Notes under the pieces: generated by a model | Told to the model about the DNA's origin: nothing | What the model saw: only the letters and a program-made list of their open reading frames with translations | Databases searched by the model: none | Shown here: positions 1 to 64,000 of the stretch, piece by piece | Position numbering within the stretch: the first letter of the stretch is position 1 | How the letters are laid out: each line of letters begins with the position of its first letter | Position numbers and translations under genes: made by a program | From: Edaphobacter lichenicola | Lineage (GTDB): Bacteria > Acidobacteriota > Terriglobia > Terriglobales > Acidobacteriaceae | Length of the DNA stretch: 64,000 nt | NCBI RefSeq assembly: GCF_025264645.1 | Contig: NZ_CP073696.1 | Location: 2,604,001-2,668,000 of the forward strand | Direction: 5' to 3'

Positions 1-1
1 T

Positions 2-592
2 TACAAACCGCTGATGGTCGCGCCGTTGACGCTGGCCGACGGGCTGGTTGAGCTGATCGAGCGGGAAGCGGCTCATGCGAAGGCGGGACGTCCCGCATCC
101 ATCATTGCCAAGATGAATGGCCTTTTAGACCGGAGAACGGTCGAAGCGTTGTATGGAGCCTCGAAGGCAGGTGTTGAGATCGACCTGATCGTCCGCGGTA
201 TGTGTTCGCTCCGGCCAGGCGTGAAGGGATTGAGCGAGCGGATACGAGTGCGTAGCGTCGTCGGGCGATTCCTTGAACATAGTCGGATCTTCTGTTTTGC
301 CAATGGCAGCAAGGAGGAGATCTACTGCGGAAGCGCGGACTGGATGCCCCGTAATCTCATTGAACGATGCGAGGTGGTATTTCCTGTAACGCAGCCCGAC
401 TTGCACAAGCGGCTGCGCGAAGAGATTCTCATGGCCTATCTGACGGACAACACCAAGGCACGACTACTACAGCCTGATGGAGAATATGTGCGTGCGCCAA
501 AGACTGGGGTTGCGTTCAGTGCTCAAAATTACCTGATGCAAGTGGCAGAAGGCAGTGTTGAGAAGGTCTCTGAATCTCCGAAGCAAAAATAA
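2..592 (+). CDS. ppk1: Polyphosphate kinase 1, C-terminal part (gene enters from the left)
   Basis: The frame is open from the left edge, so only about the last 196 residues are present. PPK1 transfers the terminal phosphate of ATP to inorganic polyphosphate through a phosphohistidine. Visible family motifs of the C2 catalytic domain are ALYGASKAGVEIDLIVRG, the CSLRPG turn, GRFLEHSRIF with the conserved histidine, and GSADWMPRNL. The tail after the domain (about 35 residues) is not conserved. The gene is convergent with the S53 peptidase on the other strand, with only 33 bases between the stop codons and no obvious hairpin there. The family call is secure; the N-terminal domains cannot be seen. 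Confidence 0.95.
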   Translation, partial: YKPLMVAPLTLADGLVELIEREAAHAKAGRPASIIAKMNGLLDRRTVEALYGASKAGVEIDLIVRGMCSLRPGVKGLSERIRVRSVVGRFLEHSRIFCFANGSKEEIYCGSADWMPRNLIERCEVVFPVTQPDLHKRLREEILMAYLTDNTKARLLQPDGEYVRAPKTGVAFSAQNYLMQVAEGSVEKVSESPKQK

Positions 593-625
593 CTACCTCA
601 TCGCATTTGCCCACGGCACCGGCCA

Positions 626-3600
626 CTACTGAACGGTGAAGTTGATGATTACAGCCTGGATGGTTGAACCGCCAGTTGCACTTACAGTGACGGCGTAGTT
701 CCCCGGACGAAGAAGGCTTGAGTTCGGGTCGACTCCACCTCGGCCGCAACCACTGAGAACTCCCAAAGAAGAGAACAGGAGAAGGATCGTCAGCGCGCTC
801 CATCGACGATTGCGGCTAGGGAGGAAGAACAGGAACATCCCTGCCAACATGAATCCGACGCCTCGAGAGATGCCTGAGACAGCATTGTGTTTGGCGGCGA
901 TCTGACCAGCGGAGGGAGAGGATGAGATTGTCAGAACGGTGGTTACCGGCTCTGAACCAATGGATGCGATCGTGGCAGGGGTAAAGGTGCAAACAGCTCC
1001 CGAAGGCAACCCACCAGTGCAGGCAAAGGTGATGGGCGAATCAAAGCCGCCAGTGGGATTCACGGTTAGAGTAACAGCCCCAGAGTTTTTGCCTTGCGAT
1101 GTACTGGTAGATGTGGTGGATGGCGACAGGGTGAAGCTCCCTGCCGTGTCGAAGACGTTAAGAGTGGCCGCAATCGACGTAGTTGACCTATGCGCATCGT
1201 CGCCCGAGTAAGTGACCTGTACGACGTGAACCCCGGACTGGAGCGTGTTGGTCAGCAGCGGAAGAGTGATGGTAACGCCGGTTACCGTCAGTGGCTGGCC
1301 ATAAAGATTGCCATCGAGTATCAACTGTGCCGTGCCACCCGGCGTGGGAGAAGCAGGCGCGATCGTCGCAACGACGGTGATGCTGGTTCCTTCGACAGCA
1401 CTTGCATCGGAGAGTGCGACCGACACGGTGCTGGGTGAATTCGCAGTGCTGATACTGAAAGGAACAGCAGCGGAGACCGAAGCCTGGTAGTTTGCATCCC
1501 CGGAGTAAATTGCAGTGATGATATGCGTACCAAGTCCGATCGCGAGAGATTTGCTCGATGCGCTGACGGTACCGCCCGAGAGCGGGAGTTGACTGCTTAT
1601 CGCTTGACCATCGCTGATAAAGGTGACTGTGCCCGTGGGTTGGGCGCTCCCGGACGAAACGGTTGCCGCGAAGGTGAAAGGATCTCCCGGCGCTACGGAA
1701 GGGCTCGATAGAGTGAGAGAAGTGGTGCTGGTGGCAAGTGTTGAGCCAGCAACGTAAACGCCCGCCGCCGAAGAGACGGAGGGTTGATAGTTGGCGTCGC
1801 CGGAATAACTGGCAGTGATTGAGTTGTTTCCGATTGATAGTTGATTCGCAGGAAAAGTGAAGTGAGCGACACCCGTGTCGGTTGAAGCAGCGGGAAAGAC
1901 ATTTTGCGTGATAACTGAAGTCCCAAGCGTCGTACTTCCGGAGGTAAAAGTCATTACACCACTTGGCGCGGCAGCGCCGAAACCATCCAGGCCGCTGGCC
2001 GCAAAGCCTTGCGCATTGATTTGAGCGGTGAGCGTGACGGTCGCTCCGGCAGAGACGTATCCAGAGGCAGTCTGAACAACGCTGTCCGTCTGGGCTTTGA
2101 CGATCGTGATAGAGAACGAAGGCGATTGGCTCGCATTGAAACTGGCGTCGCCAGAGTAGTTTGCAGAGATGACGTGCTTTCCGGGCGCAAGCGAACGGGT
2201 CTGATCTTCGGTATTCGAAGTCGAGTTAAGGCGAAAGACACCGCCATCAAGCGGGCTACCCGAGTCAGTGAGAGTGACGTTGCCGGTAGCCATTCCCTGC
2301 CCTGAACTACCGGCCACAGCGACTCCAAAGACAACGACACCGCCATACGGATACGTCAAGCCCGACGCCAATGGCGTACTAGCTCCTGAGACTGGGTTGA
2401 AGAGCAGAGGCGTAAGCGTTGTGATGCTGGCCTCTGGAGTTACCGTCACAGTGACGGGATTTGAATCGCTGGATGCATAAGTGCCGTCTCCGGCATAGTG
2501 AGCCTGAACCGAATAAGAGCCTCCAGGAAAATTATTGAGCGACGCAGTATAGCTGCCGTCGTGCAGCGTGCCGGTTTGTATGGAACCATTGGCCGCTAAC
2601 GCATTGATGGAGACGTCCCCGGTCGGCGCACCGGTGGTAGAGATCACGTTGACCGTAGCCGCCACGGTGCTCCCATGCGAGATCGTGGAGGGAGAGAGCG
2701 AAAGCTTCGTCGCACTAGCCGTGAAGCTGGCGTTCGACCAGTCTTCGACGAGGTTCGCAGCGTTGACACTCCCCAATCCTGTCGCCATATCGTAGCCAGG
2801 GGTGCTGTTGAAACCTGAGAGTGTGCCGTAGAGATCGTTTGGATGAGTCGTGGTGCAATTCGGAGTGCCCTTGAGACAGGGCATCGCGGTCGTATCCGTC
2901 GTGATGTCGTTAAAGACGCACCCAGCGGCTGGAGCTCCGGTGATAGCGCTACAAGCCGTGCCTGCCTTGGCCTGCTCGCTGGCCAGACGATAGAGAACAT
3001 AGTTCGCATTGCCCTGACGGCTTCCCGTCTTCTCATTGACCAGGGACAAGATGCCAGCAAATGCAGGGGACGCGACTGAGGTCCCGCCGTAGCCTGCAAA
3101 ATCGTACGTCGGACCACCGAGACTACAGGGCTGGCCGTCGGGATTCGTACTCTGTTGGCAGACCACATAGAAGGCCCCGAAGAAACCTGAGCTGGCAAAC
3201 AAAGAAACGTCGGGAGTATCGCGAACGCCGTCAGACGGAACGCCAACGCCAGTCTGCCATGATGGCTTGGCGTACCCGCCTCTGCAACTTGCGGGAGATG
3301 TGCCATTGGACTGAATGCAGGAGCTAGGCCCGCCGCCGCCACCAACTACGCTGAGGAGACCATCGACGACAGCAGTCGCACTGTTACAAACCTGTTCGGG
3401 CGTCTCGCCGGAAAAGATGCGGGATGTGCCGAATACACTGTTGGTGCAGCTCTCATTCCAGGAAGATTCGGGGATATAACCTTTGGCCGAAGCTTGCGTG
3501 GCAGAGCTATTCGTGGCGCTCCAGAAGGCATCACCTCCCTGTGGCATATAGAAGTCAGTGCCGCCGACAGAGATGTTATAGGGCGTGCTTCCAAGACCGC

Positions 3601-4912
3601 TAACGGCGATACCGGCGCTCGCTCCTATGACACCGGCATTATCGCAACCCGCCGATCCGGAGTCTCCACTTGCCAGCACTACAGTGATGCCCTGTGCAGC
3701 AGCCTGCTGCCAGAGTGTCTTGTAAAAACTGTTTCCCGAAGTACCCAGAAATAGCTCGCATTCGCCGTAGCTATAACTCACCACAGGCGCAAGATTGTTA
3801 TTGACGATATAGATAGCCGATAGGTCCGTCCCCTGTGTCACCTCGGTCCCTTCAGAGACGACATAGTCGATAGTCGCTCTCTTTGCAACCGCAGCAGACC
3901 ACTGTGTATCGATGTCGGCCTCACCCTCGTCTCCCGTCACCCCCGGGTTCGGGCCGTTGTAGATAAGGTTGAGGTACTCAGTCCCCGTCGGAGTCGCAGT
4001 GTTTCCGAGAGGTAGGCTGAATAGCTTGCGGAAGTTAACAAAATCGGCCGGATTGATATCAGTCTGACCAACGATGGCGATCGTCTGACCGGCGCCGTCG
4101 ATCGGCGTGCTGGCGTTCCAGAGCGGAAGAACGTTATAGATCGTGGCGAAGTCGTATGGAGTGACCCCATAAGCCGCGACACTGCCATTATCGATCGTGA
4201 AGCCCGGAAGAGCCTTCCCCGATAGTTGCTCCGACAGAGGAGTCGTGCGATTGGTCGCCACATCGTGACGAAAGTTACCTACCCTGTGACTCGATGCTTT
4301 GCGTGGAAAGTTGTTGAGGGATGCAATGCCTGCAACGACCGGAGCAAGCGCATCGGGAATCTGTGGGTCGGAGTCGTTTGCGAAATGCTCCTCCCCTTGA
4401 ATCGCGTAGCGATGCATGCCGACACGAAAGGCACTACGCACCATCCCTGCGGTCCCGTTGAATTCAATGAGAGTGTGTCCGGCATTGACCTGCAGATTCG
4501 AGAAGCCATGACCAGAGAGCCACGCCGTGACTGCAGAGAGGTCACGATCCGATGGGCCGAACGCGGCACCGAAGCTATCGGGCGTGAGCCACTGGTGATA
4601 CATCGACGAACTCTTATCCTGCTGCTGATCGATAAGCTGTTGCAGCGCGGTCTCCTGCTCGGCACTGCGTTGGAGAACCAGAACCATGCGGCGAAGTGGT
4701 GTGGTATCTGCGAGAGCGCCTTGGTCGAACTCAGCACGCGCCAGAGGGTGGGTATTGCCGTGAAGGATCGTGCGGTGACTGTCGTCAACGGCTTGGAGAA
4801 TCCGCGACCGTGGAGCGGGTAGCGGAGACTGTGCATATGCCGGAGCAAGGACAGCAAGCAACAAAACGACAGGGGGCAAGGGGAACAACAAAACTCGTGA
4901 GAGACCAGGCAT
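626..4912 (-). CDS. Secreted S53 (kumamolisin-like) serine-carboxyl peptidase with Ig-like repeats and C-terminal membrane hairpin
   Basis: A 1428-residue exported protease. A signal peptide ending near AYA-QS is followed by a pro-kumamolisin activation domain (about residues 45-200) and the S53 catalytic domain (about 240-700). The Glu/Asp pair lies in GDEGEADIDTQW near residue 330, the oxyanion Asp in SGDSGSAGCD near 420, and the nucleophile Ser in GGTSVASPAF near 611. About five Ig-like (Big3/Ig_3 style) repeats with the recurring YSGDANYQ motif follow. The end carries two hydrophobic stretches around LPSRNRRW, a GCGRGG motif and a final beta strand ending FTVQ. S53 enzymes work at acidic pH outside the cell and release themselves by cutting the prodomain. 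The next gene upstream is a paralogue. The substrate is unknown. Confidence 0.93.
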   Translation of the reverse strand: MPGLSRVLLFPLPPVVLLLAVLAPAYAQSPLPAPRSRILQAVDDSHRTILHGNTHPLARAEFDQGALADTTPLRRMVLVLQRSAEQETALQQLIDQQQDKSSSMYHQWLTPDSFGAAFGPSDRDLSAVTAWLSGHGFSNLQVNAGHTLIEFNGTAGMVRSAFRVGMHRYAIQGEEHFANDSDPQIPDALAPVVAGIASLNNFPRKASSHRVGNFRHDVATNRTTPLSEQLSGKALPGFTIDNGSVAAYGVTPYDFATIYNVLPLWNASTPIDGAGQTIAIVGQTDINPADFVNFRKLFSLPLGNTATPTGTEYLNLIYNGPNPGVTGDEGEADIDTQWSAAVAKRATIDYVVSEGTEVTQGTDLSAIYIVNNNLAPVVSYSYGECELFLGTSGNSFYKTLWQQAAAQGITVVLASGDSGSAGCDNAGVIGASAGIAVSGLGSTPYNISVGGTDFYMPQGGDAFWSATNSSATQASAKGYIPESSWNESCTNSVFGTSRIFSGETPEQVCNSATAVVDGLLSVVGGGGGPSSCIQSNGTSPASCRGGYAKPSWQTGVGVPSDGVRDTPDVSLFASSGFFGAFYVVCQQSTNPDGQPCSLGGPTYDFAGYGGTSVASPAFAGILSLVNEKTGSRQGNANYVLYRLASEQAKAGTACSAITGAPAAGCVFNDITTDTTAMPCLKGTPNCTTTHPNDLYGTLSGFNSTPGYDMATGLGSVNAANLVEDWSNASFTASATKLSLSPSTISHGSTVAATVNVISTTGAPTGDVSINALAANGSIQTGTLHDGSYTASLNNFPGGSYSVQAHYAGDGTYASSDSNPVTVTVTPEASITTLTPLLFNPVSGASTPLASGLTYPYGGVVVFGVAVAGSSGQGMATGNVTLTDSGSPLDGGVFRLNSTSNTEDQTRSLAPGKHVISANYSGDASFNASQSPSFSITIVKAQTDSVVQTASGYVSAGATVTLTAQINAQGFAASGLDGFGAAAPSGVMTFTSGSTTLGTSVITQNVFPAASTDTGVAHFTFPANQLSIGNNSITASYSGDANYQPSVSSAAGVYVAGSTLATSTTSLTLSSPSVAPGDPFTFAATVSSGSAQPTGTVTFISDGQAISSQLPLSGGTVSASSKSLAIGLGTHIITAIYSGDANYQASVSAAVPFSISTANSPSTVSVALSDASAVEGTSITVVATIAPASPTPGGTAQLILDGNLYGQPLTVTGVTITLPLLTNTLQSGVHVVQVTYSGDDAHRSTTSIAATLNVFDTAGSFTLSPSTTSTSTSQGKNSGAVTLTVNPTGGFDSPITFACTGGLPSGAVCTFTPATIASIGSEPVTTVLTISSSPSAGQIAAKHNAVSGISRGVGFMLAGMFLFFLPSRNRRWSALTILLLFSSLGVLSGCGRGGVDPNSSLLRPGNYAVTVSATGGSTIQAVIINFTVQ

Positions 4913-5065
4913 TCGTTATTTCCAAATGCTGAGAAGATCGTGAACTCCTCAGCAAAACAAGTGAAGCAATAAAGTAGGCCAGATTCTTTCCTGATCCCGA
5001 AGCCGCGTCAAGAAAGATTTGTAACCCAAGATGGCATGTTTGGGGGATCGTTTCGTTAAAGGAAA

Positions 5066-5089
5066 AGCCGCGCCATCACAGGCGCGGCT
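5066..5089 (-). terminator. Rho-independent terminator of the second S53 peptidase gene
   Basis: A perfect 9-bp stem (AGCCGCGCC / GGCGCGGCT) with a 6-base loop lies 18 bases beyond the stop codon at 5108. On the minus strand it is followed by TTTTCCTTT, a U-rich tail. This separates the two tandem peptidase genes transcriptionally. Confidence 0.75.
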
Positions 5090-5107
5090 AAAGTAACCAC
5101 TGCTTGA

Positions 5108-8044
5108 TTACTGAACGGTGTACGCCGCCTGTATGCTGTGAACCAACCCTGTGCTGGTCGTTGCGGTAATCGTAAAGGTATAGGTTCCCGGAGCTGCATC
5201 GTTGACTGGAGTCGTACCGCCGCCGCTCCCGCCTCCACCGGTATTCGAAGTGCTTGAACCTCCGCAGCCGAATGTGGTCAAAGCCGCAGCGGAGAGCACC
5301 ACTGCGAGAAGTGCCGTCCATCGACGGCGACGTGGAAGTGTTAGAAGAAGCAACCCGGCGAGCGTAGCGCCGGAGCCGGCGGCATACCAAGGCAATCGGC
5401 CCGATGGAGTCATTCGGGGCTTGCTAAGTTTCGCAGTTGCCGGCTGAGAGGCCTGCACAACAAAGGATGTGTTGACTCCAGAAGAAGTCGTAATACTCAC
5501 GGGCGAGACTGTGAAGCTTGTCGTTGCTAGCATCCCGTCCTGGTTCGTGGCAGTCAGGTTGACCGTCCCCTGAAACCCGTTGAACGGTGTGATAACGAAC
5601 GTGATTCCAGAAGCCGTAGCGCCGGGTAGAACAGTCGCCGTTGCACCACATGGAGTAGTGGACGAGCTGTTGGTGATGGAAAAATCTGGCTTCGTTCCTG
5701 AGACGATGTCGACCGATGCGAATGCGCCGTTAGGGTAGAGCGGGAAGCTGCCTTGACCCTGAACAACGACGACTCCGCTGAGATTAGCCGGTGCGAGAAG
5801 AGTTCCCTTTGATCCCGCGTAGTTGCCATCGCCAGAATAAACCGCGCTGATAGTGTGACCACCCGAAGAGAGCGACGACAGGGACAGGGGATAGGTCGCA
5901 GTGCCGCTGGACAACTGCATCGAACCACCGACAATAGCTACGTTATCAACGAAGAACTGAACCGTCCCTGTGGGTGTTGTCCCTGAGATAGAACCCGACA
6001 CCGTAACGCTGAGCGTGAGACTGCTCGAGGCAGAGACCGCGCAGATTTGGCTGCTGGTCGTAAGTGCTGTGGTCGTGATGCCTGCCCCGATCGTGCTGCC
6101 TGAACCGGTTGGAGTTACCGAGCTCCAGCCGTTGATGAGCTGGTTGACATCGATACTGCCAATACCTGAAGCCTGGTCGTATCCAGTACCTGCGTTGTAA
6201 CCAATCGAGCCACCATTCGGGCAGTTCAATGTTCCCTGCGTGCATGGAACAGAGTTGCTGCCAGAATTAATGTCGTGGAAGACGCTGGAATATGTCGGTC
6301 CGTTCAGGAAGCCGTACAGCGTTGGCCCGATGTTGCCAAGGCCAGTGGTGTTGCCGAGCTTCTGCTCGACGAGGGCAAGAATACCCGCAAAAGTGGGCGC
6401 CACGAACGAGGTACCACCAAAGACGTTCGGCACTCCGCTTGAGGAAAGGAAGCCGTTCGTGCATGTGGGCTCCGCAGTGGTGGTGCTGTCACCCGAGCTG
6501 CAAACCAGATAGCCGTCATGCTCAGCCGCCGCGTTCAGTGAAAAGTCTGGCAGATCTCGAGCCGAGTCGTTGGGGACTCCTGTGCCTACCTGCCATGCAG
6601 GTTTGGCAAAGAATGCGCTGGCGCCACCACCACCTGCACCCCCGCCATTGCCGGCACTGTCACCAAGGCCAGCAGTTGGAGTCGTTTCATTCCACGGCTG
6701 CTCAGGAATATAAGATAGAGCGGATCCTCCACTGGAGCCATTATTGTTGTTCCAATAGTTGGCTGGTGTATTCAGGTCGCCGCTGAACATTGTTCCGCCG
6801 GCGGCTGTCGCATAGGGTGAACTGGCAGGAAAGTCTACGTTGAGCCCCTCGGTAGCAAGACCGGTTACATCGCAGTCAGTAGAACCAGAGTCACCCGAAG
6901 AACTCATGATGGTCTGACCCTGTGCATTCGCCTGCTCCAGAATCAAATTGTTGCTGGCGAGCATTGCGGTGCCCCATCCACTCTCGCAATTGCCGTAGCT
7001 GATCGTGATGATTGGAGCTACTTTGTTGGTTACAGCAGAGTCCAGAGAAGTAAAGACATCGTCGCTGAAGACGTAGATGATCTTAGCTCCCGGAGCGGCG
7101 GCGCCTGACCACTCAATATCGATGTGGGCCTCATCGATATCGGCGGTTGAGAGCCCAGGATCAGGCCCCACAAGTTGGAGTTGGAGATTGATAGCCGGAA
7201 GGCCAGCCGCCGCGCGGAACTGGGTGATGTTGGGGTCCGGATTCGCCGAAAGATCGGTCTGCCCCATGACTGCAATCGTAACTCCCGTCCCGCCTGCCGG
7301 TGTTGAAGAAGTCGGTAAGGGATTGAAGTCATAGATTGTGTACAAATCGGCTGGCGAGATGTAATGACTGGTGGTTCCGTTGGCAGTCTGCGTGTAGAGC
7401 GGCTGCGACGGGTCGATCGCTGAGGCGTGACGCGCACGGGAGCGCGGTTTGAGCTTGAAGTCATTCAACCCGTTCACGACACCCACAACGCTCGCAATGG
7501 CCGACGGCACGACCGGATCCGTAATGTTCGAGATGTGCTGCTCACCGTTATAAGACAAGCTATGAATGGTAGTGCCAAACGCAGTCTGCGCCTGCGCCAC
7601 TGTACCGGTGAAGCTGATAGAGGTGGAGCTGCGAGCAACACTCGTGATGGTGAACCCCTGGCTGGTAAGCCACGACGAAACCTTAGCGAGGTCGGCGCTA
7701 CTCAGTCCAAACCGCGCCCCAAACTGCTCTGGAGTCAGCCACTGGTGATAACTTGGCGAACTGGGGTTCAGCTGTGCAGCCAGAAGCTGCGTCAGATCTG
7801 CCTGCTGGGCCGCAGTCATACTGAAATGCAACGACAACGAATTTAATTTCGTATTGGCTGGCGCCAGGCCCAGATCCGTTGAGTTCTTAGCGCGCGCCAT
7901 GATCATCCCAGGCATGGCAACGCGACTTCCACTGTTGATCGTGCCGGCGATCCGGTCGCGGACGGCGGCATGGGCGATAGTGCTCATCGATGCAGCAAAG
8001 AGGACGACGGGAAGAGTCAGTGAAGCGAGAAAACGGCTGCGCAT
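5108..8044 (-). CDS. Secreted S53 (kumamolisin-like) peptidase, paralogue of the preceding one
   Basis: A 978-residue exported protease with a signal peptide ending IAHA-AV, a prodomain (about 60-200) and an S53 domain. The Glu/Asp pair sits in EAHIDIEW near residue 309, the oxyanion Asp in SSGDSGSTDCD near 386 and Ser in GGTSFVAPTF near 545. After the catalytic domain come one clear Ig-like repeat with YSGDGNYAG, a second Ig-like segment, and the same tail as its neighbour: hydrophobic stretch, LPRRRRW, second hydrophobic stretch, GCGGSS, glycine-rich linker, and a last strand ending YTVQ. It is shorter than its neighbour mainly because it has fewer Ig repeats. The tandem arrangement suggests duplication followed by change in repeat number. 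Confidence 0.93.
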   Translation of the reverse strand: MRSRFLASLTLPVVLFAASMSTIAHAAVRDRIAGTINSGSRVAMPGMIMARAKNSTDLGLAPANTKLNSLSLHFSMTAAQQADLTQLLAAQLNPSSPSYHQWLTPEQFGARFGLSSADLAKVSSWLTSQGFTITSVARSSTSISFTGTVAQAQTAFGTTIHSLSYNGEQHISNITDPVVPSAIASVVGVVNGLNDFKLKPRSRARHASAIDPSQPLYTQTANGTTSHYISPADLYTIYDFNPLPTSSTPAGGTGVTIAVMGQTDLSANPDPNITQFRAAAGLPAINLQLQLVGPDPGLSTADIDEAHIDIEWSGAAAPGAKIIYVFSDDVFTSLDSAVTNKVAPIITISYGNCESGWGTAMLASNNLILEQANAQGQTIMSSSGDSGSTDCDVTGLATEGLNVDFPASSPYATAAGGTMFSGDLNTPANYWNNNNGSSGGSALSYIPEQPWNETTPTAGLGDSAGNGGGAGGGGASAFFAKPAWQVGTGVPNDSARDLPDFSLNAAAEHDGYLVCSSGDSTTTAEPTCTNGFLSSSGVPNVFGGTSFVAPTFAGILALVEQKLGNTTGLGNIGPTLYGFLNGPTYSSVFHDINSGSNSVPCTQGTLNCPNGGSIGYNAGTGYDQASGIGSIDVNQLINGWSSVTPTGSGSTIGAGITTTALTTSSQICAVSASSSLTLSVTVSGSISGTTPTGTVQFFVDNVAIVGGSMQLSSGTATYPLSLSSLSSGGHTISAVYSGDGNYAGSKGTLLAPANLSGVVVVQGQGSFPLYPNGAFASVDIVSGTKPDFSITNSSSTTPCGATATVLPGATASGITFVITPFNGFQGTVNLTATNQDGMLATTSFTVSPVSITTSSGVNTSFVVQASQPATAKLSKPRMTPSGRLPWYAAGSGATLAGLLLLTLPRRRRWTALLAVVLSAAALTTFGCGGSSTSNTGGGGSGGGTTPVNDAAPGTYTFTITATTSTGLVHSIQAAYTVQ

Positions 8045-8315
8045 GGATATTTTCTACCTTCTTACCAGTTTACAAAGCGGTCTGCTCGGGACGCACTCAG
8101 GATGAACCGGTTCCGATGAACCAGAGCATAGAGACCAAGGTACATGCTTAGACAGACGTTATAGGGAAATGTTGCGCCTACACGCAAAGAGATTAATTCG
8201 TGGATCCATTCCGGGAAGCCGTGGAATGCAATTAAGACTAACAATTATGTCGTCACGCCTTGACCGCGCACCCTGCGAGACTGAAAAAATTATTCAGAGC
8301 ATTCCTCAGGCAAGG
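8045..8315. other. Intergenic region between S53 peptidase and the beta-oxidation operon
   Basis: About 270 bases without a supported gene. It must hold the promoter of the second S53 peptidase, read leftward, but no -10/-35 pair stands out. The short open frames here have no family resemblance or ribosome-binding site. Confidence 0.5.
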
Positions 8316-8350
8316 AAAGGGCCAACCAGCAGCGCGCTGGTTGGCCCTTT
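8316..8350 (-). terminator. Strong hairpin terminator of the beta-oxidation operon
   Basis: A perfect 15-bp inverted repeat with a 5-base loop (arms 8316-8330 and 8336-8350) lies 27 bases past the acyl-CoA dehydrogenase stop. Read on the minus strand it ends in CCCTTTCCTT, a short U-rich tail. The stem is much stronger than the tail, so it may also protect the mRNA 3' end. Confidence 0.75.
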
Positions 8351-8377
8351 AAAGCTCGCCCGCTGGAACAAGGAACG

Positions 8378-10198
8378 TTACAGGCTGTACTTCCCCGCCT
8401 TAATCACATGGCGTGCCACCTGGCGCCGCAGGCTAATGGTGTCAGCCGAATCGTGCTTGGAGAGACGGCGAAGAATCGTAAGCTGGGTCCGCAACATATC
8501 GCCTTCGGCGACCGCTGCAATGACCTTGCGCGCCGCCAACTCAATCGTGGACATCGCCTTGTCGGCATAGATGCGCGCCATGGCCACTGCTATCGAGGAG
8601 CCTTCACTTCCCTGCGCAGACGCAATCTTCTCCGCGCGCAGAATCGCGCTCTCCATCGCAAACACCTCGATGATCATATCGGCAATCGCTCCCATCACCT
8701 CTTGCTCATCGGCGATCTGGGTCATGTACTTCTGCGTCGCCGCCCCAGCGACAAACAACGTTAGCTTCTTCGCGTTGGAGAGAAGATTAAGCTCGTCAGC
8801 CAGCGGTCCCTCGCGCTCCACCTTCTCGCTTGGCCCTGACATCACCTCATCCATCAACTTCTTGATTGCGGGCATCAGAGCCAGCTTGCCGCTCATCGCC
8901 GACTTCATCAGCCAGCCCGTAATGATGAGGCGATTGATCTCGTTTGTCCCCTCGAATATTCGATTGATACGAGCATCCCGGTAAGCGCGCTCAGCCGGAT
9001 ACTCCTCGACGTAGCCATATCCGGCAAAGATCTGCAGCGTCTCATCGACGACCATGTCGAGCATCTCGCTCGCCCACACCTTCACAATCGAACACTCAAC
9101 CGCGTAATCCTCAATACGCTTTTGAATCTCCTTCGTATCGTTCTTGTCGACACCGGCAAGGGCCCGATCAATGAGTCCAACCGTGCGATAACAGACCGCA
9201 CCACCGACAAAGATCCCGGTAGCGCAGTTCGCGATTTTCTCCTGGATCAACCCAAACTCAGAGATAGATTTACCAAACGCCTTACGATCGATCGCATAAC
9301 GAATCCCGTTATTCAACGCCATTCGTCCTCCGCCAATCGCCGCATTGCCCAACTTGTAACGGCCCACATTCAAAATATTGAACGCAATATGATGTCCCTT
9401 ACCCACCTCACCAAGCAGATTGCCGGCGGGAATCACACAGTCAGTCAGGATCAGCGGGCAGGTCGAACTGCCGCGAATGCCAAGCTTGTGCTCTTCCTTC
9501 CCTTGCGTAAAACCAGGCGTTCCGCGCTCGATCAGAAACGCCGTCAGCTTCTCCTTCCCCGCATCCGGTCCATCTGGAATCGCGCACTTCGCGAACACTG
9601 TAAACAGATCCGCAAATCCCGCATTCGAGATCCACATCTTCTCGCCGTTCAGCGTGTACGTCGCTCCATCGGCAGAGAGCACAGCCTTTGTTTTGGCATT
9701 CACCGCATCCGACCCGCTGGTCGACTCCGACAGCGCATAGGCGGAAACAATCTCGCCCGACGCAATCTTCGGCAGATACTTCTTCTTCTGTTCCGCGTTG
9801 CCGTACCACACCAACGGCAGCGTCCCAATGCCCGTATGCGCAGAGAACGCAACCGAGAAACTGGCCTGCTTCGAGATGTTCTCAGCAACGATAGCCGAAG
9901 ACGCCTTGTCCATCTCCAACCCGCCGTACTCCTCAGGAATATCGATCGCGGTAAGCCCAAGCTCCGCCGCCTCCTTCAGCAAACGCTTCGTCACCGAGAA
10001 GTCCTTCGCCTCAATCGCATCAGACGCCGGCATAATCTCGTTGACGGCAAAGTTCGCAGTCGTCTCCGCAATCTGCTTCTGCTCGTCGGTAAAATCCTCC
10101 GGAAAGAAACAGTCTGCAGGCGTCGGATCGCTGATAAGGAAGCTGCCACCCGCAATGCGGGAAGCAGTAGTCGGGTCAGGTGTAGTCATCGTTGCCAT
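8378..10198 (-). CDS. Acyl-CoA dehydrogenase (long type with C-terminal extension)
   Basis: A 606-residue flavoprotein that makes trans-2-enoyl-CoA from acyl-CoA, the first step of beta-oxidation. The N-terminal helical domain contains IPEEYGGLEMD, the middle domain contains ALSESTSGSDAV and EKMWISNAGFADLF (FAD/substrate site), and the C-terminal catalytic domain contains IFEGTNEINR with the predicted catalytic Glu. About 170 further residues extend past the usual 380-residue length, as in very-long-chain type enzymes. The start has AGGAG seven bases upstream. It is the last gene of the fadB-like/thiolase operon, so fatty-acid oxidation is the natural role; chain-length preference cannot be read. 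Confidence 0.93.
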   Translation of the reverse strand: MATMTTPDPTTASRIAGGSFLISDPTPADCFFPEDFTDEQKQIAETTANFAVNEIMPASDAIEAKDFSVTKRLLKEAAELGLTAIDIPEEYGGLEMDKASSAIVAENISKQASFSVAFSAHTGIGTLPLVWYGNAEQKKKYLPKIASGEIVSAYALSESTSGSDAVNAKTKAVLSADGATYTLNGEKMWISNAGFADLFTVFAKCAIPDGPDAGKEKLTAFLIERGTPGFTQGKEEHKLGIRGSSTCPLILTDCVIPAGNLLGEVGKGHHIAFNILNVGRYKLGNAAIGGGRMALNNGIRYAIDRKAFGKSISEFGLIQEKIANCATGIFVGGAVCYRTVGLIDRALAGVDKNDTKEIQKRIEDYAVECSIVKVWASEMLDMVVDETLQIFAGYGYVEEYPAERAYRDARINRIFEGTNEINRLIITGWLMKSAMSGKLALMPAIKKLMDEVMSGPSEKVEREGPLADELNLLSNAKKLTLFVAGAATQKYMTQIADEQEVMGAIADMIIEVFAMESAILRAEKIASAQGSEGSSIAVAMARIYADKAMSTIELAARKVIAAVAEGDMLRTQLTILRRLSKHDSADTISLRRQVARHVIKAGKYSL

Positions 10199-10240
10199 GG
10201 TGTTACTCCTTCTATGAATTCTGAACTCTAAGAATGTGAC

Positions 10241-10681
10241 CTAACTCACTTCAGCGATCATCTGGTCAGGTTCGGACAACTTCCAACGAACAACACATTG
10301 CTGTCCCTTCCATCGAAACGTCTCCAGTTCAACCTCACCGAGAGTTACGGGCGGCTGCTCAACGACGATCCACTGTTCATGCTCTGTGCCGCCCGAAACA
10401 TACTTCGCAAGTATCGAAACTTCATAGAGCAACACTCCACCCCTCGTGCGGCTCACTTGTTCTATCTCTTTGGAGCGGACTTCTACAATCGTGGCTGTCG
10501 CACACTTCCAGTTTTGAATCACAACCTCATGATGGCGATGTTTGAAGATAAACAGTGCCGAAACAACGACCGCACTCACCGCAATATATCCACCCACAAC
10601 TCGAATCCGATGCCAGTCCCCGCGACTGCTCGGCCTCAAACTTGCCAAAGCGGTCCGATCCGACATGGAGGGTCTGCTCAT
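10241..10681 (-). CDS. Hypothetical single-span membrane protein (DUF3592-like)
   Basis: 146 residues. A basic N-terminal stretch is followed by one transmembrane helix (about residues 28-46) and a small beta-rich domain with ATIVEVRSKEIE and VRWKLSEPDQ. The layout resembles DUF3592 proteins, but this is a weak fold-level impression. The start codon lies only three bases beyond the thiolase stop and the acyl-CoA dehydrogenase begins about 40 bases downstream, so it is cotranscribed with the beta-oxidation genes. An alternative start is Met6. No function can be assigned. Confidence 0.7.
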   Translation of the reverse strand: MSRPSMSDRTALASLRPSSRGDWHRIRVVGGYIAVSAVVVSALFIFKHRHHEVVIQNWKCATATIVEVRSKEIEQVSRTRGGVLLYEVSILAKYVSGGTEHEQWIVVEQPPVTLGEVELETFRWKGQQCVVRWKLSEPDQMIAEVS

Positions 10682-10684
10682 TCC

Positions 10685-11866
10685 CTAATTCGCAGCCTCA
10701 TAAATTCCAGCAGCGCCCATTCCACCACCAACACACATCGTCACAATCCCGTACTTTGCCTTACGTCGTGGCATCTCCCGCAACAGCGTCGCGGTCAACT
10801 TAGCCCCGGTACAACCAAGCGGATGGCCAAGCGCAATCGCTCCTCCGTTAACATTCACCTTCGCAGCATCAATCCCAAGCACCTTCAACACCGCGAGCGA
10901 CTGCGCAGCAAAAGCCTCGTTCAATTCGAACAAATCAATATCCTCAAGCGAAAGGCCAGCCATCTTCAACACCTTTGGAATAGCATGAATCGGCCCAATC
11001 CCCATCTCTTCGGGATCGCACCCGGCGTAAGCAAAAGCAATGAACTTCCCCATCGACTTGATTCCCAACTGTGCAGCCCGCTCAGCCGACATCACAACCG
11101 CCGCCGCTGCCCCATCCGAAGTCTGGCTGGAGTTCCCCGCTGTCACTGTTCCCTTCGCATGAAATACCGGCTTCAGCTTAGCCAGCGCCTCGAGAGAGGT
11201 ATCGGCGCGCGGCCCCTCATCCTGTTTGAAGGTCGACTCGACCGACTTAGCCTTCCCTTTTTCATTCGGGGCAGAGTTTGTAACCGTTACCGCAACAATC
11301 TCATCCTCAAACTTATTCGCAGCGATTGCGGCAAGAGCCTTCTGATGACTCTCATAGGAAAACTGATCCATCTGCTCACGAGTGATGCCGTAGTGCGTCG
11401 CAACCCGCTCCGCCGTAAGCCCCATTGACATATATGACCCCGGATAGTTCTCCACCAGCCACGGATTTACCGATATCTTGTTGCCGCCAAACGGAACATA
11501 CGACATGCTCTCCGTACCACCGGCCACAATCACGTCCGCAGATCCACCACGAATCCGATCCGCTGCCAACGCAATCGACTGCAGCCCCGAAGCGCAGTAC
11601 CGATTGATCGTCATCCCAGCCGTCGTCACCGGCAAACCAGCACGGAAGCTGGCAATCTTGGCCACATTCATTCCCTGCTCTGCCTCAGGCATCGCGCAGC
11701 CCAGAATTACATCTTCAATCTCCGACTTATCGAGCCGCGGCACACGCTCCAAAGCCCCGCTGATGGCGAACGCAGCGAGATCATCTGGACGAGTAGATCG
11801 AAGCGTTCCCCGAGGGGCCTTGCCAACTGCGGTACGAACGGCGGATGCAATGATCACTTCTTTCAT
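10685..11866 (-). CDS. fadA: Acetyl-CoA C-acyltransferase (beta-ketothiolase)
   Basis: Catalyses CoA-dependent cleavage of 3-ketoacyl-CoA, the last step of beta-oxidation. All thiolase signatures are present: the active-site Cys in [11 protein letters not shown] near residue 82, NEAFAAQ, the His in [15 protein letters not shown], and the second Cys in CVGGGMG at the C terminus. I place the start at 11866 rather than at a Met 12 codons upstream, because AGGAG lies ten bases before it and [12 protein letters not shown] is the usual family N terminus. It sits 91 bases after the fadB-like gene in the same operon. The symbol is by function. Confidence 0.94.
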
Positions 11867-11957
11867 GGGGTACGAACTCCTAATTCCGACTCCGACTTTC
11901 ACCGGAAAAGCTGTAGATACAACGTGTATTCAAACTGAACCGAAGTGCAAGCGGCTC

Positions 11958-14447
11958 CTAGTTCCTCAAAGGCTTTCCAGTCTTCAGCGTGAACGCAATC
12001 CGCTCCTGAGTCTTCTTCTCACCGCACAGCGACAAAAACGCCTCGCGCTCAAGATCAAGCAGATACTGCTCCGTCACTGGAGTGCCCGGCGTAACCTTGC
12101 CTCCACACAGAGCGTACGCCACCCAGTTCGCAACCTTCGCATCATGATCGGAGATGTACTGCCCCTCCCTCATCGTCCACACCGCTAACTTCAACGTGGC
12201 CAATGCATTTTCGCCAGGCGCTGCGATATCGGTACGAACAGCAGGTGCACTATAGCCAGCATCTGCAATCGCCCGAGCCTTCGTCTTCGCATCGGTCAAC
12301 AGCCGTTCGCGATTCATCGTGATGCTGTCGGATGGCCTAAAAAATCCCATCGTACGAGCCTCCGCCGCACTGGTCGAAACCTTCGCCATCGCAATCGTCT
12401 CAAAGTTCTTCTTCAACGCCTCAAAGATCTCGACACCCTCTCCGCGCGCATCCGGCCGAATGCTCGATCCAGCTTCGATGCTCCGAATCGTCATCTCCTT
12501 GCAGCCCCCACCACCAGGAATCAACCCAACACCAGCTTCAACCAATCCCATATACAACTCAGCATGAGGCTGCCGCGCCGCAGCATGCAGCGAAATCTCG
12601 ACGCCTCCCCCGAGACACATTCCATACGGCGCAACCACCACGGGCCGCGGGCAGAACTTGATCGCCTGCGTCATATTTTGGAACGCCCGCACGGCCATCT
12701 CGACCTCGTCCCACTCCTCTTCCTGCACGCCAAGCAGCAGTTGCATCAAATTCGCGCCAACCGAGAAGTTAGCTGAATCACCGGTAATCACGAACGCCTC
12801 AAAGTTCCCGACAATCTCACTCGAAGGCTTCAGCGTCTGCGTGATCAAATTAACGATGTCATCGCCAAGAGCATTCATCTTCGAGTGAAGCTCAATCGCC
12901 GCAACCCCATTGCCCAAATCGATCACTGACGCGCCCGGGTTCTTCTTCACCACGCCGTTCGCTTTTTTGGTCACAGCCAGCGAAGTAACACCATCTGCCG
13001 TAACGACAGGCTTATACGAACTGCTTACCGGATCGAAGAAGAGTCGACCCGACGGAACCGAAGTGTCGTCCTTATACCAGCTCACATTCGACTCGCCATG
13101 CTTCTCCGCATAGGCAAGAAGCTTCTCCACATTCGCCGAAATGGGCGCCCCTCCAGTACGCATCTTCTCCGTGGTAGCGCGAACGCCCGCAGCATCGAAC
13201 ATCTCGAACGGCCCAAGCTCCCAATTGAAGCCAGTCTTCATCGCCTGATCGATCTCAACGATGTTGTCCGCAATCTCGGGCACACGATTCGCGCTATACG
13301 TGAATAGCTCGGTCAACAGCGGCCAATAAAAAGCAGCCGCCTTGTCCTTGGTGACATCGCCATGCAGAAGCTGCGCAATCCGAGCCGCACTGGACTCCAC
13401 ATTCTTCGCCATCTCGATCGCGGGAAACTTCGGCCGCGTGCTTGGCTTGTAGTCCAGGGTCTGCCAATCGAGAACATGCCGCAGATCGCGGCCCTCAGCG
13501 TCTTTTCCTTCTTTCTTATAAAAGCCCTGCTTAGCCTTATCCCCCAGCCATTTGTTCTCCAGCATCTTGCCGATGAACGGCGCAAGCGTCACCTCAGCAC
13601 GTTCATCCTTGATGCGCTCCGCCTGTTTGGAAAAGTTTGTAGCAACATGCGCGAGCACGTCCACGCCAACCATATCGCCCAGACGAAACGTCCCCGTCTT
13701 CGGCCATCCCAATGCGGAACCAGTCAGCGTATCGACCTCTTCAATCGACAACCCCTGTGCCTGCATCAATCGAATCGCATTACCCATCGAGAACGTGCCG
13801 ATGCGATTCGCAATAAAGTTCGGCGTATCGTGCGAGTGCACAATGGCCTTACCCAGCCGCAGATCGCAAAAGTGCTCCACCGCTGCAACATCCGCCGGAT
13901 CCGTATCAGGCGTAGGAATAATCTCGAGCAGCCTCATGTACCGTGGCGGATTGAAAAAATGCGTGCCGAACCAATGGCGCCGCAGCTGCATCGGCATCCC
14001 TTCGACAATCTCATGGATCGGCAATCCGCTTGTATTGCTTGTGATGATTGAATCTGCATGCCGGTGCTTCTGTACCTTATCGAGCAGCGCCCGTTTAATC
14101 TCAAGGTTCTCTGCCACAACTTCGATGATCCAATCGCAATCAGCGATCAGCGCAAGATCGTCATCGAAGTTCCCAATCGTAATCAACCTCGCGCTCTCTG
14201 GAGAGTAAAAAGCCGCAGGCTTCGACTTCTTCAGGCCATCCATCGCAGCCAGAACGAACTTATTGCGCTCCTGCTTTGCTGCCCCAGCCTCCGTCCCCGG
14301 TGGAACGATGTCCAGCAGAACGACAGGCAGACCCGCATTCGTCATATGTGCGGCAATGCGGGAACCCATCGTCCCGGCTCCAAGAACTGCTACTTTTCTG
14401 ATCTGTTTATGTTTGGTCGAAGTCGCGGCAGTGGTGCTGGGGGGCAT
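11958..14447 (-). CDS. 3-hydroxyacyl-CoA dehydrogenase / enoyl-CoA hydratase fusion (FadB/FadJ-like)
   Basis: A bifunctional beta-oxidation enzyme of about 829 residues. The 3-hydroxyacyl-CoA dehydrogenase part comes first (Rossmann motif GAGTMGSRIA near residue 22, then ANRIGTF and the helical dimerisation domain). The crotonase part is at the C terminus (MNALGDDIV; GMCLGGGVEISLHAAA; LVEAGVGLIPGGGG with the predicted catalytic Glu). This order is the reverse of E. coli FadB and is common in acidobacteria and deltaproteobacteria. I prefer the start at 14447 (GGAG upstream) over the Met at 14492, since the latter would abut the operator palindrome at 14495-14508. It is the first gene of the operon. 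Confidence 0.93.
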   Translation of the reverse strand: MPPSTTAATSTKHKQIRKVAVLGAGTMGSRIAAHMTNAGLPVVLLDIVPPGTEAGAAKQERNKFVLAAMDGLKKSKPAAFYSPESARLITIGNFDDDLALIADCDWIIEVVAENLEIKRALLDKVQKHRHADSIITSNTSGLPIHEIVEGMPMQLRRHWFGTHFFNPPRYMRLLEIIPTPDTDPADVAAVEHFCDLRLGKAIVHSHDTPNFIANRIGTFSMGNAIRLMQAQGLSIEEVDTLTGSALGWPKTGTFRLGDMVGVDVLAHVATNFSKQAERIKDERAEVTLAPFIGKMLENKWLGDKAKQGFYKKEGKDAEGRDLRHVLDWQTLDYKPSTRPKFPAIEMAKNVESSAARIAQLLHGDVTKDKAAAFYWPLLTELFTYSANRVPEIADNIVEIDQAMKTGFNWELGPFEMFDAAGVRATTEKMRTGGAPISANVEKLLAYAEKHGESNVSWYKDDTSVPSGRLFFDPVSSSYKPVVTADGVTSLAVTKKANGVVKKNPGASVIDLGNGVAAIELHSKMNALGDDIVNLITQTLKPSSEIVGNFEAFVITGDSANFSVGANLMQLLLGVQEEEWDEVEMAVRAFQNMTQAIKFCPRPVVVAPYGMCLGGGVEISLHAAARQPHAELYMGLVEAGVGLIPGGGGCKEMTIRSIEAGSSIRPDARGEGVEIFEALKKNFETIAMAKVSTSAAEARTMGFFRPSDSITMNRERLLTDAKTKARAIADAGYSAPAVRTDIAAPGENALATLKLAVWTMREGQYISDHDAKVANWVAYALCGGKVTPGTPVTEQYLLDLEREAFLSLCGEKKTQERIAFTLKTGKPLRN

Positions 14448-14494
14448 GAAGTAAGGCTCCAACGGGCGATATACCCGAACGATGCGAAGCATAC

Positions 14495-14508
14495 TGAATG
14501 ACCATTCA
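14495..14508. promoter_or_regulatory. Candidate TetR/FadR-type operator of the beta-oxidation operon
   Basis: The perfect inverted repeat TGAATG-AC-CATTCA lies 48 bases upstream of the preferred fadB-like start and just outside the alternative one. TetR-family fatty-acid repressors (Bacillus-type FadR, PsrA-like) bind TGAATG/CATTCA half sites, so repression relieved by acyl-CoA is a reasonable inference. No such regulator gene is next to the operon. Confidence 0.55.
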
Positions 14509-14750
14509 TTTCGTCAAGTAAAGCTTCTATCAATCCACTAAGTCACTCATTCCGCAGAAGAAAAACCCAGAAAAATCGCTCCCGTCCGCATCAAAAACAA
14601 CAATGCCTGAGTTCCAGCGGACAAAGACATATGCAGATAACGGTGTAACGAGATTTTGTTGCGCTGGCCGTTAAAAGTGCTGCCCGCACATCAAAGGTCC
14701 CACTCAACTTCTTGATCCGCCAAACCTGATGCGACTCCGCAGATGTTCGG

Positions 14751-15947
14751 TTAGTGCTTCGATTCAGCGAGCCGATGCATCTCGGATCCCGCCAGTAGAA
14801 AACCACCCACTCCGTACACATAGCTAGCCGACGGTTTGAACTTGCCCGGTTGCCCATCGATCGGCTGAATGGAACCCAGCCGTCCGTTGGCATAGATATG
14901 CGCAAGTATTCCCTTCCACGATCGCTCTACTATCGGCAGATACGTCTTGCGGTCAAGAATCTTCTCGTTGATCCCGTACGCAATCGCATAAGTGAAAAAC
15001 GCAGAGCCCGAAACCTCCGGCAGATCATACGAGTCCGGATCAAGCAGACCCGAACGCCATAGCCCATCCGGACCTTGGATAGCCGCCAGTTTCTCGGCCA
15101 TCTCCTTGAACTGAGCAACATACTTCGGACGCGACGGATAATCCGCCGGCATGATCCGAAGCACATTGACGAGCGCGCCCATCACCCAACCATTCCCTCG
15201 CGACCAGAAGATCGGCTTGCCGTTCGCCTGCTTCTGCGTAAAGTACCGGCTGTCGCGAAAGTACAGGTGCTCATGCGGGTCGTAGAGACTGCCAGAGGTA
15301 AGCCACCACTCATGATCCATATAGTCGAGGTACTTGCGATCATTCGTGATCAGATACATACGCGACAACACCGGCGGCGACATGAACAGCGCATCGCACC
15401 ACCACCACAGCAGCTTGTCCGGATCGTCCTGTCGAACAATCAACCGATCCATAATCTCTTTGGTATCGGCCATACGCTTCGGCTGCGGATCGTTAAGATA
15501 AAGATCGAGATAAGCCTGCCCCAGCGCTTGATCATCCGCATGCGGAAACCGTGCGTTGAGCAGCGTCCAGTCCGAACGCTCGGCTAACCGCTGCACAGCT
15601 TCGCGATACTTTGGATCATCCGTAGTCTTCGAAGCCGCAAGCAGGCCGTCATAGAGCGCAGCAAACGTCCATTGCTTATTGAAGTGCGCCTCCGCGTACC
15701 CAACCTGCCAGTCCGCAACCTTCTTCATCGCCTTATCGATCGCCTTCGGCTTCAACTGAGCGGAGAGGTCGCTCGCAAGCGGGCCCGGATCATCCGGCGC
15801 ATCACCAGCAGCGGCGCCATCTACTGGAACAACCTTGGCAACCGGCGCAGCAACCGGTGCCGTCTGCGCAAAACAGCAGGAACAAGCCGCACCAAACAAA
15901 ACACTCAGACCGACACGACGAAGCAATACAAAATTCAATGAAGACAT
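14751..15947 (-). CDS. GH105-type unsaturated rhamnogalacturonyl hydrolase, secreted
   Basis: 398 residues. A signal peptide ending CFA-QT is followed by a GH88/GH105 (alpha/alpha)6 barrel. Family features include the early WTFAALYDGL segment, the catalytic-region Asp in HADDQALGQAYLDLY, WWWCDALFMSPPVL, the SRGNGWVMGAL motif, and GLWRSGLLDP. These enzymes remove the unsaturated uronic acid left at the non-reducing end by pectin lyases. A ROK regulator lies immediately upstream with a 21-base gap, and AAGGA precedes the start, so the two form an operon. Substrate choice between rhamnogalacturonan and other polyuronides is inferred. The 258 bases after the fadB operator hold no gene I can support. 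Confidence 0.9.
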   Translation of the reverse strand: MSSLNFVLLRRVGLSVLFGAACSCCFAQTAPVAAPVAKVVPVDGAAAGDAPDDPGPLASDLSAQLKPKAIDKAMKKVADWQVGYAEAHFNKQWTFAALYDGLLAASKTTDDPKYREAVQRLAERSDWTLLNARFPHADDQALGQAYLDLYLNDPQPKRMADTKEIMDRLIVRQDDPDKLLWWWCDALFMSPPVLSRMYLITNDRKYLDYMDHEWWLTSGSLYDPHEHLYFRDSRYFTQKQANGKPIFWSRGNGWVMGALVNVLRIMPADYPSRPKYVAQFKEMAEKLAAIQGPDGLWRSGLLDPDSYDLPEVSGSAFFTYAIAYGINEKILDRKTYLPIVERSWKGILAHIYANGRLGSIQPIDGQPGKFKPSASYVYGVGGFLLAGSEMHRLAESKH

Positions 15948-15968
15948 AGCAGTTTCCTTTTTGAAAAG

Positions 15969-17141
15969 TTAGACCAGGCTTCCATTCATCACCAGAGCGA
16001 CCGCACTACGCAGTCTTGCAGTATTCCCTTCAAAAGAAGGCCGCAACCTCGGCTCCCTCGAGAGCGCATTCTGTTTCAGCTCTGCCTCAACGATCGGCCC
16101 GAATAAATACCACGCAGCAGTAATATCGCCCACGACGACAATCTCGCTTGGTGCCAGCGCAGAAGCTATCATCCGCAACCCACGGCCCAGAAACGAAGAC
16201 ATCTTCTCAAGCGCCTTCACGGCATTCGTATCGCTCGCTTGCGCCATCTTCACCAACGCCGCGAAGCTCGCTGGCGAAGCGTTTCCACTCATCTCCTCGT
16301 AGTAACGTAGACCTGCACGATTCGAAGCAACCGTCTCCCAGCAACCACGCCCTCCGCACCCACAGCGTGGTCCATTGATCTCCATCTGCACATGGCCAAA
16401 CTCTCCTGCCATGCCATTCGCTCCACGCAGCAACTGTCCGTTCGCAAAGATGCCTGTTCCAATACCCTCCGACACATTCACCACCACCAGATCGTGCAAG
16501 CCGTCGCTATCCCCAAACCACACCTCAGAGAGCGCACAGGCGTTGGCCACATTGTCCATCTCGACGCGCAACCCGGTAGCCTTTTGAATACGCGATTTGA
16601 TACTAGAGATGGGCCATTTCAGATTCGGTGCAAAGATTGGCTCTTCGCGAATCGGGTCAGCGCGCCCAGGCAAACTGATCCCGATGCCGTCAAACGACTT
16701 GTCACTATTTGCAGCAATCAGCTTTTTAATCGCCGCAATAATCGGCTGAATCGCCTTCTTCGGATCATCCGGCAACTCAACGACATTCTGTGCGACGATC
16801 TTGCCGCCGAGGTCCGTCACGGCAACCGTCGTCTGCGACGGATGAATATCAAGCGCAATCACAGCCCGCTGAAGATTCAGTTCAAGGAACGTTGGTCTAC
16901 GCCCTCGCGGCGGTCTCCCGGTCGAACCCTCAAGCACCCACCTCTCCTTAATCAACTCCTCGACGATCAGCGAAACCGTGCTGCGCTGCAGTCCAGAGAC
17001 GCGAGCGAGATCCGCGCGCGACAGCGGTTGACGAGTCCGTATCAAATTGAAAACGAGATTCCGGTTGATCTGACGTGGCGTCTTGTTCGACGCGCTTTGT
17101 CTGCGGGTAAACGTAAACCGAGAAGACTGGGAGGTAGGCAT
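15969..17141 (-). CDS. ROK-family transcriptional regulator
   Basis: 390 residues. A winged helix-turn-helix (about 30-80, with SRADLARVSGLQRSTVSLIV) is joined to a ROK sugar-kinase-like domain. The zinc-binding signature CGCGGRGCWE is intact near residue 260, and GIGTGIFANGQLLRGANGMAGEFGHV matches the ROK consensus. The kinase-type phosphate loop is degenerate, as usual for ROK repressors that sense but do not phosphorylate sugars. The gene is cotranscribed with GH105 and divergent from GH2, so it likely controls both in response to a sugar from pectin or galactan breakdown. The ligand is unknown. Confidence 0.9.
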   Translation of the reverse strand: MPTSQSSRFTFTRRQSASNKTPRQINRNLVFNLIRTRQPLSRADLARVSGLQRSTVSLIVEELIKERWVLEGSTGRPPRGRRPTFLELNLQRAVIALDIHPSQTTVAVTDLGGKIVAQNVVELPDDPKKAIQPIIAAIKKLIAANSDKSFDGIGISLPGRADPIREEPIFAPNLKWPISSIKSRIQKATGLRVEMDNVANACALSEVWFGDSDGLHDLVVVNVSEGIGTGIFANGQLLRGANGMAGEFGHVQMEINGPRCGCGGRGCWETVASNRAGLRYYEEMSGNASPASFAALVKMAQASDTNAVKALEKMSSFLGRGLRMIASALAPSEIVVVGDITAAWYLFGPIVEAELKQNALSREPRLRPSFEGNTARLRSAVALVMNGSLV

Positions 17142-17314
17142 AATTTAATTTCCGTCCATCGAGATCAATGCAGCAATTACGAAATGAACCATCTTCAATT
17201 CAGCGAAAAACAAAGCATCACAGCACGCCGTCGCATCATCTCCTGGCACACGCTTGCTTGACAGCTTTGACGACGAGTCTTTATACCACTGGAGGTTAGG
17301 CATTTTGTAGATAC

Positions 17315-17332
17315 TTTGAATTATTGTTCAAA
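17315..17332. promoter_or_regulatory. Inverted repeat in the ROK/GH2 divergent promoter region
   Basis: TTTGAA-N6-TTCAAA, perfect arms, lies 65 bases upstream of the GH2 start in an AT-rich stretch between divergent genes. It is the best candidate for a ROK operator here. The remaining 255-base intergenic region shows nothing else clear. Confidence 0.4.
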
Positions 17333-17396
17333 ATTCGCAAAAATGACCGTCAAATAGCTGGCCCAGAGTAGATCCCACAAAGCCGGCAGGAGATCT

Positions 17397-19916
17397 GTGA
17401 CTAAGACATATTCGCGGAGAAGTTTCCTCAAGACCAGCGCCGCCGCAGCGGCTGCTTCGCTACTCCCAAGCCTTCCCCTGCGCGCATCCATCGCAACCAT
17501 GGGCGGCAGCGAAGATCCGCACGCGCATCGCCTCGCGAACGGATGGGAGTTTTTGCAAGGCTCTCTGGGCAGTCCGTGGGAGGCATGGCACAGCGAAGAG
17601 GTTGCCGTCTGGCAACAGGTAGCAATGCCCCACTGCTTCAACGCCTACGACGGCTGCGATCCCGACGTCCCATACTACCGCGGCAATGGTTGGTATCGAA
17701 CGCATGCGCCAATCGCCAACCCATTCAAAAATGGCCGCACTCTATTGCACTTCGAAGGCGCAGGCCAGACGACAACCGTCTGCGTCGGTGAAAAACTCGC
17801 AGGCAAACATACCGGAGGCTACGACGAGTTCGTCTTCGATATCACAGACCTCCTTCCAGCCACTGACAACACCAAAACAGCAAAGAATAAGGGCGTCCCA
17901 ATCTCGGTCCTTTGCGACAACTCGCGCGATCAGGACCGCATGCCCTCCGATCTCAGCGACTTCAGCCTCTACGGCGGCCTCTACCGCCACGTCAACATGG
18001 TCTTCGTCCCCGAAGTTTCGTTTGAAACCATCCACATCCACACCGAACTGGCGTCGTCCGCAGGGCAAATAGTCTCCGTCCTTGGCTCGCTGCATAACCC
18101 CACCGCCTCGACCGAGCAACTGCAAATCTCCATTGAAGTCTTTGACGCAAAGGGTACTCAAATCCACGCTTCAAAGCACACCATTGCGCCCTGGAAAGAC
18201 GCAACCGAGCTAACCACTTTCACCATCCAGAAACCGCACCTCTGGAGCCCGTCAGACCCACACCTTTACGAGTGCCGCATCACGCTTCACGGAGCGACAA
18301 ACAGCGGTGTAGACACGGAGTACATCGCCCACGAGACCTTCGGCATCCGCCACATCGAGTTCGTCCAGCACGGCCCCTTCAAACTCAATGGCGAACGCCT
18401 CCTCCTGCGCGGCACGCATCGCCACGAAGATCACGCAGGCTACGCAGCAGCGATGCCCGACGACCTGATCGATCAGGAGATGCAGCTCATCAAAGACATG
18501 GGCGTGAACTTCATCCGCCTCGCGCATTATCAACAATCACGTCGCGTCCTCGAGCTCTGCGACCGCCTCGGCATCCTCGTCTGGGAAGAGATCCCATGGT
18601 GTCGTGGAGGCGTCGGCGACGACACCTTCAAAGAGATGGGCCGCCGCACCCTTCGCAACATGATCGCGCAGCACTACAACCATCCTAGCATCATCCTCTG
18701 GGGTCTCGGCAACGAAGATGATTGGCCCACCGAATATCCCGAAGTCAATCAGCAAGCCATCCGCACCTACCTGCAAGAGTTGAACGCACTCTCCCACCAA
18801 CTCGATCCATCACGCTTCACCACGATCCGCCGCTGCGACTTCGCACGCGATATCCCCGACGTTTACTCCCCCTCCATATGGGCAGGCTGGTACCGCGGCA
18901 CCTACCCCGAATATCAAAAGACCCTCGAAACCGAGCGCGACCGCGTCAACCATCTCTTCCACGCCGAGTGGGGCGCCGACAGCCACGCAGGCCGTCACTC
19001 CGAAGACCCCGACAAGGCACTCGCCAAAATTGTAACCGGCAAAGGCACAGATGAACGCGGCATGGACTACCTCCCCACCGGAGGACAAGCCCGCGTCTCA
19101 AAGGACGGCGACTGGTCCGAAACCTACGCCTGCAATCTCTTCGACTGGCACTTGAAAACCCAGGAAACTCTGCCATGGCTCACCGGCTCCGCCCAATGGG
19201 TCTTCAAAGACTTCACCACTCCCCTGCGCGTAGAAAATCCCGTCCCCCGAATCAACCAGAAGGGCCTGATCGAACGCGACATGACTCCCAAAGAGTCCTA
19301 CTTCGTCTTCCAGTCCTACTGGACCAAAGATCCAATGGCCCACATCTACGGCCACACCTGGCCCATCCGATGGGGCGCCGACGGCGAAGAGAAGATGGTC
19401 AAGGTCTACTCCAACTGCGATACCGCCGAGCTCTTCGTCAACGGAAGATCCGCCGGCGTAACACACCGCGACAGCCAAAACTTTCCCGCTGCCGGCCTTC
19501 GCTGGATGACTCCATTCACTCCCGGCAAAAACACTCTCCGCGTCACCGCAACCAAATCCGGCAAGAGCATTACCGACGAGATCACCTTCGTCTACCAAAC
19601 CGAGACCTGGGGCACGCCCGCAGAGATCAAACTCAACGAAAAGTCCCGCAGCACACTCGACGGTAAAGAAACAGTCACCGTAGAGGCAAAGCTCTACGAC
19701 GCAAAGGGCGTCCTCTGCCTCGACGCGCGCAACCGCATACGCTTCAAGATCGCTGGCCTCGGCACTCTCATTGACAATCGCGGCACCACCAAAGCCTCCC
19801 GTGTCGTCGAACTCTGCAACGGCCGCTCGGAGATCACCCTGATTCGCAACAACGGCAGCTCCGTAGTCAGCGTCACCACCTCAAACATCAAACCCGCCTT
19901 TTGCGCCATCGCCTGA
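17397..19916 (+). CDS. GH2-family beta-glycosidase with Tat signal (beta-galactosidase type)
   Basis: 839 residues starting at GTG with AGGAG four bases upstream. The N terminus carries a twin-arginine signal (SRRSFLKTSAAAAAA). A GH2 jelly-roll domain (about 50-200), an Ig-like domain and a TIM barrel (about 330-640) follow. The acid/base Glu is in GLGNED near residue 442 and the nucleophile Glu in FHAEWGAD near 523. The end contains further beta domains typical of beta-galactosidase-like GH2 enzymes. Export in folded form to the periplasm is expected. The ROK regulator and GH105 next door suggest galactan or rhamnogalacturonan side chains as substrate. Beta-galactosidase versus beta-glucuronidase or mannosidase cannot be settled by eye. 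Confidence 0.9.
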   Translation: MTKTYSRRSFLKTSAAAAAASLLPSLPLRASIATMGGSEDPHAHRLANGWEFLQGSLGSPWEAWHSEEVAVWQQVAMPHCFNAYDGCDPDVPYYRGNGWYRTHAPIANPFKNGRTLLHFEGAGQTTTVCVGEKLAGKHTGGYDEFVFDITDLLPATDNTKTAKNKGVPISVLCDNSRDQDRMPSDLSDFSLYGGLYRHVNMVFVPEVSFETIHIHTELASSAGQIVSVLGSLHNPTASTEQLQISIEVFDAKGTQIHASKHTIAPWKDATELTTFTIQKPHLWSPSDPHLYECRITLHGATNSGVDTEYIAHETFGIRHIEFVQHGPFKLNGERLLLRGTHRHEDHAGYAAAMPDDLIDQEMQLIKDMGVNFIRLAHYQQSRRVLELCDRLGILVWEEIPWCRGGVGDDTFKEMGRRTLRNMIAQHYNHPSIILWGLGNEDDWPTEYPEVNQQAIRTYLQELNALSHQLDPSRFTTIRRCDFARDIPDVYSPSIWAGWYRGTYPEYQKTLETERDRVNHLFHAEWGADSHAGRHSEDPDKALAKIVTGKGTDERGMDYLPTGGQARVSKDGDWSETYACNLFDWHLKTQETLPWLTGSAQWVFKDFTTPLRVENPVPRINQKGLIERDMTPKESYFVFQSYWTKDPMAHIYGHTWPIRWGADGEEKMVKVYSNCDTAELFVNGRSAGVTHRDSQNFPAAGLRWMTPFTPGKNTLRVTATKSGKSITDEITFVYQTETWGTPAEIKLNEKSRSTLDGKETVTVEAKLYDAKGVLCLDARNRIRFKIAGLGTLIDNRGTTKASRVVELCNGRSEITLIRNNGSSVVSVTTSNIKPAFCAIA

Positions 19917-19962
19917 TGCTTCAGCATAACCATCTCGTCAGAACATCTAACCCCACAAAGTC

Positions 19963-20011
19963 GTCATCCTGACCCTGAGCGTAGCCGAATGGGGAAGGAT
20001 CCCTGTATTTG
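19963..20011 (+). repeat. Dispersed intergenic repeat, copy 1
   Basis: GTCATCCTGA... ...GAAGGATCCCTGTATT, related to the copy at 30376. Short repeats with this core occur between genes in acidobacterial genomes. Here it lies between GH2 and the lysozyme gene. It has no coding potential. Confidence 0.6.
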
Positions 20012-20067
20012 TCTTCTTGCCGCGTCACCCACTTCTTCACTAAAAGCCCCATGCTAGCCTGACTACA

Positions 20068-20721
20068 GTGGCGACATACATAGAGCAATCGCTTGCCAAG
20101 CTAAAAGAGTTCGAAGGCTGCGTACCGTGGATGTATCGCGACACGGTAGGAAAAGTAACGGTCGGCGTCGGCCTGATGCTCCCTGACGCCAAAGCCGCGC
20201 AAGCTCTTCCGTTCACCTTCGCCGCAGGTTCGGATACACGCCCCGCCACACCCGAAGAGATCGCCGCCGAATACACCCGCGTCGACACCCTACCCCTCGG
20301 CCGAGCATCCGCGTTCTACAAGTCGCCCACCGCCCTCGAACTCCCCCAACAAATCATCGACACCAAACTCACCTCCGTCCTCGAAGGCTTCGAAGCCGAC
20401 CTCCGCACCCAGCTCCCCCACTACGACACCCTCCCCGACAGCGTAAAGATGGCGCTCCTCGACATGATCTACAACCTCGGCCCCGCAGGCCTCTTCAAAG
20501 GCTTCCCTCACCTCATCGCCGCGGTCGACGCCGGAGCATGGGCTCAGGCCGCCGAACGCTGCATCCGCCGAGGCCCCAGTGCAGCCCGTAACGCATGGAC
20601 ACGAGAGCAGTTCCTCGACGCCGTCGTCACCACCATCAAGGCAGAAACCGAGACCTGGCTGAAGCGAATCTGGGCCCGCATACGTCAAACCCTGAACGTC
20701 CTATTTGGCCGGCGCACATAG
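20068..20721 (+). CDS. Lysozyme-like protein (GH24/phage-type muramidase)
   Basis: 217 residues from a GTG start. The N-terminal half fits GH24 lysozymes: Glu in LAKLKEFEG (predicted catalytic acid), then YRDTVGKVTVGVG, which matches the substrate-cleft beta turn, and later ALLDMIYNLGPAGL and RRGPSAARNAWTREQFL. There is no signal peptide. The C terminus is basic and aromatic. Such genes may be chromosomal endolysin homologues or phage relics. No holin or other phage gene is nearby, so I treat it as a single host gene. The 62 bases to the next start leave room for a promoter. Confidence 0.8.
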   Translation: MATYIEQSLAKLKEFEGCVPWMYRDTVGKVTVGVGLMLPDAKAAQALPFTFAAGSDTRPATPEEIAAEYTRVDTLPLGRASAFYKSPTALELPQQIIDTKLTSVLEGFEADLRTQLPHYDTLPDSVKMALLDMIYNLGPAGLFKGFPHLIAAVDAGAWAQAAERCIRRGPSAARNAWTREQFLDAVVTTIKAETETWLKRIWARIRQTLNVLFGRRT

Positions 20722-20783
20722 CCCTGGCCCATAGCTTCGATAGAATTGAATCTCCGACTCAAAAAAGTCTGCGGAGGACTTTG

Positions 20784-22403
20784 GTGCAAGTAAAACGTAG
20801 AATTGCAGCGATTGCGGTATGTGCGATCGCTCTAAGCTGGTCTGCAAGAGCGCAGGACCTGGCAAGCTTTGAAAAGCGCACCACCGTCAAGGTTCTCCCC
20901 AACGGTCTCACCCTCATTGTTTGCGAGCGCCCCGAAGCCCCCGTCTTCAGCTTCTACACCCTCGTCGACGCAGGCTCTGCAGACGATCCAGACGGCGCCA
21001 GCGGCATTGCCCACATGTTCGAACACATGGCCTTCAAGGGCTCCACTGAGATCGGCACCACCGACTACGCCGCCGAAAAAATCGCCCTCGCCAAAGTCGA
21101 GTCCACCTACGCAGCCTACGACGCCGAGTACCGCAAGCGCGTCGGCCAGAACCCAGAAAAATTAGCTCAACTCCTCAAGGCCTTCCAGGACGCGCAAGCC
21201 GAAGCGCAAAAGTACGTTATCCCCAACCAGTTCTCCGAGATCGCCGAAGAGAACGGAGCCGTCGGCATCAACGCCAGCACCACCGAAGACTCCACCCAAT
21301 ACTTCTGGAGCATGCCCTCCAACCGTCTCGAACTCTGGGCCTATCTTGAAAGCCAGCGCATCGCCCATCCCGTCGAGCGCGAGTTCTACAAGGAACGCAA
21401 CGTCGTTCAGGAAGAGCGCCGCATGCGCGTCGACTCCTCCCCCGTCGGTCGCATGGTCGAGCAGTTTCTCGCCACCGCCTACGTCGCGCATCCCTACCGC
21501 CGCCCCGGCGTAGGTTGGGAGAGCGAGATCAGTCAAGTCTCCGCCACCGAGGCCACCACCTTCCACGAAAAGTATTACGTGCCCGCCAACATCGTCATCG
21601 CCGTCGTTGGCGACCTCAAAGCCTCCGAGACCATGCCCATCCTCGAGCGCTACTTCGCACCCATCCCCGCCGCCCCGCGTCCCGAACCAATGACCACCGT
21701 CGAGCCGCCCCAGGTCGCCGAAAAATCCGTCACCATCCGCGAAGCAACCCAGCCCTTCTACATCGAGGGCTACCATCGCCCCGACTATCTCGATCCCGAC
21801 GACTCCGCCTACGACGCCATCTCAGACATCTTCTCCAACGGCCGCACCGCCCGCCTCTATCGCTCGCTTGTCCGCGACCAGGGCGTCGCTGCCGAGGCGC
21901 AAGGCTTCAGCGGCTTCCCCGGCGACAAATACCCCGGCCTCTTTGCCGTCTACGCCGTGCCTCTCCCCGGCCACTCGCCCGACGAGATGCGCACCGCAAT
22001 CCACAAAGAGCTCGACCGCCTCAAAAACGAAGACGTCACCGACGCCGAGCTCGAGCGCTTCAAGACCCGCTCCCGCGCCGACCTCCTCCGCGGCCTAGCC
22101 GATAACGAAGGCCTCGCCCACCAACTTGCCGAATATCAAACTCGCTTCGGTGACTGGCGCGAGCTCTTCAATCAACTCCAGAAGATCGACGCCGTCAAAA
22201 AATCTGACATCCGCCGCGTCGCCAACAAGATCTTCACCGACAGCAACCGCACCAGCGCACGCATCGAATTCGTCCCACCCCAACAAAAAACTCCAGCCGC
22301 TCCACAAGCCCAGGAAACTCCCGGAAGTCCAGGAACCGCCATGCTAACCGCACCCTCCGCGCCGACAGAACTAACCGTACAAAATGCCGGAGGCACGAAA
22401 TGA
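20784..22403 (+). CDS. M16-family zinc protease, catalytic subunit (exported)
   Basis: The long upstream open frame is not coding; the start is GTG at 20784 with GGAGG six bases before it, giving a 540-residue protein. The signal peptide ends SARA-QD. The zinc motif HxxEH is intact (GIAHMFEHMAFKGS, near residue 80), with the distal Glu expected in the ENGAVGINA region. Two M16 half-barrels follow. The gene overlaps the next one by four bases (ATGA). Such pairs act as periplasmic heterodimers in which one subunit carries zinc and the other supplies the Arg/Tyr substrate-binding residues. Substrate unknown. Confidence 0.92.
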   Translation: MQVKRRIAAIAVCAIALSWSARAQDLASFEKRTTVKVLPNGLTLIVCERPEAPVFSFYTLVDAGSADDPDGASGIAHMFEHMAFKGSTEIGTTDYAAEKIALAKVESTYAAYDAEYRKRVGQNPEKLAQLLKAFQDAQAEAQKYVIPNQFSEIAEENGAVGINASTTEDSTQYFWSMPSNRLELWAYLESQRIAHPVEREFYKERNVVQEERRMRVDSSPVGRMVEQFLATAYVAHPYRRPGVGWESEISQVSATEATTFHEKYYVPANIVIAVVGDLKASETMPILERYFAPIPAAPRPEPMTTVEPPQVAEKSVTIREATQPFYIEGYHRPDYLDPDDSAYDAISDIFSNGRTARLYRSLVRDQGVAAEAQGFSGFPGDKYPGLFAVYAVPLPGHSPDEMRTAIHKELDRLKNEDVTDAELERFKTRSRADLLRGLADNEGLAHQLAEYQTRFGDWRELFNQLQKIDAVKKSDIRRVANKIFTDSNRTSARIEFVPPQQKTPAAPQAQETPGSPGTAMLTAPSAPTELTVQNAGGTK

Positions 22404-23878
22404 AGCATCTCTTCCTGACCGCAGCTCTAACATCGTCCCTCCTGCTCACCAGCGCAAGCCTTCCAGCGCAGAGCACTCAAGCCGCGCCTGCTGCGACCGA
22501 AGCCCAACCGTGGAAGCAAATCCCTATCCCACCCCTCCATGCGTTCAAGCCCGCGCAGCCTCGACGCATCGAACTCCCCAACGGCCTCGTCATCTTCCTC
22601 CAGGAAGACCACGAGCTCCCCTTCATCGAAGGCACCATCCTTATACGCGGCGGCAATCGTGACGAACCCACCGGCAAAACCGGCCTCGTCTCGCTCTACG
22701 GTGAAACCTGGCGCACCAGCGGCACCGACACCATCGACGGCGACAAGCTCGATGACGAGCTCGAAGCAAAGGCCGCATCGCTCGAGACCAGCGGCGGTGG
22801 CGCTTCCACCTCGATGACCTGGTCAAGCCTCAAAGGCGACTTCGACACCGTCTTCGCCGCAGCAGTTGACCTCCTCCTCCACCCCACCTTCAAGGAAGAC
22901 AAACTTCAGCTCGCCAAACAGCAACTCAACACCAGCATCTCCCGCCGCAACGACGACGCCGGCGGCATCGCCCACCGCGAAGCCATCAAGCTCGCCTACG
23001 GCGCACACAATCCATACGCCCGCGAGCTCGAATACGCCACCGTCGACGCCGTCAAACTCGACGACCTCAAGGCCTGGCACGATCGCACCGTCGTCGCCAG
23101 CAACATCATCATCGCCGTCTCCGGCGACTTCGACAGCGCAGCCATGGAAGCCAAGCTCCGCGCCGCCTTCGAACCCCTTCCCCGCGGTCAACGCCTCCAA
23201 ACCGCCAAGGTCACGTTCACCGACCCGAAGCCCGGCGTCAACTTCGTCGAGAAGGATGACGTCAACCAATCCAACGTCCTCATCGTCGGCCTCGGCACCG
23301 AGCGCAGCAACCCCGACTACTACGCCCTCAGCGTCATGAATCAGATCTTCTCCGGCGGCTTCGGCTCACGCGTCGTCCAAAACGTTCGCACCAAACTCGG
23401 ACTCGCCTACAGCGTTGAAGGCAGCTACGGCGCCTCCTACGATCACCCCGGTGTCTTCTTCGTTGAGGCTGCAACCAAAAGCGCAACCACCGTGGCCGCA
23501 GCCAAGGCCCTCCTCGCCGAGATCGACCGCCTCAAAACCGATCCTCCCACGCCAGCCGAGCTCAGCAAGGCAAAAGATCAGGTCCTCAACTCCTTCATCT
23601 TCCACTACGACTCACCCGACAAGACACTAGGCGAACAAGTCACCCTCGCCTTCTACGGCTATCCCGCCGACACCCTCGAAAAATACAAGACCGGCATCGA
23701 AAAGGTCACCGCCGCCGATGTCTCGCGAGTAGCCAACAAGTATATCGACACCTCAAAGCTCGCCATCCTCGTAGTAGGCAACGAGTCTCAGATCGCGCCG
23801 AAGATCGACACCCTCGGCAAGGTCACCAACCTCGACATCGCCATACCCCCACCACCAGCAGGCAAATCCGCAGAGTAG
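22400..23878 (+). CDS. M16-family protease, non-catalytic partner subunit (exported)
   Basis: 492 residues, with a signal peptide ending LPA-QS. It has the two M16 domains (VVASNIIIAVSGDFD; NVRTKLGLAYSVEGSYG) but no HxxEH: the corresponding stretch reads GLVSLYGETWRTSG. The R/Y region (VRTKLGLAYSV) is present, as expected for the partner that completes the active site of the upstream subunit. Translational coupling by a 4-base overlap supports a 1:1 complex. It is convergent with the glycosyltransferase gene across a shared hairpin. Confidence 0.92.
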   Translation: MKHLFLTAALTSSLLLTSASLPAQSTQAAPAATEAQPWKQIPIPPLHAFKPAQPRRIELPNGLVIFLQEDHELPFIEGTILIRGGNRDEPTGKTGLVSLYGETWRTSGTDTIDGDKLDDELEAKAASLETSGGGASTSMTWSSLKGDFDTVFAAAVDLLLHPTFKEDKLQLAKQQLNTSISRRNDDAGGIAHREAIKLAYGAHNPYARELEYATVDAVKLDDLKAWHDRTVVASNIIIAVSGDFDSAAMEAKLRAAFEPLPRGQRLQTAKVTFTDPKPGVNFVEKDDVNQSNVLIVGLGTERSNPDYYALSVMNQIFSGGFGSRVVQNVRTKLGLAYSVEGSYGASYDHPGVFFVEAATKSATTVAAAKALLAEIDRLKTDPPTPAELSKAKDQVLNSFIFHYDSPDKTLGEQVTLAFYGYPADTLEKYKTGIEKVTAADVSRVANKYIDTSKLAILVVGNESQIAPKIDTLGKVTNLDIAIPPPPAGKSAE

Positions 23879-23912
23879 TCTCTTCGCAACGGCAAAAAAA
23901 ACAAGAGAATAA

Positions 23913-23938
23913 TCGACGCCCATCAAAACGGGCGTCGA
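23913..23938. terminator. Hairpin between convergent M16 and glycosyltransferase genes
   Basis: A 9-bp stem (TCGACGCCC / GGGCGTCGA) with an 8-base loop lies two bases past the minus-strand stop at 23940. On the minus strand a run of eight T follows, but about 15 bases away; on the plus strand there is no T-run. It may serve both genes weakly. Confidence 0.45.
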
Positions 23939-23939
23939 C

Positions 23940-25157
23940 TCACTTATTCGAAGCCTTCATCAACTGACGATAAAGCTCGATCGTCTGATCAGCAATCGCA
24001 GACCACGAGAACGTCTCCTCCACGCGCTTGCGCCCAGCCTCACCAAACCGTTTCGCCTTCTCTGGATTCTCCAGAAGATCCGAAACCTTCGCCGCAAGAT
24101 CGCGCGCGAACTTTTCCGGCTTCGAAGGAAACTTAGTAACAGGGTCCTGATCGAACGGCACCAGATGCCCCGTCACACCATCCACCACAACCTCAAGAAT
24201 GCCGCCCGTAGCACTCGCAACCACCGGCGCACGACAAGCCATCGCCTCAAGGTTGATGATCCCGAACGGCTCATACACCGATGGGCAACAAAAGACGGCG
24301 GCATTACTGTAAAGCTGAATCACCTCAGGCTTCGTCACCATCTTCTCGATCCACACCACCTTCGGATTGAAAGCCTTCGCCTCCTCCACCTTCTCTCGCA
24401 TCTCCGCTGCAATCTCAGGCGTATCCGGCGCACCAGCACACAGCACCACCTGCGTATTCTTCGGCAGATACCGAATCGCTTCAACTAAATGCGTAACACC
24501 CTTCTGCCTCGTGATGCGCCCAACAAACAACACATACGGCACATTCGGATCGACGCCATACTGAGTCAGCGCCGTAGTCTCCGCCGTCTTCTGATACTCC
24601 TTCAAATCGATCCCGTTGTAGATAACATGAATCCGCTCAGCTTTCACCTCAGGGTAAGCGAGCAAAATATCTTCCTTCGTCCCCTTCGAAACAGCAATAA
24701 TCGCGTCCGCATCCAGCACCGCAGTCCGCTCCATCCACAAGCTCATCGCGTAGCCGCTACCCAGCTGCTCCGCCTTCCACGCCCGCAGCGGCTCGAGGCT
24801 ATGCGTCGTCAGCACAAACGGAACGCCAAACAGCTTCTTCGCAAGAAACCCCGCCATCGACACGTACCACGTATGCGTATGCACAATGTCGATCCCCGCC
24901 AGCGGCTTCATCTGCGCAAGATTCAGACTCAACGCCTCAAGCGCCGCCTGAAACTTCTCCTGCTTCCCTTCTGTAAGAAGAGACCAAGGCTCCGCGCCCC
25001 GAACATGAAGATTGCCCTCGTCCGAAAGCTGCTTCCCCCAGCAATGCACCTCGACGTCGATCTTCTTCGCCAGCTCACGGCTCAGGTACTCAACGTGAAC
25101 TCCCGCTCCGCCATACACATTCGGCGGATACTCGCGTGTCATCAGGCCAACTCGCAA
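23940..25157 (-). CDS. glgA: Glycogen synthase-type GT4 glucosyltransferase (GlgA/GlgM of the actinobacterial kind)
   Basis: The start is TTG at 25157 with a perfect AGGAGG six bases upstream; upstream Met codons lack a ribosome site and add an unconserved tail. The resulting 405 residues begin LRVGLMTREYPPNVYGGAGVH, the typical opening. Further GT-B features are HTHTWYVSMAGFLAK, the nucleotide-sugar site VGRITRQKGVTHLVEA, and the YEPFGIINLEAMA loop with the conserved Glu. Members use ADP- or UDP-glucose to make glycogen or maltose-1-phosphate. No other glycogen gene is nearby, so the acceptor cannot be decided. Confidence 0.88.
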   Translation of the reverse strand: MRVGLMTREYPPNVYGGAGVHVEYLSRELAKKIDVEVHCWGKQLSDEGNLHVRGAEPWSLLTEGKQEKFQAALEALSLNLAQMKPLAGIDIVHTHTWYVSMAGFLAKKLFGVPFVLTTHSLEPLRAWKAEQLGSGYAMSLWMERTAVLDADAIIAVSKGTKEDILLAYPEVKAERIHVIYNGIDLKEYQKTAETTALTQYGVDPNVPYVLFVGRITRQKGVTHLVEAIRYLPKNTQVVLCAGAPDTPEIAAEMREKVEEAKAFNPKVVWIEKMVTKPEVIQLYSNAAVFCCPSVYEPFGIINLEAMACRAPVVASATGGILEVVVDGVTGHLVPFDQDPVTKFPSKPEKFARDLAAKVSDLLENPEKAKRFGEAGRKRVEETFSWSAIADQTIELYRQLMKASNK

Positions 25158-25385
25158 TTTGGTCCTCCTGAAAATCTTTTCATCAACCCTTGGATGCAGA
25201 ACCGAAGCTATCATACGCACACCGCACCCTGTTGACGAGAAGCCTCACGCAACGCGACCGCTAGCCAGACATTAACCTGACCCCGGCAAACGAAGCCAGC
25301 GATAGAACGGACGCGACTATATTGTTCTGAAGCGACTTGCAACCCTAAGCCACCACTCGAAAGAGCTCCTTCAGCAACACAGGGG

Positions 25386-27560
25386 ATGACATTGCCATAC
25401 TCAAGCACACACTCCAACTTCCAGATGCTTTCGGCGACACTCTGCACCCTCACCCTGCTCGCAGGAGCCGCAACCTGCACCGCCCAGGAAACAGCGCCGG
25501 CAACACCGCCGTCATTCACAACGGCACCTCAATTCACAAACGTCCTCTACGGCGCCGCCTACTACCCGGAGTACGAACCGACCGACCACCTGAATGAAGA
25601 CATCGCCCTCATGAAGGCTGCTGGCCTCACCGTCGTGCGCATGGGCGAATCGACATGGAGCCTGTGGGAGCCACGCGACGGAGCATTCGAAACCGCATGG
25701 ATGGATCGCGCCATAGACGCGCTGAGTAAAGCCGGGATCAAAATAATCATGGGTACCCCCACCTACTCGGTACCAACGTGGATGGCAAAGAAGCATCCCG
25801 ACATGCTCGTAGTCACGCTCGATGGCAAGCAGGCCACCTACGGCATGCGCCAGAACATGGACACCGACAACCCCGACTATCGCTTCTACGCCGAGCGCGT
25901 CATTCGCAAGATGGTCGAGCACTACAAAGACAATCCAGCAGTAATCGGTTGGCAGGTAGACAACGAAACTGCGTCCTACGGAGCCGCCAATCCCGACGTC
26001 TTTCAAGGATTCGTCCGCCATCTACAAAAGAAATTCGGCACAACCGACGCCCTCAACAAGGCATGGCTGCTTAACTACTGGGGACAGAATGTAAACGACT
26101 GGACCGACATGCCGATACGCGCAAGCGCCACTAGCACCGCATACAAACTCGAGTGGACCCGATGGGAGCAGATGCGTGTCACAGACTTTCTAACCTGGCA
26201 GGCTGCCCTCGTCCGCAAATACCGCCGTCCAGACCAGTTCGTCACGCAGGACTTCTCCGACCATCTCCACCGCGACGTCAACGAAGGAGAGGTCGCAAAG
26301 GCGCTTGACGTCGTATCCGTCAATCCTTACTTCCGCGCACAAGATCGCATGGATGGCGAGAAACAGACACTCGACGGAGACTACTACCGCTCACTAAAAC
26401 AACAGAACTACCTCGTCACAGAGACCAACGCGCAGACCACCGACTGGAGCTCCTCCTTTCAATTTCCTCCCTACGACGGCCAACTTCGCCTGAACGTCTA
26501 CACGCATCTGTCGAGCGGCGCAAACATGGTCGAATACTGGCACTGGCACTCCATCCACTCTGGCCAGGAGACCTACTGGAAGGGCATCCTGAGCCACGAC
26601 ATGGAACCCAACCGGATCTACGCAGAGTTCACCCGCACCGCGCACGAACTTGAGCGCATCGGTCCGCACCTGGTAAACCTGAAGATCAAAAACGACGTAG
26701 CAATCCTCTACAGCGTCGACTCCGCAAATGCGCTCGACTTCATGCCCTTCGCCAGCCCGTCGCCCCAGTGGTCTTTCTCGCCCGCAGTGGCCGACTACAC
26801 AGCGCTTCTAGACCAACTCCATCACGCCCTCTACCTGGACAACGTCGGAACCGACTTCATCCTTCCCGACAGCACAGACCTCGCCCGCTACAAATTAATC
26901 GTGGTCCCCGCACTCTACATCGCAGACGACGCGCTTCTGGAGCGCCTGTCGAACTACGTAAAGCAAGGCGGCCACATCCTAATGACCTTCAAGAGTGGAT
27001 TCGCAAACGAAAACTCAATGGTTCGAGACGTACGCGCACCCGGCCCCCTGCGAGCCGCCGCAGGCTTCAGTTATCAGGAGTTCTCCAACCTCGAAACACC
27101 ACTCAAATTAAAAGGCGATCCCTACGCAGCCGGCGAAGACAACAAAGTCTCCTACTGGGCCGAGTTCTTAATACCCGACCACGCAAAAGTTCTCGCAACC
27201 TACGACCACCCATTCTTCGGCCAATGGCCCGCGATCACCCAAAACAGCTACGGCAAAGGAACCCTCACCTACGAGGGAACCTGGCTCTCCGACACCCTGC
27301 AACGAAGAGTCGTCACCGACGCACTCAAACAAAGCGGCGTCGAAATGCGCGCCTCCCAGTTGCCGCCATCCGTTCGAGTCAAGAGCGGAACCAACACCCA
27401 AGGCAAGCAGATCCACTACCTCCTCAACTATTCCAGCGATTCACAAACATTCACATCCCCCTTCATCGCCGGAACCGACCTACTCACCGGCAAAGCCATA
27501 CCCCCACAAACATCCGTAACCCTAAAACCCTGGGACCTAGTCATCCTCGAAGAAAACTAA
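25386..27560 (+). CDS. GH42 beta-galactosidase, secreted
   Basis: 724 residues. An N-terminal hydrophobic segment ending CTA-QE is a signal peptide. The GH42 barrel begins LYGAAYYPEYEP. The acid/base Glu lies in IGWQVDNETASYG near residue 195, the nucleophile in YLVTETNAQTTDW near 345, and the conserved WHWHSIHSGQETYWKGIL follows. The trimerisation domain (VADYTALLDQLHHALY, then the GHILMTFKSGF region) and a C-terminal beta domain complete the family length. GH42 enzymes hydrolyse beta-1,4- or beta-1,6-galactosides, including pectic galactan. A weak GGGG lies just before the ATG; Met14 is an alternative start. Confidence 0.93.
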   Translation: MTLPYSSTHSNFQMLSATLCTLTLLAGAATCTAQETAPATPPSFTTAPQFTNVLYGAAYYPEYEPTDHLNEDIALMKAAGLTVVRMGESTWSLWEPRDGAFETAWMDRAIDALSKAGIKIIMGTPTYSVPTWMAKKHPDMLVVTLDGKQATYGMRQNMDTDNPDYRFYAERVIRKMVEHYKDNPAVIGWQVDNETASYGAANPDVFQGFVRHLQKKFGTTDALNKAWLLNYWGQNVNDWTDMPIRASATSTAYKLEWTRWEQMRVTDFLTWQAALVRKYRRPDQFVTQDFSDHLHRDVNEGEVAKALDVVSVNPYFRAQDRMDGEKQTLDGDYYRSLKQQNYLVTETNAQTTDWSSSFQFPPYDGQLRLNVYTHLSSGANMVEYWHWHSIHSGQETYWKGILSHDMEPNRIYAEFTRTAHELERIGPHLVNLKIKNDVAILYSVDSANALDFMPFASPSPQWSFSPAVADYTALLDQLHHALYLDNVGTDFILPDSTDLARYKLIVVPALYIADDALLERLSNYVKQGGHILMTFKSGFANENSMVRDVRAPGPLRAAAGFSYQEFSNLETPLKLKGDPYAAGEDNKVSYWAEFLIPDHAKVLATYDHPFFGQWPAITQNSYGKGTLTYEGTWLSDTLQRRVVTDALKQSGVEMRASQLPPSVRVKSGTNTQGKQIHYLLNYSSDSQTFTSPFIAGTDLLTGKAIPPQTSVTLKPWDLVILEEN

Positions 27561-27574
27561 CGAATAGCTTCGCG

Positions 27575-28822
27575 ATGAAATCTAACTTCAAACTCAAAGG
27601 ATTTATGGGATCCAACGAATTCGCCATCATGACGTATGACTTAAAAATCGGTGACAACTCCTTCCTGCCTGTCATCACCGCCGCAAAGAGAATAGCCTGT
27701 GTAAGCTTGGTCGTCGCCCTACTAGGAGGTTGGTCTATAGGAAAGGTGTATGCACAAGATGACGCCGCAAAACCTGATCACACCAAGCAGATCAGAGTTG
27801 TAGTTGCACCACCTGACAAATCGCCGGGCGATGTCATCGCAATTCCTCCTTTCACTTCATGGACAGTCTCCATGGAAAGGAGCGCGGAGAATCCAAAGGA
27901 GCCTCTGAACTCCGGCGATGTTGCCGAGTGGCTGCACAAAGTGTCGAACCTTAACGGTCTACAGACAACCGACATTCAGCCATGGCACATCGTCATTACC
28001 TACGACCAATTCGATGAAGATGGCGACAACGTTCACAGTGGAGTTGTTGATGAACTCTGGGCCAACCCAAAAAAATACAAAATAAGCTACAAGAGTGACA
28101 ACCTCAATCAAACCGATTACGCGACCGAGCAGGGCCTCTTCCGACTCGGCGATCAACGGTGGCCCAACCCCGCCGAAATGCAAGTCCGCGCCGAGATCAT
28201 CGACCCTTTTTCCTTCGCGTCAAAACTTCGAGGTCTTACTTCGAGCAGTGAAGAGAACACATTCGGCACACATACGCTTCACTGTGTCGCCTTCAAAAAA
28301 ACAGGCGGTATCAGCGTGTCAAATCAATACTGCTTCGAGCAGGGTGCTTCCGTTCTTCGTTACGTCCGTGGTCAGGGTTGGGATCAAACGGCCTATAACG
28401 ACATCATCTTGTTCAACGGCCGCAACGTCGCCCAGCAGGTAGATGTCACAAATGGCGGAAAGCCCTTCCTCAAACTAACCGTAAAGACTCTGGAGCCAAT
28501 CACCCAACTTGACGAGAAAGATTTCACACCTCCCGACAACGCAGTTAGCCTCATCGGTAAGAGAGTAACGGGCGTCCCTCGGCAACCTGTCAAGATCAGT
28601 TTTCCCGAGTGGCCAGAATCTCTTCGCCAACAGCACTTCATCATTGGCCTTCAGATCGTCATTGGAAAAGATGGGCATGTCGTAAGCGCTCAAGCCGTCA
28701 GTGGCCCTTCTGACGCTTACAAGGCCGCCGAAAACGCTGTCCGAAAGTGGGTATTCGAACCCTATCTCGTGCTTGGCGAACCCTCCGAAGTAGAAACCAA
28801 AGTTCAACTCAGCAACCAATAA
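27575..28822 (+). CDS. Exported protein with a TonB-C-like C-terminal domain
   Basis: About 415 residues from the first Met. The long upstream open frame overlapping GH42 is a shadow. Starts at 27575, 27605 and 27629 are all possible and none has a good ribosome site. A hydrophobic segment (CVSLVVALLGGWSIG) ending VYA-QD is a signal peptide. The middle (about residues 80-310) is unrecognised and largely polar. The last 80 residues (SLRQQHFIIGLQIVIGKDGHVVSAQAVSGP...AENAVRKWVFEPYL) fit the TonB C-terminal fold, which often occurs as a stand-alone periplasmic module in acidobacteria. It follows GH42 by 14 bases, so the two may be cotranscribed. Confidence 0.82.
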   Translation: MKSNFKLKGFMGSNEFAIMTYDLKIGDNSFLPVITAAKRIACVSLVVALLGGWSIGKVYAQDDAAKPDHTKQIRVVVAPPDKSPGDVIAIPPFTSWTVSMERSAENPKEPLNSGDVAEWLHKVSNLNGLQTTDIQPWHIVITYDQFDEDGDNVHSGVVDELWANPKKYKISYKSDNLNQTDYATEQGLFRLGDQRWPNPAEMQVRAEIIDPFSFASKLRGLTSSSEENTFGTHTLHCVAFKKTGGISVSNQYCFEQGASVLRYVRGQGWDQTAYNDIILFNGRNVAQQVDVTNGGKPFLKLTVKTLEPITQLDEKDFTPPDNAVSLIGKRVTGVPRQPVKISFPEWPESLRQQHFIIGLQIVIGKDGHVVSAQAVSGPSDAYKAAENAVRKWVFEPYLVLGEPSEVETKVQLSNQ

Positions 28823-28852
28823 GTCTGCTCCCCCATGAGACCATATTCATCT

Positions 28853-30277
28853 ATGGTCCCCACCGAATTCGCCATCGCCATCATGGCCGCAGGCAAAGGC
28901 ACGCGGCTCAAAAGTAAGCGCCCAAAAGTCCTCCACGAGATCGGTGGCCGCGCACTCCTCCTTCACGTCATCGCCGCCGCCGAAACCGTAGTCCCCGCCG
29001 ACCACATCTACTGCATCATCGGCCACGAATCCGAGCGTGTAAAAGCTGCAGTCGCCTCCACCGGCGTCCAGTTCGTCCTCCAGCCCGAGCAGCGCGGCAC
29101 CGGCCACGCCATGCAGATGCTCAAAGCCGACTTCGAACTTTCCGGCGCTCCCCTCCCGAAACATCTCCTCGTCCTCTCCGGCGACGTCCCCCTCATCCGC
29201 CCCGAAACCATCGCCGCCGTCCGCGACGTCCACCTCCGCGAGCACGCCGCCATGACCATCCTCACCGCCGTCCCCGCCGACCCCACCGGCTACGGCCGCG
29301 TCCTCCGCGCAAATCCCAACGCACCCGAAGTCACCGCCATCGTCGAACAAAAATCTCTCCGCCCCGACCAGCTCTCCGCACCCGAGATCAACTCCGGCAT
29401 CTACTGCTTCGAGACCCACGCCCTCTTCGCCAAACTCGACGCCCTCGACACCAACAACGCCCACGGCGAGTTCTACCTCACCGACGTAGCCGCCATGCTC
29501 GTAGCCGAAGGCAAGCGCGTCGTAGCCATCAAAGCCGACAGCGTCGACGAGGTCCTCGGTGCCAACACCATCGCCGAGATGATGCACCTCGACGCAGCCA
29601 TGCGCCTCGCCACCGCCAAACGCCTCATGGCCGCCGGCGTCACCATCTTCCGCCCCGAAACCTGCGTCATCGACGCCCAGGTCACCGTCGGCCCCGACAC
29701 CACCATCGAGCCTTACGTCCAACTCCTTGGCAACACCCACATCGGCAGCGACTCCCGCATCCGCTCCTACTCCGTCATCCAGAGCTCGCAGCTAGGCGAC
29801 AACGTCCTCGTCCGCAACGGCTGCATCCTCGACAACGCCGAGGTCGCAAGCAACGCCATCCTCGGCCCCTACGCCCACCTCCGCCCCGAGAGCCGCATCG
29901 GAGACGGTGCCCACGTAGGCAACTTCGTCGAAACCAAAAAAGCCACACTGGGCAAAGGCTCCAAAGCCAACCACCTCAACTATCTCGGCGACACCGTCAT
30001 CGGCGCAGGCGTCAACATCGGCGCAGGCGCCATCACCTGCAACTACGACGGCGTCAACAAGCACCTCACCACCATCGGCGACGGCGCCTTCATCGGCTCC
30101 GACTCCACGCTCGTCGCCCCCGTCACCATCGGCGCAGGCTCCTACATAGCCGCAGGCAGCAGCATCACCGAAGACGTTCCCGAAGGCGCGCTAGCCCTGG
30201 GCCGCAGCCGCCAAACCACCAAACCAGGCTGGGTCGCCGCCCGCAAAGCCGCCGCAGAAGCAAAGAAGGGCTGCTAA
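28853..30277 (+). CDS. glmU: Bifunctional UDP-GlcNAc pyrophosphorylase / GlcN-1-P acetyltransferase
   Basis: Makes UDP-GlcNAc for peptidoglycan. The N-terminal uridyltransferase domain has MAAGKGTRLKSKRPK, the QPEQRGTGHAMQ region and VLSGDVPLI (metal site). The C-terminal left-handed beta-helix has the NFVETKKATLGKGSKANHL acetyl-CoA/His region, GDTVIG and NIGAGAITCNYDGVNK. I prefer Met at 28853; an in-frame ATG six codons upstream exists and neither has a clear ribosome site. About 475 residues, slightly longer than E. coli GlmU. The stop codon lies inside the terminator stem. Codon use here is extremely C-rich at third positions, as in the M16 genes. Confidence 0.96.
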   Translation: MVPTEFAIAIMAAGKGTRLKSKRPKVLHEIGGRALLLHVIAAAETVVPADHIYCIIGHESERVKAAVASTGVQFVLQPEQRGTGHAMQMLKADFELSGAPLPKHLLVLSGDVPLIRPETIAAVRDVHLREHAAMTILTAVPADPTGYGRVLRANPNAPEVTAIVEQKSLRPDQLSAPEINSGIYCFETHALFAKLDALDTNNAHGEFYLTDVAAMLVAEGKRVVAIKADSVDEVLGANTIAEMMHLDAAMRLATAKRLMAAGVTIFRPETCVIDAQVTVGPDTTIEPYVQLLGNTHIGSDSRIRSYSVIQSSQLGDNVLVRNGCILDNAEVASNAILGPYAHLRPESRIGDGAHVGNFVETKKATLGKGSKANHLNYLGDTVIGAGVNIGAGAITCNYDGVNKHLTTIGDGAFIGSDSTLVAPVTIGAGSYIAAGSSITEDVPEGALALGRSRQTTKPGWVAARKAAAEAKKGC

Positions 30278-30293
30278 AAACAAGCAGCCCTTC
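30265..30293 (+). terminator. Hairpin at the end of glmU
   Basis: A perfect 11-bp stem (GAAGGGCTGCT / AGCAGCCCTTC, 7-base loop) overlaps the last codons and stop of glmU. There is no long T-run after it, so termination strength is uncertain. Confidence 0.6.
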
Positions 30294-30729
30294 GAAAGTT
30301 ATCTGAACGCAAACCCGAGAGCCCCCCTGAACGAATCTTCAAAGTCGCTATCGCGAACACGACCGTTCAAAGGACGTCATCCTGAACGCAGTGAAGGATC
30401 CCTGTATTCGTACTTCGTTTGGAGATCCACAAAAATAGTTAAAAAACGTGGCGCATTTTTCAGCCCAGAAAAACTGTGCTCCAAATCACCAGATTCACCA
30501 CGCATTCCACCACAAACTCACCACGAATTGACCATCAAAAAATCACCACATTCTGCAAAACACCCCAAAATAGCGGAATAAACTCTCAATCCATCCCGAA
30601 AAAAAACCGGGGAAATATCCACACATAAGCTCCTCATCCCATCGCCTTCCCCGCCGATAAAGATACAGAAACCGCTCGCATCCAATCCTGGAGAGAGACG
30701 GCAGCGCCACAGCGCGAAAGTACCCGCCC
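30294..30729. other. Intergenic region with repeat and A-rich tract
   Basis: About 435 bases without a gene. It contains dispersed repeat copy 2 and then an A/C-rich stretch with several CACCA-type direct words (TCACCACA..., CACCACGAA...) up to the HD-GYP remnant. Base composition is clearly lower in GC than in glmU. I see no promoter that I would defend. Confidence 0.5.
30376..30410 (+). repeat. Dispersed intergenic repeat, copy 2
   Basis: GTCATCCTGA followed by GTGAAGGATCCCTGTATT, the same core as the copy at 19963-20011 and in the same orientation. It lies in the non-coding gap after glmU. Confidence 0.6.
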
Positions 30730-31238
30730 ATGCCGCAGGAAAGAATTCTCGTAGTCGACGACGAAGAGCCCGTCCGAGCAGTCGCAGCCGCCCTTCTCGA
30801 GCACAGCGGCTACGCAGTCACAACAACCGAGAGCGCCGAAGAGGCCTTGACGCGCCTCCAGCAAGACCCCGACTACGACCTCGTCCTCTCCGACATCATG
30901 ATGCCGGGCACAGATGGCCTCACCCTGCTTGACCACATCTGCGCCGACCACCCCGGTCTGCCCGTCGTCATGTTCTCTGCCGTCAACGATATCCACGCGG
31001 CCTGCGAGGCGAGGAGATACCTCTTGGCGCACGAATCTTCGCCATCGCCGACACACTCGACGCCATGACCTCGGATCGCCCATATCGAAGAGGAACCACC
31101 TTCGCCGCAGCGAGAGACGAGATCGTCCGATGTGCCGGAACCCAGTTCGACCCGCAGATCGTCGAGCTCTTTCTCGCCATTCCCCACGAGACCTGGGTTG
31201 AACTGCGTGCCGCGACCGAGAGGGCATCCCAAGGCTAG
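30730..31238 (+). pseudogene. Response regulator with HD-GYP domain, internal deletion and frameshift
   Basis: The first ~90 codons are a receiver domain: ILVVDDEEPVR acidic pair, LSDIMMPGTDG phospho-acceptor Asp, and the Thr/Ser-loop VVMFSAVND. From about base 30,990 the frame two bases away reads YPRGLRGEEIPLGARIFAIAD and then DTLDAMTSDRPYRRG, which is the C-terminal third of an HD-GYP cyclic-di-GMP phosphodiesterase, ending at a TAG at 31236. The HD and GYP catalytic portion between them is missing, and the two parts are out of frame. A REC-HD-GYP protein is normally about 350 residues. As it stands only a 112-residue receiver-like product could be made. Upstream sequence has no clear ribosome site. 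Confidence 0.85.
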
Positions 31239-31301
31239 CCTGACCGACGGTTGCACCGAACAAATAACGCGGCTAGGATCGCAGACGCGAGGTATTTGGT
31301 C

Positions 31302-31592
31302 ATGAAAAAGACATTAAGCACCGCCGAGATCGAAGAGGTACTGCGAGCAGACCCGGATTGGAAGCTCCAAAGTGGAAAGCTAGTACGAGAGTGGACCTTC
31401 AAGGACTTCGTCGAGGCCATGAAATTTGTAAATCGGATAGCCACCATGGCTGAGGCCGCTGGCCACCATCCGGATATCGACGTGCGATACAACCAGGTCA
31501 CCCTCGGCCTTGTATCTCACGATGCTGGCGGCATTACCCAACGCGACGCCGCCATGGCGAACCAAATTAGCAAAGAAGCCGCAATTCGCTAA
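31302..31592 (+). CDS. phhB: 4a-hydroxytetrahydrobiopterin dehydratase (PCD/DCoH family)
   Basis: 96 residues from ATG 31302, preceded by GAGG nine bases upstream; a longer frame starting at 31251 lacks such support. The family signature is complete: the DPDWKL segment, FKDFVEAMKFVNRIATMAEAAGHHPDIDVRY (in pieces: VNRIATMAEAAG, then HHPDIDV with the catalytic His pair) and LVSHDAGGITQRD. It recycles the pterin cofactor of aromatic amino-acid hydroxylases or serves in folate-like pterin metabolism. No phenylalanine hydroxylase is in the window. Terminator hairpin follows at 31651. Confidence 0.93.
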   Translation: MKKTLSTAEIEEVLRADPDWKLQSGKLVREWTFKDFVEAMKFVNRIATMAEAAGHHPDIDVRYNQVTLGLVSHDAGGITQRDAAMANQISKEAAIR

Positions 31593-31650
31593 AAACTTCA
31601 ATTCGCACTTCCGCCATCGAAATAACTAAATTTCATAGGTGACATTTTCG

Positions 31651-31680
31651 ATCGCCACTTTTCAATGAGAAAGTGGCGAT
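31651..31680 (+). terminator. Terminator after the pterin dehydratase gene
   Basis: An 11-bp stem (ATCGCCACTTT / AAAGTGGCGAT) with an 8-base loop is followed by TAAATTTTAATTTCTT. It lies 58 bases past the stop codon. The surrounding 31,593-32,028 interval is AT-rich and otherwise has no supported gene. Confidence 0.65.
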
Positions 31681-31917
31681 TAAATTTTAATTTCTTCTTA
31701 AACTAATGAAAAATAAGTATTTAGGTGGAAAATGACACTCATGGGCGTGAGTATGGACACCCTCTCTAGCCCCTATTTTCTATGATGGAACATATTTTCC
31801 TTTTATCGCCTCCATATTGTGGTATCTTTTATTCAACGTGAGCGTGACTCTCCGCCCGTGAAGTTTTTTCAGCCAGCACCTCAGACAGGCTGATACAAGT
31901 TGCGTCACTGGCCTCCC

Positions 31918-31953
31918 GGCACAAGCAAATCACCGTTTGTGCCGCCTTTTTTT
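31918..31953 (+). terminator. Orphan terminator ending a possible small RNA or leader
   Basis: GGCACAA / TTGTGCC (7-bp stem) is followed by GCC and a run of seven T. No gene ends in front of it: the nearest upstream stop is 325 bases away and already has its own terminator. It could therefore end a small RNA starting around 31,840-31,870 (where TATTGTGGTATCTTTTATTCAAC is promoter-like), or act as an attenuator for the small gene downstream. Confidence 0.5.
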
Positions 31954-32028
31954 GCCCAAATCAGCCATTGATCTTCACCAACTCTCTAAGCGAGTGAAAG
32001 CCTTTCGCGCCTGCAGATTTGTTTCAAA

Positions 32029-32298
32029 GTGCCTTTCGCGGGGAGTTATATAGGGAAGACGAGCAATGAACCCGACGAAAACCGCTGTCAAGTCCCCAAC
32101 GCCATCAAATCATTTATAAACAGTAACTTAGCGTTGGCGTATGAGTTACTGCGTAGAGACTATACTTTAAAAAGAGTAAGAGACCACCTCGCAAGGAATG
32201 GGATTCCTCACAGTGAGAGACCCTATAACCATTTTCGAATCAAATATTTGCCCGTAACATTTCTTATATCAATATTTTACAGACATCAAAAATATTAA
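32029..32298 (+). CDS. Small protein of unknown function in an AT-rich patch
   Basis: 89 residues from a GTG. I do not recognise it. The middle (NLALAYELLRRDYTLKRVRDHLARNGIPHSERP) could form two helices with a turn, resembling a small DNA-binding helix-turn-helix, and is basic. The DNA is much richer in A and T than its neighbours and uses rare-looking codons (TTA, AGA, ATA), pointing to foreign origin. A second short frame opens at 32066 with a better ribosome site but stops after 17 codons, so a frameshifted longer gene is also possible. Confidence 0.35.
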   Translation: MPFAGSYIGKTSNEPDENRCQVPNAIKSFINSNLALAYELLRRDYTLKRVRDHLARNGIPHSERPYNHFRIKYLPVTFLISIFYRHQKY

Positions 32299-32350
32299 AT
32301 ATATGAAAATAAACCACTTACCTATACCCACCCCCGGGGGGGTACCTCAG

Positions 32351-32382
32351 ATTCAGCGCACTGAAACGCCAGAACGCTGAAT
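32351..32382. repeat. Inverted repeat upstream of the PCYC-motif gene
   Basis: ATTCAGCG-N16-CGCTGAAT, perfect 8-base arms, centred about 105 bases before the start of the secreted PCYC protein. It follows a C5G7 tract at 32331. It may be an operator or an mRNA leader hairpin. Confidence 0.4.
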
Positions 32383-32471
32383 GGAGACTGGCGCTTCATA
32401 ACCGTATAAAGGACAGGCAGATAGGACCGCAGCCACTACGAATTCGCAGAGGGGTAGTCTAAGATACTGAC

Positions 32472-32909
32472 ATGAAGCAACTACTCGGGTGCATTGCGTT
32501 GGGACTAGCAACAATGGCAGCGTCAGCTCAATGGTCAAACCCGTCCGAAGACATACCTGCCTACAACGCAACAGCACCGGCAAAGCCCCTGCCCCCGGTA
32601 TTGAGTGGCAACCAACTTACCGGCGTCTACTTCTCGCACTCCTATCAGGTGACCGCGTATAAGATGGCAGCCGCGATCCCTGCCGTCCTTCACCAGCAGC
32701 CCTGTTACTGCCACTGCGATCGTGAGTTGCGGCACAATAGTCTGCACAGTTGCTTTGAGGGAACCCACGGAGCAGCCTGTTCAACCTGCATGAAAGAGGC
32801 AGTCTATGCCTATCAGCAGACGAAAAAGGGACAGACCCCAGCCCAGATCCGTGCAGGCATCGAGCGCGGCGAGTGGCAGGCTGTCGACCTTGAGAAGGCA
32901 ACACTCTAG
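32472..32909 (+). CDS. Exported protein with a PCYC(G/H)C motif
   Basis: 145 residues. A short signal peptide ends MAASA-QW. The core reads QPCYCHCDRELRHNSLHSC and ends with CSTCMKEAVYAYQ, then a GKTPAQIR-like stretch (GQTPAQIRAGIERGEW). This matches the family defined by a PCYCGC motif (PF13798-like), here with His instead of Gly. Six cysteines and several histidines suggest metal or redox chemistry outside the cytoplasm, but the family function is unknown. Its stop codon directly abuts the stop codon of the convergent acetylesterase. Confidence 0.8.
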   Translation: MKQLLGCIALGLATMAASAQWSNPSEDIPAYNATAPAKPLPPVLSGNQLTGVYFSHSYQVTAYKMAAAIPAVLHQQPCYCHCDRELRHNSLHSCFEGTHGAACSTCMKEAVYAYQQTKKGQTPAQIRAGIERGEWQAVDLEKATL

Positions 32910-33809
32910 CTAGTCACCAGCATAAGCTGCTACTGCCTTCCCTTTAGCTGAAAAGTATCGATCTACCGGGTCGTGCGTAAGAGACTTCAGACCAGCAACC
33001 ACGCACTCCGCGTTGAGTTCTGCGCCTGCGCGGCTGGTATGTGTATGCGGATCGGCAAAGAGTGGCTCAACCTTCTCTTCCCTGAGCAGGTCATAACGGC
33101 GAGCGATAATCTCGTTCAGATCGATGAACCCGATGTGCTGTTGGAGCGCTACTTGGCGAGCCCAGCCGCCAAATGTATCGGCATTACGGACGACCTTTCC
33201 ATCCTTCCAGGCCTTGCGCGGAATCGGAGAACAGAGGATCGGTATTGCCCCCTTGGCCAAGGTGTCTGTAACGTACTTTGCCATGTACCAGCCGTAGGTA
33301 TGCACAGTCTCATGCATCTTCAGAATCGGGTTATCGATCTCACGAGACTCATCACCAACGCCCGGTAACGTTCCCCGGGCACGGAACGTGTCGTCGAGAG
33401 GTCCGGTGTCGTTATGGCCGAACTGAAATAAAACGATGTCACCCGCCTTCATCAGGGCGAGCGTATCCGCCCAATGACCTTCAGTAATGTACGTGCGACT
33501 ACTGCGTCCCCCAATCGCACGATTCACCACATTGATCCTGGAAGTATCGAAGAAATCCACCAGAGGCTCTCCCCATCCCCACTGGCCATTGGCTCCATCC
33601 CCGTGACCGTTGCGGACAGTGGAGTCGCCCACAAGAAACAGGGTAGGAAGTCTGTTATCCGCTGGCTGGGGAAGCCCTAACTTTTCATGAAGACTAGGAT
33701 CGGTTGGAGAAACGGTTGGGGCAACTTGTTGAGCCAGAGCCATTGACATCGTAGATAGAAGAAGCAGAGCGGGCAGATAGATAAAAAAACTCCTAACAAA
33801 TTTCACCAT
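32910..33809 (-). CDS. Rhamnogalacturonan acetylesterase-like SGNH hydrolase, secreted
   Basis: 299 residues with a signal peptide ending ALA-QQ. The SGNH blocks are present: block I LFLVGDSTVRNG (nucleophile Ser near residue 63), the Gly in NRAIGGRSSRTY, the Asn in FQFGHND, and the C-terminal Asp/His in FADPHTHTSRAGAE. The arrangement is that of RhgT-type CE12 esterases, which remove acetyl groups from pectic rhamnogalacturonan I. Together with GH105, GH2 and GH42 to the left it fits pectin use. The promoter region is shared with the divergent EamA gene. Confidence 0.9.
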   Translation of the reverse strand: MVKFVRSFFIYLPALLLLSTMSMALAQQVAPTVSPTDPSLHEKLGLPQPADNRLPTLFLVGDSTVRNGHGDGANGQWGWGEPLVDFFDTSRINVVNRAIGGRSSRTYITEGHWADTLALMKAGDIVLFQFGHNDTGPLDDTFRARGTLPGVGDESREIDNPILKMHETVHTYGWYMAKYVTDTLAKGAIPILCSPIPRKAWKDGKVVRNADTFGGWARQVALQQHIGFIDLNEIIARRYDLLREEKVEPLFADPHTHTSRAGAELNAECVVAGLKSLTHDPVDRYFSAKGKAVAAYAGD

Positions 33810-33874
33810 AGAAATTATTTACGTTCGAACAGTAACGATCGTCAAGCGCACTTTCATCCGCGTATGCTTCTTCT

Positions 33875-34294
33875 ATGGGTTGGGTTTTCTGGGCGGTTCT
33901 TTCCGCTGTCTTCGCCGCTGCAACTGCGTTATTGGCCAAGGTAGGAGTGTCTGGAATCGACTCGAACCTGGCTACAGCAATACGGACGACAGTCATTCTT
34001 GTATTCACCTGGGCTATCGCTATCGCGTTCGAAAAGCATCATGCAATCGCAAATATTGGAAAACGAAGCTGGGTGTTTCTGGTGTTGTCCGGGATTTGCA
34101 CCGGTCTGTCGTGGTTATGCTATTTCCGGGCACTACAGATGGGACCAGCGTCAAGCGTTGCGCCAGTCGACAAGTTGAGCGTGGTCCTAGTGATTCTAGG
34201 CGCATGGCTATTTCTCGGTGAGCACCTGACGCCGCTGAAGATTGGTGGCGCATCGCTGGTCACACTAGGCGCCATCGTCCTCGCCTTAGCATGA
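33875..34294 (+). CDS. Half-size EamA/DMT-family transporter
   Basis: 139 residues with four or five predicted membrane helices (starting WVFWAVLSAVFAAATALLAKVG and ending GGASLVTLGAIVLALA). The conserved EamA end GPASSVAPVDKLSVVLVILGAWLFLGEHL is intact. Most DMT carriers are a duplication of this unit; single-unit members of about 140 residues are a known group that dimerise. It is therefore complete rather than truncated. Substrate unknown. The next feature is tmRNA, whose -10 box lies 22 bases past the stop. Confidence 0.88.
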   Translation: MGWVFWAVLSAVFAAATALLAKVGVSGIDSNLATAIRTTVILVFTWAIAIAFEKHHAIANIGKRSWVFLVLSGICTGLSWLCYFRALQMGPASSVAPVDKLSVVLVILGAWLFLGEHLTPLKIGGASLVTLGAIVLALA

Positions 34295-34315
34295 AGTCGC
34301 GCATGCAGTAGGAGT

Positions 34316-34321
34316 TATAAT
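34316..34321 (+). promoter_or_regulatory. Probable -10 box for tmRNA
   Basis: A consensus TATAAT lies 51 bases before the mature 5' end of ssrA. No good -35 box is visible at the usual spacing. A short 5' leader removed by RNase P is normal for tmRNA. Confidence 0.45.
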
Positions 34322-34371
34322 CTAGATAGTTCTTTGCAGCGCCCAATGCAATGTTGGTGCCAGCTCCAGAT

Positions 34372-34724
34372 GGGGGCGTCACGGCTTCGACGGGATTGCT
34401 TGTGGCAGAGAGGCATGCCGGGGTGTGGACACCCGTAATCGCTCACAAAACTATAAGTGCCGAACCTCAGTTCGCTCTTGCTGCTTAATAATTAAGTAGC
34501 CGATCGCTCAAGCTTCGCCTACGGGCCTGTACCGATCGTCGCACAGTAGGCTGGTCTTCCCTGCTCCGTCTGAGCGGGTCGGATGAGATCAATCAGACTG
34601 GTCGTCGTCGCATCTTCGTCCGTTCTAAGCGCCGATGACGAGACAAAGATGAACGTGAAAAAGCATGAATGCTCTCTGTTGGAAGTTTTTTCGGACGTGG
34701 GTTCGACTCCCACCGCCTCCACCA
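34372..34724 (+). ncRNA. ssrA: Transfer-messenger RNA (tmRNA)
   Basis: Releases stalled ribosomes and tags the stalled peptide for degradation, with SmpB. The 5' end GGGGGCG pairs with CGCCTCC at the 3' end in a 7-bp acceptor stem that includes the alanyl-tRNA-synthetase identity wobble at the third pair. The 5' region contains the conserved GTCACGGCTTCGACGGGAT; the 3' end has the T-arm GTGGGTTCGACTCCCAC and encodes ACCA. The length of 353 bases is typical. The tag frame is listed separately. An integrase gene begins just after the 3' end, so ssrA is very likely the attachment site of an integrated element. Confidence 0.97.
34441..34488 (+). other. tmRNA tag reading frame
   Basis: Starting from the resume codon GCT (preceded by AATC), the frame encodes AHKTISAEPQFALAA and then TAA. 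The ALAA end is the protease recognition signal. With the tmRNA-added alanine the tag would be 16 residues. Confidence 0.85.
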
Positions 34725-34800
34725 TCACTAAGCTGTTTGATTTCATATACTTAATAATGGCTTGAAATGCTGTGTACGATACACGTACGATAGCCGCATC

Positions 34801-36003
34801 ATGTTGACGCTCTATCGAAGGCATCTCAAGTGCTGTTCTAAAGCTTCCGATCGCTTTTACAAGCGCTGCGTCTGCCCTATGTGGGTCGAGGGCACAACGA
34901 ACGGAACCTATCTGCGCCGCAGCATGAAGACGGCGAGTTGGGAACGTGCGACCGTGCTGGCACGGGTCATTGAAGACTCCGATAACGCTTCCAAAACTCC
35001 AGAACGTAAAGATGAACCTGTCACGATTGTGAAAGCCGTTACCGAATACCTGGCGGATGCGAAGGCGCGTGAACTCGCGGATGCGACGCTCTACAAGTTG
35101 GAGACACAGCTTCGCAAGCAATTCCTCGGTTGGTGCAAGGCTGAGGGATACAAGTTCCTTACAGAGTTTGACCTCAGAGCAGCGCAATCGTTCCGGGCAT
35201 CCTGGACTGACGGCGGACTTGCGAAGAAAAAAAAGCAGGAGAGGCTGACCGGTTTCTTCTGGTTTTGTATCCGTGCCGGCTGGCTGACCGCGAACCCTAC
35301 TGATCGACTGGGAAGAATTTCCGTCACGCAGGCACCTACGGACTATTTCACACGCGGCGAGTATGAAAAGCTGCTTGATGCAACGTACCTCTATCGCGAG
35401 GGCCGCGGCGAAACTATAGGCGGAATCAATGGCACTCGAATCCGAGCGCTCATCATGCTGATGCGTTGGAGTGGTCTCCGCATTCGGGACGCCGTGACAC
35501 TCGAAAAAACTCGCCTTATCAATGACAACCTTTTGCTATATCAGGCGAAGACCGGAACCCCGGTTTATGTTCCTCTCCCCCCTCAGGTCGCGGAAGCGCT
35601 CCGAACGCTTCCCGACGGAGTGAAACCTAACCCACGTTATTTCTTCTGGAGTGGAAATGGGCTGCCGAAGAGTGCCGTTGCCGACTGGCAACGCAGCTTT
35701 AGGAGAGTCTTCAAACTGGCCGGTTTGGAGAAGCCGGATGGGTCTGCGAAACGCTGTTTTCCTCACATGCTACGAGATACTTTTGCCGTCGAAATGCTGC
35801 TAGCTGGCGTGCCTATCGACCAGGTGTCCATGCTTCTCGGACACGCGAGTGTGAAGATTACAGAAAAGCATTACTCTCCATGGGTTAAGGCGCGTCAGGA
35901 TCAACTAGCTGCGAGTGTTCGGAATGCATGGGGCTTTCTCGGAGGGACATCTCCGCTTAGCCCGAAACGTGGAAAGACAAAGCTCGTGTTGATCCAGGCA
36001 TAG
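34801..36003 (+). CDS. Tyrosine recombinase (phage/island integrase)
   Basis: About 400 residues from ATG 34801 (MLTLYRRHLKCC...), which matches acidobacterial integrases better than the ATG 13 codons upstream. An N-terminal SAM-like core-binding domain (about 95-180) is followed by the catalytic domain. The pentad is complete: Arg in SGLRIRDAV, Lys in QAKTGTP, His-x-x-Arg in FPHMLRDTF, His in LLGHAS, and Tyr in KHYSPW. The gene begins 76 bases after the tmRNA 3' end and reads away from it, the classic island layout. Product probably inserts and excises an element at ssrA. Confidence 0.93.
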   Translation: MLTLYRRHLKCCSKASDRFYKRCVCPMWVEGTTNGTYLRRSMKTASWERATVLARVIEDSDNASKTPERKDEPVTIVKAVTEYLADAKARELADATLYKLETQLRKQFLGWCKAEGYKFLTEFDLRAAQSFRASWTDGGLAKKKKQERLTGFFWFCIRAGWLTANPTDRLGRISVTQAPTDYFTRGEYEKLLDATYLYREGRGETIGGINGTRIRALIMLMRWSGLRIRDAVTLEKTRLINDNLLLYQAKTGTPVYVPLPPQVAEALRTLPDGVKPNPRYFFWSGNGLPKSAVADWQRSFRRVFKLAGLEKPDGSAKRCFPHMLRDTFAVEMLLAGVPIDQVSMLLGHASVKITEKHYSPWVKARQDQLAASVRNAWGFLGGTSPLSPKRGKTKLVLIQA

Positions 36004-36276
36004 TTAGGCGGTTGCGCGACGGTGGTGAACGCGGATCAGAACACTTTGTGGAATACGAAGGTTCTGATAACTACGTTTACGGGAAGTTTCCCCACTGCCC
36101 CACTTGAGGACACCTGCCTCTCCCTCAAAGAGACGCCTGACAGTCTTCTCACTGACATGCCACATCGCTGCGACCTGTTGTACTGAATAGTGTGCTTCCA
36201 GCGCGATCGAGTGCAATCCCTCACTTTGAACAAGCTTCTTCTGTCCGGCTTCAAACACGTCGCTTTTCCAAGGCAT
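36004..36276 (-). CDS. Excisionase-like helix-turn-helix protein
   Basis: 90 residues from ATG 36276, which has GAGGG five bases upstream; the longer open frame to 36402 is not needed. The helix-turn-helix ALEAHYSVQQVAAMWHVSEK, then TVRRLFEGEAG, and a wing ending RIPQSVLIRVHHR match MerR-like excisionases/helix_turn_helix_17 proteins. It is convergent with the integrase; the stops are adjacent. A perfect inverted repeat lies 14 bases upstream of its start. A role in controlling integrase direction or its own transcription is inferred. Confidence 0.75.
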   Translation of the reverse strand: MPWKSDVFEAGQKKLVQSEGLHSIALEAHYSVQQVAAMWHVSEKTVRRLFEGEAGVLKWGSGETSRKRSYQNLRIPQSVLIRVHHRRATA

Positions 36277-36289
36277 GGCGACCCTCTGT

Positions 36290-36316
36290 GACCTCTCTCT
36301 TCCAATGAGAGAGGTC
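36290..36316. promoter_or_regulatory. Inverted repeat upstream of the excisionase-like gene
   Basis: GACCTCTCT-N9-AGAGAGGTC, perfect 9-base arms. It is placed where an autoregulatory operator or an excisionase-binding arm would be expected. Confidence 0.5.
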
Positions 36317-36659
36317 AGGATCGGTAGTGATTTCGAGCACCGATCGCTAATTGCCAGAGTGAGGTGACGAATGTAATACGTCCAATATTTTTCCTTGATC
36401 ACCTGATAGCTGGCAATGATCGCTCACGATTGCCTAACCGCCAAGAAGAAAGAAGCATGGAGGAACGTCGAACCTGAGGTAAGGGAGGTCTGTTCGATGG
36501 CAAACCCTGGCAATGCCAACTAACGCATGATTTTCGTTTCTACCCAAGGAGCAGCGCTATCGCTTAACAGGGTCGGACTGAGCAACTTCCAATTCCAGCA
36601 GCAAGTAACACAGCATGCAAACTTTGCAGGTTCTCAATTATCCGGTCAGAATTAGATCC
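36317..36659. other. Gap after the integrase module
   Basis: About 340 bases with no supported gene on either strand. It contains TCACCTGATAGCTGGCAATGATCGCT-like scattered words (longest exact repeats below 10 bases) and no terminator. It separates the integration module from the amine-oxidase/TetR cargo. Confidence 0.4.
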
Positions 36660-36977
36660 TCAGTCAACCTCTTGTTCTGTTCTTTTCGCTGCCTTTGCAA
36701 CTTTCTTGGGTGAGAAGGGCTTTTCGGTTTTCACGGCTTCCTTCTTCGGAGCAGCCGCTCTCTTTGCGGCCTTAACAGTGGCCGCATGTATGGATGTGGC
36801 GACCGTTTGGTCAACCAGCCCTCCGCTGATTCCACTCTTGAGGGCTTTTCTCACGGCTTTACCAATCGCTTTGAGGCCTTCTTCTCGAGTTCCTAAACTG
36901 TTGACAGCCCGCTGTAGATGGTTCAGCTGCGAACCATCCGGGCCGTTCCTTACAAGCTGCTTTATCGGAGTTCCCAA
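36660..36977 (-). CDS. Small basic protein coupled to the amine-oxidase-like gene
   Basis: 105 residues. The start is TTG at 36977 with AGGAG eight bases upstream, and it overlaps the end of the oxidoreductase gene by 16 bases, so translation is probably coupled. I do not recognise the family. The N-terminal half has helices (LNHLQRAVNSLGTREEGLKA); the C-terminal 40 residues are rich in Lys and Ala (VKAAKRAAAPKKEAV, then SPKKVAKAAKR), resembling histone-H1-like bacterial tails, so nucleic-acid binding is possible. No membrane segment or signal. Confidence 0.6.
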   Translation of the reverse strand: MGTPIKQLVRNGPDGSQLNHLQRAVNSLGTREEGLKAIGKAVRKALKSGISGGLVDQTVATSIHAATVKAAKRAAAPKKEAVKTEKPFSPKKVAKAAKRTEQEVD

Positions 36978-38194
36978 GTGACTGCTCCTGAGCAGGTGTC
37001 AACCGACTCAGGCTGGATTACGGACCGTGCCGCCTCCAAAGCGCTTGATACTGCCGCATCGGCGAGCAATCCTCGCGACGTTACCCACTCGCCGGCAAAT
37101 GCAACTCGATCAATATCCGATGACTTAGCTGGATTCGCCGATGTTGTCGGGACGGCTGCAGACACCATGATGTGAGGCAAAAAGCGGTCTTTCACTAACG
37201 AGTCACGCCAGCCCGGCATCACGATGTCGAGGTATTCCTCAAGCTCTCGCCGGACGGACTGGGAATCATCTGGGATGTCACTGAGGTATTTCATGACGTG
37301 CACCAGTGCATGTCCCTTCGGGGCAAGTTTGGCCGCCGCCGAATGAACGGAGTAATACAGAGGACGGTCCACGGCAAAGGCGACTGTCGGTGCGCACTGC
37401 GGAAGTTTTCTCAGGCAGAGGTCAAGGCACGCAGCGTAGGCGGGAATCGCCGGAGGAAATTCAGTGCCGCTCAAACGCTGCGCGTTATGCCGATCGGTTG
37501 CGATGACGATGCCATCTGCTTGCACTTCCGACAACCGCTCGACGCTCACTCCGGTGCGGAACTCCACGCCCAATGACCCAGCACGCCGAGTTAAACCATC
37601 CACAAGAACTTGCCAGCCACCATCGATGTAGAGCACCCCTGGCTTCATCGTCAAGGCGAGCTGCCGAAGAGCGTCCCTCGCAGCCAAATGATCGAACTCC
37701 AAGCCGTAGGTTGCTGTTCGTAATCCCATCCGGACATACTGCCGCACACGTTCGGAACGGACACTGCGAGAAAGCCACTCATTCACGCTCTCGGATTTGC
37801 CCACATCTTCATGCTTCGTAAAGCTCAACAGCTTTGCCAGTTCGAGCTTTTCTCGCAAAGAGAACATTCGGCTCTTGATAAGCGAAGTGAAGTTGTTCGC
37901 CGCTGGGTAGAGGACTCCGTCGCGCATGATGACTGAGCGTTTGCCCTCACCTCGCTCCGCAGGATCGCCCCCCGAGATTTGAATACCCCATTCATGGAAG
38001 GTTTGCGCCGTTATTCCATTCTTAGTCAAAGCATGAGGACCAAGATTCAATAGGTAACCATTGGCGTTGATGGTCCTCGCACGGCCTCCGAGTTCATGCG
38101 ATCGTTCCAGCAAGGTGACGGAACCTGCGGTCGCCAGCGCGTTTGCCGCGGTAAGGCCCGCGATGCCTCCGCCGATGACCACGAAATGTGACAT
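36962..38194 (-). CDS. FAD-dependent amine oxidase / phytoene-desaturase-like oxidoreductase
   Basis: About 410 residues starting MSHFVVIGGGIAGLTAANAL, a Rossmann FAD-binding motif, followed by LLERSHELGGRARTI. The conserved C-terminal FAD contact reads RVAFAGEWVTSRGLLADAAVSS. A short MNGGVS extension at 38212 is possible. The family includes amine oxidases, protoporphyrinogen oxidases and carotenoid desaturases; none of the carotenoid partners is here, so substrate is open. A perfect palindrome in its upstream region matches the one over the TetR start, so it is probably repressed by that regulator. Confidence 0.85.
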   Translation of the reverse strand: MSHFVVIGGGIAGLTAANALATAGSVTLLERSHELGGRARTINANGYLLNLGPHALTKNGITAQTFHEWGIQISGGDPAERGEGKRSVIMRDGVLYPAANNFTSLIKSRMFSLREKLELAKLLSFTKHEDVGKSESVNEWLSRSVRSERVRQYVRMGLRTATYGLEFDHLAARDALRQLALTMKPGVLYIDGGWQVLVDGLTRRAGSLGVEFRTGVSVERLSEVQADGIVIATDRHNAQRLSGTEFPPAIPAYAACLDLCLRKLPQCAPTVAFAVDRPLYYSVHSAAAKLAPKGHALVHVMKYLSDIPDDSQSVRRELEEYLDIVMPGWRDSLVKDRFLPHIMVSAAVPTTSANPAKSSDIDRVAFAGEWVTSRGLLADAAVSSALEAARSVIQPESVDTCSGAVTWELR

Positions 38195-38249
38195 AGACAC
38201 ACCGCCATTCATCTAGATACTGAAACCGAGACGGTCTCAGAGTGCTTTT

Positions 38250-38264
38250 ATGAGTATACTCATT
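38250..38264. promoter_or_regulatory. TetR operator candidate, site 1
   Basis: The perfect palindrome ATGAGTATACTCAT (then T) lies between the divergent oxidoreductase and the small membrane-protein gene. It shares TGAGYAYACTCATT with site 2 at the TetR gene, 500 bases away. Confidence 0.65.
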
Positions 38265-38310
38265 ATTGAGCGTCGTCATTACTGTTAACTTTGGGAAATG
38301 AGGAACATCT

Positions 38311-38706
38311 GTGAAATTTGCCAAGATTGTTTTCACCGTCGCTGGGATCGTGGGCATCCTTCAGTTGTTGCCCCTGTATTTCCTATTTGATTTTGTTGGG
38401 CAACGCGCACCCCCAGTCGTCAACCACCCGGAGTTTTACTTTGGTTTCGTTGGCGTTGCGCTCGCGTGGCAGGCGGTGTTTTTGCTGATCGGCACCGACC
38501 CCTACCGATACAGAGCCGTCATGCTGCTCTCGATTATGGAAAAGGGTTCGTATGTATCAACTCTGGCTGTACTCCTGGCTCAGCACCGCATAGGGCTCTC
38601 AACCGCATTGCCTGCTACTTCGGACCTCATTCTTGGATTGCTCTTTTTCGCTGCGTACGCGATAACAAGACCCGATCCCAGCCTGCCCTCCAGTGATGGG
38701 TCCTGA
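38311..38706 (+). CDS. Small four-helix membrane protein, unknown family
   Basis: 131 residues from GTG 38311, with GAGGAA eight bases upstream. Four predicted helices: IVFTVAGIVGILQLLPLYFL, FGFVGVALAWQAVFLLIG, the AVMLLSIMEKGSYVSTLAVLL segment and LILGLLFFAAYAI. The loops are short and polar. I cannot name a family; the length and topology are like DoxX or DUF3995 proteins found nearby. It is divergent from the oxidoreductase and 58 bases upstream of the TetR start, so it belongs to that regulon. Confidence 0.75.
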   Translation: MKFAKIVFTVAGIVGILQLLPLYFLFDFVGQRAPPVVNHPEFYFGFVGVALAWQAVFLLIGTDPYRYRAVMLLSIMEKGSYVSTLAVLLAQHRIGLSTALPATSDLILGLLFFAAYAITRPDPSLPSSDGS

Positions 38707-38750
38707 AACGGCAGTCTGGAAAGAGTAACGCGGGGTTGAATATACTCGTA

Positions 38751-38765
38751 AATGAGTGTGCTCAA
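38751..38765. promoter_or_regulatory. TetR operator candidate, site 2
   Basis: AATGAGTGTGCTCAA, the same motif as site 1 (TGAGYAYACTCATT on the other strand), covers the translation start of the TetR gene. A weaker half (TATACTCGTA) lies directly upstream. Location fits autorepression. Confidence 0.6.
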
Positions 38766-39397
38766 TGAAATCCAAGAAAGCATCGAAATCGGCCGTTTCC
38801 CGACGCGAACGAAGCAAAGCTGACAAGATGCGTCGGATTATCGCAGCGGGAGAGAAACTATTTTCAAAACAGGGATTTGACGGCACAACGGTGCAGCAGA
38901 TTGCGGACGAAGCGGACGTGGCGGTTGGAACGCTCTTTCTCTACGTCTCTGACAAGAGCGAGTTGCTACTGAGAATTTTCTACAACGCCACAGCCCAAGA
39001 ATTGGAACCTGCGATAAAGCGGATGAAGGTAAGTCGGAAGTTTCTGCCCAGCATCCGCCGCTTCCTTGAGGATTTGCATGCTCCTTACGAAAAAGATCGG
39101 GAACTCGCCAAGGTCTACTGCCGCGAGGTCCTGTTTCACAAAGGGGGCACCCGAGCTGAACTCGATAAGCAAACCGCCGAGATTACGGGTGCTATGGCTG
39201 AGGCCGTCGCCAGAGCGCAAGCAAGGGGAGATGTTGATAAGAGCGTCGATCCTTCCCTCGGAGCGCTACATCTGTACGCAATTTTTCATGCGATGCTTGC
39301 GTTCCACCTCGCCGATTGCCTCCCCGGCACGACACCGAGCCAGACTCTCAACGCATTGTTGCAGTCTGCTTGGCACGGGATGGCACCGCGTACCTAG
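38765..39397 (+). CDS. TetR-family transcriptional regulator
   Basis: 210 residues from ATG 38765; three codons upstream there is a GTG but it adds nothing conserved. The N-terminal helix-turn-helix is typical: RRIIAAGEKLFSKQGFDGTT, VQQIADEADVAVGTLFLYV, then SDKSELL. The all-helical C-terminal domain contains LAKVYCREVLFHKGGTRAEL and would bind a small hydrophobic ligand. The operator motif over its own start and a second copy in the divergent promoter 500 bases upstream suggest one circuit controlling the oxidoreductase and the membrane protein. Confidence 0.92.
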   Translation: MKSKKASKSAVSRRERSKADKMRRIIAAGEKLFSKQGFDGTTVQQIADEADVAVGTLFLYVSDKSELLLRIFYNATAQELEPAIKRMKVSRKFLPSIRRFLEDLHAPYEKDRELAKVYCREVLFHKGGTRAELDKQTAEITGAMAEAVARAQARGDVDKSVDPSLGALHLYAIFHAMLAFHLADCLPGTTPSQTLNALLQSAWHGMAPRT

Positions 39398-39440
39398 AGT
39401 CGGCTTATGAATTGGATCGTCAATTCCTTGGAGGTGGCTT

Positions 39441-39869
39441 GTGGGATCGTTTCGGGCGGGCGTGTGTATTTTAGGGTCGGCAATCTTGACGATGGCTGCC
39501 GTTTTGCACTTCTACTGGGCTTTTGGTGGCAATTCAGGCCAGTCAATCTCGGCCCCTGAATTTTCTGGACGAGCGGTCTTTCATGTCCCACGATATTCCA
39601 ATGCCATCGTCGCTCTGGGCTTGTTGGTGGTGGCACTTGTACTTGTGGTTCGCTCTGGCGTGTTGGGAAGCGCCGTGCGGACAGCAGTAACTGCTGCGCC
39701 AGCCCGCTTAATGGCCATCGGCTTTGCTTTGCGCGCTCTAGGAGAGTTCCACTACCTGGGATTCTTTAAGAGCGTTCGGGGGACACCCTTCGCTTATTAT
39801 GATACGTGGTTCTACAGTCCGTTGTTCGTTTGCTTGGCCGTTATATGTGCGACGGCGGGCTTGGACTGA
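39441..39869 (+). CDS. DUF3995 membrane protein
   Basis: 142 residues from GTG 39441 with GGAGG seven bases upstream. Four helices: the first contains GSAILTMAAVLHFYWAFGG, then IVALGLLVVALVLVV, LMAIGFALRALGEFHYLGFF and PLFVCLAVICATAGL. The H-x-Y-W-A-F-G-G and FxALGEFHYLGFFK-like motifs are those of DUF3995. Function is unknown. It follows TetR by 43 bases on the same strand and is likely cotranscribed with it. Confidence 0.85.
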   Translation: MGSFRAGVCILGSAILTMAAVLHFYWAFGGNSGQSISAPEFSGRAVFHVPRYSNAIVALGLLVVALVLVVRSGVLGSAVRTAVTAAPARLMAIGFALRALGEFHYLGFFKSVRGTPFAYYDTWFYSPLFVCLAVICATAGLD

Positions 39870-40450
39870 CGCGGTGTCCGCGCTTACGAACCGTCTAGAT
39901 TCAGATGGCGCATAGCCTAGGAAAATGAGGAGGCGCGCATTATCGAACTGTCGTCCCATCCATTCTTCATCGGCACTCCATTCGTTCCCCAGGCGAGCTC
40001 GACCAAAGAGAAACCGCACCTGATCATTTTGGAGTTTCTCAGCGCTACCAGCCACTGCCGAGCTTGAAATGTAACGTCTCGCTACCGCGTTACCTCCAAT
40101 CCTCCACCTTCTCAGGTCAGGTTTCGCCGAAAGACCAACATTTCATATGCCTCAGAAATAACGGGGCCGATCACGGCATCTTTCGCACCGTCCTTCGCGT
40201 CATTTATAACTTTGCCGCCGACCGCTGGCTCTTAACCCTCTACCAGCACCGCCCGAAGTACCGGCGTACACAACGCCCCGTGTAAATGACTCCGGTATCC
40301 CACGGCATAGGCGGCACCTCAACGGCAAGGGATCGCCATCGTCGCCCATGCAGCGCCGTTGCCCGTGAAACCAGAATATGCGGTAATCTGCTTTTACTCT
40401 GCCACGTCACGTTGGTTACGCGTTACAACCTGATCTATTTCCGCTCTGGC
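39870..40450. other. Gap without a supported gene
   Basis: About 580 bases. A 105-codon minus-strand frame (to 40055) and a 73-codon plus frame (40064-40285) exist, but neither has a ribosome site or a recognisable motif. The minus frame contains NDQVRFLFGRARLGNEW, which looks protein-like, so a degraded gene is possible. Confidence 0.4.
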
Positions 40451-40864
40451 TCACACACGCGATAGCGCAATGCTGGCCACATAGCAGGCCAAAGAAATGC
40501 TGACGCCCGTGAGAGGCGCAATGAAAAAATAAGCCTTGCAGAGCACAACAAGACCAACAAGCATGGCCAGCCCAACTAAGAGCAAGAATGGTGATCGAAA
40601 GAGGAGTTGGTCGTGAGCCAATGCGAGATAACCGAAAACCAAGCCGAAGAGAATAAGTCCCAGGCTGTGGCTCGCGTTGAAGCCCACCCAACACCGCCAC
40701 ATGGTTGTTTCTTTCGTAATAACAGGCGAACTCTGGCTCATACTGACTTGTAGTGTTGGATCACGCGGCGTGAGGCTTTGGCCCCAGAACGTATAGACGA
40801 CGTGGAGGACTCCAAGCATAAGGATAATGCTCGCACTTAAAACCATGAGGGTTCTTGCGGCCAA
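40451..40864 (-). CDS. Small four-helix membrane protein (LIC_13387-like)
   Basis: 137 residues starting at TTG 40864 with AAGGAG seven bases upstream. Four helices: LMVLSASIILMLGVLHVVYT, SLGLILFGLVFGYLALA, FLLLVGLAMLVGLVVLC and ISLACYVASIAL. The WVGFNASHSLGLILFG motif between helices 1 and 2 resembles the family typified by LIC_13387. Function unknown. It is the last gene of the GH1-SDR-lectin set on the minus strand. Confidence 0.75.
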   Translation of the reverse strand: MAARTLMVLSASIILMLGVLHVVYTFWGQSLTPRDPTLQVSMSQSSPVITKETTMWRCWVGFNASHSLGLILFGLVFGYLALAHDQLLFRSPFLLLVGLAMLVGLVVLCKAYFFIAPLTGVSISLACYVASIALSRV

Positions 40865-40929
40865 GATGCTCTCCTTGTTTTGTAGGCCTAACGATCAAGC
40901 TGCATCCTTGCCTACCTTCCCTGCGGCGT

Positions 40930-41673
40930 TCATTTCCCTGAGGTGGCCAAAAGATTGCTGACAAACACGTCCGTGTTATGCGCAAAGCGGAGGCCATAAT
41001 GGCCATTTGTCGATGTCAGCTTGCCGGAGCTTAAGAGACCGGTCTTGTCGTAGCTTGCAACAATCGAGCCGTTGATGGAGCACACCACCTTATCCTCTCT
41101 TACCGAGAGCGAGATGTCCTGAGTCACCGGTTGGCCACGCCCGGCCGCTTTATGAATCGCGGGGTTGCTCTTACTCAACAGTCCGGTCATTCTGAACGGC
41201 TCTGGTCCAAATCCGCGCACGATAAACGTTCCGTTTCCAGATGCAGCGCAGTAGAGTTCAGTCTGGCTAGGAGTACCCATGTCATTCCCTCCGATAAATA
41301 ATCCGTAGGGATGCGGGTGAGAGTTGAGATTCATGTATTTTGGTTCGGTGAATGTCGCTCGGACTGTGAAGTCTCCTGACGCCATCGCGTCGGTCTTCCA
41401 GTAACTGACGGCGGGACCGGTTGTGACATGAAGGGTCTGTCCCTCTTCAACAAACCGCGCGGCATCGAGGGTCATGCCCGCCTTCTCTTCAGCGGCATCG
41501 ACTCTTCCGTTCCAACCCGGAATCTTGATCCCACCATCTGTAACCGCACGGGGCCCTTCTACGGTGGGGCTGCCGGGACCACCGACAAACTGTTTTCTTG
41601 CGAGGAACAGTGCGACGAATAAGGCGACAAAGACAATTGCCGACCCGATTAGGATCTTGGATTTTCTCTTCAT
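40930..41673 (-). CDS. Membrane-anchored protein with a concanavalin-A-like domain
   Basis: 247 residues. A basic start and one N-terminal helix (ILIGSAIVFVALFVALFLA) would anchor or export it. The remainder is beta-rich (DFTVRATFTEPKYMNLNS; HPYGLFIGGNDMG; KVVCSINGSIVASYDKTG; GHYGLRFAHNTDVFVSNL) and fits the lectin/glucanase jelly-roll of DUF1080-type proteins, with no catalytic residues that I can identify. GAGGT lies six bases before the ATG. Sits between SDR and the small membrane protein; probable polysaccharide- or sugar-binding role is inferred. Confidence 0.7.
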   Translation of the reverse strand: MKRKSKILIGSAIVFVALFVALFLARKQFVGGPGSPTVEGPRAVTDGGIKIPGWNGRVDAAEEKAGMTLDAARFVEEGQTLHVTTGPAVSYWKTDAMASGDFTVRATFTEPKYMNLNSHPHPYGLFIGGNDMGTPSQTELYCAASGNGTFIVRGFGPEPFRMTGLLSKSNPAIHKAAGRGQPVTQDISLSVREDKVVCSINGSIVASYDKTGLLSSGKLTSTNGHYGLRFAHNTDVFVSNLLATSGK

Positions 41674-41852
41674 TATCGGACCTCAAAGTAAATTTCGGGT
41701 TGCGACTAGCTCGCGCATCCGGCTCTCAAGATGCTTGTAGGAAGCATTGTGAGGGATTCCGGAAGCATGGCCGACCGTCCAGAGGGTGGCAGCGCCCTCG
41801 CCACCGGAGTCGAGCGACGCTGTCACGGCGGTAATGAATCTTCTGTCCGTTG

Positions 41853-42821
41853 TCATAGCAGCTCAACGGACCCTTCATTTGGCCGCAGTCGTACGAGCGT
41901 CTTCGAGTCGTTCCATAATTTCAATGCTAACTGTTCGTCATAGGACAGTTTTGAAGATCGCGTGTCCCTGAGTGCGTCGTCATTCGACTGAAAATACCTG
42001 CCAGACGCGTTGCCGTAGGCGGGATCAGCAGCAACTTTAGCGAGGGATGCACCAGAGAAGCCGATGGAGCCCTGAGTTATGCCAACTCGTTTCGTGATCC
42101 ACTTCATGAAGCGAGTTTTCGCGAGCCACTGCAAAGGCTTCGGTATCGTCCGAATCAAGCCTGTCTCGGGCACGGACCCGGGGTCAAAGGCAATTGATGC
42201 GATTGAGCTCTCGGCCCGCCGTAACCGACGGTGCAGTTCATAGGCGTAAAGGATCATGCAGAGCTTTGACGTCGAGTAGCGCTTGCCCGCAGAGAGGTGC
42301 CTCTTGCCGTTTTTCCCATCGTTGGCAAGAGCAATCGCGTCAGGTTCAGCCACAATGCCGACCATCTTTCCATCCGCCGTGTCGGGATCATGCGTTCCGC
42401 TGGCGGTGAACACAATCCGTCCGTCGTCTACCATTCGCTCAATGAGCAGTTCGATCAGTAGGAAATGTCCAAGGCAATTCGTCGCGAACGTTGTCTCGTA
42501 GCCGTCCTTGCTGTAGGAGAGCGGCCGACGGAAATATCCGCCTGCGTTACACAGGAGTGCCTGAAACGAGTCGACTTCGCCACTGTCGAGCATCGCACGA
42601 AACTTTGCTGCTGCATCTCTGACAGAGCCCAGCGAGGAGGTGTCAAGCTCAAGTGTGCTGACCCTTATGCCGTAGTCCGTCCGGAGCTGTTGCGCTGCGG
42701 CATTAATCTGTTCCATGCTCCGTCCGGCGAGAACTAAGTTGTAACGCGAGCGAGACGCAAGCTGTTTGGCGCATTCAAAGCCGATTCCGGCGTGACCGCC
42801 TGTGATGAGAGCTGTTGGCAC
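41853..42821 (-). CDS. Short-chain dehydrogenase/reductase (SDR)
   Basis: 322 residues from GTG 42821, which has AAAGAGGT directly upstream; the frame extends 24 codons further without support. NAD(P)-binding motif TALITGGHAGIGFECAKQL, LLCNAGGYFRRP (the NNAG position), catalytic Ser region VFTASGTHDP and the active-site YSTSKLCMILYAYEL are all present, as in retinol-dehydrogenase/protochlorophyllide-reductase-like SDRs. The substrate is not evident. It follows GH1 by 29 bases on the same strand. Confidence 0.88.
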   Translation of the reverse strand: MPTALITGGHAGIGFECAKQLASRSRYNLVLAGRSMEQINAAAQQLRTDYGIRVSTLELDTSSLGSVRDAAAKFRAMLDSGEVDSFQALLCNAGGYFRRPLSYSKDGYETTFATNCLGHFLLIELLIERMVDDGRIVFTASGTHDPDTADGKMVGIVAEPDAIALANDGKNGKRHLSAGKRYSTSKLCMILYAYELHRRLRRAESSIASIAFDPGSVPETGLIRTIPKPLQWLAKTRFMKWITKRVGITQGSIGFSGASLAKVAADPAYGNASGRYFQSNDDALRDTRSSKLSYDEQLALKLWNDSKTLVRLRPNEGSVELL

Positions 42822-42850
42822 AATGACCTCTTTGGATCTAGACAACCTCG

Positions 42851-44287
42851 TTAGGCGGATAGCAGTCCGGTCTCTGCGATATTGGCAAACCAAGCATAGG
42901 ATTTCTTCGGGGTTCGTTCGCCGGTGTTGACATTATGAGCAACAAGTCCAAATTTCGAGGTAAAACCCGAATCCCACTCCCAGTTGTCGAGCAGAGACCA
43001 CACAAAGAAACCTTCCACCCGGCTACCGTTGTCCATAGCCTGGATGACAGCGCGTAGGTGAGCGCTTAGATAGTGGCTCCGGAACTCGTCATTGATGATT
43101 GCGGCGTGGTCACCCATGGGGTCGGAACAACCATTTTCGGTCACAATAAGGCGCGGTTGACCGTACTCCTTGGTCAATCGATTTAGAACTTCTCGGAGGC
43201 CGGAAGGATCGATTTCGCGGCCAGACGCGTCTTGCGTAACGCCCGCAGGTGTTTTGCCTTGGCCCAAGAAACTTGGGCCACTAAAATCCGCTCTCATATA
43301 GGCCGGTGAGTAGTAGTTGACGCCAATGAAATCGCAACCCTGATGAATCGTGCTCATGTCTCCTGGCTTTATCACGTCGGCCACCATCTGATGCGCTGCC
43401 AGAGGGTACTTGCCCTTCAGTAGCGGGTCTAGAAATGCTCCCGCCCATATTCCATCGAACGCCAACGCGGCGAAATAATTGAGTAAATGGATTCTCCCAC
43501 CCTCTGCACGAACTGGCGACAGTGCCAGTCCGGTTCCGATCGTCAGATCATTTCGCTGCGCACGCATTGCTTGAATGGCTCGGCCTTGGGCCAAGTTCAG
43601 ATGGTGGGTGACGGGGCCGATAAGGTTCCCGTCGTGCAACCCGGGTGCGTGACTACCAGTGACATGACCTAGAAGTAGGTGAACGTTCGGCTCATTGAGT
43701 GTAATAACGTTCTTGAGTCGATCCCCCAAGCGGCGAGTGACCGCCGCGGCGTAGTCCGCGAATCGCTCTCCGGTATCTCGCGACATCCAGCCTCCCAGCT
43801 CATACAAGCGCTGAGGAAGATCCCAGTGAAACAGCGTTGCATAGGGAGTGATGTGACTTTGGAGGAGCACGTCGGTTAGCCGATCATAATAATCTATGCC
43901 CCGCTCGTTCACGGGTCCTGAACCCGAGGGAAACACACGCGGCCAAGCGATCGAAAACTTATATGAATTTAGGTTAGCGGCGCTCATCAAAGCCACATCT
44001 TCCTTATACCGGTGGTATGAATCACACGTGATGCTGGGAATGGAGCCATCCTTAATGCGCCCATTCTGCTTGGCAAAAACGTCCCAGATACTCTCGCCCC
44101 TTCCATCGACGTCCAGGGCTCCTTCAACTTGAAATGCGGACGATCCGCATCCCCAGCGAAATATGCTTGGAAACCGTCGCGCCTCAGACACAGGTTTCTT
44201 GCGTTCACATCCAGCCGCAGCGATCGCAGCCGCTCCCAGGGAGAGGGCGAATCGTCGGCGGGTCCAGTTCTTCTTCTCGTTCACCAT
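42851..44287 (-). CDS. GH1-family beta-glucosidase, Tat-exported probable lipoprotein
   Basis: 478 residues. The N terminus has a twin-arginine signal (TRRRFALSLGAAAIAAAGC) ending in a lipobox AAGC, so it is likely lipidated outside the cytoplasm. Most GH1 enzymes are cytoplasmic, so this is less common. The barrel has GCGSSAFQVEGAL, FHWDLPQRL, the acid/base Glu in ITLNEPNVH and the nucleophile in LIVTENGCSD, with the end FFVWSLLDNWEWDSGF. Beta-glucosidase or beta-galactosidase/fucosidase activity. First gene of the minus-strand set to 40451. Confidence 0.93.
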   Translation of the reverse strand: MVNEKKNWTRRRFALSLGAAAIAAAGCERKKPVSEARRFPSIFRWGCGSSAFQVEGALDVDGRGESIWDVFAKQNGRIKDGSIPSITCDSYHRYKEDVALMSAANLNSYKFSIAWPRVFPSGSGPVNERGIDYYDRLTDVLLQSHITPYATLFHWDLPQRLYELGGWMSRDTGERFADYAAAVTRRLGDRLKNVITLNEPNVHLLLGHVTGSHAPGLHDGNLIGPVTHHLNLAQGRAIQAMRAQRNDLTIGTGLALSPVRAEGGRIHLLNYFAALAFDGIWAGAFLDPLLKGKYPLAAHQMVADVIKPGDMSTIHQGCDFIGVNYYSPAYMRADFSGPSFLGQGKTPAGVTQDASGREIDPSGLREVLNRLTKEYGQPRLIVTENGCSDPMGDHAAIINDEFRSHYLSAHLRAVIQAMDNGSRVEGFFVWSLLDNWEWDSGFTSKFGLVAHNVNTGERTPKKSYAWFANIAETGLLSA

Positions 44288-44788
44288 TGGGTACCTTTAC
44301 TGTTCTTCCTGAGGTGATGACTTGATGTGGCTCGCGAAAGTCATTTTTTGCGCCGACGGAACGTCTCGGCTGTAGCGATCCAGCCACATCAAAAGCCACC
44401 ATCCCGAGTGTGAGTCCGTGTCTCACGATCTTCCGTATCGTCTGACCGATTCCGAGACTAAGTGTCTTCCTGATCACCGAAGAAGGGCCACCGAAATCGT
44501 GCCGGTGCGCAGTAGCGGCATTGAACGCGGAGTACGGAAGAGCGAGCGAGGTTCATTGGAAAGCCCCACTACCTCGCCAACGCCGGACCTTGCGAAGACC
44601 GCCTCAGCTGGTTGTTAGTAGCTTAGGCGGCAAACGCATCGCACAATCCGCGCTCAGCGCCGAATCTCCGCGCTTGCGGGGTTTTCCGGTCAACACCAAT
44701 CGTTGGCGGTATTCTTGATGCACGCGAGCCGCTCTCGCCACGACCCCGGTGTTCATGGGTCCCGTTTCCCCTAGTTCAGGTCGCCGCC
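44288..44788. other. Divergent promoter region between GH1 and the LytS-type kinase
   Basis: About 500 bases with no supported gene. It has several short frames without ribosome sites. A small stem CCGC-GCTT-GCGG followed by GGTTTT at about 44,668 is too weak to call a terminator. The promoters for both flanking operons must lie here. Confidence 0.4.
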
Positions 44789-46825
44789 ATGTTGTCTGGA
44801 TCAATTACGATTAGCCTTTATCTCGCCGCAAGCCTCATCGGCTTCGCGACTGGGACGGCGATCAGCATTCTCCTTCTGGTTCTCACTGTGCGCGCGGCCA
44901 GACTGCCGGGCGCCAGCGCATCCAGTTTCCTGTTCGTGACTTGCTGCCTCATTTGGAATCTGGGCGGTCTCGCGCATTCCGTCGCCTTAACATGCGGCGC
45001 GCCCGAACAGGGACGAGCGTCGCTAATCCTCCTGGCTTGTCAGTACTCTGCAGCAGCGGCATGGCCAATCACCGTCTTAACCCTGTGGAGCCCGCTCGCT
45101 ACCCTGCGTTGGCAAAGAGTCGGTTGCCGGTCGCTGCAGGTGTTGGCGGTGATCACCTGTACACTGATCGTCATACCGCTCTGGCACGGCGCACTAACCG
45201 GTGCGAACTCGTCACTGCTTTTCCTCAAGGAATCGACCCCATACAACGGAGCAATTCTGCTCACGCTAGGAATGGCCCTGTTCCCGGAACGGCTCGTATC
45301 GCGGACGATGAGGCTTCCTTTTCTGGCGATGCTCGTAGGCGCTTTCGGCGCCACGACGGCGGTCTTCATTCTGCAAGTCTTGCCGTTCGAACCTGTTATT
45401 GGCGACCTTCTCCGCGTCGTCAACGAACAGATTACCCTCTTCATCGTACTGGGCGCGTTCTTCTTGTTCGCCCGTTTCCGTTTTTCCGATTTATTTATCC
45501 GTCAAAGCCTCAAGGTCCTGTTGGCGGCGCTTACGGCTCTGGTCTTAACTGTGGTCCACTACAGCCTTTCGTTCTTCCGATTCGGGCGCCGCGTGCCATT
45601 TCCTGAGGCTGCCATGGCCTGCCTCGAGACCCTGACGGCGGTTCCCATGCTCGTCCTGTTCACTTTCGTTGATCGTCATATTGGTGAATGCGTGAACCGT
45701 TGGATCTTTCGTGCACCGAACTACCGTGCTCTGCTGCGGGAGTTGTCGGAAAAGCTGGAGCGGCTTCGGTCCGAGACAGAGATCGCCGATGCTGTGGAGA
45801 CAGCCGCCCGTCAATCGCTGGAGCTGAGAGCTGCCCAGCTAATAGCGCTCGGGAACTTGTCCCAGACGAGTCTGCCCGCATCAAATTGGCCGCACTCGCA
45901 TCTGTCCGAGCAGGATTGTTGGAACGCGGTGAGCGACGGCGAACTCGTAGAACTCGATTGCCAGCCTTTGTACCACCTAGGACGTACCCAGGACAAAGTC
46001 GAACTGCTCATTCCGATCCGATCGGAGGGCCGGGTCGCCCACATACTCGCCATCTCGCCCGGCCCTGTGCGGCGCGGCCTGGTGACGCACGAAGTGAATT
46101 ATTTGCGCAGCGTGGCAGCGCAGTTCGGTCATCGGCTTGACACTCTGCACATGGAAGAACGGCTGATCACAGTGCGGAACCGCGAAGCGGTGCTGCTGCA
46201 GCAGGTGACCGAGGCGGAGTTGCTCGCCCTGCGCGCTCAGGTCAACCCGCATTTCCTCTTCAATTCGCTCAACAGCATCGCAGACCTCGTGGTGACCAAT
46301 CCCGGGCAAGCCGAGACCATGACGCTGCAACTCGCCAGAGTCTTTCGCCATGTACTGGCCAACTCCGCGCGCCCCCTTATTGCGCTGCACGAAGAGATCG
46401 AGTTCTTGGAGACATATCTGCAGATTGAAGAAGCTCGGTTCGGCAGCCGGCTTCATGTCAAGATAGCTGTCGACCCGGCGGTCGCCATGCAGCAGATTCC
46501 CTCGTTGATGCTTCAGCCCATTGTGGAGAATGCGCTGAAGCACGGCTTGGGGCCGAAGCCCGGCCCAGGCCACTTGTGGATCACGGCGGAGGCCGACGGA
46601 AATCAGGTGCGTCTGCGAGTGGAAGATGACGGCGTCGGACCCGCAATTGCTGCCTTGGGACTCAACGGCAGTAACGGACGATCGAACGGAGTCGGGCTCG
46701 AAAATGTTGCGCAACGCCTCAATGCGCTCTATCAGGACCAGGGCCGAATGACATTAGAAGTGCGGCAGGCGGGCGGAACGCGTGTCACAATTCTGTTACC
46801 ACGCGAGAGCGGAGCCGTCGCATGA
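44789..46825 (+). CDS. LytS/YehU-type sensor histidine kinase
   Basis: 678 residues. Seven or more membrane helices fill about residues 1-290, followed by a GAF-like segment (ETAARQSLELRAAQLIALG to HILAISPGP). The His_kinase domain begins QVTEAELLALRAQVNPHFLF with the phospho-acceptor His in NPHFLFNSLN near residue 488. The HATPase N-box is MLQPIVENALKHG and a G-box is VEDDGVGP. The stop overlaps the start of the LytTR regulator by four bases (ATGA), so the two are a pair. The signal sensed by the membrane part is unknown. Confidence 0.92.
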   Translation: MLSGSITISLYLAASLIGFATGTAISILLLVLTVRAARLPGASASSFLFVTCCLIWNLGGLAHSVALTCGAPEQGRASLILLACQYSAAAAWPITVLTLWSPLATLRWQRVGCRSLQVLAVITCTLIVIPLWHGALTGANSSLLFLKESTPYNGAILLTLGMALFPERLVSRTMRLPFLAMLVGAFGATTAVFILQVLPFEPVIGDLLRVVNEQITLFIVLGAFFLFARFRFSDLFIRQSLKVLLAALTALVLTVVHYSLSFFRFGRRVPFPEAAMACLETLTAVPMLVLFTFVDRHIGECVNRWIFRAPNYRALLRELSEKLERLRSETEIADAVETAARQSLELRAAQLIALGNLSQTSLPASNWPHSHLSEQDCWNAVSDGELVELDCQPLYHLGRTQDKVELLIPIRSEGRVAHILAISPGPVRRGLVTHEVNYLRSVAAQFGHRLDTLHMEERLITVRNREAVLLQQVTEAELLALRAQVNPHFLFNSLNSIADLVVTNPGQAETMTLQLARVFRHVLANSARPLIALHEEIEFLETYLQIEEARFGSRLHVKIAVDPAVAMQQIPSLMLQPIVENALKHGLGPKPGPGHLWITAEADGNQVRLRVEDDGVGPAIAALGLNGSNGRSNGVGLENVAQRLNALYQDQGRMTLEVRQAGGTRVTILLPRESGAVA

Positions 46826-47586
46826 TGCGGAGCTTGGTCATTGACGATGAGGCGAATGCGCGCGCGCGGCTAATCCGGTTGCTCGGCGCTCATCCCGAAG
46901 TCGCCGTGATCGGCGAGGCTCAGGATGGCCTCGAGGCGATTGAGAAGATCGAAGAGCTCCGGCCTGACCTTTTGTTTCTCGACATAGAAATGCCCGGGCT
47001 CAAGGGCTTCGAGGTACTGCGGTCGATTCCGTCCACCATCGAGATCCCACTCGTTATCTTCACGACGGGATACGACCAGCACGCTCTCGCGGCATTTGAG
47101 GCTAACGCGCTCGCGTATCTCCTCAAGCCCATCGAGCCGAAGCGGCTATCGTTTGCGATAGAACGCTCGAGCAAACTCTTGGCTCTTTCGGACGAGAAAG
47201 AAACAGCTCGAGAGAACATTCTGCGCGCGACAGGCAAGATGCCGCGGACGCTTCGGCAAATCGTCTGCCGGAAGAACGGACGCGCGTTGCTTTTGCCGTC
47301 GGAACGAATCCTTTGGTTTGAAGTGCAGGATGGCATCGTGCATGCGATAACAGCGAAAGACTCGTTCTGGGTCAACTACCAGCTTGCCGAACTTGAAGCC
47401 GCCTTACCGCCGCATGAGTTCTTCCGTGCGCGCCGCGAGGTGCTGGTCAATATGTCGCAGATCAAAGAAATCAAACCCTACTTTAAAAGTAGCTTTCTGC
47501 TCGTCATGTCTGATGCTGCGTTCACAGAGATCGCCGTGAGCGAACGGCAGGCGCGGTCGCTGCGCTTGCGCCTGCCCGGGCTCTAG
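46822..47586 (+). CDS. LytTR-family response regulator
   Basis: 254 residues. The receiver domain (about 1-120) has the acidic pair in VIDDEANARAR, the phospho-acceptor Asp in LLFLDIEMPGLKG near residue 54, and the Lys in YLLKPIEP. The C-terminal LytTR DNA-binding domain (about 150-250) has ILWFEVQDGIVHAIT, WVNYQLAELEAALPPHEFF, and RARREVLVNMSQIKEI. It is translationally coupled to the kinase upstream. LytTR proteins bind paired direct repeats; none is recognisable in the adjacent promoter. Confidence 0.94.
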   Translation: MMRSLVIDDEANARARLIRLLGAHPEVAVIGEAQDGLEAIEKIEELRPDLLFLDIEMPGLKGFEVLRSIPSTIEIPLVIFTTGYDQHALAAFEANALAYLLKPIEPKRLSFAIERSSKLLALSDEKETARENILRATGKMPRTLRQIVCRKNGRALLLPSERILWFEVQDGIVHAITAKDSFWVNYQLAELEAALPPHEFFRARREVLVNMSQIKEIKPYFKSSFLLVMSDAAFTEIAVSERQARSLRLRLPGL

Positions 47587-48100
47587 AACCCGCCGGAGAG
47601 TGTTGTGATAAACATTTGTTGCTTGAATCGGATTGCGGCGTTAGTCAATGCGGTGCTGGGCTGAGACAAGACGGGGCTTTCGCGGCCACAGATTCGACGA
47701 CTAGCGATTGCGTTAACCTTGAGCGAGCGAGTCTGTAGCAACCCTCTCTGTATGGCTTTGTCATAAGCTGTGCAGAGGGGATTTTGGTAGCGTGTTATTT
47801 CGAAATCATGCGATATCTTCGCTGAATAAAGAAACGGAGAGTATAGAACGTTACGGCAAAAAGATAACAAAATTGAGGGACATTGCCAGCGCCAAATAGG
47901 CATAAGCGTGATCTGAATGTATGCCTTGCGGGAAGACAAGCGCGGCGGCGAGCATCCCGCCAGGAAGGCTCTGTTCGCACACATAACGTGTGAACCCGCG
48001 ACAAGCGGGGTGCGTTTGCACTCCGGTCTTGGGCGGATTCCTTTTCGATGAACCGATCACTAGCGAGTCTCCCATGACCAAAATCAAAGGAGAAAAAGCT
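47587..48100. other. Gap between LytTR regulator and monooxygenase
   Basis: About 510 bases. The open frames here, including a 194-codon minus-strand one that runs antisense through the next gene, have no ribosome sites or motifs. I see no terminator after the regulator. TTGTGATAAACATTTGTTGC near 47,602 is a palindrome-like AT-rich spot but not exact. Confidence 0.35.
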
Positions 48101-48421
48101 ATGCCTACAATCGAAGCAAACAGCGGTGTCATTACTCAAATCAACGTGTTCACTGTGAAACCCGAGAATCAGCAAGCTCTCGTCGATCATTTGATTGGCG
48201 CAGCGTCTGTTGCCCGGGAGATACGCGGTTGGAAATCCATCAGCGTCCACAAAAGCATAGATGGCAGGTCCGTCGTGAACTACGCTCAGGCCAAAAGCCT
48301 GGAAGCGCAAGAGAAAATCTTCAAAGAGCTTTCCGAGAAGGGCATCGTCGAAAAGGGCCATCAGTTCGGTGAAGCTCATCCAGGGCTTTATGAAGTGGTC
48401 TACACGCTCGAAAACGTCTAG
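48101..48421 (+). CDS. Antibiotic biosynthesis monooxygenase (ABM) domain protein
   Basis: 106 residues from ATG 48101 with AAAGGAG nine bases upstream. The ferredoxin-like ABM fold is suggested by TQINVFTVKPENQQALVDHL, then the RGWKSISVHKSIDGRSVVNY strand pair and a third unit HPGLYEVVYTLEN. Small ABM proteins oxidise quinone-like or polycyclic substrates without cofactors, or degrade haem. The His/Asp details that separate these cannot be read with confidence. It stands alone between a two-component pair and IS remnants. Confidence 0.82.
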   Translation: MPTIEANSGVITQINVFTVKPENQQALVDHLIGAASVAREIRGWKSISVHKSIDGRSVVNYAQAKSLEAQEKIFKELSEKGIVEKGHQFGEAHPGLYEVVYTLENV

Positions 48422-48589
48422 AGGACTGCAATGGGCGCGATGGGCCTATCGTCCCGCCGCCCACTGTCTCTACTCGATTCCGCGGTCGCATGTCTCCTCT
48501 GACGGAGTTAATGAGATGGTCCGCTGCTTGATTCACCTGGGTTAGTAGGTGGATCGTGGTGGCAGTTCCTGTGAAGGAGGATCATCGAC

Positions 48590-48781
48590 ATGCAGATACA
48601 TTCAGTTGGCATCGACCTCGGCAAGACAACCTTTCACCTTGTAGCGCTCGACGCAACGGGCAAGGTGCTTGTGCGGAAAAAGTTCATGCAGAATCAGTTG
48701 CTGGCTTACACCGTGAACATGCAGACTTCTCTGATCGGCCTGGAGTCAGCAGGTCACGACGGCTCAAGTCGCCCGATCTAG
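48590..48781 (+). mobile_element. IS110-family transposase, N-terminal remnant
   Basis: The frame starts MQIHSVGIDLGKTTFHLVAL, the DEDD/RuvC-type start of IS110 transposases with the first catalytic Asp, and runs to MQTSLIGLESAGHDG. Intact proteins have about 25 further residues between GLE and GHD, so an internal deletion is present, and the frame stops after 63 codons instead of about 340-400. A good GGAGG precedes the ATG. The rest of the element is missing; the frameshifted PfpI reading frame now runs antisense through it. Confidence 0.8.
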
Positions 48782-49454
48782 AGGGAGGCGAGCTGGCCGC
48801 TATCGCATCACGGCCATCACGGCTAGTTTTCCGAGCTTCGTCCGCTTTAAGACCATTGCTTCGCGCGTTTCGGTTAGTCATCCCGTCCATTCTGGATTCA
48901 AGCCGCGTGTTGTGACGCGTCTCGGCTGAGGAACTCGATGATAGCTTTACTGACGCAGGTACGTCGTCAGGTTGGCGGCTGGTGATTAAGTGACCATCCA
49001 CTACGACTTCCTGATCGACCCATTTAGCGCCCGCGTTGATAAGGTCGGATTTAACCGATGACCACGAGGTCATGGTCTTGCCTTTGACCACGCCAGTTTC
49101 AATCAGTGTCCAAGGGCCATGGCAGATTGCGGCAATCAGTTTTCCCGAGGCAACGAAATCAGCCACGAACTTCACGGCCTTTGGATTGATCCGCAGCTTG
49201 TCAGGATTAATGACACCGCCCGGCAGCAGGAGTGCGTCAAACTCCTGGGGATCGGACTCATCGAGCAATTGGTCCACTGGAACGTTGTCACCCCAGTCTG
49301 TGAGCTTCCAACCCCTGATCTTCCCGCCCTTCGGTGAGGTTACCACCGTGGTCGCACCCGCGGCATCCAAGGCCTTGCGCGGTTCTGTGAGTTCCACTTG
49401 CTCGAATCCATCGGTGGAGAGTATCGCGATTCTTTTTCCATTTAACGAAGTCAT
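48684..49454 (-). CDS. DJ-1/PfpI-family protein with a frameshifted C terminus
   Basis: The start is ATG 49454 (MTSLNGKRIAILSTDGFEQVE). The nucleophile-elbow Cys is in IAAICHGPWTLIE and the conserved Glu in DGFEQVELTEP. Proteins of this type (YhbO/PfpI, protein deglycase or chaperone-like) end near residue 185. Here, after RQPDDVPA, the frame changes: the neighbouring frame continues SKAIIEFLSRDASQHAA and stops at 48898, so one base seems to have been lost near 48,951. The actual frame instead runs on for about 70 unrelated residues to 48684, antisense to the IS110 remnant. The catalytic core is intact, so partial activity is possible. Confidence 0.8.
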   Translation of the reverse strand: MTSLNGKRIAILSTDGFEQVELTEPRKALDAAGATTVVTSPKGGKIRGWKLTDWGDNVPVDQLLDESDPQEFDALLLPGGVINPDKLRINPKAVKFVADFVASGKLIAAICHGPWTLIETGVVKGKTMTSWSSVKSDLINAGAKWVDQEVVVDGHLITSRQPDDVPASVKLSSSSSAETRHNTRLESRMDGMTNRNARSNGLKADEARKTSRDGRDAIAASSPPSRSGDLSRRDLLTPGRSEKSACSRCKPATDSA

Positions 49455-49873
49455 ATGTATGTCCGATCTGTGGGACCCTAAGAGGGTCCTTTGCGCGGTG
49501 CGCGGTGCCCATCTGTAAGGTGGGGCAGCCGAGGTGAGAGATGTTTCTTGCGGATGGGGCACTCCTGCCAACGACCACCGCCAGAAGGCATGAACCGAAC
49601 ATTGTAAGGGGTGTTCTGTTGCCGCGTTGAACTGACTCAGGCTGCTGAACCAGAGTGGATCACGACATAGAGTCGGAGACTACCCATCCGCCACACAAAC
49701 CGTAATTTAGCGTAAGCGAATGACAGCCAAACGTAGTCCAGCGAATGGGCGGAGACGCACCAATACCCAAGTTATTCAAAATAAAAGGATGCGCACTGTA
49801 CCGTATTTGTACCGGCGGCGGACTCGGGTCGGTCTCTCCCTACTCGCAAATCATTGTAAAAAAATGGGATACT
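49455..49873. other. Gap between PfpI and the tRNA fragment
   Basis: About 420 bases without a supported gene. It contains the PfpI promoter region (GGACATACAT before the start). The plus-strand frame at 49720-49947 is produced by the tRNA remnant and is rejected. Confidence 0.4.
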
Positions 49874-49928
49874 TGGTGCCGGGAGGGGGAATCGAACCGC
49901 CATGGAATTGCTTCCGACGGATTTTGAG
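49874..49928 (-). tRNA. 3' fragment of tRNA-Leu (attachment-site remnant)
   Basis: Read on the minus strand: CTCAAAATCCG (anticodon loop and arm), a short variable arm, GGTTCGATTCCCC T-arm, and an acceptor end CCCGGCACCA. Sequence 5' of the anticodon loop does not form D-arm or acceptor strand, so only the 3' 55 bases of a leucine tRNA exist. This is what remains at the distal end when an element integrates into a tRNA gene. Open frames crossing it on the plus strand are artefacts. Confidence 0.8.
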
Positions 49929-50242
49929 TTTCCGTGCATCGCTGTAGGTCTATGAAAACAGACGAAATGCTAACCTAGTTGAGCGTAGCCCTAAGTAGTT
50001 GAGTGACCGTAGCTTAGCCAAATTTACCGTAAACCAGTAGAGCTGACGAGTGTACCGCCACTGTACCCGAAATGAGGCTGCAAGCATTCTGTGTTCTGCC
50101 CTATGCAGCTGCCCGTGCTCTCGCATCTTCCGGTTTCGCAATCAAACGGATAGTAGCAGTCACATTACCGACGATTGGAACCAGCCAAGCCGGCGTGGCG
50201 TGCAGAATTTCAGTAGGCTCAGCAATCCATCGCCCACGAGGG
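49929..50242. other. Non-coding stretch between tRNA fragment and azoR remnant
   Basis: About 310 bases. On the minus strand one frame reads WNALPDPRGRWIAEPTEILH and continues about 40 codons to a stop near 50,100; it looks like coding sequence from an unidentified decayed gene overlapping the azoR end. Nothing is intact. Confidence 0.35.
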
Positions 50243-50667
50243 TCAGGAAGAGCGTTCCAGAGTCTCTTTGCCCTTTGCCAGGCTCACTTCTGATTCCTGA
50301 CGATCTCGATTCCACGCGTTGTCAACAATCACGCTCCGAAGATCTCGAACACCTACAAGCTGCAACCAAAAGTTCACATTGGAGCTCCTAAGACGATTCA
50401 ATCGGCGTTCTGAAAGCGTTGGATCAACGATTGCATACGCTCCCATACGTTGGACTCTGCCTCAGTCATCGTTTCGTGCTTCACTGCTTTGTACTTCGCT
50501 CCAATTGCCTCGTAGTCGAACTCTGGTAGCCGTTCATGCCAGACGTTCAACGTATCCACAACTATCGAGGTGTTATCGAATTTGCACGCCTCGATGAATG
50601 ATTTGGTGAGGCTGATCGAATCGGAAAATTCGCCTCTTGGTGACGACTGAATTTCGAGAAGTTTCAC
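50243..50667 (-). pseudogene. azoR: FMN-dependent NADH-azoreductase, internally deleted
   Basis: The N-terminal frame (MKLLEIQSSPRGEFSDSIS..., the flavodoxin-like phosphate loop) is good to residue 89, where CGA has become a TGA stop. Reading through gives IVLGAPM and then a frame break. Another frame picks up the C terminus WLQLVGVRDLRSVIVDN and ends KGKETLERSS at 50243. About 60 central residues, including the FMN isoalloxazine loop and dimer interface, are missing from a normal ~200-residue protein. It would have formed an operon with the hydrolase, 39 bases upstream. Confidence 0.85.
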
Positions 50668-50706
50668 TTGCTCCCTCCGGGTGTGGGACTCCTTGCGGAG
50701 TCCGAG

Positions 50707-51480
50707 TTACTTCGATATCGTCCGTGCTGCTTCTTCGATCACAGCAGCAACTTCCTTCGAATGCGAGACGTAGACTGAATGGCTGGCGCCTGCGACTTCT
50801 ACCGTGTGGCTATGAGCTCGCTTTGCATAAAACCGTTCGAGGTCGGGGTTGATCGTTCTATCCGCCCCCGCGACGACCATCCAACTCGGTTTTTCTCTCC
50901 ATGAAGGCGTGGTGATTACTGCCTTGAAATTATCCGCGGCATTCGGTACCTGCGACCGCGCCATGAAAGCGGCCTGCTCCACAGAAAGATCGGCTGCAAA
51001 GTACTCATGGAACTGGGTGGGATCGAGGTACGTAAAACCATCTGCCGTCTTCTTTATCGCACCAGACTTGCTGAGGTCGCTCGGGAAGCGCTTTCCGTCG
51101 TCCGCTTCGTTCTCTCCAGCGTCTGGCATGTGCGCTGCAACATACACCAATCCGGCAACCGATGGGTCCGTGCCCGCTTCTGTAATTACGGCTCCCCCAT
51201 AGCTGTGCGCGACAAGGATGCTCGGTCCGGCTTGCAGTGCGAGGACGCGCTTCACGGCGGTCACATCATCATGGAAGGACGTCTCCGGCTCTTGGACGAT
51301 GCTGACTTTGAAGCCATCCTTGACAAGGTTGTCGTAAACACCCCTCCAGCCCGAACCGTCCGCCCAGGCACCGTGGACGAGGACGATATTTTTCACTTCG
51401 GACTGCTGTGCCTGCAGGTTTGGTGTGCTCGATAGGGCAGCACACAACACTGTGGTAAATACGGCGAATCGATTGAACAT
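50707..51480 (-). CDS. Secreted alpha/beta-hydrolase
   Basis: 257 residues from ATG 51480 (AGGAG eight bases upstream; the frame to 51528 is not needed). Signal peptide ends LQA-QQ. The fold starts KNIVLVHGAWADGSGWRGVY (oxyanion HG motif). The nucleophile Ser is in LVAHSYGGAVITEAG near residue 100, Asp in VVAGADRTINPD and His in GASHSVYVSHSKEV. Related proteins are salicylate-esterase/ester hydrolases of the EstC/Pir7b type. LysR lies upstream on the same strand with a 363-base gap holding a 25-base palindrome. Confidence 0.9.
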   Translation of the reverse strand: MFNRFAVFTTVLCAALSSTPNLQAQQSEVKNIVLVHGAWADGSGWRGVYDNLVKDGFKVSIVQEPETSFHDDVTAVKRVLALQAGPSILVAHSYGGAVITEAGTDPSVAGLVYVAAHMPDAGENEADDGKRFPSDLSKSGAIKKTADGFTYLDPTQFHEYFAADLSVEQAAFMARSQVPNAADNFKAVITTPSWREKPSWMVVAGADRTINPDLERFYAKRAHSHTVEVAGASHSVYVSHSKEVAAVIEEAARTISK

Positions 51481-51706
51481 ACTTAAACTCCTGTTTCCTT
51501 TCTTGTTAAGTTCTGCGGTGCGTTCCAAAGACCAGAACCGTCACAGCTGGTTGAGGCTGTCATCCAGAGGATGTGTTTCTGTCCTTACGCAACGTTGGAC
51601 TCTCGGGGCGCGATTTGCGACGCTGATTTGTTCTTATGACCGTGATAGGTGCCGCTAATCAAGGTTGTGGCGGCCTGCAGGCAATTGGAATCGAAGACAT
51701 TGGGTC

Positions 51707-51731
51707 GTGTCTTGCGAAATTCGCAAGACAC
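51707..51731. repeat. Perfect 25-base palindrome between lysR and hydrolase
   Basis: Arms GTGTCTTGCGAA and TTCGCAAGACAC flank a single central A. It lies 113 bases past the LysR stop and 227 bases before the hydrolase start. No T-run follows on either strand, so an operator or a protein-binding site is more likely than a terminator. The rest of the 51,481-51,843 gap holds no supported gene; a 63-codon plus frame there is rejected. Confidence 0.6.
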
Positions 51732-51843
51732 CCATCTTGAAGAGAGCGGAATTAAGTTCGAACGATGTCAATCGCGAGTATCTGACGGAAGAGTGAGGCA
51801 GCGAAGACACTATGATTACTGTCGCCACCCGTTCACCTGAACA

Positions 51844-52731
51844 CTAATGCTTCAGCGACGTCCGAGCGAATTCACAAAATCGGCGTACAACTGCTGCACT
51901 GTTATGACATGCGAGGGCCAAGCCAATCTCGGATTCCGGCAGTTGATCCGCAATTGAACACACGGCCACCTTAGAGACGATTCTTTTTGCGGCAGATGCT
52001 GGGATAATCGAGACGCCCACACCGGCATCGACGAGGGAGATGAGTGTAGGCATCTCTCCTGCTGTTTGGACCACTTTAGGGACGACTCCAGCGCTGCTCA
52101 GAATTCCACTCAAAAGATCATGGAATCCAGGAGCGTGCTCCCGCGCATACATGACAAATGGATTCCCTTTGAGTTCGCGCAGACGAATCTCTTTCTTGGC
52201 GGAAAGCGAGTGCCATGAAGGTAAGATCGCGACAAATGGTTCCCTGTGAACCGTTGTCACCTCGATCCCTTTGCGATTTTCAATGGGAAGACGAAGAAAG
52301 CCTACGTCTAACAGACCATCGTCGATCATTTCCAGTTGAGCGCCGGTCAAGATGTTTCTTATGGAAAATTCAACATCTGGATAGCTCTTCCGAAAGCGTC
52401 GCATCAAGTTCGGGACGATCTCAAAACCGGCAGTTGATATAAAACCGATGCGAATATGGCCGAGTTTGCCTGCTGACGCCCACTGAGCTTTCCTCTTGGC
52501 AAATTCAAGTTTTTCCAGAGCGACCGCCGCGTCTTCCCGAAACGCCTGTCCAGCCTCTGTAAGAACCGTGCCCTGTCGGTTCCGACTTAGGAGTTGGATA
52601 CCCAATTCGTCCTCAAGGGCTTTGATTTGAAGGCTAAGTGCCGGTTGGCTCAAGTTGAGGAGCCGAGCGCTTCGGCCGAAATGCAGAGTGTCGGCGACAG
52701 ACAGGAATGAGCGGATGAGACGGAATTCCAT
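51844..52731 (-). CDS. LysR-family transcriptional regulator
   Basis: 295 residues of standard length. N-terminal winged helix: MEFRLIRSFLSVADTLHFGR, then SARLLNLSQPALSLQIKALE and LGIQLLSRNRQGTVLTEAG. The substrate-binding domain starts near HIRIGFISTAGFEIVPNLM. The Ser-rich turn motifs are those of the CynR/BenM group. It is complete and probably regulates the hydrolase/azoreductase pair downstream or the divergent region to its right, which is now occupied by an IS remnant. Inducer unknown. Confidence 0.93.
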   Translation of the reverse strand: MEFRLIRSFLSVADTLHFGRSARLLNLSQPALSLQIKALEDELGIQLLSRNRQGTVLTEAGQAFREDAAVALEKLEFAKRKAQWASAGKLGHIRIGFISTAGFEIVPNLMRRFRKSYPDVEFSIRNILTGAQLEMIDDGLLDVGFLRLPIENRKGIEVTTVHREPFVAILPSWHSLSAKKEIRLRELKGNPFVMYAREHAPGFHDLLSGILSSAGVVPKVVQTAGEMPTLISLVDAGVGVSIIPASAAKRIVSKVAVCSIADQLPESEIGLALACHNSAAVVRRFCEFARTSLKH

Positions 52732-53046
52732 GCAATCTCCTGATTAGCTCACGCTATCACGATTATTAGGACACTTCATCGTCGTAAATGATGAGTCAGT
52801 ATCAAATCATTTGTGCAGGCAAGAGAGGAGAACAGAGATGATGAGCGAGCAAAGGTTGCAACGGGTACTCTAGACGCACAAGGCATTTCAAACGATCGCC
52901 GTCGAAGTACGACCCGAGTGCCACTATTGCTGCAGCGCGGATGCCACTTTCCGATATCAAACTGGGTTACGTCTGCTGTCGGGTTGGCGTGTTTTAAACA
53001 GCGAGCGATGAGAAGATTGCTTTGTCAAAGCGAGGGTTGTCTTCTT
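52732..53046. other. Gap upstream of lysR
   Basis: About 315 bases. It holds the lysR promoter and the left flank of the IS1182-type remnant. The open frame from 52813 that continues into the transposase is non-conserved before 53047. I found no terminal inverted repeat. Confidence 0.4.
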
Positions 53047-53961
53047 ATGGGCTACATCCAGGGCGAAGGACGAAATCAGGGAACGCTGTTTCCTGTGGTA
53101 TTAGATGACTTTGTGCCAGCAGATCACATGTGCCGGGTGATTGACGCATTCGTCGAGAAGCTGGTGATGTCGGAGCTTGGCTTTGAGCGCGCAAAGGCGG
53201 CTGAGACGGGACGACCTGGATATGATCCACGTGATTTATTGAAGATGTATCTGTACGGGTATCTGAACCAGATCCGCTCGTCGCGAGCTTGGAAGCAGAG
53301 TGCCGCCGAAACGTCGAGTTGATGTGGCTTCTGGGACGCTTGAAAAACTCGCCTTACAACGTTATCTTGATAGTTTAGAAAAGGCCGACAAAGAGCCACA
53401 AACGAACATAGATCAATCTGCTGTACGAGCTGCACTAGACAAGCTCAAGCAGAATCCAGAGCCGGAAGCGGGCTTCGTGTGGTGCGTCAGCAAGCTCTCC
53501 CGGCGTACAACATTGAGACTGCCGTTGACACAGAACATGCGTTGATCGTGAGACACGCTGTCGTTCTTGATGCATCTGATATTCGGTGCCTCCGACCAAT
53601 GGCTGAGGCTGCAAAGAGAGCACTTGGGGTAGATAGTTTTCAAATAGTGGCGGATGCCGGTTACTCCGATGGAGAACAGGTCGCTCACTGCGAAGCGGCA
53701 GGCATGATCCCGCATGTTCCCGTCATGCGCACAGTCAACAATCAAGGCGATGGCACACAGCCACCCCGCTCAAGGCAAATGGAGAGCGTATATTCTGTGC
53801 ACGATGCGGGGCGCTCCGGCACGACTCGGACACCACGTGCGCTTTACTACTGCGCCTGCACGCGTCAGCGGACGCTCTCGGAACCTTTTTCGCTTTGCGA
53901 TTCCGAGCGGATCAGGGTGCGCTTGAACGCATTGACGATCTTACGAGCCACTCTGAAGTAG
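53047..53961 (+). mobile_element. IS1182-family transposase, frameshifted and deleted
   Basis: Starts MGYIQGEGRNQGTLFPVVL, then DDFVPADHMCRVIDAFVEKL and GRPGYDPRDLLKMYLYGYLN, the N-terminal part of IS1182 transposases. A frame break after NQIRSS moves the signal (LEAECRRNVELMWLLGRL) to another frame. A deletion follows, then a linker, and in a third frame the central/C-terminal part NIETAVDTEHALIVRHAVV, PMAEAAKRALGVDSFQIVADAGYSDGEQ (catalytic Asp) and VNNQGDGTQ. At least two frameshifts and one deletion, so it is inactive. Ends of the element were not found. Confidence 0.85.
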
Positions 53962-54060
53962 TACACTGCGCGTTGGGCCGCCATTGGAACGGAGCTGCAG
54001 TAAAAATCAGTACAGACACCATCGTAGCTTTGATTCTAAGGGTGAGAGAAGGGCTGAACT

Positions 54061-57000
54061 ATGGCTGATTCAGCTACAGAAAGAAAAAAGACGCGCCCAG
54101 GCGCGTCGTTCGCGCGCCGCTATGGAATGGCTTTCGCTTCGGTCGCCGCCGCTCTGTTGCTGGATCTTCTGTTTCACCACTTCAATCTACCTCATCCGTT
54201 TGCTGCATTTGCACTGTCCGCAATCGCAATCACGTTTTGGTATGGTGGCACGAAGCCCGGTATTGTGGCAGTCTTGCTTTCGTCGCTGATCCGCAGCTTC
54301 ATCTTCGAGAGCGAAACCGGCACTCTCTCTCGCGTTCTTTATCAGCTGGTGTTCCTGACCTTTGCACTACTCATGATCTGGGTAAGACGGAGAAAGGAGG
54401 CTCTAGAGGTCGCGATCGTGGACCGAACGGCAGAGCTCACGGCAGCGAATGAAGACCTACGCAGGAGGAAAGAGCAGCTCGATGGATTGTTTGAGCTATC
54501 ACCCGATGCGGTGATCCTGACCGACGAAGACTTTCACGTGTTGCGGGTCAACCAGGAGTTCACAAGAATCTTCGGGTACATCGCAGAAGAGGTTGCGGGA
54601 CAGTGGCTTCCGGATTTAATAGTGCCCGAGGAATTGCGCGATGAGTCTCTCAAGTACAGGGCTTTGCTCACTTCGGGGAAGAGAGTTGAAATGGAGGTCA
54701 TTCGACACCGTAAAGGTGGTGTTCGCTTTGACGTTTCCGTTGTGGCAAAGAAATTTTCCCTCGGTATCGACCGGATAGCTGTCTACCTCATTTATCGAGA
54801 GATTACCGAGCGCAAAAACGCTGAAAGACAACTCAGACGGAGTGAGGGTTACCTGGCAGAAGCTCAGAGACTCAGTCACACCGGTAGTTTCGGCTGGAGC
54901 ATTCCGACCGGAGAACTCTTCTGGTCAGAGGAAACCTTTCAGATCTTCCAATATGAGCAAACGACGAAACCGACCGTGGAGCTTTTTCTCCAACGGGTTT
55001 GTCCGGAAGACGCTGCCCTCGTGAAACAGACCATCGATCGTGCGTCGCAGGATGGTAAGGATTTTGAGCATGAATATCGTTTGTTGATGCCGGACGGTTC
55101 TCTCAAATATGTCCACGCTTTGGTTCATGCCTCATGGGATAAATCAGGAGGCATTGAGTTTGTCGGGGCGGTGAGCGACGTTACCCGGAGAAAACGCGCG
55201 GAAGAAGCCCTGCTCAAAAGCGAGGAGCGTTGGAGATCCGTTTTTGAGAATTCTGCTGTAGGCGTTGCGCTGACTGACATGGATGGCCGCTTTCTGGCCA
55301 CCAATCATGTCTACCAGACAATGCTGGGTTACACGGAGGAGGAACTGCGTACGCTTCAGTTTCTGGACATAACCCATGAGGATTACCGCAAAGCGAACTG
55401 GGCGCTCATCGCCGAGTTAGTGGAGGGAAAACGACGACAGTTTCAGATCGAGAAAAAGTACAAGCGCAAGGACGGTACTTCGATCTGGGTAAGGAACAAC
55501 GTTTCGCTTGTGCCGGGCACCGAGCGGGTACCGCGATTCATAATGGCGCTGTCCGAGGACATCACACAGCGCAAACGTGCCGAAGAAGCTCTTCGGCGAA
55601 GCGAGGCGTATCTGGCGGAGGGGCAGAGACTAGCCAAAACGGGCAGTTGGGCGGTCGACCCCAAAACTGAGAAGTGCATTTACTGGTCCGAAGAGATGCG
55701 ACAAATCTTTGGATTAGATCCTCGAAGAAGCAACCTCCCAGATCGGGAAGAGTTCCTTCGACTGGTACATCCGGAAGATCGCGACAGATTTAGCGAACAA
55801 GTCGACGAGGCATTACGCGCGAAAGCTGACCTTGTGCAAGATTACAGGATCGTGCTGCCTGATGGCACGGTAAAGCACATCCACGGGATCGGACACCTGG
55901 CTCTCGATGAAACCGGAAATATTATCGAGTGCGTTGGTACCGACATGGACGTGACAGAGCGCAAGCGCGCGGAACAACAGCTGCGACGCAGTGAAGCAGA
56001 TTTGCTTGAGGCGCAGAGAATAAGCCAAACAGGGAGTTGGAAACACGATGTTCTATCGGGGACAGTCATAGTCTCGCCGGAAGTGTTTCGAATATTCGGC
56101 GTCAAGCCTGATGAGGATACGTCGACCACAGAATTTTGGCTTGGCAGAAATCATCCCGACGACCAGAAGCGCGTTCGGGAGCTCTTTGAAAGAGCCGAAA
56201 TCGAGAAAACAGACTATGCAGCGGACTACCGCATCATTCTTCCCGATGGAGCGATCAAGCATCTCCATGCTGTAGGCCATCCCATCGTGAACGAGTCGGG
56301 TGAGTTCGTCGAGTTTATCGGGACCGTTATGGATATCACCGAGCGCAAGAAAACAGAAAGCGAACTCAGGCGGAGTGAAGGCTATCTGGCTGAAGCACAG
56401 AAGTTGACCCACACAGGCAGTTGGGCGGTGCAGGTCCCTCAGATGGAGAACGTCTATTGGTCAAAAGAGATGTACCAGATTTTCGGCCTCCACCCTGACT
56501 GCAAGCCACCGTCTTATATGGAGGTAGCTCGTCGGCTGCACCCGGAGGACTCGCCTCATCACATGCATGTGATCGAGCGGGCAATTCGGGACAGGACCGA
56601 CTTTGAGACCGACTATCGGCTGCTTCTGTCAAATGGCGCGGACAAGTATATTCATGTGGTCGGACACCCTGTAGTGAGTGCTTCCGGTGATGTCATTGAA
56701 TTTGTGGGGACCGCTATGGATATCACCGAGCGCAAGCAGGCCGAAGATAAAATCCGGGAAAAGGAAGTAGAGCTCCGTCAGATTCTGGACGCCGCGCCCC
56801 AACATTTGTCAGTACTAAGTGGCGACGGAAGCCATCTGTATATTAACCAATCCAGCCTCGACTTCCTCGGTCTTACGCTCGATGAGTGGCAGAAGCGCGA
56901 TATTCGTGAGCTCGTTCATCCAGACGATGCGGAACGCGTGGATCGCGAAAGGAAGCAAGCACTTTCAAGCGGGTCTCAGCTTGAGTTCGAGGCACGGTTC

Positions 57001-58140
57001 CTTCGATATGACGGCCAGTATCGTTGGCTCTTCCTCCATTACAAGCCACTAAAAGATCAGCTGGGATGCATTACGCGTTGGGTTGTCCCGGCGATTGACA
57101 TCGACGATCGCAAACGATCGGAAGAGAGACTGCACCACGAGAACGTTGCGCTGCGCGAAGAGATCGACAGAGCATCGATGTTCGAGGAAATTGTGGGCTC
57201 ATCTGCGGCCCTGCAAGCCGTGCTCTCGCACATTGTGAAAGTGGCACCCACTGATTCCACTGTGCTGATCACGGGGGAAACCGGCACAGGAAAAGAACTG
57301 ATTGCTCGCGCCATACACAAGCACTCGCAACGTTCGGGCCAGGCGTTCATCAGCGTAAACTGTGCGTCGATTCCTTCCTCCTTGATTGCGTCGGAGCTGT
57401 TTGGCCACGAGAAAGGCGCCTTCACCGGCGCGGTGCAGCGCCGCCAGGGCCGCTTTGAGCTGGCGCACTCAGGTACGATCTTTCTAGACGAGGTAGGCGA
57501 GCTTCCCGCAGACACCCAGATTGCGTTGCTCCGAGTCCTTCAGGAGCGGCAGTTCGAACGAGTTGGAGGTAACCGGATAATTCCCACCGACGTTCGCGTC
57601 ATAGCCGCGACCAACCGTGATCTAACGGCAGCCATTGCCGGGGGAACGTTTCGATCTGACTTGTTTTATCGGCTCAACGTTTTCCCGATTGAGGTACCTC
57701 CTCTGCGCAAGCGCAAGGAGGATATTCCGATGCTGGTTGAGTACTTCGTTAAGCGATACGCTGAGAAAACCGGCAAGCGAATTCGCAAAATCGACACGAA
57801 TACGCTTGAGCTGTGCCAATCATATTCCTGGCCGGGAAATATCCGTGAACTGCAAAACATCGTTGAGAGATCGGTGATCCTGAGCAGCGGCGATACCTTT
57901 TGGATCGAAAAGACTTGGCTCGCCAACCTGGAGCCAGCCCGGCAAGAATTGCCAAACCCTTTACCAGACGCTCTCCAGAGTCAGGAGAGAGAAATCATCG
58001 AAACCGCTTTGGCTGAATGCAAAGGGAAAGTTGCCGGCCCCAAAGGTGCGGCAGCTAAACTCGGAATTCCCCGATCGACTCTGGACTCGAAAATCAAGCA
58101 ACTGAAGATCAAGAAACACAAGTTTATATCTGATGATTAG
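54061..58140 (+). CDS. Multi-PAS sigma-54-dependent transcriptional activator
   Basis: 1359 residues. N-terminal DUF4118-like membrane domain with about four helices (residues 20-115). Seven PAS/PAC units begin near residues 141, 262, 389, 514, 645, 773 and 902, several with the repeated linker DITERK-x4-E-x2-LRRSE and the opening YLAEAQ(R/K)L. The AAA+ domain has Walker A GETGTGKE (near 1070), the sigma-54 contact loop GAFTGA (near 1118), Walker B IFLDEVGE, and the R-finger region [15 protein letters not shown] Fis-type helix-turn-helix ([19 protein letters not shown], near 1330) ends it. There is no receiver or kinase domain, so activity must be set directly by PAS ligands or the membrane part. 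A STAS protein, kinase and sigma-like protein follow. Confidence 0.93.
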
Positions 58141-58168
58141 TAGTAATGCCTTCTTTTAATCCCGAACA

Positions 58169-58184
58169 TTCGGCACTTGCCGAA
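58169..58184. repeat. Short inverted repeat after the PAS/sigma-54 gene
   Basis: TTCGGCA-CT-TGCCGAA, perfect 7-base arms, 28 bases past the stop codon. No T-run follows. It may be an operator for the STAS gene downstream. Confidence 0.35.
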
Positions 58185-58308
58185 ATCTCGTCATCCGACC
58201 TATGCCTTTAGCCGTCTGTTTTCAGAATGTTCCATGTGGTCTCTGGATTGCATCTCCACATGTCAATGGCCGGGATTGGCGGCAAAGCAGAGCATCTGAC
58301 GACAACCG

Positions 58309-58566
58309 ATGACCTTGAGAATAGAGAGATCAGCGCGGCAGAGATTCACGGTATTTGCCCTAAGTGGACGTATGGAGGCGGAGGAGGTCGCGGAGCTGAA
58401 GAGACTTTTTGACTGCGAATACCGAAACATCATTCTGGATTTGTGGGACGTGAGACTGGCGGATCGCGACGCAGTGAGGTTTCTACTGAGTTGCGAGGCG
58501 GACGGCATGAAGCTTGAGAACTGTCCGGAGTACGTCCGCGAGTGGATGGACAGAGAACAAGACTGA
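58309..58566 (+). CDS. STAS-like small protein
   Basis: 85 residues. TVFALSGRMEAEEVAELKRLF, then NIILDLWDVRLADRDAVRFL, follows the STAS fold of anti-sigma-factor antagonists, although the usual phosphorylated Ser/Thr before the second helix is replaced by DRDAV. Small STAS proteins of this kind occur beside acidobacterial regulatory genes. Placement between a sigma-54 activator and a histidine kinase suggests a signalling partner. No clear ribosome site upstream of the ATG; there is a weak GATGACC context. Confidence 0.65.
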   Translation: MTLRIERSARQRFTVFALSGRMEAEEVAELKRLFDCEYRNIILDLWDVRLADRDAVRFLLSCEADGMKLENCPEYVREWMDREQD

Positions 58567-58689
58567 GAAACGACGAACCGACACTGCTGTAGGGCTTCAA
58601 TTTGAGAGAGAGCCAGTTGTCTTCACCACCAGCGATTAATTCGAGGCAACTTACCGTGAGCTAGAAGAATAGGGAACGCCGAGGGAACA

Positions 58690-59571
58690 GTGAGAACACA
58701 CCACAGGAAACCGAACATTTCAGACCGCGGCAATATTCTCATGTTTGATAAGCGCGTTGGTCTGGATCTGCGAAACGAACCGCAGCGGCGTGCACCAAGC
58801 CAACTGATAGAGGCAGAGAGGATGTCGGCAATCGGCAGGATGGCATGCTCGATATCCCACGATATGCGCCACTCGCTCACGGCGATCTATGCGAACGCCG
58901 AGTTCCTCGAGCGCCACGATATATGTGCGAGCTTGCGGGCTGATCTGTTGCTCGAAATTCAACAAGCAGTGCTCGCGATGACGGAGCGCATTGATTCGCT
59001 TCTGAAATTCGGCAGCGGACGGAAAAGCTCCCTTGTCCATGCCCGTGTGTCCTTGGTTGTTGAGAAAGCCGTTGCAGCAGTGAAGTTTCATCCAGACGGG
59101 CAGAAAGTGTCTATCACCGTCGGCAAGTTGTCGCCGGCGGAAGCAGATATCGATGCCAGGAATCTTGAAAGTGCCATCTATAACTTGCTTCTCAATGCCT
59201 GCCAAGCTGCGGCACGCTCAACTCAAGTGCCTGAGGTGAAGGTCCACCTTACGGAAGTCGATGAACGGATCTACGTCACAATCTTGGACAATGGCCCCGG
59301 CATACCTGCCTCTGTCCGGAGGACGTTGTTCGATCCATTCGTGACTGCAGGAAAACCCAACGGAACAGGCCTCGGGCTCACCCTGGCTCGTCAAATCGCA
59401 GAAGAGCATGGTGGTAGCGTCTCCCTCGAGGAATCGAATCGAGAGAGGACGATATTCACGCTGAGTTTGACAAAGAGCAGATCTCTACCTTTAGAAGACC
59501 TGAAAAGTGGTAGAGCGGCTTCGAAGCCTACGGCGATGGATCTGCGAACTGCTCTTAAAGAATCAAATTGA
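58690..59571 (+). CDS. Soluble sensor histidine kinase
   Basis: 293 residues from GTG 58690 with GAGGG four bases upstream (Met18 is an alternative). HisKA region MSAIGRMACSISHDMRHSLT carries the phospho-acceptor His near residue 57. HATPase: N-box ESAIYNLLLNACQAA, G1 LDNGPGIPASV, F-box LFDPFVT and G2 GTGLGLTLARQIAEEHGG. There is no membrane segment or sensor domain, and no response regulator beside it, so it may receive signals from a partner protein. Close to the kinase halves of PAS/NtrB-like proteins. Confidence 0.9.
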   Translation: MRTHHRKPNISDRGNILMFDKRVGLDLRNEPQRRAPSQLIEAERMSAIGRMACSISHDMRHSLTAIYANAEFLERHDICASLRADLLLEIQQAVLAMTERIDSLLKFGSGRKSSLVHARVSLVVEKAVAAVKFHPDGQKVSITVGKLSPAEADIDARNLESAIYNLLLNACQAAARSTQVPEVKVHLTEVDERIYVTILDNGPGIPASVRRTLFDPFVTAGKPNGTGLGLTLARQIAEEHGGSVSLEESNRERTIFTLSLTKSRSLPLEDLKSGRAASKPTAMDLRTALKESN

Positions 59572-59726
59572 GATGGCCGCTCATGGAATGAAGGAGCTGA
59601 ACAGAGGGAAATGAAGGTGGGAACGTAGAAGACATCGGAGCAACTGCTGGATCAGAGCCTCAATAATAGTTATGGTTCTTAGTCTTTGAGGCGCCTCACA
59701 GAATTACAAAGCTAGGAGTGACAATC

Positions 59727-60218
59727 ATGGCAACTTCATTCCCATCTGTATCACTTACCCCATCACCAAAAAGTGCATCATGGTGCTTCTTGATGCTCGA
59801 GCACCTGGATGAGTTCGCAAAGCTGGCATGGTATCTCGTAGCAGATGGCAAGCTCGTCGAAGATACATTAGCGCGCACGATCTCTAAGCTCGATATGATT
59901 GCATTTGAATCTTCTATTCCAGCACTCGCTTACAGTCAGGCTCGAGACGTTCTCATCACCCAGGCGATTACGGTACTGTCGGACACGCGCAGAGAGGAAG
60001 ACGAGGACCGGCTTTTTCAGGCGGATTCCTTAGGCAGCTTGCCCGATCGCCCCCGCCTGGCATTCATGCTGAGATTGATAATTCGATCATCCGAAGCCGA
60101 GGTTGCGAAGTTTCTCGGCGTATCACCATCTGAGGTACGAGGACTTGTCAAGCATGCGATTGATCGTCTTAGCTCAGTTCGACCTCTCTCCGTATTGACA
60201 GGTTGTTATGACGCATAG
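59727..60218 (+). CDS. Sigma-factor-like protein (region 4-type helix-turn-helix)
   Basis: 163 residues from ATG 59727 with AGGAG eight bases upstream. The C-terminal part (LPDRPRLAFMLRLIIRSSEAE, then VAKFLGVSPSEVRGLVKHAI) has the spacing of ECF sigma region 4: PxxxRxxFxLR followed by helix-turn-helix. The N-terminal part (FAKLAWYLVADGKLVEDTL) resembles the start of region 2, but the -10 recognition segment is not evident. Many acidobacterial genomes carry such short sigma-like proteins. Likely role in transcription, unproven. It is the last intact gene of the signalling group. Confidence 0.65.
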   Translation: MATSFPSVSLTPSPKSASWCFLMLEHLDEFAKLAWYLVADGKLVEDTLARTISKLDMIAFESSIPALAYSQARDVLITQAITVLSDTRREEDEDRLFQADSLGSLPDRPRLAFMLRLIIRSSEAEVAKFLGVSPSEVRGLVKHAIDRLSSVRPLSVLTGCYDA

Positions 60219-60560
60219 GTACATCTCTAGTTCCACCCACACTCCCAAGTGTCGTAGAGTCTGCAAGAAGAGCACTCGAGCGGGGGCAATTCCGTATAAA
60301 GAAGCTGGCCTCTTTCCGGAGCATATTTGTACCCCGCGGAGGCCCCGGGTGCAAAAGCTCTTTTCCAGCTTCCCGAAGGGCTGCCCAGATACTGGCCTTA
60401 TTTTCCTGCGACTTATATTTGCTCGTTGGATGCAGCAGTCATGAGATCAGCGTTGGGTATTTGGATCGATCGCTATCGCTGCTGGAAGACGGATCAGAGA
60501 GCTACAAATCACTAATTCTCTGGGTCGCGTCTAGCTTCAATTGGAGGCTCGGTTTTCGCG
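60219..60560. other. Gap after the sigma-like gene
   Basis: About 340 bases. Frames of 60-130 codons on the plus strand have no ribosome site or motif and are not accepted. Codon patterns suggest degraded sequence. No terminator seen. Confidence 0.35.
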
Positions 60561-60896
60561 ATGTTCCATTTGGATTATCTTTCTTGTTTTCTCACCGTGC
60601 TGGCGACAATACTGCTCGCACGAAAATCTTGGATCGGACTCCTAATCGCAATTGTGAACAGCTTGATCGTCTGTGCAATTGGATTGCGAACGTCACAGCT
60701 TGGTTTTATTCCAGCAAACCTATTTTGCATCTGCGTATACGCGTTCAGCATGCGGCCTTGGCTCAAGGAACAAACACACACAAATCGAGTTCAGGCGCAA
60801 GGACAAGATAGTGGTTTGGTCGCGGACGGCCGTCGGGCGAGCCCAGGGCAGCATCGTACCCCTGCTGGTACAGCCACAGAGAGCGCCAAAGGATAG
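60561..60896 (+). CDS. Possible small membrane protein
   Basis: 111 residues. Two or three helices: YLSCFLTVLATILLA, WIGLLIAIVNSLIVCAIGL and LGFIPANLFCICVYAF. The conserved-looking FIPANLFCICVYAFSMRPWL segment resembles PnuC-like or other short integral proteins, but I cannot name the family. The last 40 residues are polar and probably not native: the original stop may have been lost. GGAGG lies 13 bases before the ATG, rather far. Confidence 0.45.
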   Translation: MFHLDYLSCFLTVLATILLARKSWIGLLIAIVNSLIVCAIGLRTSQLGFIPANLFCICVYAFSMRPWLKEQTHTNRVQAQGQDSGLVADGRRASPGQHRTPAGTATESAKG

Positions 60897-60919
60897 TTTT
60901 GTACATATTCAGCCTATAG

Positions 60920-61468
60920 TTAGCATCCGCACCTCACCGTCCTATCCGCGATCGATACCTGAGCATTGCCGACGGCGATGGCGGGGGTCAGCATCCAGAG
61001 CGGGATCATGGCGGGGAAGTTGAAAGGCGGAATTCCGGCGACGACCCCTAATGGGTCGCGGATCGAATAGACATTGGTGCCCGGGCCGGCGCCCTGGGTA
61101 AACTCGCCCTTTTGCAAATGCGGGACGCCGCAGATAAAGTCCACCACTTCGAGGCCGCGCTGCATCTCTCCGATGGAGTCGCCCAGCAACTTGCCGTGTT
61201 CGGAAGACATCAGGTGAACGAGTTCCTGCAGGTGCTCTTCGATCAATGCCTTGAACTTGAATATCACCTGGGCCCGGCGCTGGGGAGCGATCGCAGCCCA
61301 AGCGGGCTGTGCGGCCTTGGCGACCGCAACAGCCTCAGCCAGGATTGGTGCGTCACCATGCTCCAGACGGGCCTGCACCTGCCCGGTACTCGGATCGTAG
61401 ACCGGGCTGGTGGCGGCGCCAGGGCGGGTGACGCTTTGGCCGTTGATGAAATGGCTGATCGTGCGCAT
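60920..61468 (-). pseudogene. mmsA: Methylmalonate-semialdehyde dehydrogenase, N-terminal fragment
   Basis: The start (MRTISHFINGQSVTRPG) and the first 165 residues match CoA-acylating aldehyde dehydrogenases of the MmsA type: MSSEHGKLLGDSIGEMQRGL, then YSIRDPLGVVAGIPPFNFPA and MIPLWMLTPAIAVGNA. After GNA the family continues with the cofactor-binding domain, but here the frame ends 14 residues later. The catalytic Cys/Glu domain, about 320 residues, is missing. AAGGGA lies before the start. It is a truncated pseudogene, presumably broken by recombination or an insertion that is now gone. Confidence 0.85.
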
Positions 61469-61864
61469 GGTGATTCCCTTCCTTACTGTCGACTCCGAAG
61501 TTGGCAATGTCACTTCGGATCGAATACCTACGTCACGGCAACATCAGCTTATTGGACTGGTCGCTGGTGAATTGCCTAGCAGGCTGCGGTCAACCTATGG
61601 GAGTGACTTCGATCCGTTACATATTTGCTATTAGGCCAGAAGACGAGAATCGAACCAATTGTACGAAGGTGTCGACCAATACCTTGGTGTACGTCGTAAG
61701 AGTTGGGTTGTATGACGATTCCAAGATCGGCCTACAAGACAGACGGCCAGTCCACCCTAACTGCGATCTCCTCCGAACAGAGCTCTCTTTGGTGGACCAC
61801 CTATCCTTCAAGATGCTGAACGTCAGCAGATCTTCAGGACACTTGAAGCAATGGACTGGATAAG
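61469..61864. other. Gap upstream of mmsA remnant
   Basis: About 395 bases. A 120-codon plus frame (61501-61863) and shorter minus frames show no motifs or ribosome sites. No repeats or hairpins stand out. Confidence 0.35.
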
Positions 61865-61951
61865 ATGACAGACAAAATTAAGACTGCTTTCTGGACTGGA
61901 ATTTTCCTCGCTCTCCTAATGCCAGCATCGGCTCAGCAGACCGATTTTTAG
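61865..61951 (+). pseudogene. Orphan signal peptide, remnant of a secreted-protein gene
   Basis: A 28-codon frame encodes MTDKIKTAFWTGIFLALLMP then ASAQQTDF and stops. It is a textbook signal peptide with cleavage at ASA-QQ and nothing behind it. The body of the gene has been lost; the next sequence is the NmrA remnant on the other strand. Confidence 0.6.
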
Positions 61952-62116
61952 CATTTTGAAGCATCTCCGATTTTTGTGGCAAAGCGGCGCCGTGCTATGA
62001 ACGAAGTTTTTCATGCGAAGCACATTACCACTCGCGGTTTTTCGGGCGCCTTGGCTATAGAGCAGCTCGATGAGGGGACGGCCGATGTAGCCTGTGGCAC
62101 TACTTACTAGAATCAT
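61916..62116 (-). pseudogene. NmrA/NAD(P)-binding protein, N-terminal remnant
   Basis: The frame starts MILVSSATGYIGRPLIELL, the Rossmann glycine-rich start of NmrA-like or SDR-a proteins, and keeps homology for about 24 residues. The remaining 40 codons (TASGNVLRMKNFVHS...) do not fit the family, and the frame ends at 61916, overlapping the orphan signal peptide. A normal protein is 280-300 residues. Truncated on its 3' side at or near the same breakpoint as the signal-peptide remnant. Confidence 0.65.
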
Positions 62117-62277
62117 TTGCAGAACTCCTAATCTTCTTATCCGGTGTTCCCCCGACTACCGGTGATCGCAAATGCTAATGGTTTTTTGAACATAAGGCTG
62201 ATCGGCAACTAGATCGAGCATGCATGCTGCAATGCTCATCATGTGACCTGCATTTGTTTTACATCAGCAATGCTAAA

Positions 62278-62308
62278 TCTTGACAGAAAAGTATCTCGAC
62301 TGTCAAGA
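62278..62308. promoter_or_regulatory. Inverted repeat overlapping a promoter upstream of the MarR operon
   Basis: TCTTGACAG-N13-CTGTCAAGA, perfect 9-base arms. The left arm contains TTGACA (-35), and CAAGAT, 18 bases downstream, could serve as -10, so the repeat spans a promoter. It lies 22 bases before the first gene of the membrane-protein/MarR operon and is a natural autorepression site. Confidence 0.65.
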
Positions 62309-62330
62309 TAGAGGACAGGAGAGTACGCAT

Positions 62331-62780
62331 ATGAATTCTTCTCTCGATGGCCTGCTCGTTGCTGCGGTGATTGTGCTGTCGGCGGTTCTGGGTGGCGGAA
62401 TGTATGAGTACCTTGTGATCGATCCCTCCTGGCCGAAGCGTCCAGACTTGATCCAGCCCAGCCGGGGAGGTGTGAGGAGAGGTAGGTTCTGGCTACCAGC
62501 ACACCTGCTCTTCGAGGTTCTCCTGCTCTGCTCGCTGGCAGTGTCCTGGAAGTTGCCAGCCATCAGACTTTGGCTGCTGGCAGCTCTGGGCATCCATATC
62601 GCAACCCGGCTATGGTCCGCGTTCGACTTCATTCCCAAAGCACTTGCATTCGAAAAGGCCGACGTGATCGATGAGACGCTCGCAAGAAAGTGGATACTCA
62701 AGAGCAAGTTTCGGCTTCCACTGGAGCTGCTGACGTTAAGTCTTTTGTTGAACGCCTTGCGTGTAGCGTTCGGAAGATAG
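62331..62780 (+). CDS. Four-helix membrane protein of the MarR operon
   Basis: 149 residues from ATG 62331 with GGAGA about ten bases upstream. Helices: LLVAAVIVLSAVLGGGMYEY, LLFEVLLLCSLAVSW, LWLLAALGIHIATRLWS and LPLELLTLSLLLNAL. A loop has YLVIDPSWPKRPDLIQP, and the segment RLWSAFDFIPKALAFEKAD is notable. I cannot name the family. It precedes MarR by 72 bases and lies behind the candidate operator, so it is probably a regulated target. Confidence 0.75.
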   Translation: MNSSLDGLLVAAVIVLSAVLGGGMYEYLVIDPSWPKRPDLIQPSRGGVRRGRFWLPAHLLFEVLLLCSLAVSWKLPAIRLWLLAALGIHIATRLWSAFDFIPKALAFEKADVIDETLARKWILKSKFRLPLELLTLSLLLNALRVAFGR

Positions 62781-62852
62781 CGAAACGCGAGGCCAAATTA
62801 ATCTCGTGGCGTTCAAGATGCTGGCTGACGGAGAGAGCGTAAGAGAAGCGAA

Positions 62853-63383
62853 ATGAAGCAAAAAGAAAGACTGCCCAAGGATCTAGTCGGTCGCCTATTC
62901 GCCGCAATCCGTGGAGTCGGGGACCAAGGAGAACTGACTCGCGCGGTGATCGCCGAAGTCCTCGGCTTGAATAAGACGGATCTCGCTGGGGTCGATTTCC
63001 TCTACTCGCAAGACGGGACTTGCACAGCAGGAGAGCTGTCTAGAGCCACGGGACTGACCTCAGGATCGACGACGGCACTAATTGATCGGCTGGAGAAAGC
63101 GGGCTATGCCGTAAGAGAAGACGACCCGACTGACCGCAGGCGGCAGATCGTTCGCCTGAGTGACAAAGCTCATGCTCGCTGCGAAGCAGTTTACGAGCCT
63201 ATCAGGAAGGAGATGTTCAAACTCTGGTCGAACTATAACGCGTTCGAGCTGGAACTCATCGTGCGGTTCCTCAACGAAGGCACCAAGCTTCACGGTACCG
63301 GCCTTGAGCGTCTGCGCAGTACCCGGTTCGATTCTCCCGCAAAAAAAGCGCAGTCATTACCCAAGGCAAGAAAACGTCCGTAA
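62853..63383 (+). CDS. MarR-family transcriptional regulator
   Basis: 176 residues. The winged helix reads CTAGELSRATGLTSGSTTAL, then IDRLEKAGYAVREDDPTDRR with the DxRxR wing signature. N- and C-terminal helices would form the dimer. It is slightly longer than usual because of a basic tail (AKKAQSLPKARKRP). Small membrane proteins flank it on the same strand, and an inverted repeat at 62278 is a candidate operator. Inducer unknown. Confidence 0.92.
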   Translation: MKQKERLPKDLVGRLFAAIRGVGDQGELTRAVIAEVLGLNKTDLAGVDFLYSQDGTCTAGELSRATGLTSGSTTALIDRLEKAGYAVREDDPTDRRRQIVRLSDKAHARCEAVYEPIRKEMFKLWSNYNAFELELIVRFLNEGTKLHGTGLERLRSTRFDSPAKKAQSLPKARKRP

Positions 63384-63444
63384 ATACATATGCCCTGCCT
63401 GTCGCCCGGAATACGTCACGACTTCTGAACAGGAATTCGATCCT

Positions 63445-63813
63445 ATGACTACCAAATCGCTCAATCTCACCTACTGGATCACAACCTCGACATTTTGCTT
63501 AATGATGGCGGCGTCTGGTGTGCTCTACCTGACAAGCATCGGCTTCAAAGAAAGATTTGCGCACCTAGGCTTTCCATCTTATTTCCGAATTGAGCTTGCC
63601 CTCTTCAAACTCGCCGGCGTAGCCGTGTTGCTCCTTCCATTTCCTCGGTTCCTCAAGGAATGGGCGTTTGCGGGATTCTTCATTGTTCTGCTGTCTGCAT
63701 TCATCGCACACCTGGCGAGCGGGGATGGCCCCAAGAAAGCAATGGCACCCGTGTCCATGACGGTCCTCTTAGCCGTCTCGTACATGGTCTTCAGCATGAT
63801 GGGTCGTAAGTAG
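63445..63813 (+). CDS. DoxX-like membrane protein
   Basis: 122 residues from ATG 63445 (AGGAA upstream); the long frame reaching back to 63160 is antisense-like shadow over marR. Four helices: LTYWITTSTFCLMMAASGVLY, the RIELALFKLAGVAVLLLPF segment, FAGFFIVLLSAFIAHLASG and PVSMTVLLAVSYMVF. The FKERFAHLGFPSYFRIELAL motif is typical of DoxX-like proteins (DoxX_2). Often found with MarR/TetR regulators; the function of these is not established. Confidence 0.85.
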   Translation: MTTKSLNLTYWITTSTFCLMMAASGVLYLTSIGFKERFAHLGFPSYFRIELALFKLAGVAVLLLPFPRFLKEWAFAGFFIVLLSAFIAHLASGDGPKKAMAPVSMTVLLAVSYMVFSMMGRK

Positions 63814-63860
63814 TGTTTGCCTCGCCCAGTACGTCTGATTCACCGGTGGGAAGAGAAGCG

Positions 63861-64000
63861 ATGAATGAGACGCGCTCTGATCGATGGCTTCTTTTGGCAC
63901 TGTCTTCGTTTTGCCTGCTCACCGGCGCGAGCCTGTGGGAGACTGTTGTCTTTGTTCCTGTTTGGGCGTCGGGCAGTCCAGCCACCTTGTCGGTGATCCA
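63861..64000 (+). CDS. Membrane protein, N-terminal part (runs off the right end)
   Basis: From ATG 63861 (GGAAGAG upstream) the frame is open to the window edge: MNETRSDRWLLLALSSFCLL, then TGASLWETVVFVPVWASGSP. One helix is complete. The start suggests another small multi-span protein of the same operon, 47 bases after the DoxX-like gene. Too little is present to assign a family. Confidence 0.65.
   Translation, partial: MNETRSDRWLLLALSSFCLLTGASLWETVVFVPVWASGSPATLSVI

Follow-up and report, generated by a model that had tools for sequence, protein, structure and literature searches.

Two S53 peptidases encoded in the analysed window (64,000 nucleotides of the Edaphobacter lichenicola contig NZ_CP073696.1, positions 2,604,001 to 2,668,000) have a membrane hairpin inserted between strands E and F of their last immunoglobulin (Ig)-like domain, and the two strands that follow, the F-G hairpin, form the C-terminus of each protein. 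The hairpin ends in a cysteine that is invariant among the tails of this type, and residue statistics favour an internal lipoprotein (type II) signal over a simple membrane helix as the reading of its second arm. Lgt and LspA would then process an internal site, and the lipid-bearing F-G hairpin would complete the Ig fold and hold the protein at the membrane; we consider this route reasonably probable. The module as such is already catalogued, as the NCBIfam model NF058595 ('lipo-invert putative C-terminal anchoring domain'; release 20.0, June 2026). Its name alone suggests that the curators saw the likeness to lipoproteins, and no publication on NF058595 or a lipo-invert module was found in the open-licence literature. 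New here are the anatomy of the split Ig domain with its insertion point, the statistics on the Cys with controls, two cases of domain insertion and an open reading frame (ORF) with two lipoboxes.

Architecture of the two peptidases and their tails

Both proteins are encoded on the minus strand, as are all features described below for them, and were delineated from ORF, domain and NF058595 matches. The first (626..4912; 1428 aa) is a kumamolisin-type S53 peptidase with Ig-like repeats and a split-Ig/lipobox tail; the second (5108..8044; 978 aa) is a peptidase of the same type with one Big_3_5 stretch and such a tail. A Pro-kumamolisin domain is present in both, and the Big_3_5 stretches of the first protein number five. 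The order of tail elements is the same in the two proteins: Ig strands, arm, basic turn, arm, Cys, linker, F-G and an end in TVQ. The lipobox is thus not N-terminal but lies near the C-terminal end, beyond the peptidase and the Ig repeats.

In the first protein, strands A-E of the Ig-like domain (920..1138; tail residues 25-97) are supported by AlphaFold strands with a block pLDDT of 87-96 and by an alignment to 2ber. They are followed by the first hydrophobic arm GVGFMLAGMFLFFL (821..862), recognized from its hydrophobic window and sequence, the basic turn PSRNRRW (800..820) and the second hydrophobic arm SALTILLLFSSLGVLSG (749..799), which appears to be the h-region of the putative internal lipoprotein signal, as indicated by its sequence, the tail alignment and the comparison with controls. 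The invariant lipobox Cys (L-S-G-C) is encoded at 746..748, and strands F and G, GNYAVTVSATGGSTIQAVIINFTVQ, assigned from uninterrupted homologues and AlphaFold, occupy the C-terminal end (629..703). The second protein contains, in the same order, the Ig-like strands ahead of the insert (5447..5686; tail residues 3-82; AlphaFold and an alignment to 1wcq), the first arm YAAGSGATLAGLLLLTL (5336..5386; hydrophobic window and sequence), the basic turn PRRRRW (5318..5335), the second arm and putative h-region TALLAVVLSAAALTTFG (5267..5317; sequence and tail alignment), the lipobox Cys in the context T-F-G-C (5264..5266; tail alignment) and, at the C-terminal end, strands F and G, GTYTFTITATTSTGLVHSIQAAYTVQ (5111..5188; uninterrupted homologues and AlphaFold).

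The preliminary description of this region had listed both ORFs, the arms, the turns (LPSRNRRW and LPRRRRW), the GCGR and GCGG motifs and the FTVQ and YTVQ ends, all of which are present at 629-862 and 5111-5386. It had also stated that the two tails match each other. Two-sequence BLASTP does not detect this likeness (E 0.66), but a global alignment places it well beyond chance (z = 10.3, 300 shuffles), and both tails match NF058595, a 113-position model ('invert_tail') of the same region that comprises the end of the first half of the domain, both arms, the Cys and F-G. In a protein scan, the first tail reaches E 2.6e-9 and 37.4 bits and the second E 4.8e-9 and 36.5 bits, that is, 0.5 bit under the cut-off of 37; in a genome search, both are above the cut-off, with 44.1 and 39.8 bits, respectively.

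The view that the module is neither an LPXTG nor a PEP-CTERM signal holds as well: no curated model of an LPXTG, PEP-CTERM or GlyGly-CTERM tag in NCBIfam matched the tails, and the chain runs on beyond the basic cluster. A PEP-CTERM or T9SS tail was also rejected on an NCBIfam search at E up to 1, in which the sole matches were invert_tail and a T9SS match of the first protein, at 9.5 bits against a cut-off of 23. The idea that the hairpin arose from a frameshift or faulty assembly was dropped, since 156 distinct tails share the layout.

Insertion point and predicted fold of the split Ig domain

The insertion point follows from uninterrupted homologues of the Ig domain, which run straight through the junction of strands E and F. 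Such homologues occur in the tail proteins themselves as well as in others. Searching with a profile in which the two Ig halves were joined gave 43 rows in 24 loci, with 28 rows above 30 bits; the 15 rows below that score are doubtful and include two that are not genuine, a misread tail (L114) and a combination of an inserted domain with F-G (L154, 964-1047). An example is the uninterrupted domain TLTISTTAGTPAGTYTVTV of Micromonospora (L195), in which '...STLTISTTA|GTPAGTYTVTV...' is continuous, whereas a typical tail has TLTITTTA, then the hairpin and the Cys, and only then GTPAGTYTVTV. The proposal that a hairpin interrupts the last Ig domain is therefore correct, but its placement just before the final strand is not, since two strands follow the hairpin.

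AlphaFold models of the two window tails, built on alignments of 51 and 52 tails, place the strands ahead of the hairpin and F-G in a single sandwich. The block pLDDT for F-G is 93-97 in the first tail and 84-94 in the second. Both arms are rendered as helices, with low confidence in the first tail (50-68 for the hairpin region) and middling confidence in the second (59-84 for the arms). Structural re-alignment, which is a re-examination of Foldseek rows and not a separate search, matched the model range 25-194 of the first tail to residues 405-502 of 2ber (Z 12.4, 97 residues, rmsd 1.9) and the range 3-194 of the second tail to residues 405-502 of 1wcq (Z 11.3, 97 residues, rmsd 1.8), the ranges giving the first and last aligned residue only. 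Both alignments span the two halves of the domain; in the first tail, the strands ahead of the hairpin hold just 73 of the residues. Foldseek itself gave no PDB match to the tail models at E 0.001 or better. Being built on homologous tails, the models are consistent with the alignment but not independent of it. Taken as such, they describe the tail as an Ig-like beta-sandwich in which strands A-G come together and which matches continuous Ig domains. The strands beyond the hairpin are thus predicted to complete the fold, as had been suspected, and both models count F-G among the strands of the sandwich, contrary to the alternative of an Ig domain that needs no last strand.

The second arm resembles a lipoprotein signal

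The Cys occupies a single model column, at the end of the second arm, in all 156 distinct full-length tails. It is preceded by Gly, Ala or Ser in 155 of them (G 91, A 46, S 18; N in the remaining one) and followed by Gly or Ser in 138. This set comprises 164 proteins with a profile match, less four that are not full length, namely L053 (frameshifted), L183 (long loop) and L193 and L195 (uninterrupted Ig domains with no hairpin), and less four duplicates among the resulting 160. L154 and L190, where the part of the profile beyond the Cys falls on an inserted stretch, are inside the count; L182 (contig end) and L194 (module and Cys seen by eye), both without a profile match, are outside it. The conservation of the Cys itself is favoured by the sampling because the search profiles contain the Cys and high-scoring matches were taken.

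As a control, internal Cys residues after comparable hydrophobic stretches were collected from 1172 putative genes in the same DNA; G, A or S precedes the Cys in 16 of 38 such cases (Fisher p 8e-18 against the tails, with kinship ignored). The hydrophobicity filter used for this control is passed by 144 of the 156 tails, and an earlier, smaller control of the same kind gave 6 of 22. Kinship does not explain the difference because, when one tail is taken per cluster at 50% identity, 102 of 103 keep G, A or S, and positions -2 to -8 from the Cys are highly variable, with entropies of 2.9-3.3 bits. The basic turn has a net charge of at least +2 in 156/156 tails and exceeds both flanks in 150, and the distance from the last charged residue to the Cys has a median of 17 residues (16-19 in the middle half). 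A lipobox ordinarily ends an N-terminal signal, and we know of no proven case of an internal one; nevertheless, the basic turn, the short hydrophobic stretch, the [GAS]C pair and the Gly/Ser-rich start of the linker together favour the reading of the second arm as an internal lipoprotein signal. Asp directly follows the Cys in none of the 156 tails; by the +2 rule of Escherichia coli, such a lipoprotein would not be kept in the inner membrane.

The match to the classical lipobox is partial. A PROSITE-like regular expression fits 106 of the 156 tails; Pro at -2 or Gln at -3 is seen in many of those it does not fit, and residues -3 and -2 are often non-classical (e.g., LPAC or LQAGC). Among N-terminal lipoprotein candidates, a group mixed with non-lipoproteins, G, A or S precedes the Cys in 16/27 (8/11 in a smaller set). 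The Pfam lipoprotein models gave weak matches to LPAM_1 (E 2.9) and LptM_cons (E 0.073), none at cut-off, for five internal second-arm fragments, no family for five first-arm fragments and, for five N-terminal controls, one match to LPAM_1 (E 0.038, under the cut-off) and none at cut-off for any of them, so these models discriminate little. The best independent sign comes from NF058595, since this model was curated by others: at E up to 10 it gives 39 matches in the own genome, 17 of which are weak, partial and outside tails, and the eight of these 17 that were read all resemble N-terminal lipoprotein signals by eye.

These data also bear on a simpler reading, in which the hairpin is a plain membrane anchor with two transmembrane arms, the chain stays uncut, the Cys is structural or otherwise modified, and F-G returns across the hairpin. 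Two hydrophobic windows in 155 of the 156 tails and the modelled helices for both arms agree with such an anchor, which, however, leaves unexplained the invariance of the Cys, the retention of G, A or S before it while the neighbouring residues drift, and the match of a curated tail profile to N-terminal lipoprotein signals. This reading appears unlikely. The preliminary description had treated the second arm as a membrane segment and the Cys as a possible second, internal anchor; the part concerning the Cys is retained here as likely, whereas for the second arm a lipoprotein signal is preferred to a plain membrane segment.

Predicted processing of the tail and related systems

The internal lipoprotein signal would operate as follows. 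An N-terminal signal peptide, predicted from sequence, would export the chain; a hydrophobic N-terminal window is present in 16 of the 18 further tail ORFs of the own genome, the exceptions being the frameshifted L053 and L056. The first arm would stop transfer, leaving the basic turn, as its charge suggests, in the cytoplasm. The second arm, now N-in, could then serve as a type II signal peptide; such a signal has to begin in the cytoplasm, and for an internal one this would require the first arm. Lgt would lipidate the Cys and LspA would cut before it, giving a large N-terminal chain with Ig strands A-E and the membrane hairpin and a lipopeptide of approximately 40 residues with strands F and G. 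F-G would remain in, or go back to, the Ig sandwich, so that non-covalent completion of the Ig fold by separate strands would follow from the cleavage, and the protein would be held to its lipid anchor through the C-terminal end, the reverse of an ordinary lipoprotein. An uncut first arm would by itself keep the large chain in the inner membrane, in which case the lipid may be redundant; sorting to the outer membrane would require later trimming of the hairpin. The own genome encodes one LspA, two Lgt and one LolA, with the Lgt and LspA matches above cut-off. The two Lgt matches (G000:C1:1789331-1790134 and 3567877-3568578) score 124.2 and 69.5 bits, respectively, and the lower-scoring one might serve particular substrates.

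With bacterial lipoproteins processed by Lgt and LspA, the tail shares the basic stretch, the short hydrophobic stretch, the [GAS]-Cys pair and a Gly/Ser-rich tether. Unlike in these proteins, the signal lies inside the chain, where hundreds of residues and a stop-transfer arm precede it, and the putative lipidated piece is usually the last ~40 residues rather than the main protein. Completion of an Ig-like fold by strands that may come from another chain is known from donor-strand complementation in pili (the FimC/Caf1M type and the lipoprotein fimbriae of Porphyromonas). Unlike in pili, the F-G hairpin of the tail and the domain that it completes share one ORF and would become separate chains through cleavage, and the proposed route involves no chaperone, usher or polymer.

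The closest published tag found is MYXO-CTERM of Myxococcota, likewise a C-terminal tag with an invariant Cys, a membrane arm and an Arg cluster that occurs in many proteins per genome. For MYXO-CTERM, lipidation by Lgt has been proposed; its Cys stands ahead of the only arm, the Arg cluster closes the chain, a defined lipobox is absent, and the topology is inverted (PMC11980579). The tails differ from this description in their order (arm, Arg cluster, arm, Cys and two Ig strands) and would have the normal lipoprotein orientation. The resemblance raises the question of a sorting protease (exosortase-, rhombosortase- or myxosortase-like) that would use the first arm and the basic cluster as its tag, the rest of the module being discarded or secondary. 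The first arm with its Arg cluster does resemble the TM-plus-Arg part of CTERM tags, and myxosortase acts beside an invariant Cys (PMC11980579). Nevertheless, no strongly conserved motif is found before the first arm, the sole exception being a Pro at model position 70 in 112/156 tails; the best profile columns are those of the Ig strands, the Cys and F-G, and the module continues past the Arg cluster with F-G well kept. Judged from the tail profile, such a protease is quite improbable.

If internal lipidation by Lgt and LspA is true, the lipoprotein pathway would act on internal sites, and one step would both anchor the C-terminal end and cut inside a fold. Acidobacteriota would have a general means of displaying proteases, glycoside hydrolases and beta-propeller proteins that needs Lgt and LspA alone, and lipoprotein predictors limited to N-termini would overlook the entire class. 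A naturally split Ig domain would join the strand-complementation systems and might be of use as a two-part protein tag.

Variant tails

Two tails carry a long stretch between the Cys and F-G. In one (L154), this stretch is 116 residues long and includes, at 916-1013, a HYDIN/ASH-like Ig domain; in the other (L190), 135 residues separate the Cys (residue 1203) from F-G (from 1339). F-G is still the C-terminus in both, as expected if F-G must return to strands A-E, and these cases demonstrate that a whole domain can follow the Cys, as in an ordinary lipoprotein. The inserted stretch of L190 includes a domain-like part, INIGGNWTFVTTSSNFVG, that sits inside the split Ig domain and gave no Pfam match.

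The same two tails are relevant to the possibility that the module is a release switch, in which the cut by LspA would remove F-G, the Ig domain would open, and the large chain would be freed or degraded, with the lipopeptide as a by-product or signal. The cut would indeed break the chain within the fold, and that F-G stays bound afterwards is something we infer. However, F-G is conserved in the manner of Ig strands, is modelled inside the sandwich and remains C-terminal despite the 116 or 135 residues after the Cys, whereas waste would be expected to drift. A release switch thus seems very improbable.

An ORF of 3059 aa in the own genome (L247:1514-10690) contains GH2 domains and a full tail with the Cys at residue 1882, followed by a second hairpin, identical to the first at 26 of 44 aligned positions, and a second lipobox Cys at residue 1972. 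The 1088 residues from the second Cys on include fn3, malectin and GH64 matches; among the matches listed for 40 other genomes of the genus, there are five partial ones and none over the full length. This ORF resembles a polyprotein or, as the lack of full-length matches among those listed would also allow, the product of a recent fusion. A more far-reaching version of the internal lipidation route, possible but rather doubtful, is that the split Ig domain works as a clutch: after the lipoprotein-pathway cut and trimming of the first arm as well, the two chains would be joined solely by F-G, enzymes would hang from the outer membrane, and the same rule would give rise to polyprotein ORFs.

Two further variants concern the reading frame and the turn. 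In one tail of the own genome (L053, G000:C1:4504300-4507000, about 50-357, minus strand), the frame changes just before the Cys, and NF058595 matches the two halves in adjacent stretches in different frames; this may be a pseudogene, a sequencing error or a programmed shift. In L183 (ORF at 2-1858, from about residue 513), the turn between the arms is enlarged by RHSRGGGNQWVPAFAGTTGKR, which resembles a translated dispersed repeat.

Distribution and partners of the module

In the own genome, 15 places are above the NF058595 cut-off, and reading of ORFs gives 19 intact tails, including the two in the window, and one frameshifted tail; four of the 19 intact ones score under the cut-off in the genome search. 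The tails are attached to S53 peptidases (three proteins, including those in the window), FG-GAP propellers, NHL, GH2 and GH44 domains, a right-handed beta-helix, HYDIN/ASH-like Ig domains and MBG repeats. The tail is thus a transferable C-terminal module that occurs with unrelated N-terminal domains.

The phylum was sampled with 396 genomes; NF058595 has matches at E 1e-5 in 69 of them and matches above the cut-off in 49; at most 11 candidates were scored per genome, so that per-genome counts are minima, and single weak matches outside the window's family may be partial. All 44 genomes of this family among those listed match, and the listed non-matching genomes start outside the family; 307 non-matching genomes entered the count with no names listed. 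The suggestion that the module would recur in other secreted proteins is thus substantiated by its partners and by its spread across the family and the phylum. A tail from a genome of the same family (L065) and one of Terriglobus albidus are identical over 165 residues. In 14 control genomes, NF058595 has matches at E up to 10 in all 14, at 1e-5 in one (Thermus composti) and above the cut-off in none.

A peptide pattern run over 84,980 species genomes yielded 300 stretches and 69 confirmed loci. By record title, 65 of these belong to Acidobacteriota taken broadly, with Aminicenantes counted in, two come from actinomycetes, and one each from an Ideonella metagenome-assembled genome (MAG) and a MAG labelled Gammaproteobacteria. 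The two actinomycete loci are uninterrupted Ig domains, so that the full-length tails outside Acidobacteriota are those of the Ideonella MAG (L156) and the Gammaproteobacteria-labelled MAG (L155), both on FG-GAP proteins. The Ideonella MAG is alone above the NF058595 cut-off among 150 genomes of its family, a pattern that points to gene transfer or misbinning; the copy in L155 may have either origin as well. The expectation of an acidobacterial module therefore stands for nearly all loci, but not in the strict sense, given the copies in these two MAGs. Finally, eight further loci (L061, L127, L149, L153, L160, L161, L162 and L180) contain two tail ORFs each, as does the window; pairs of tail genes are thus no rarity.
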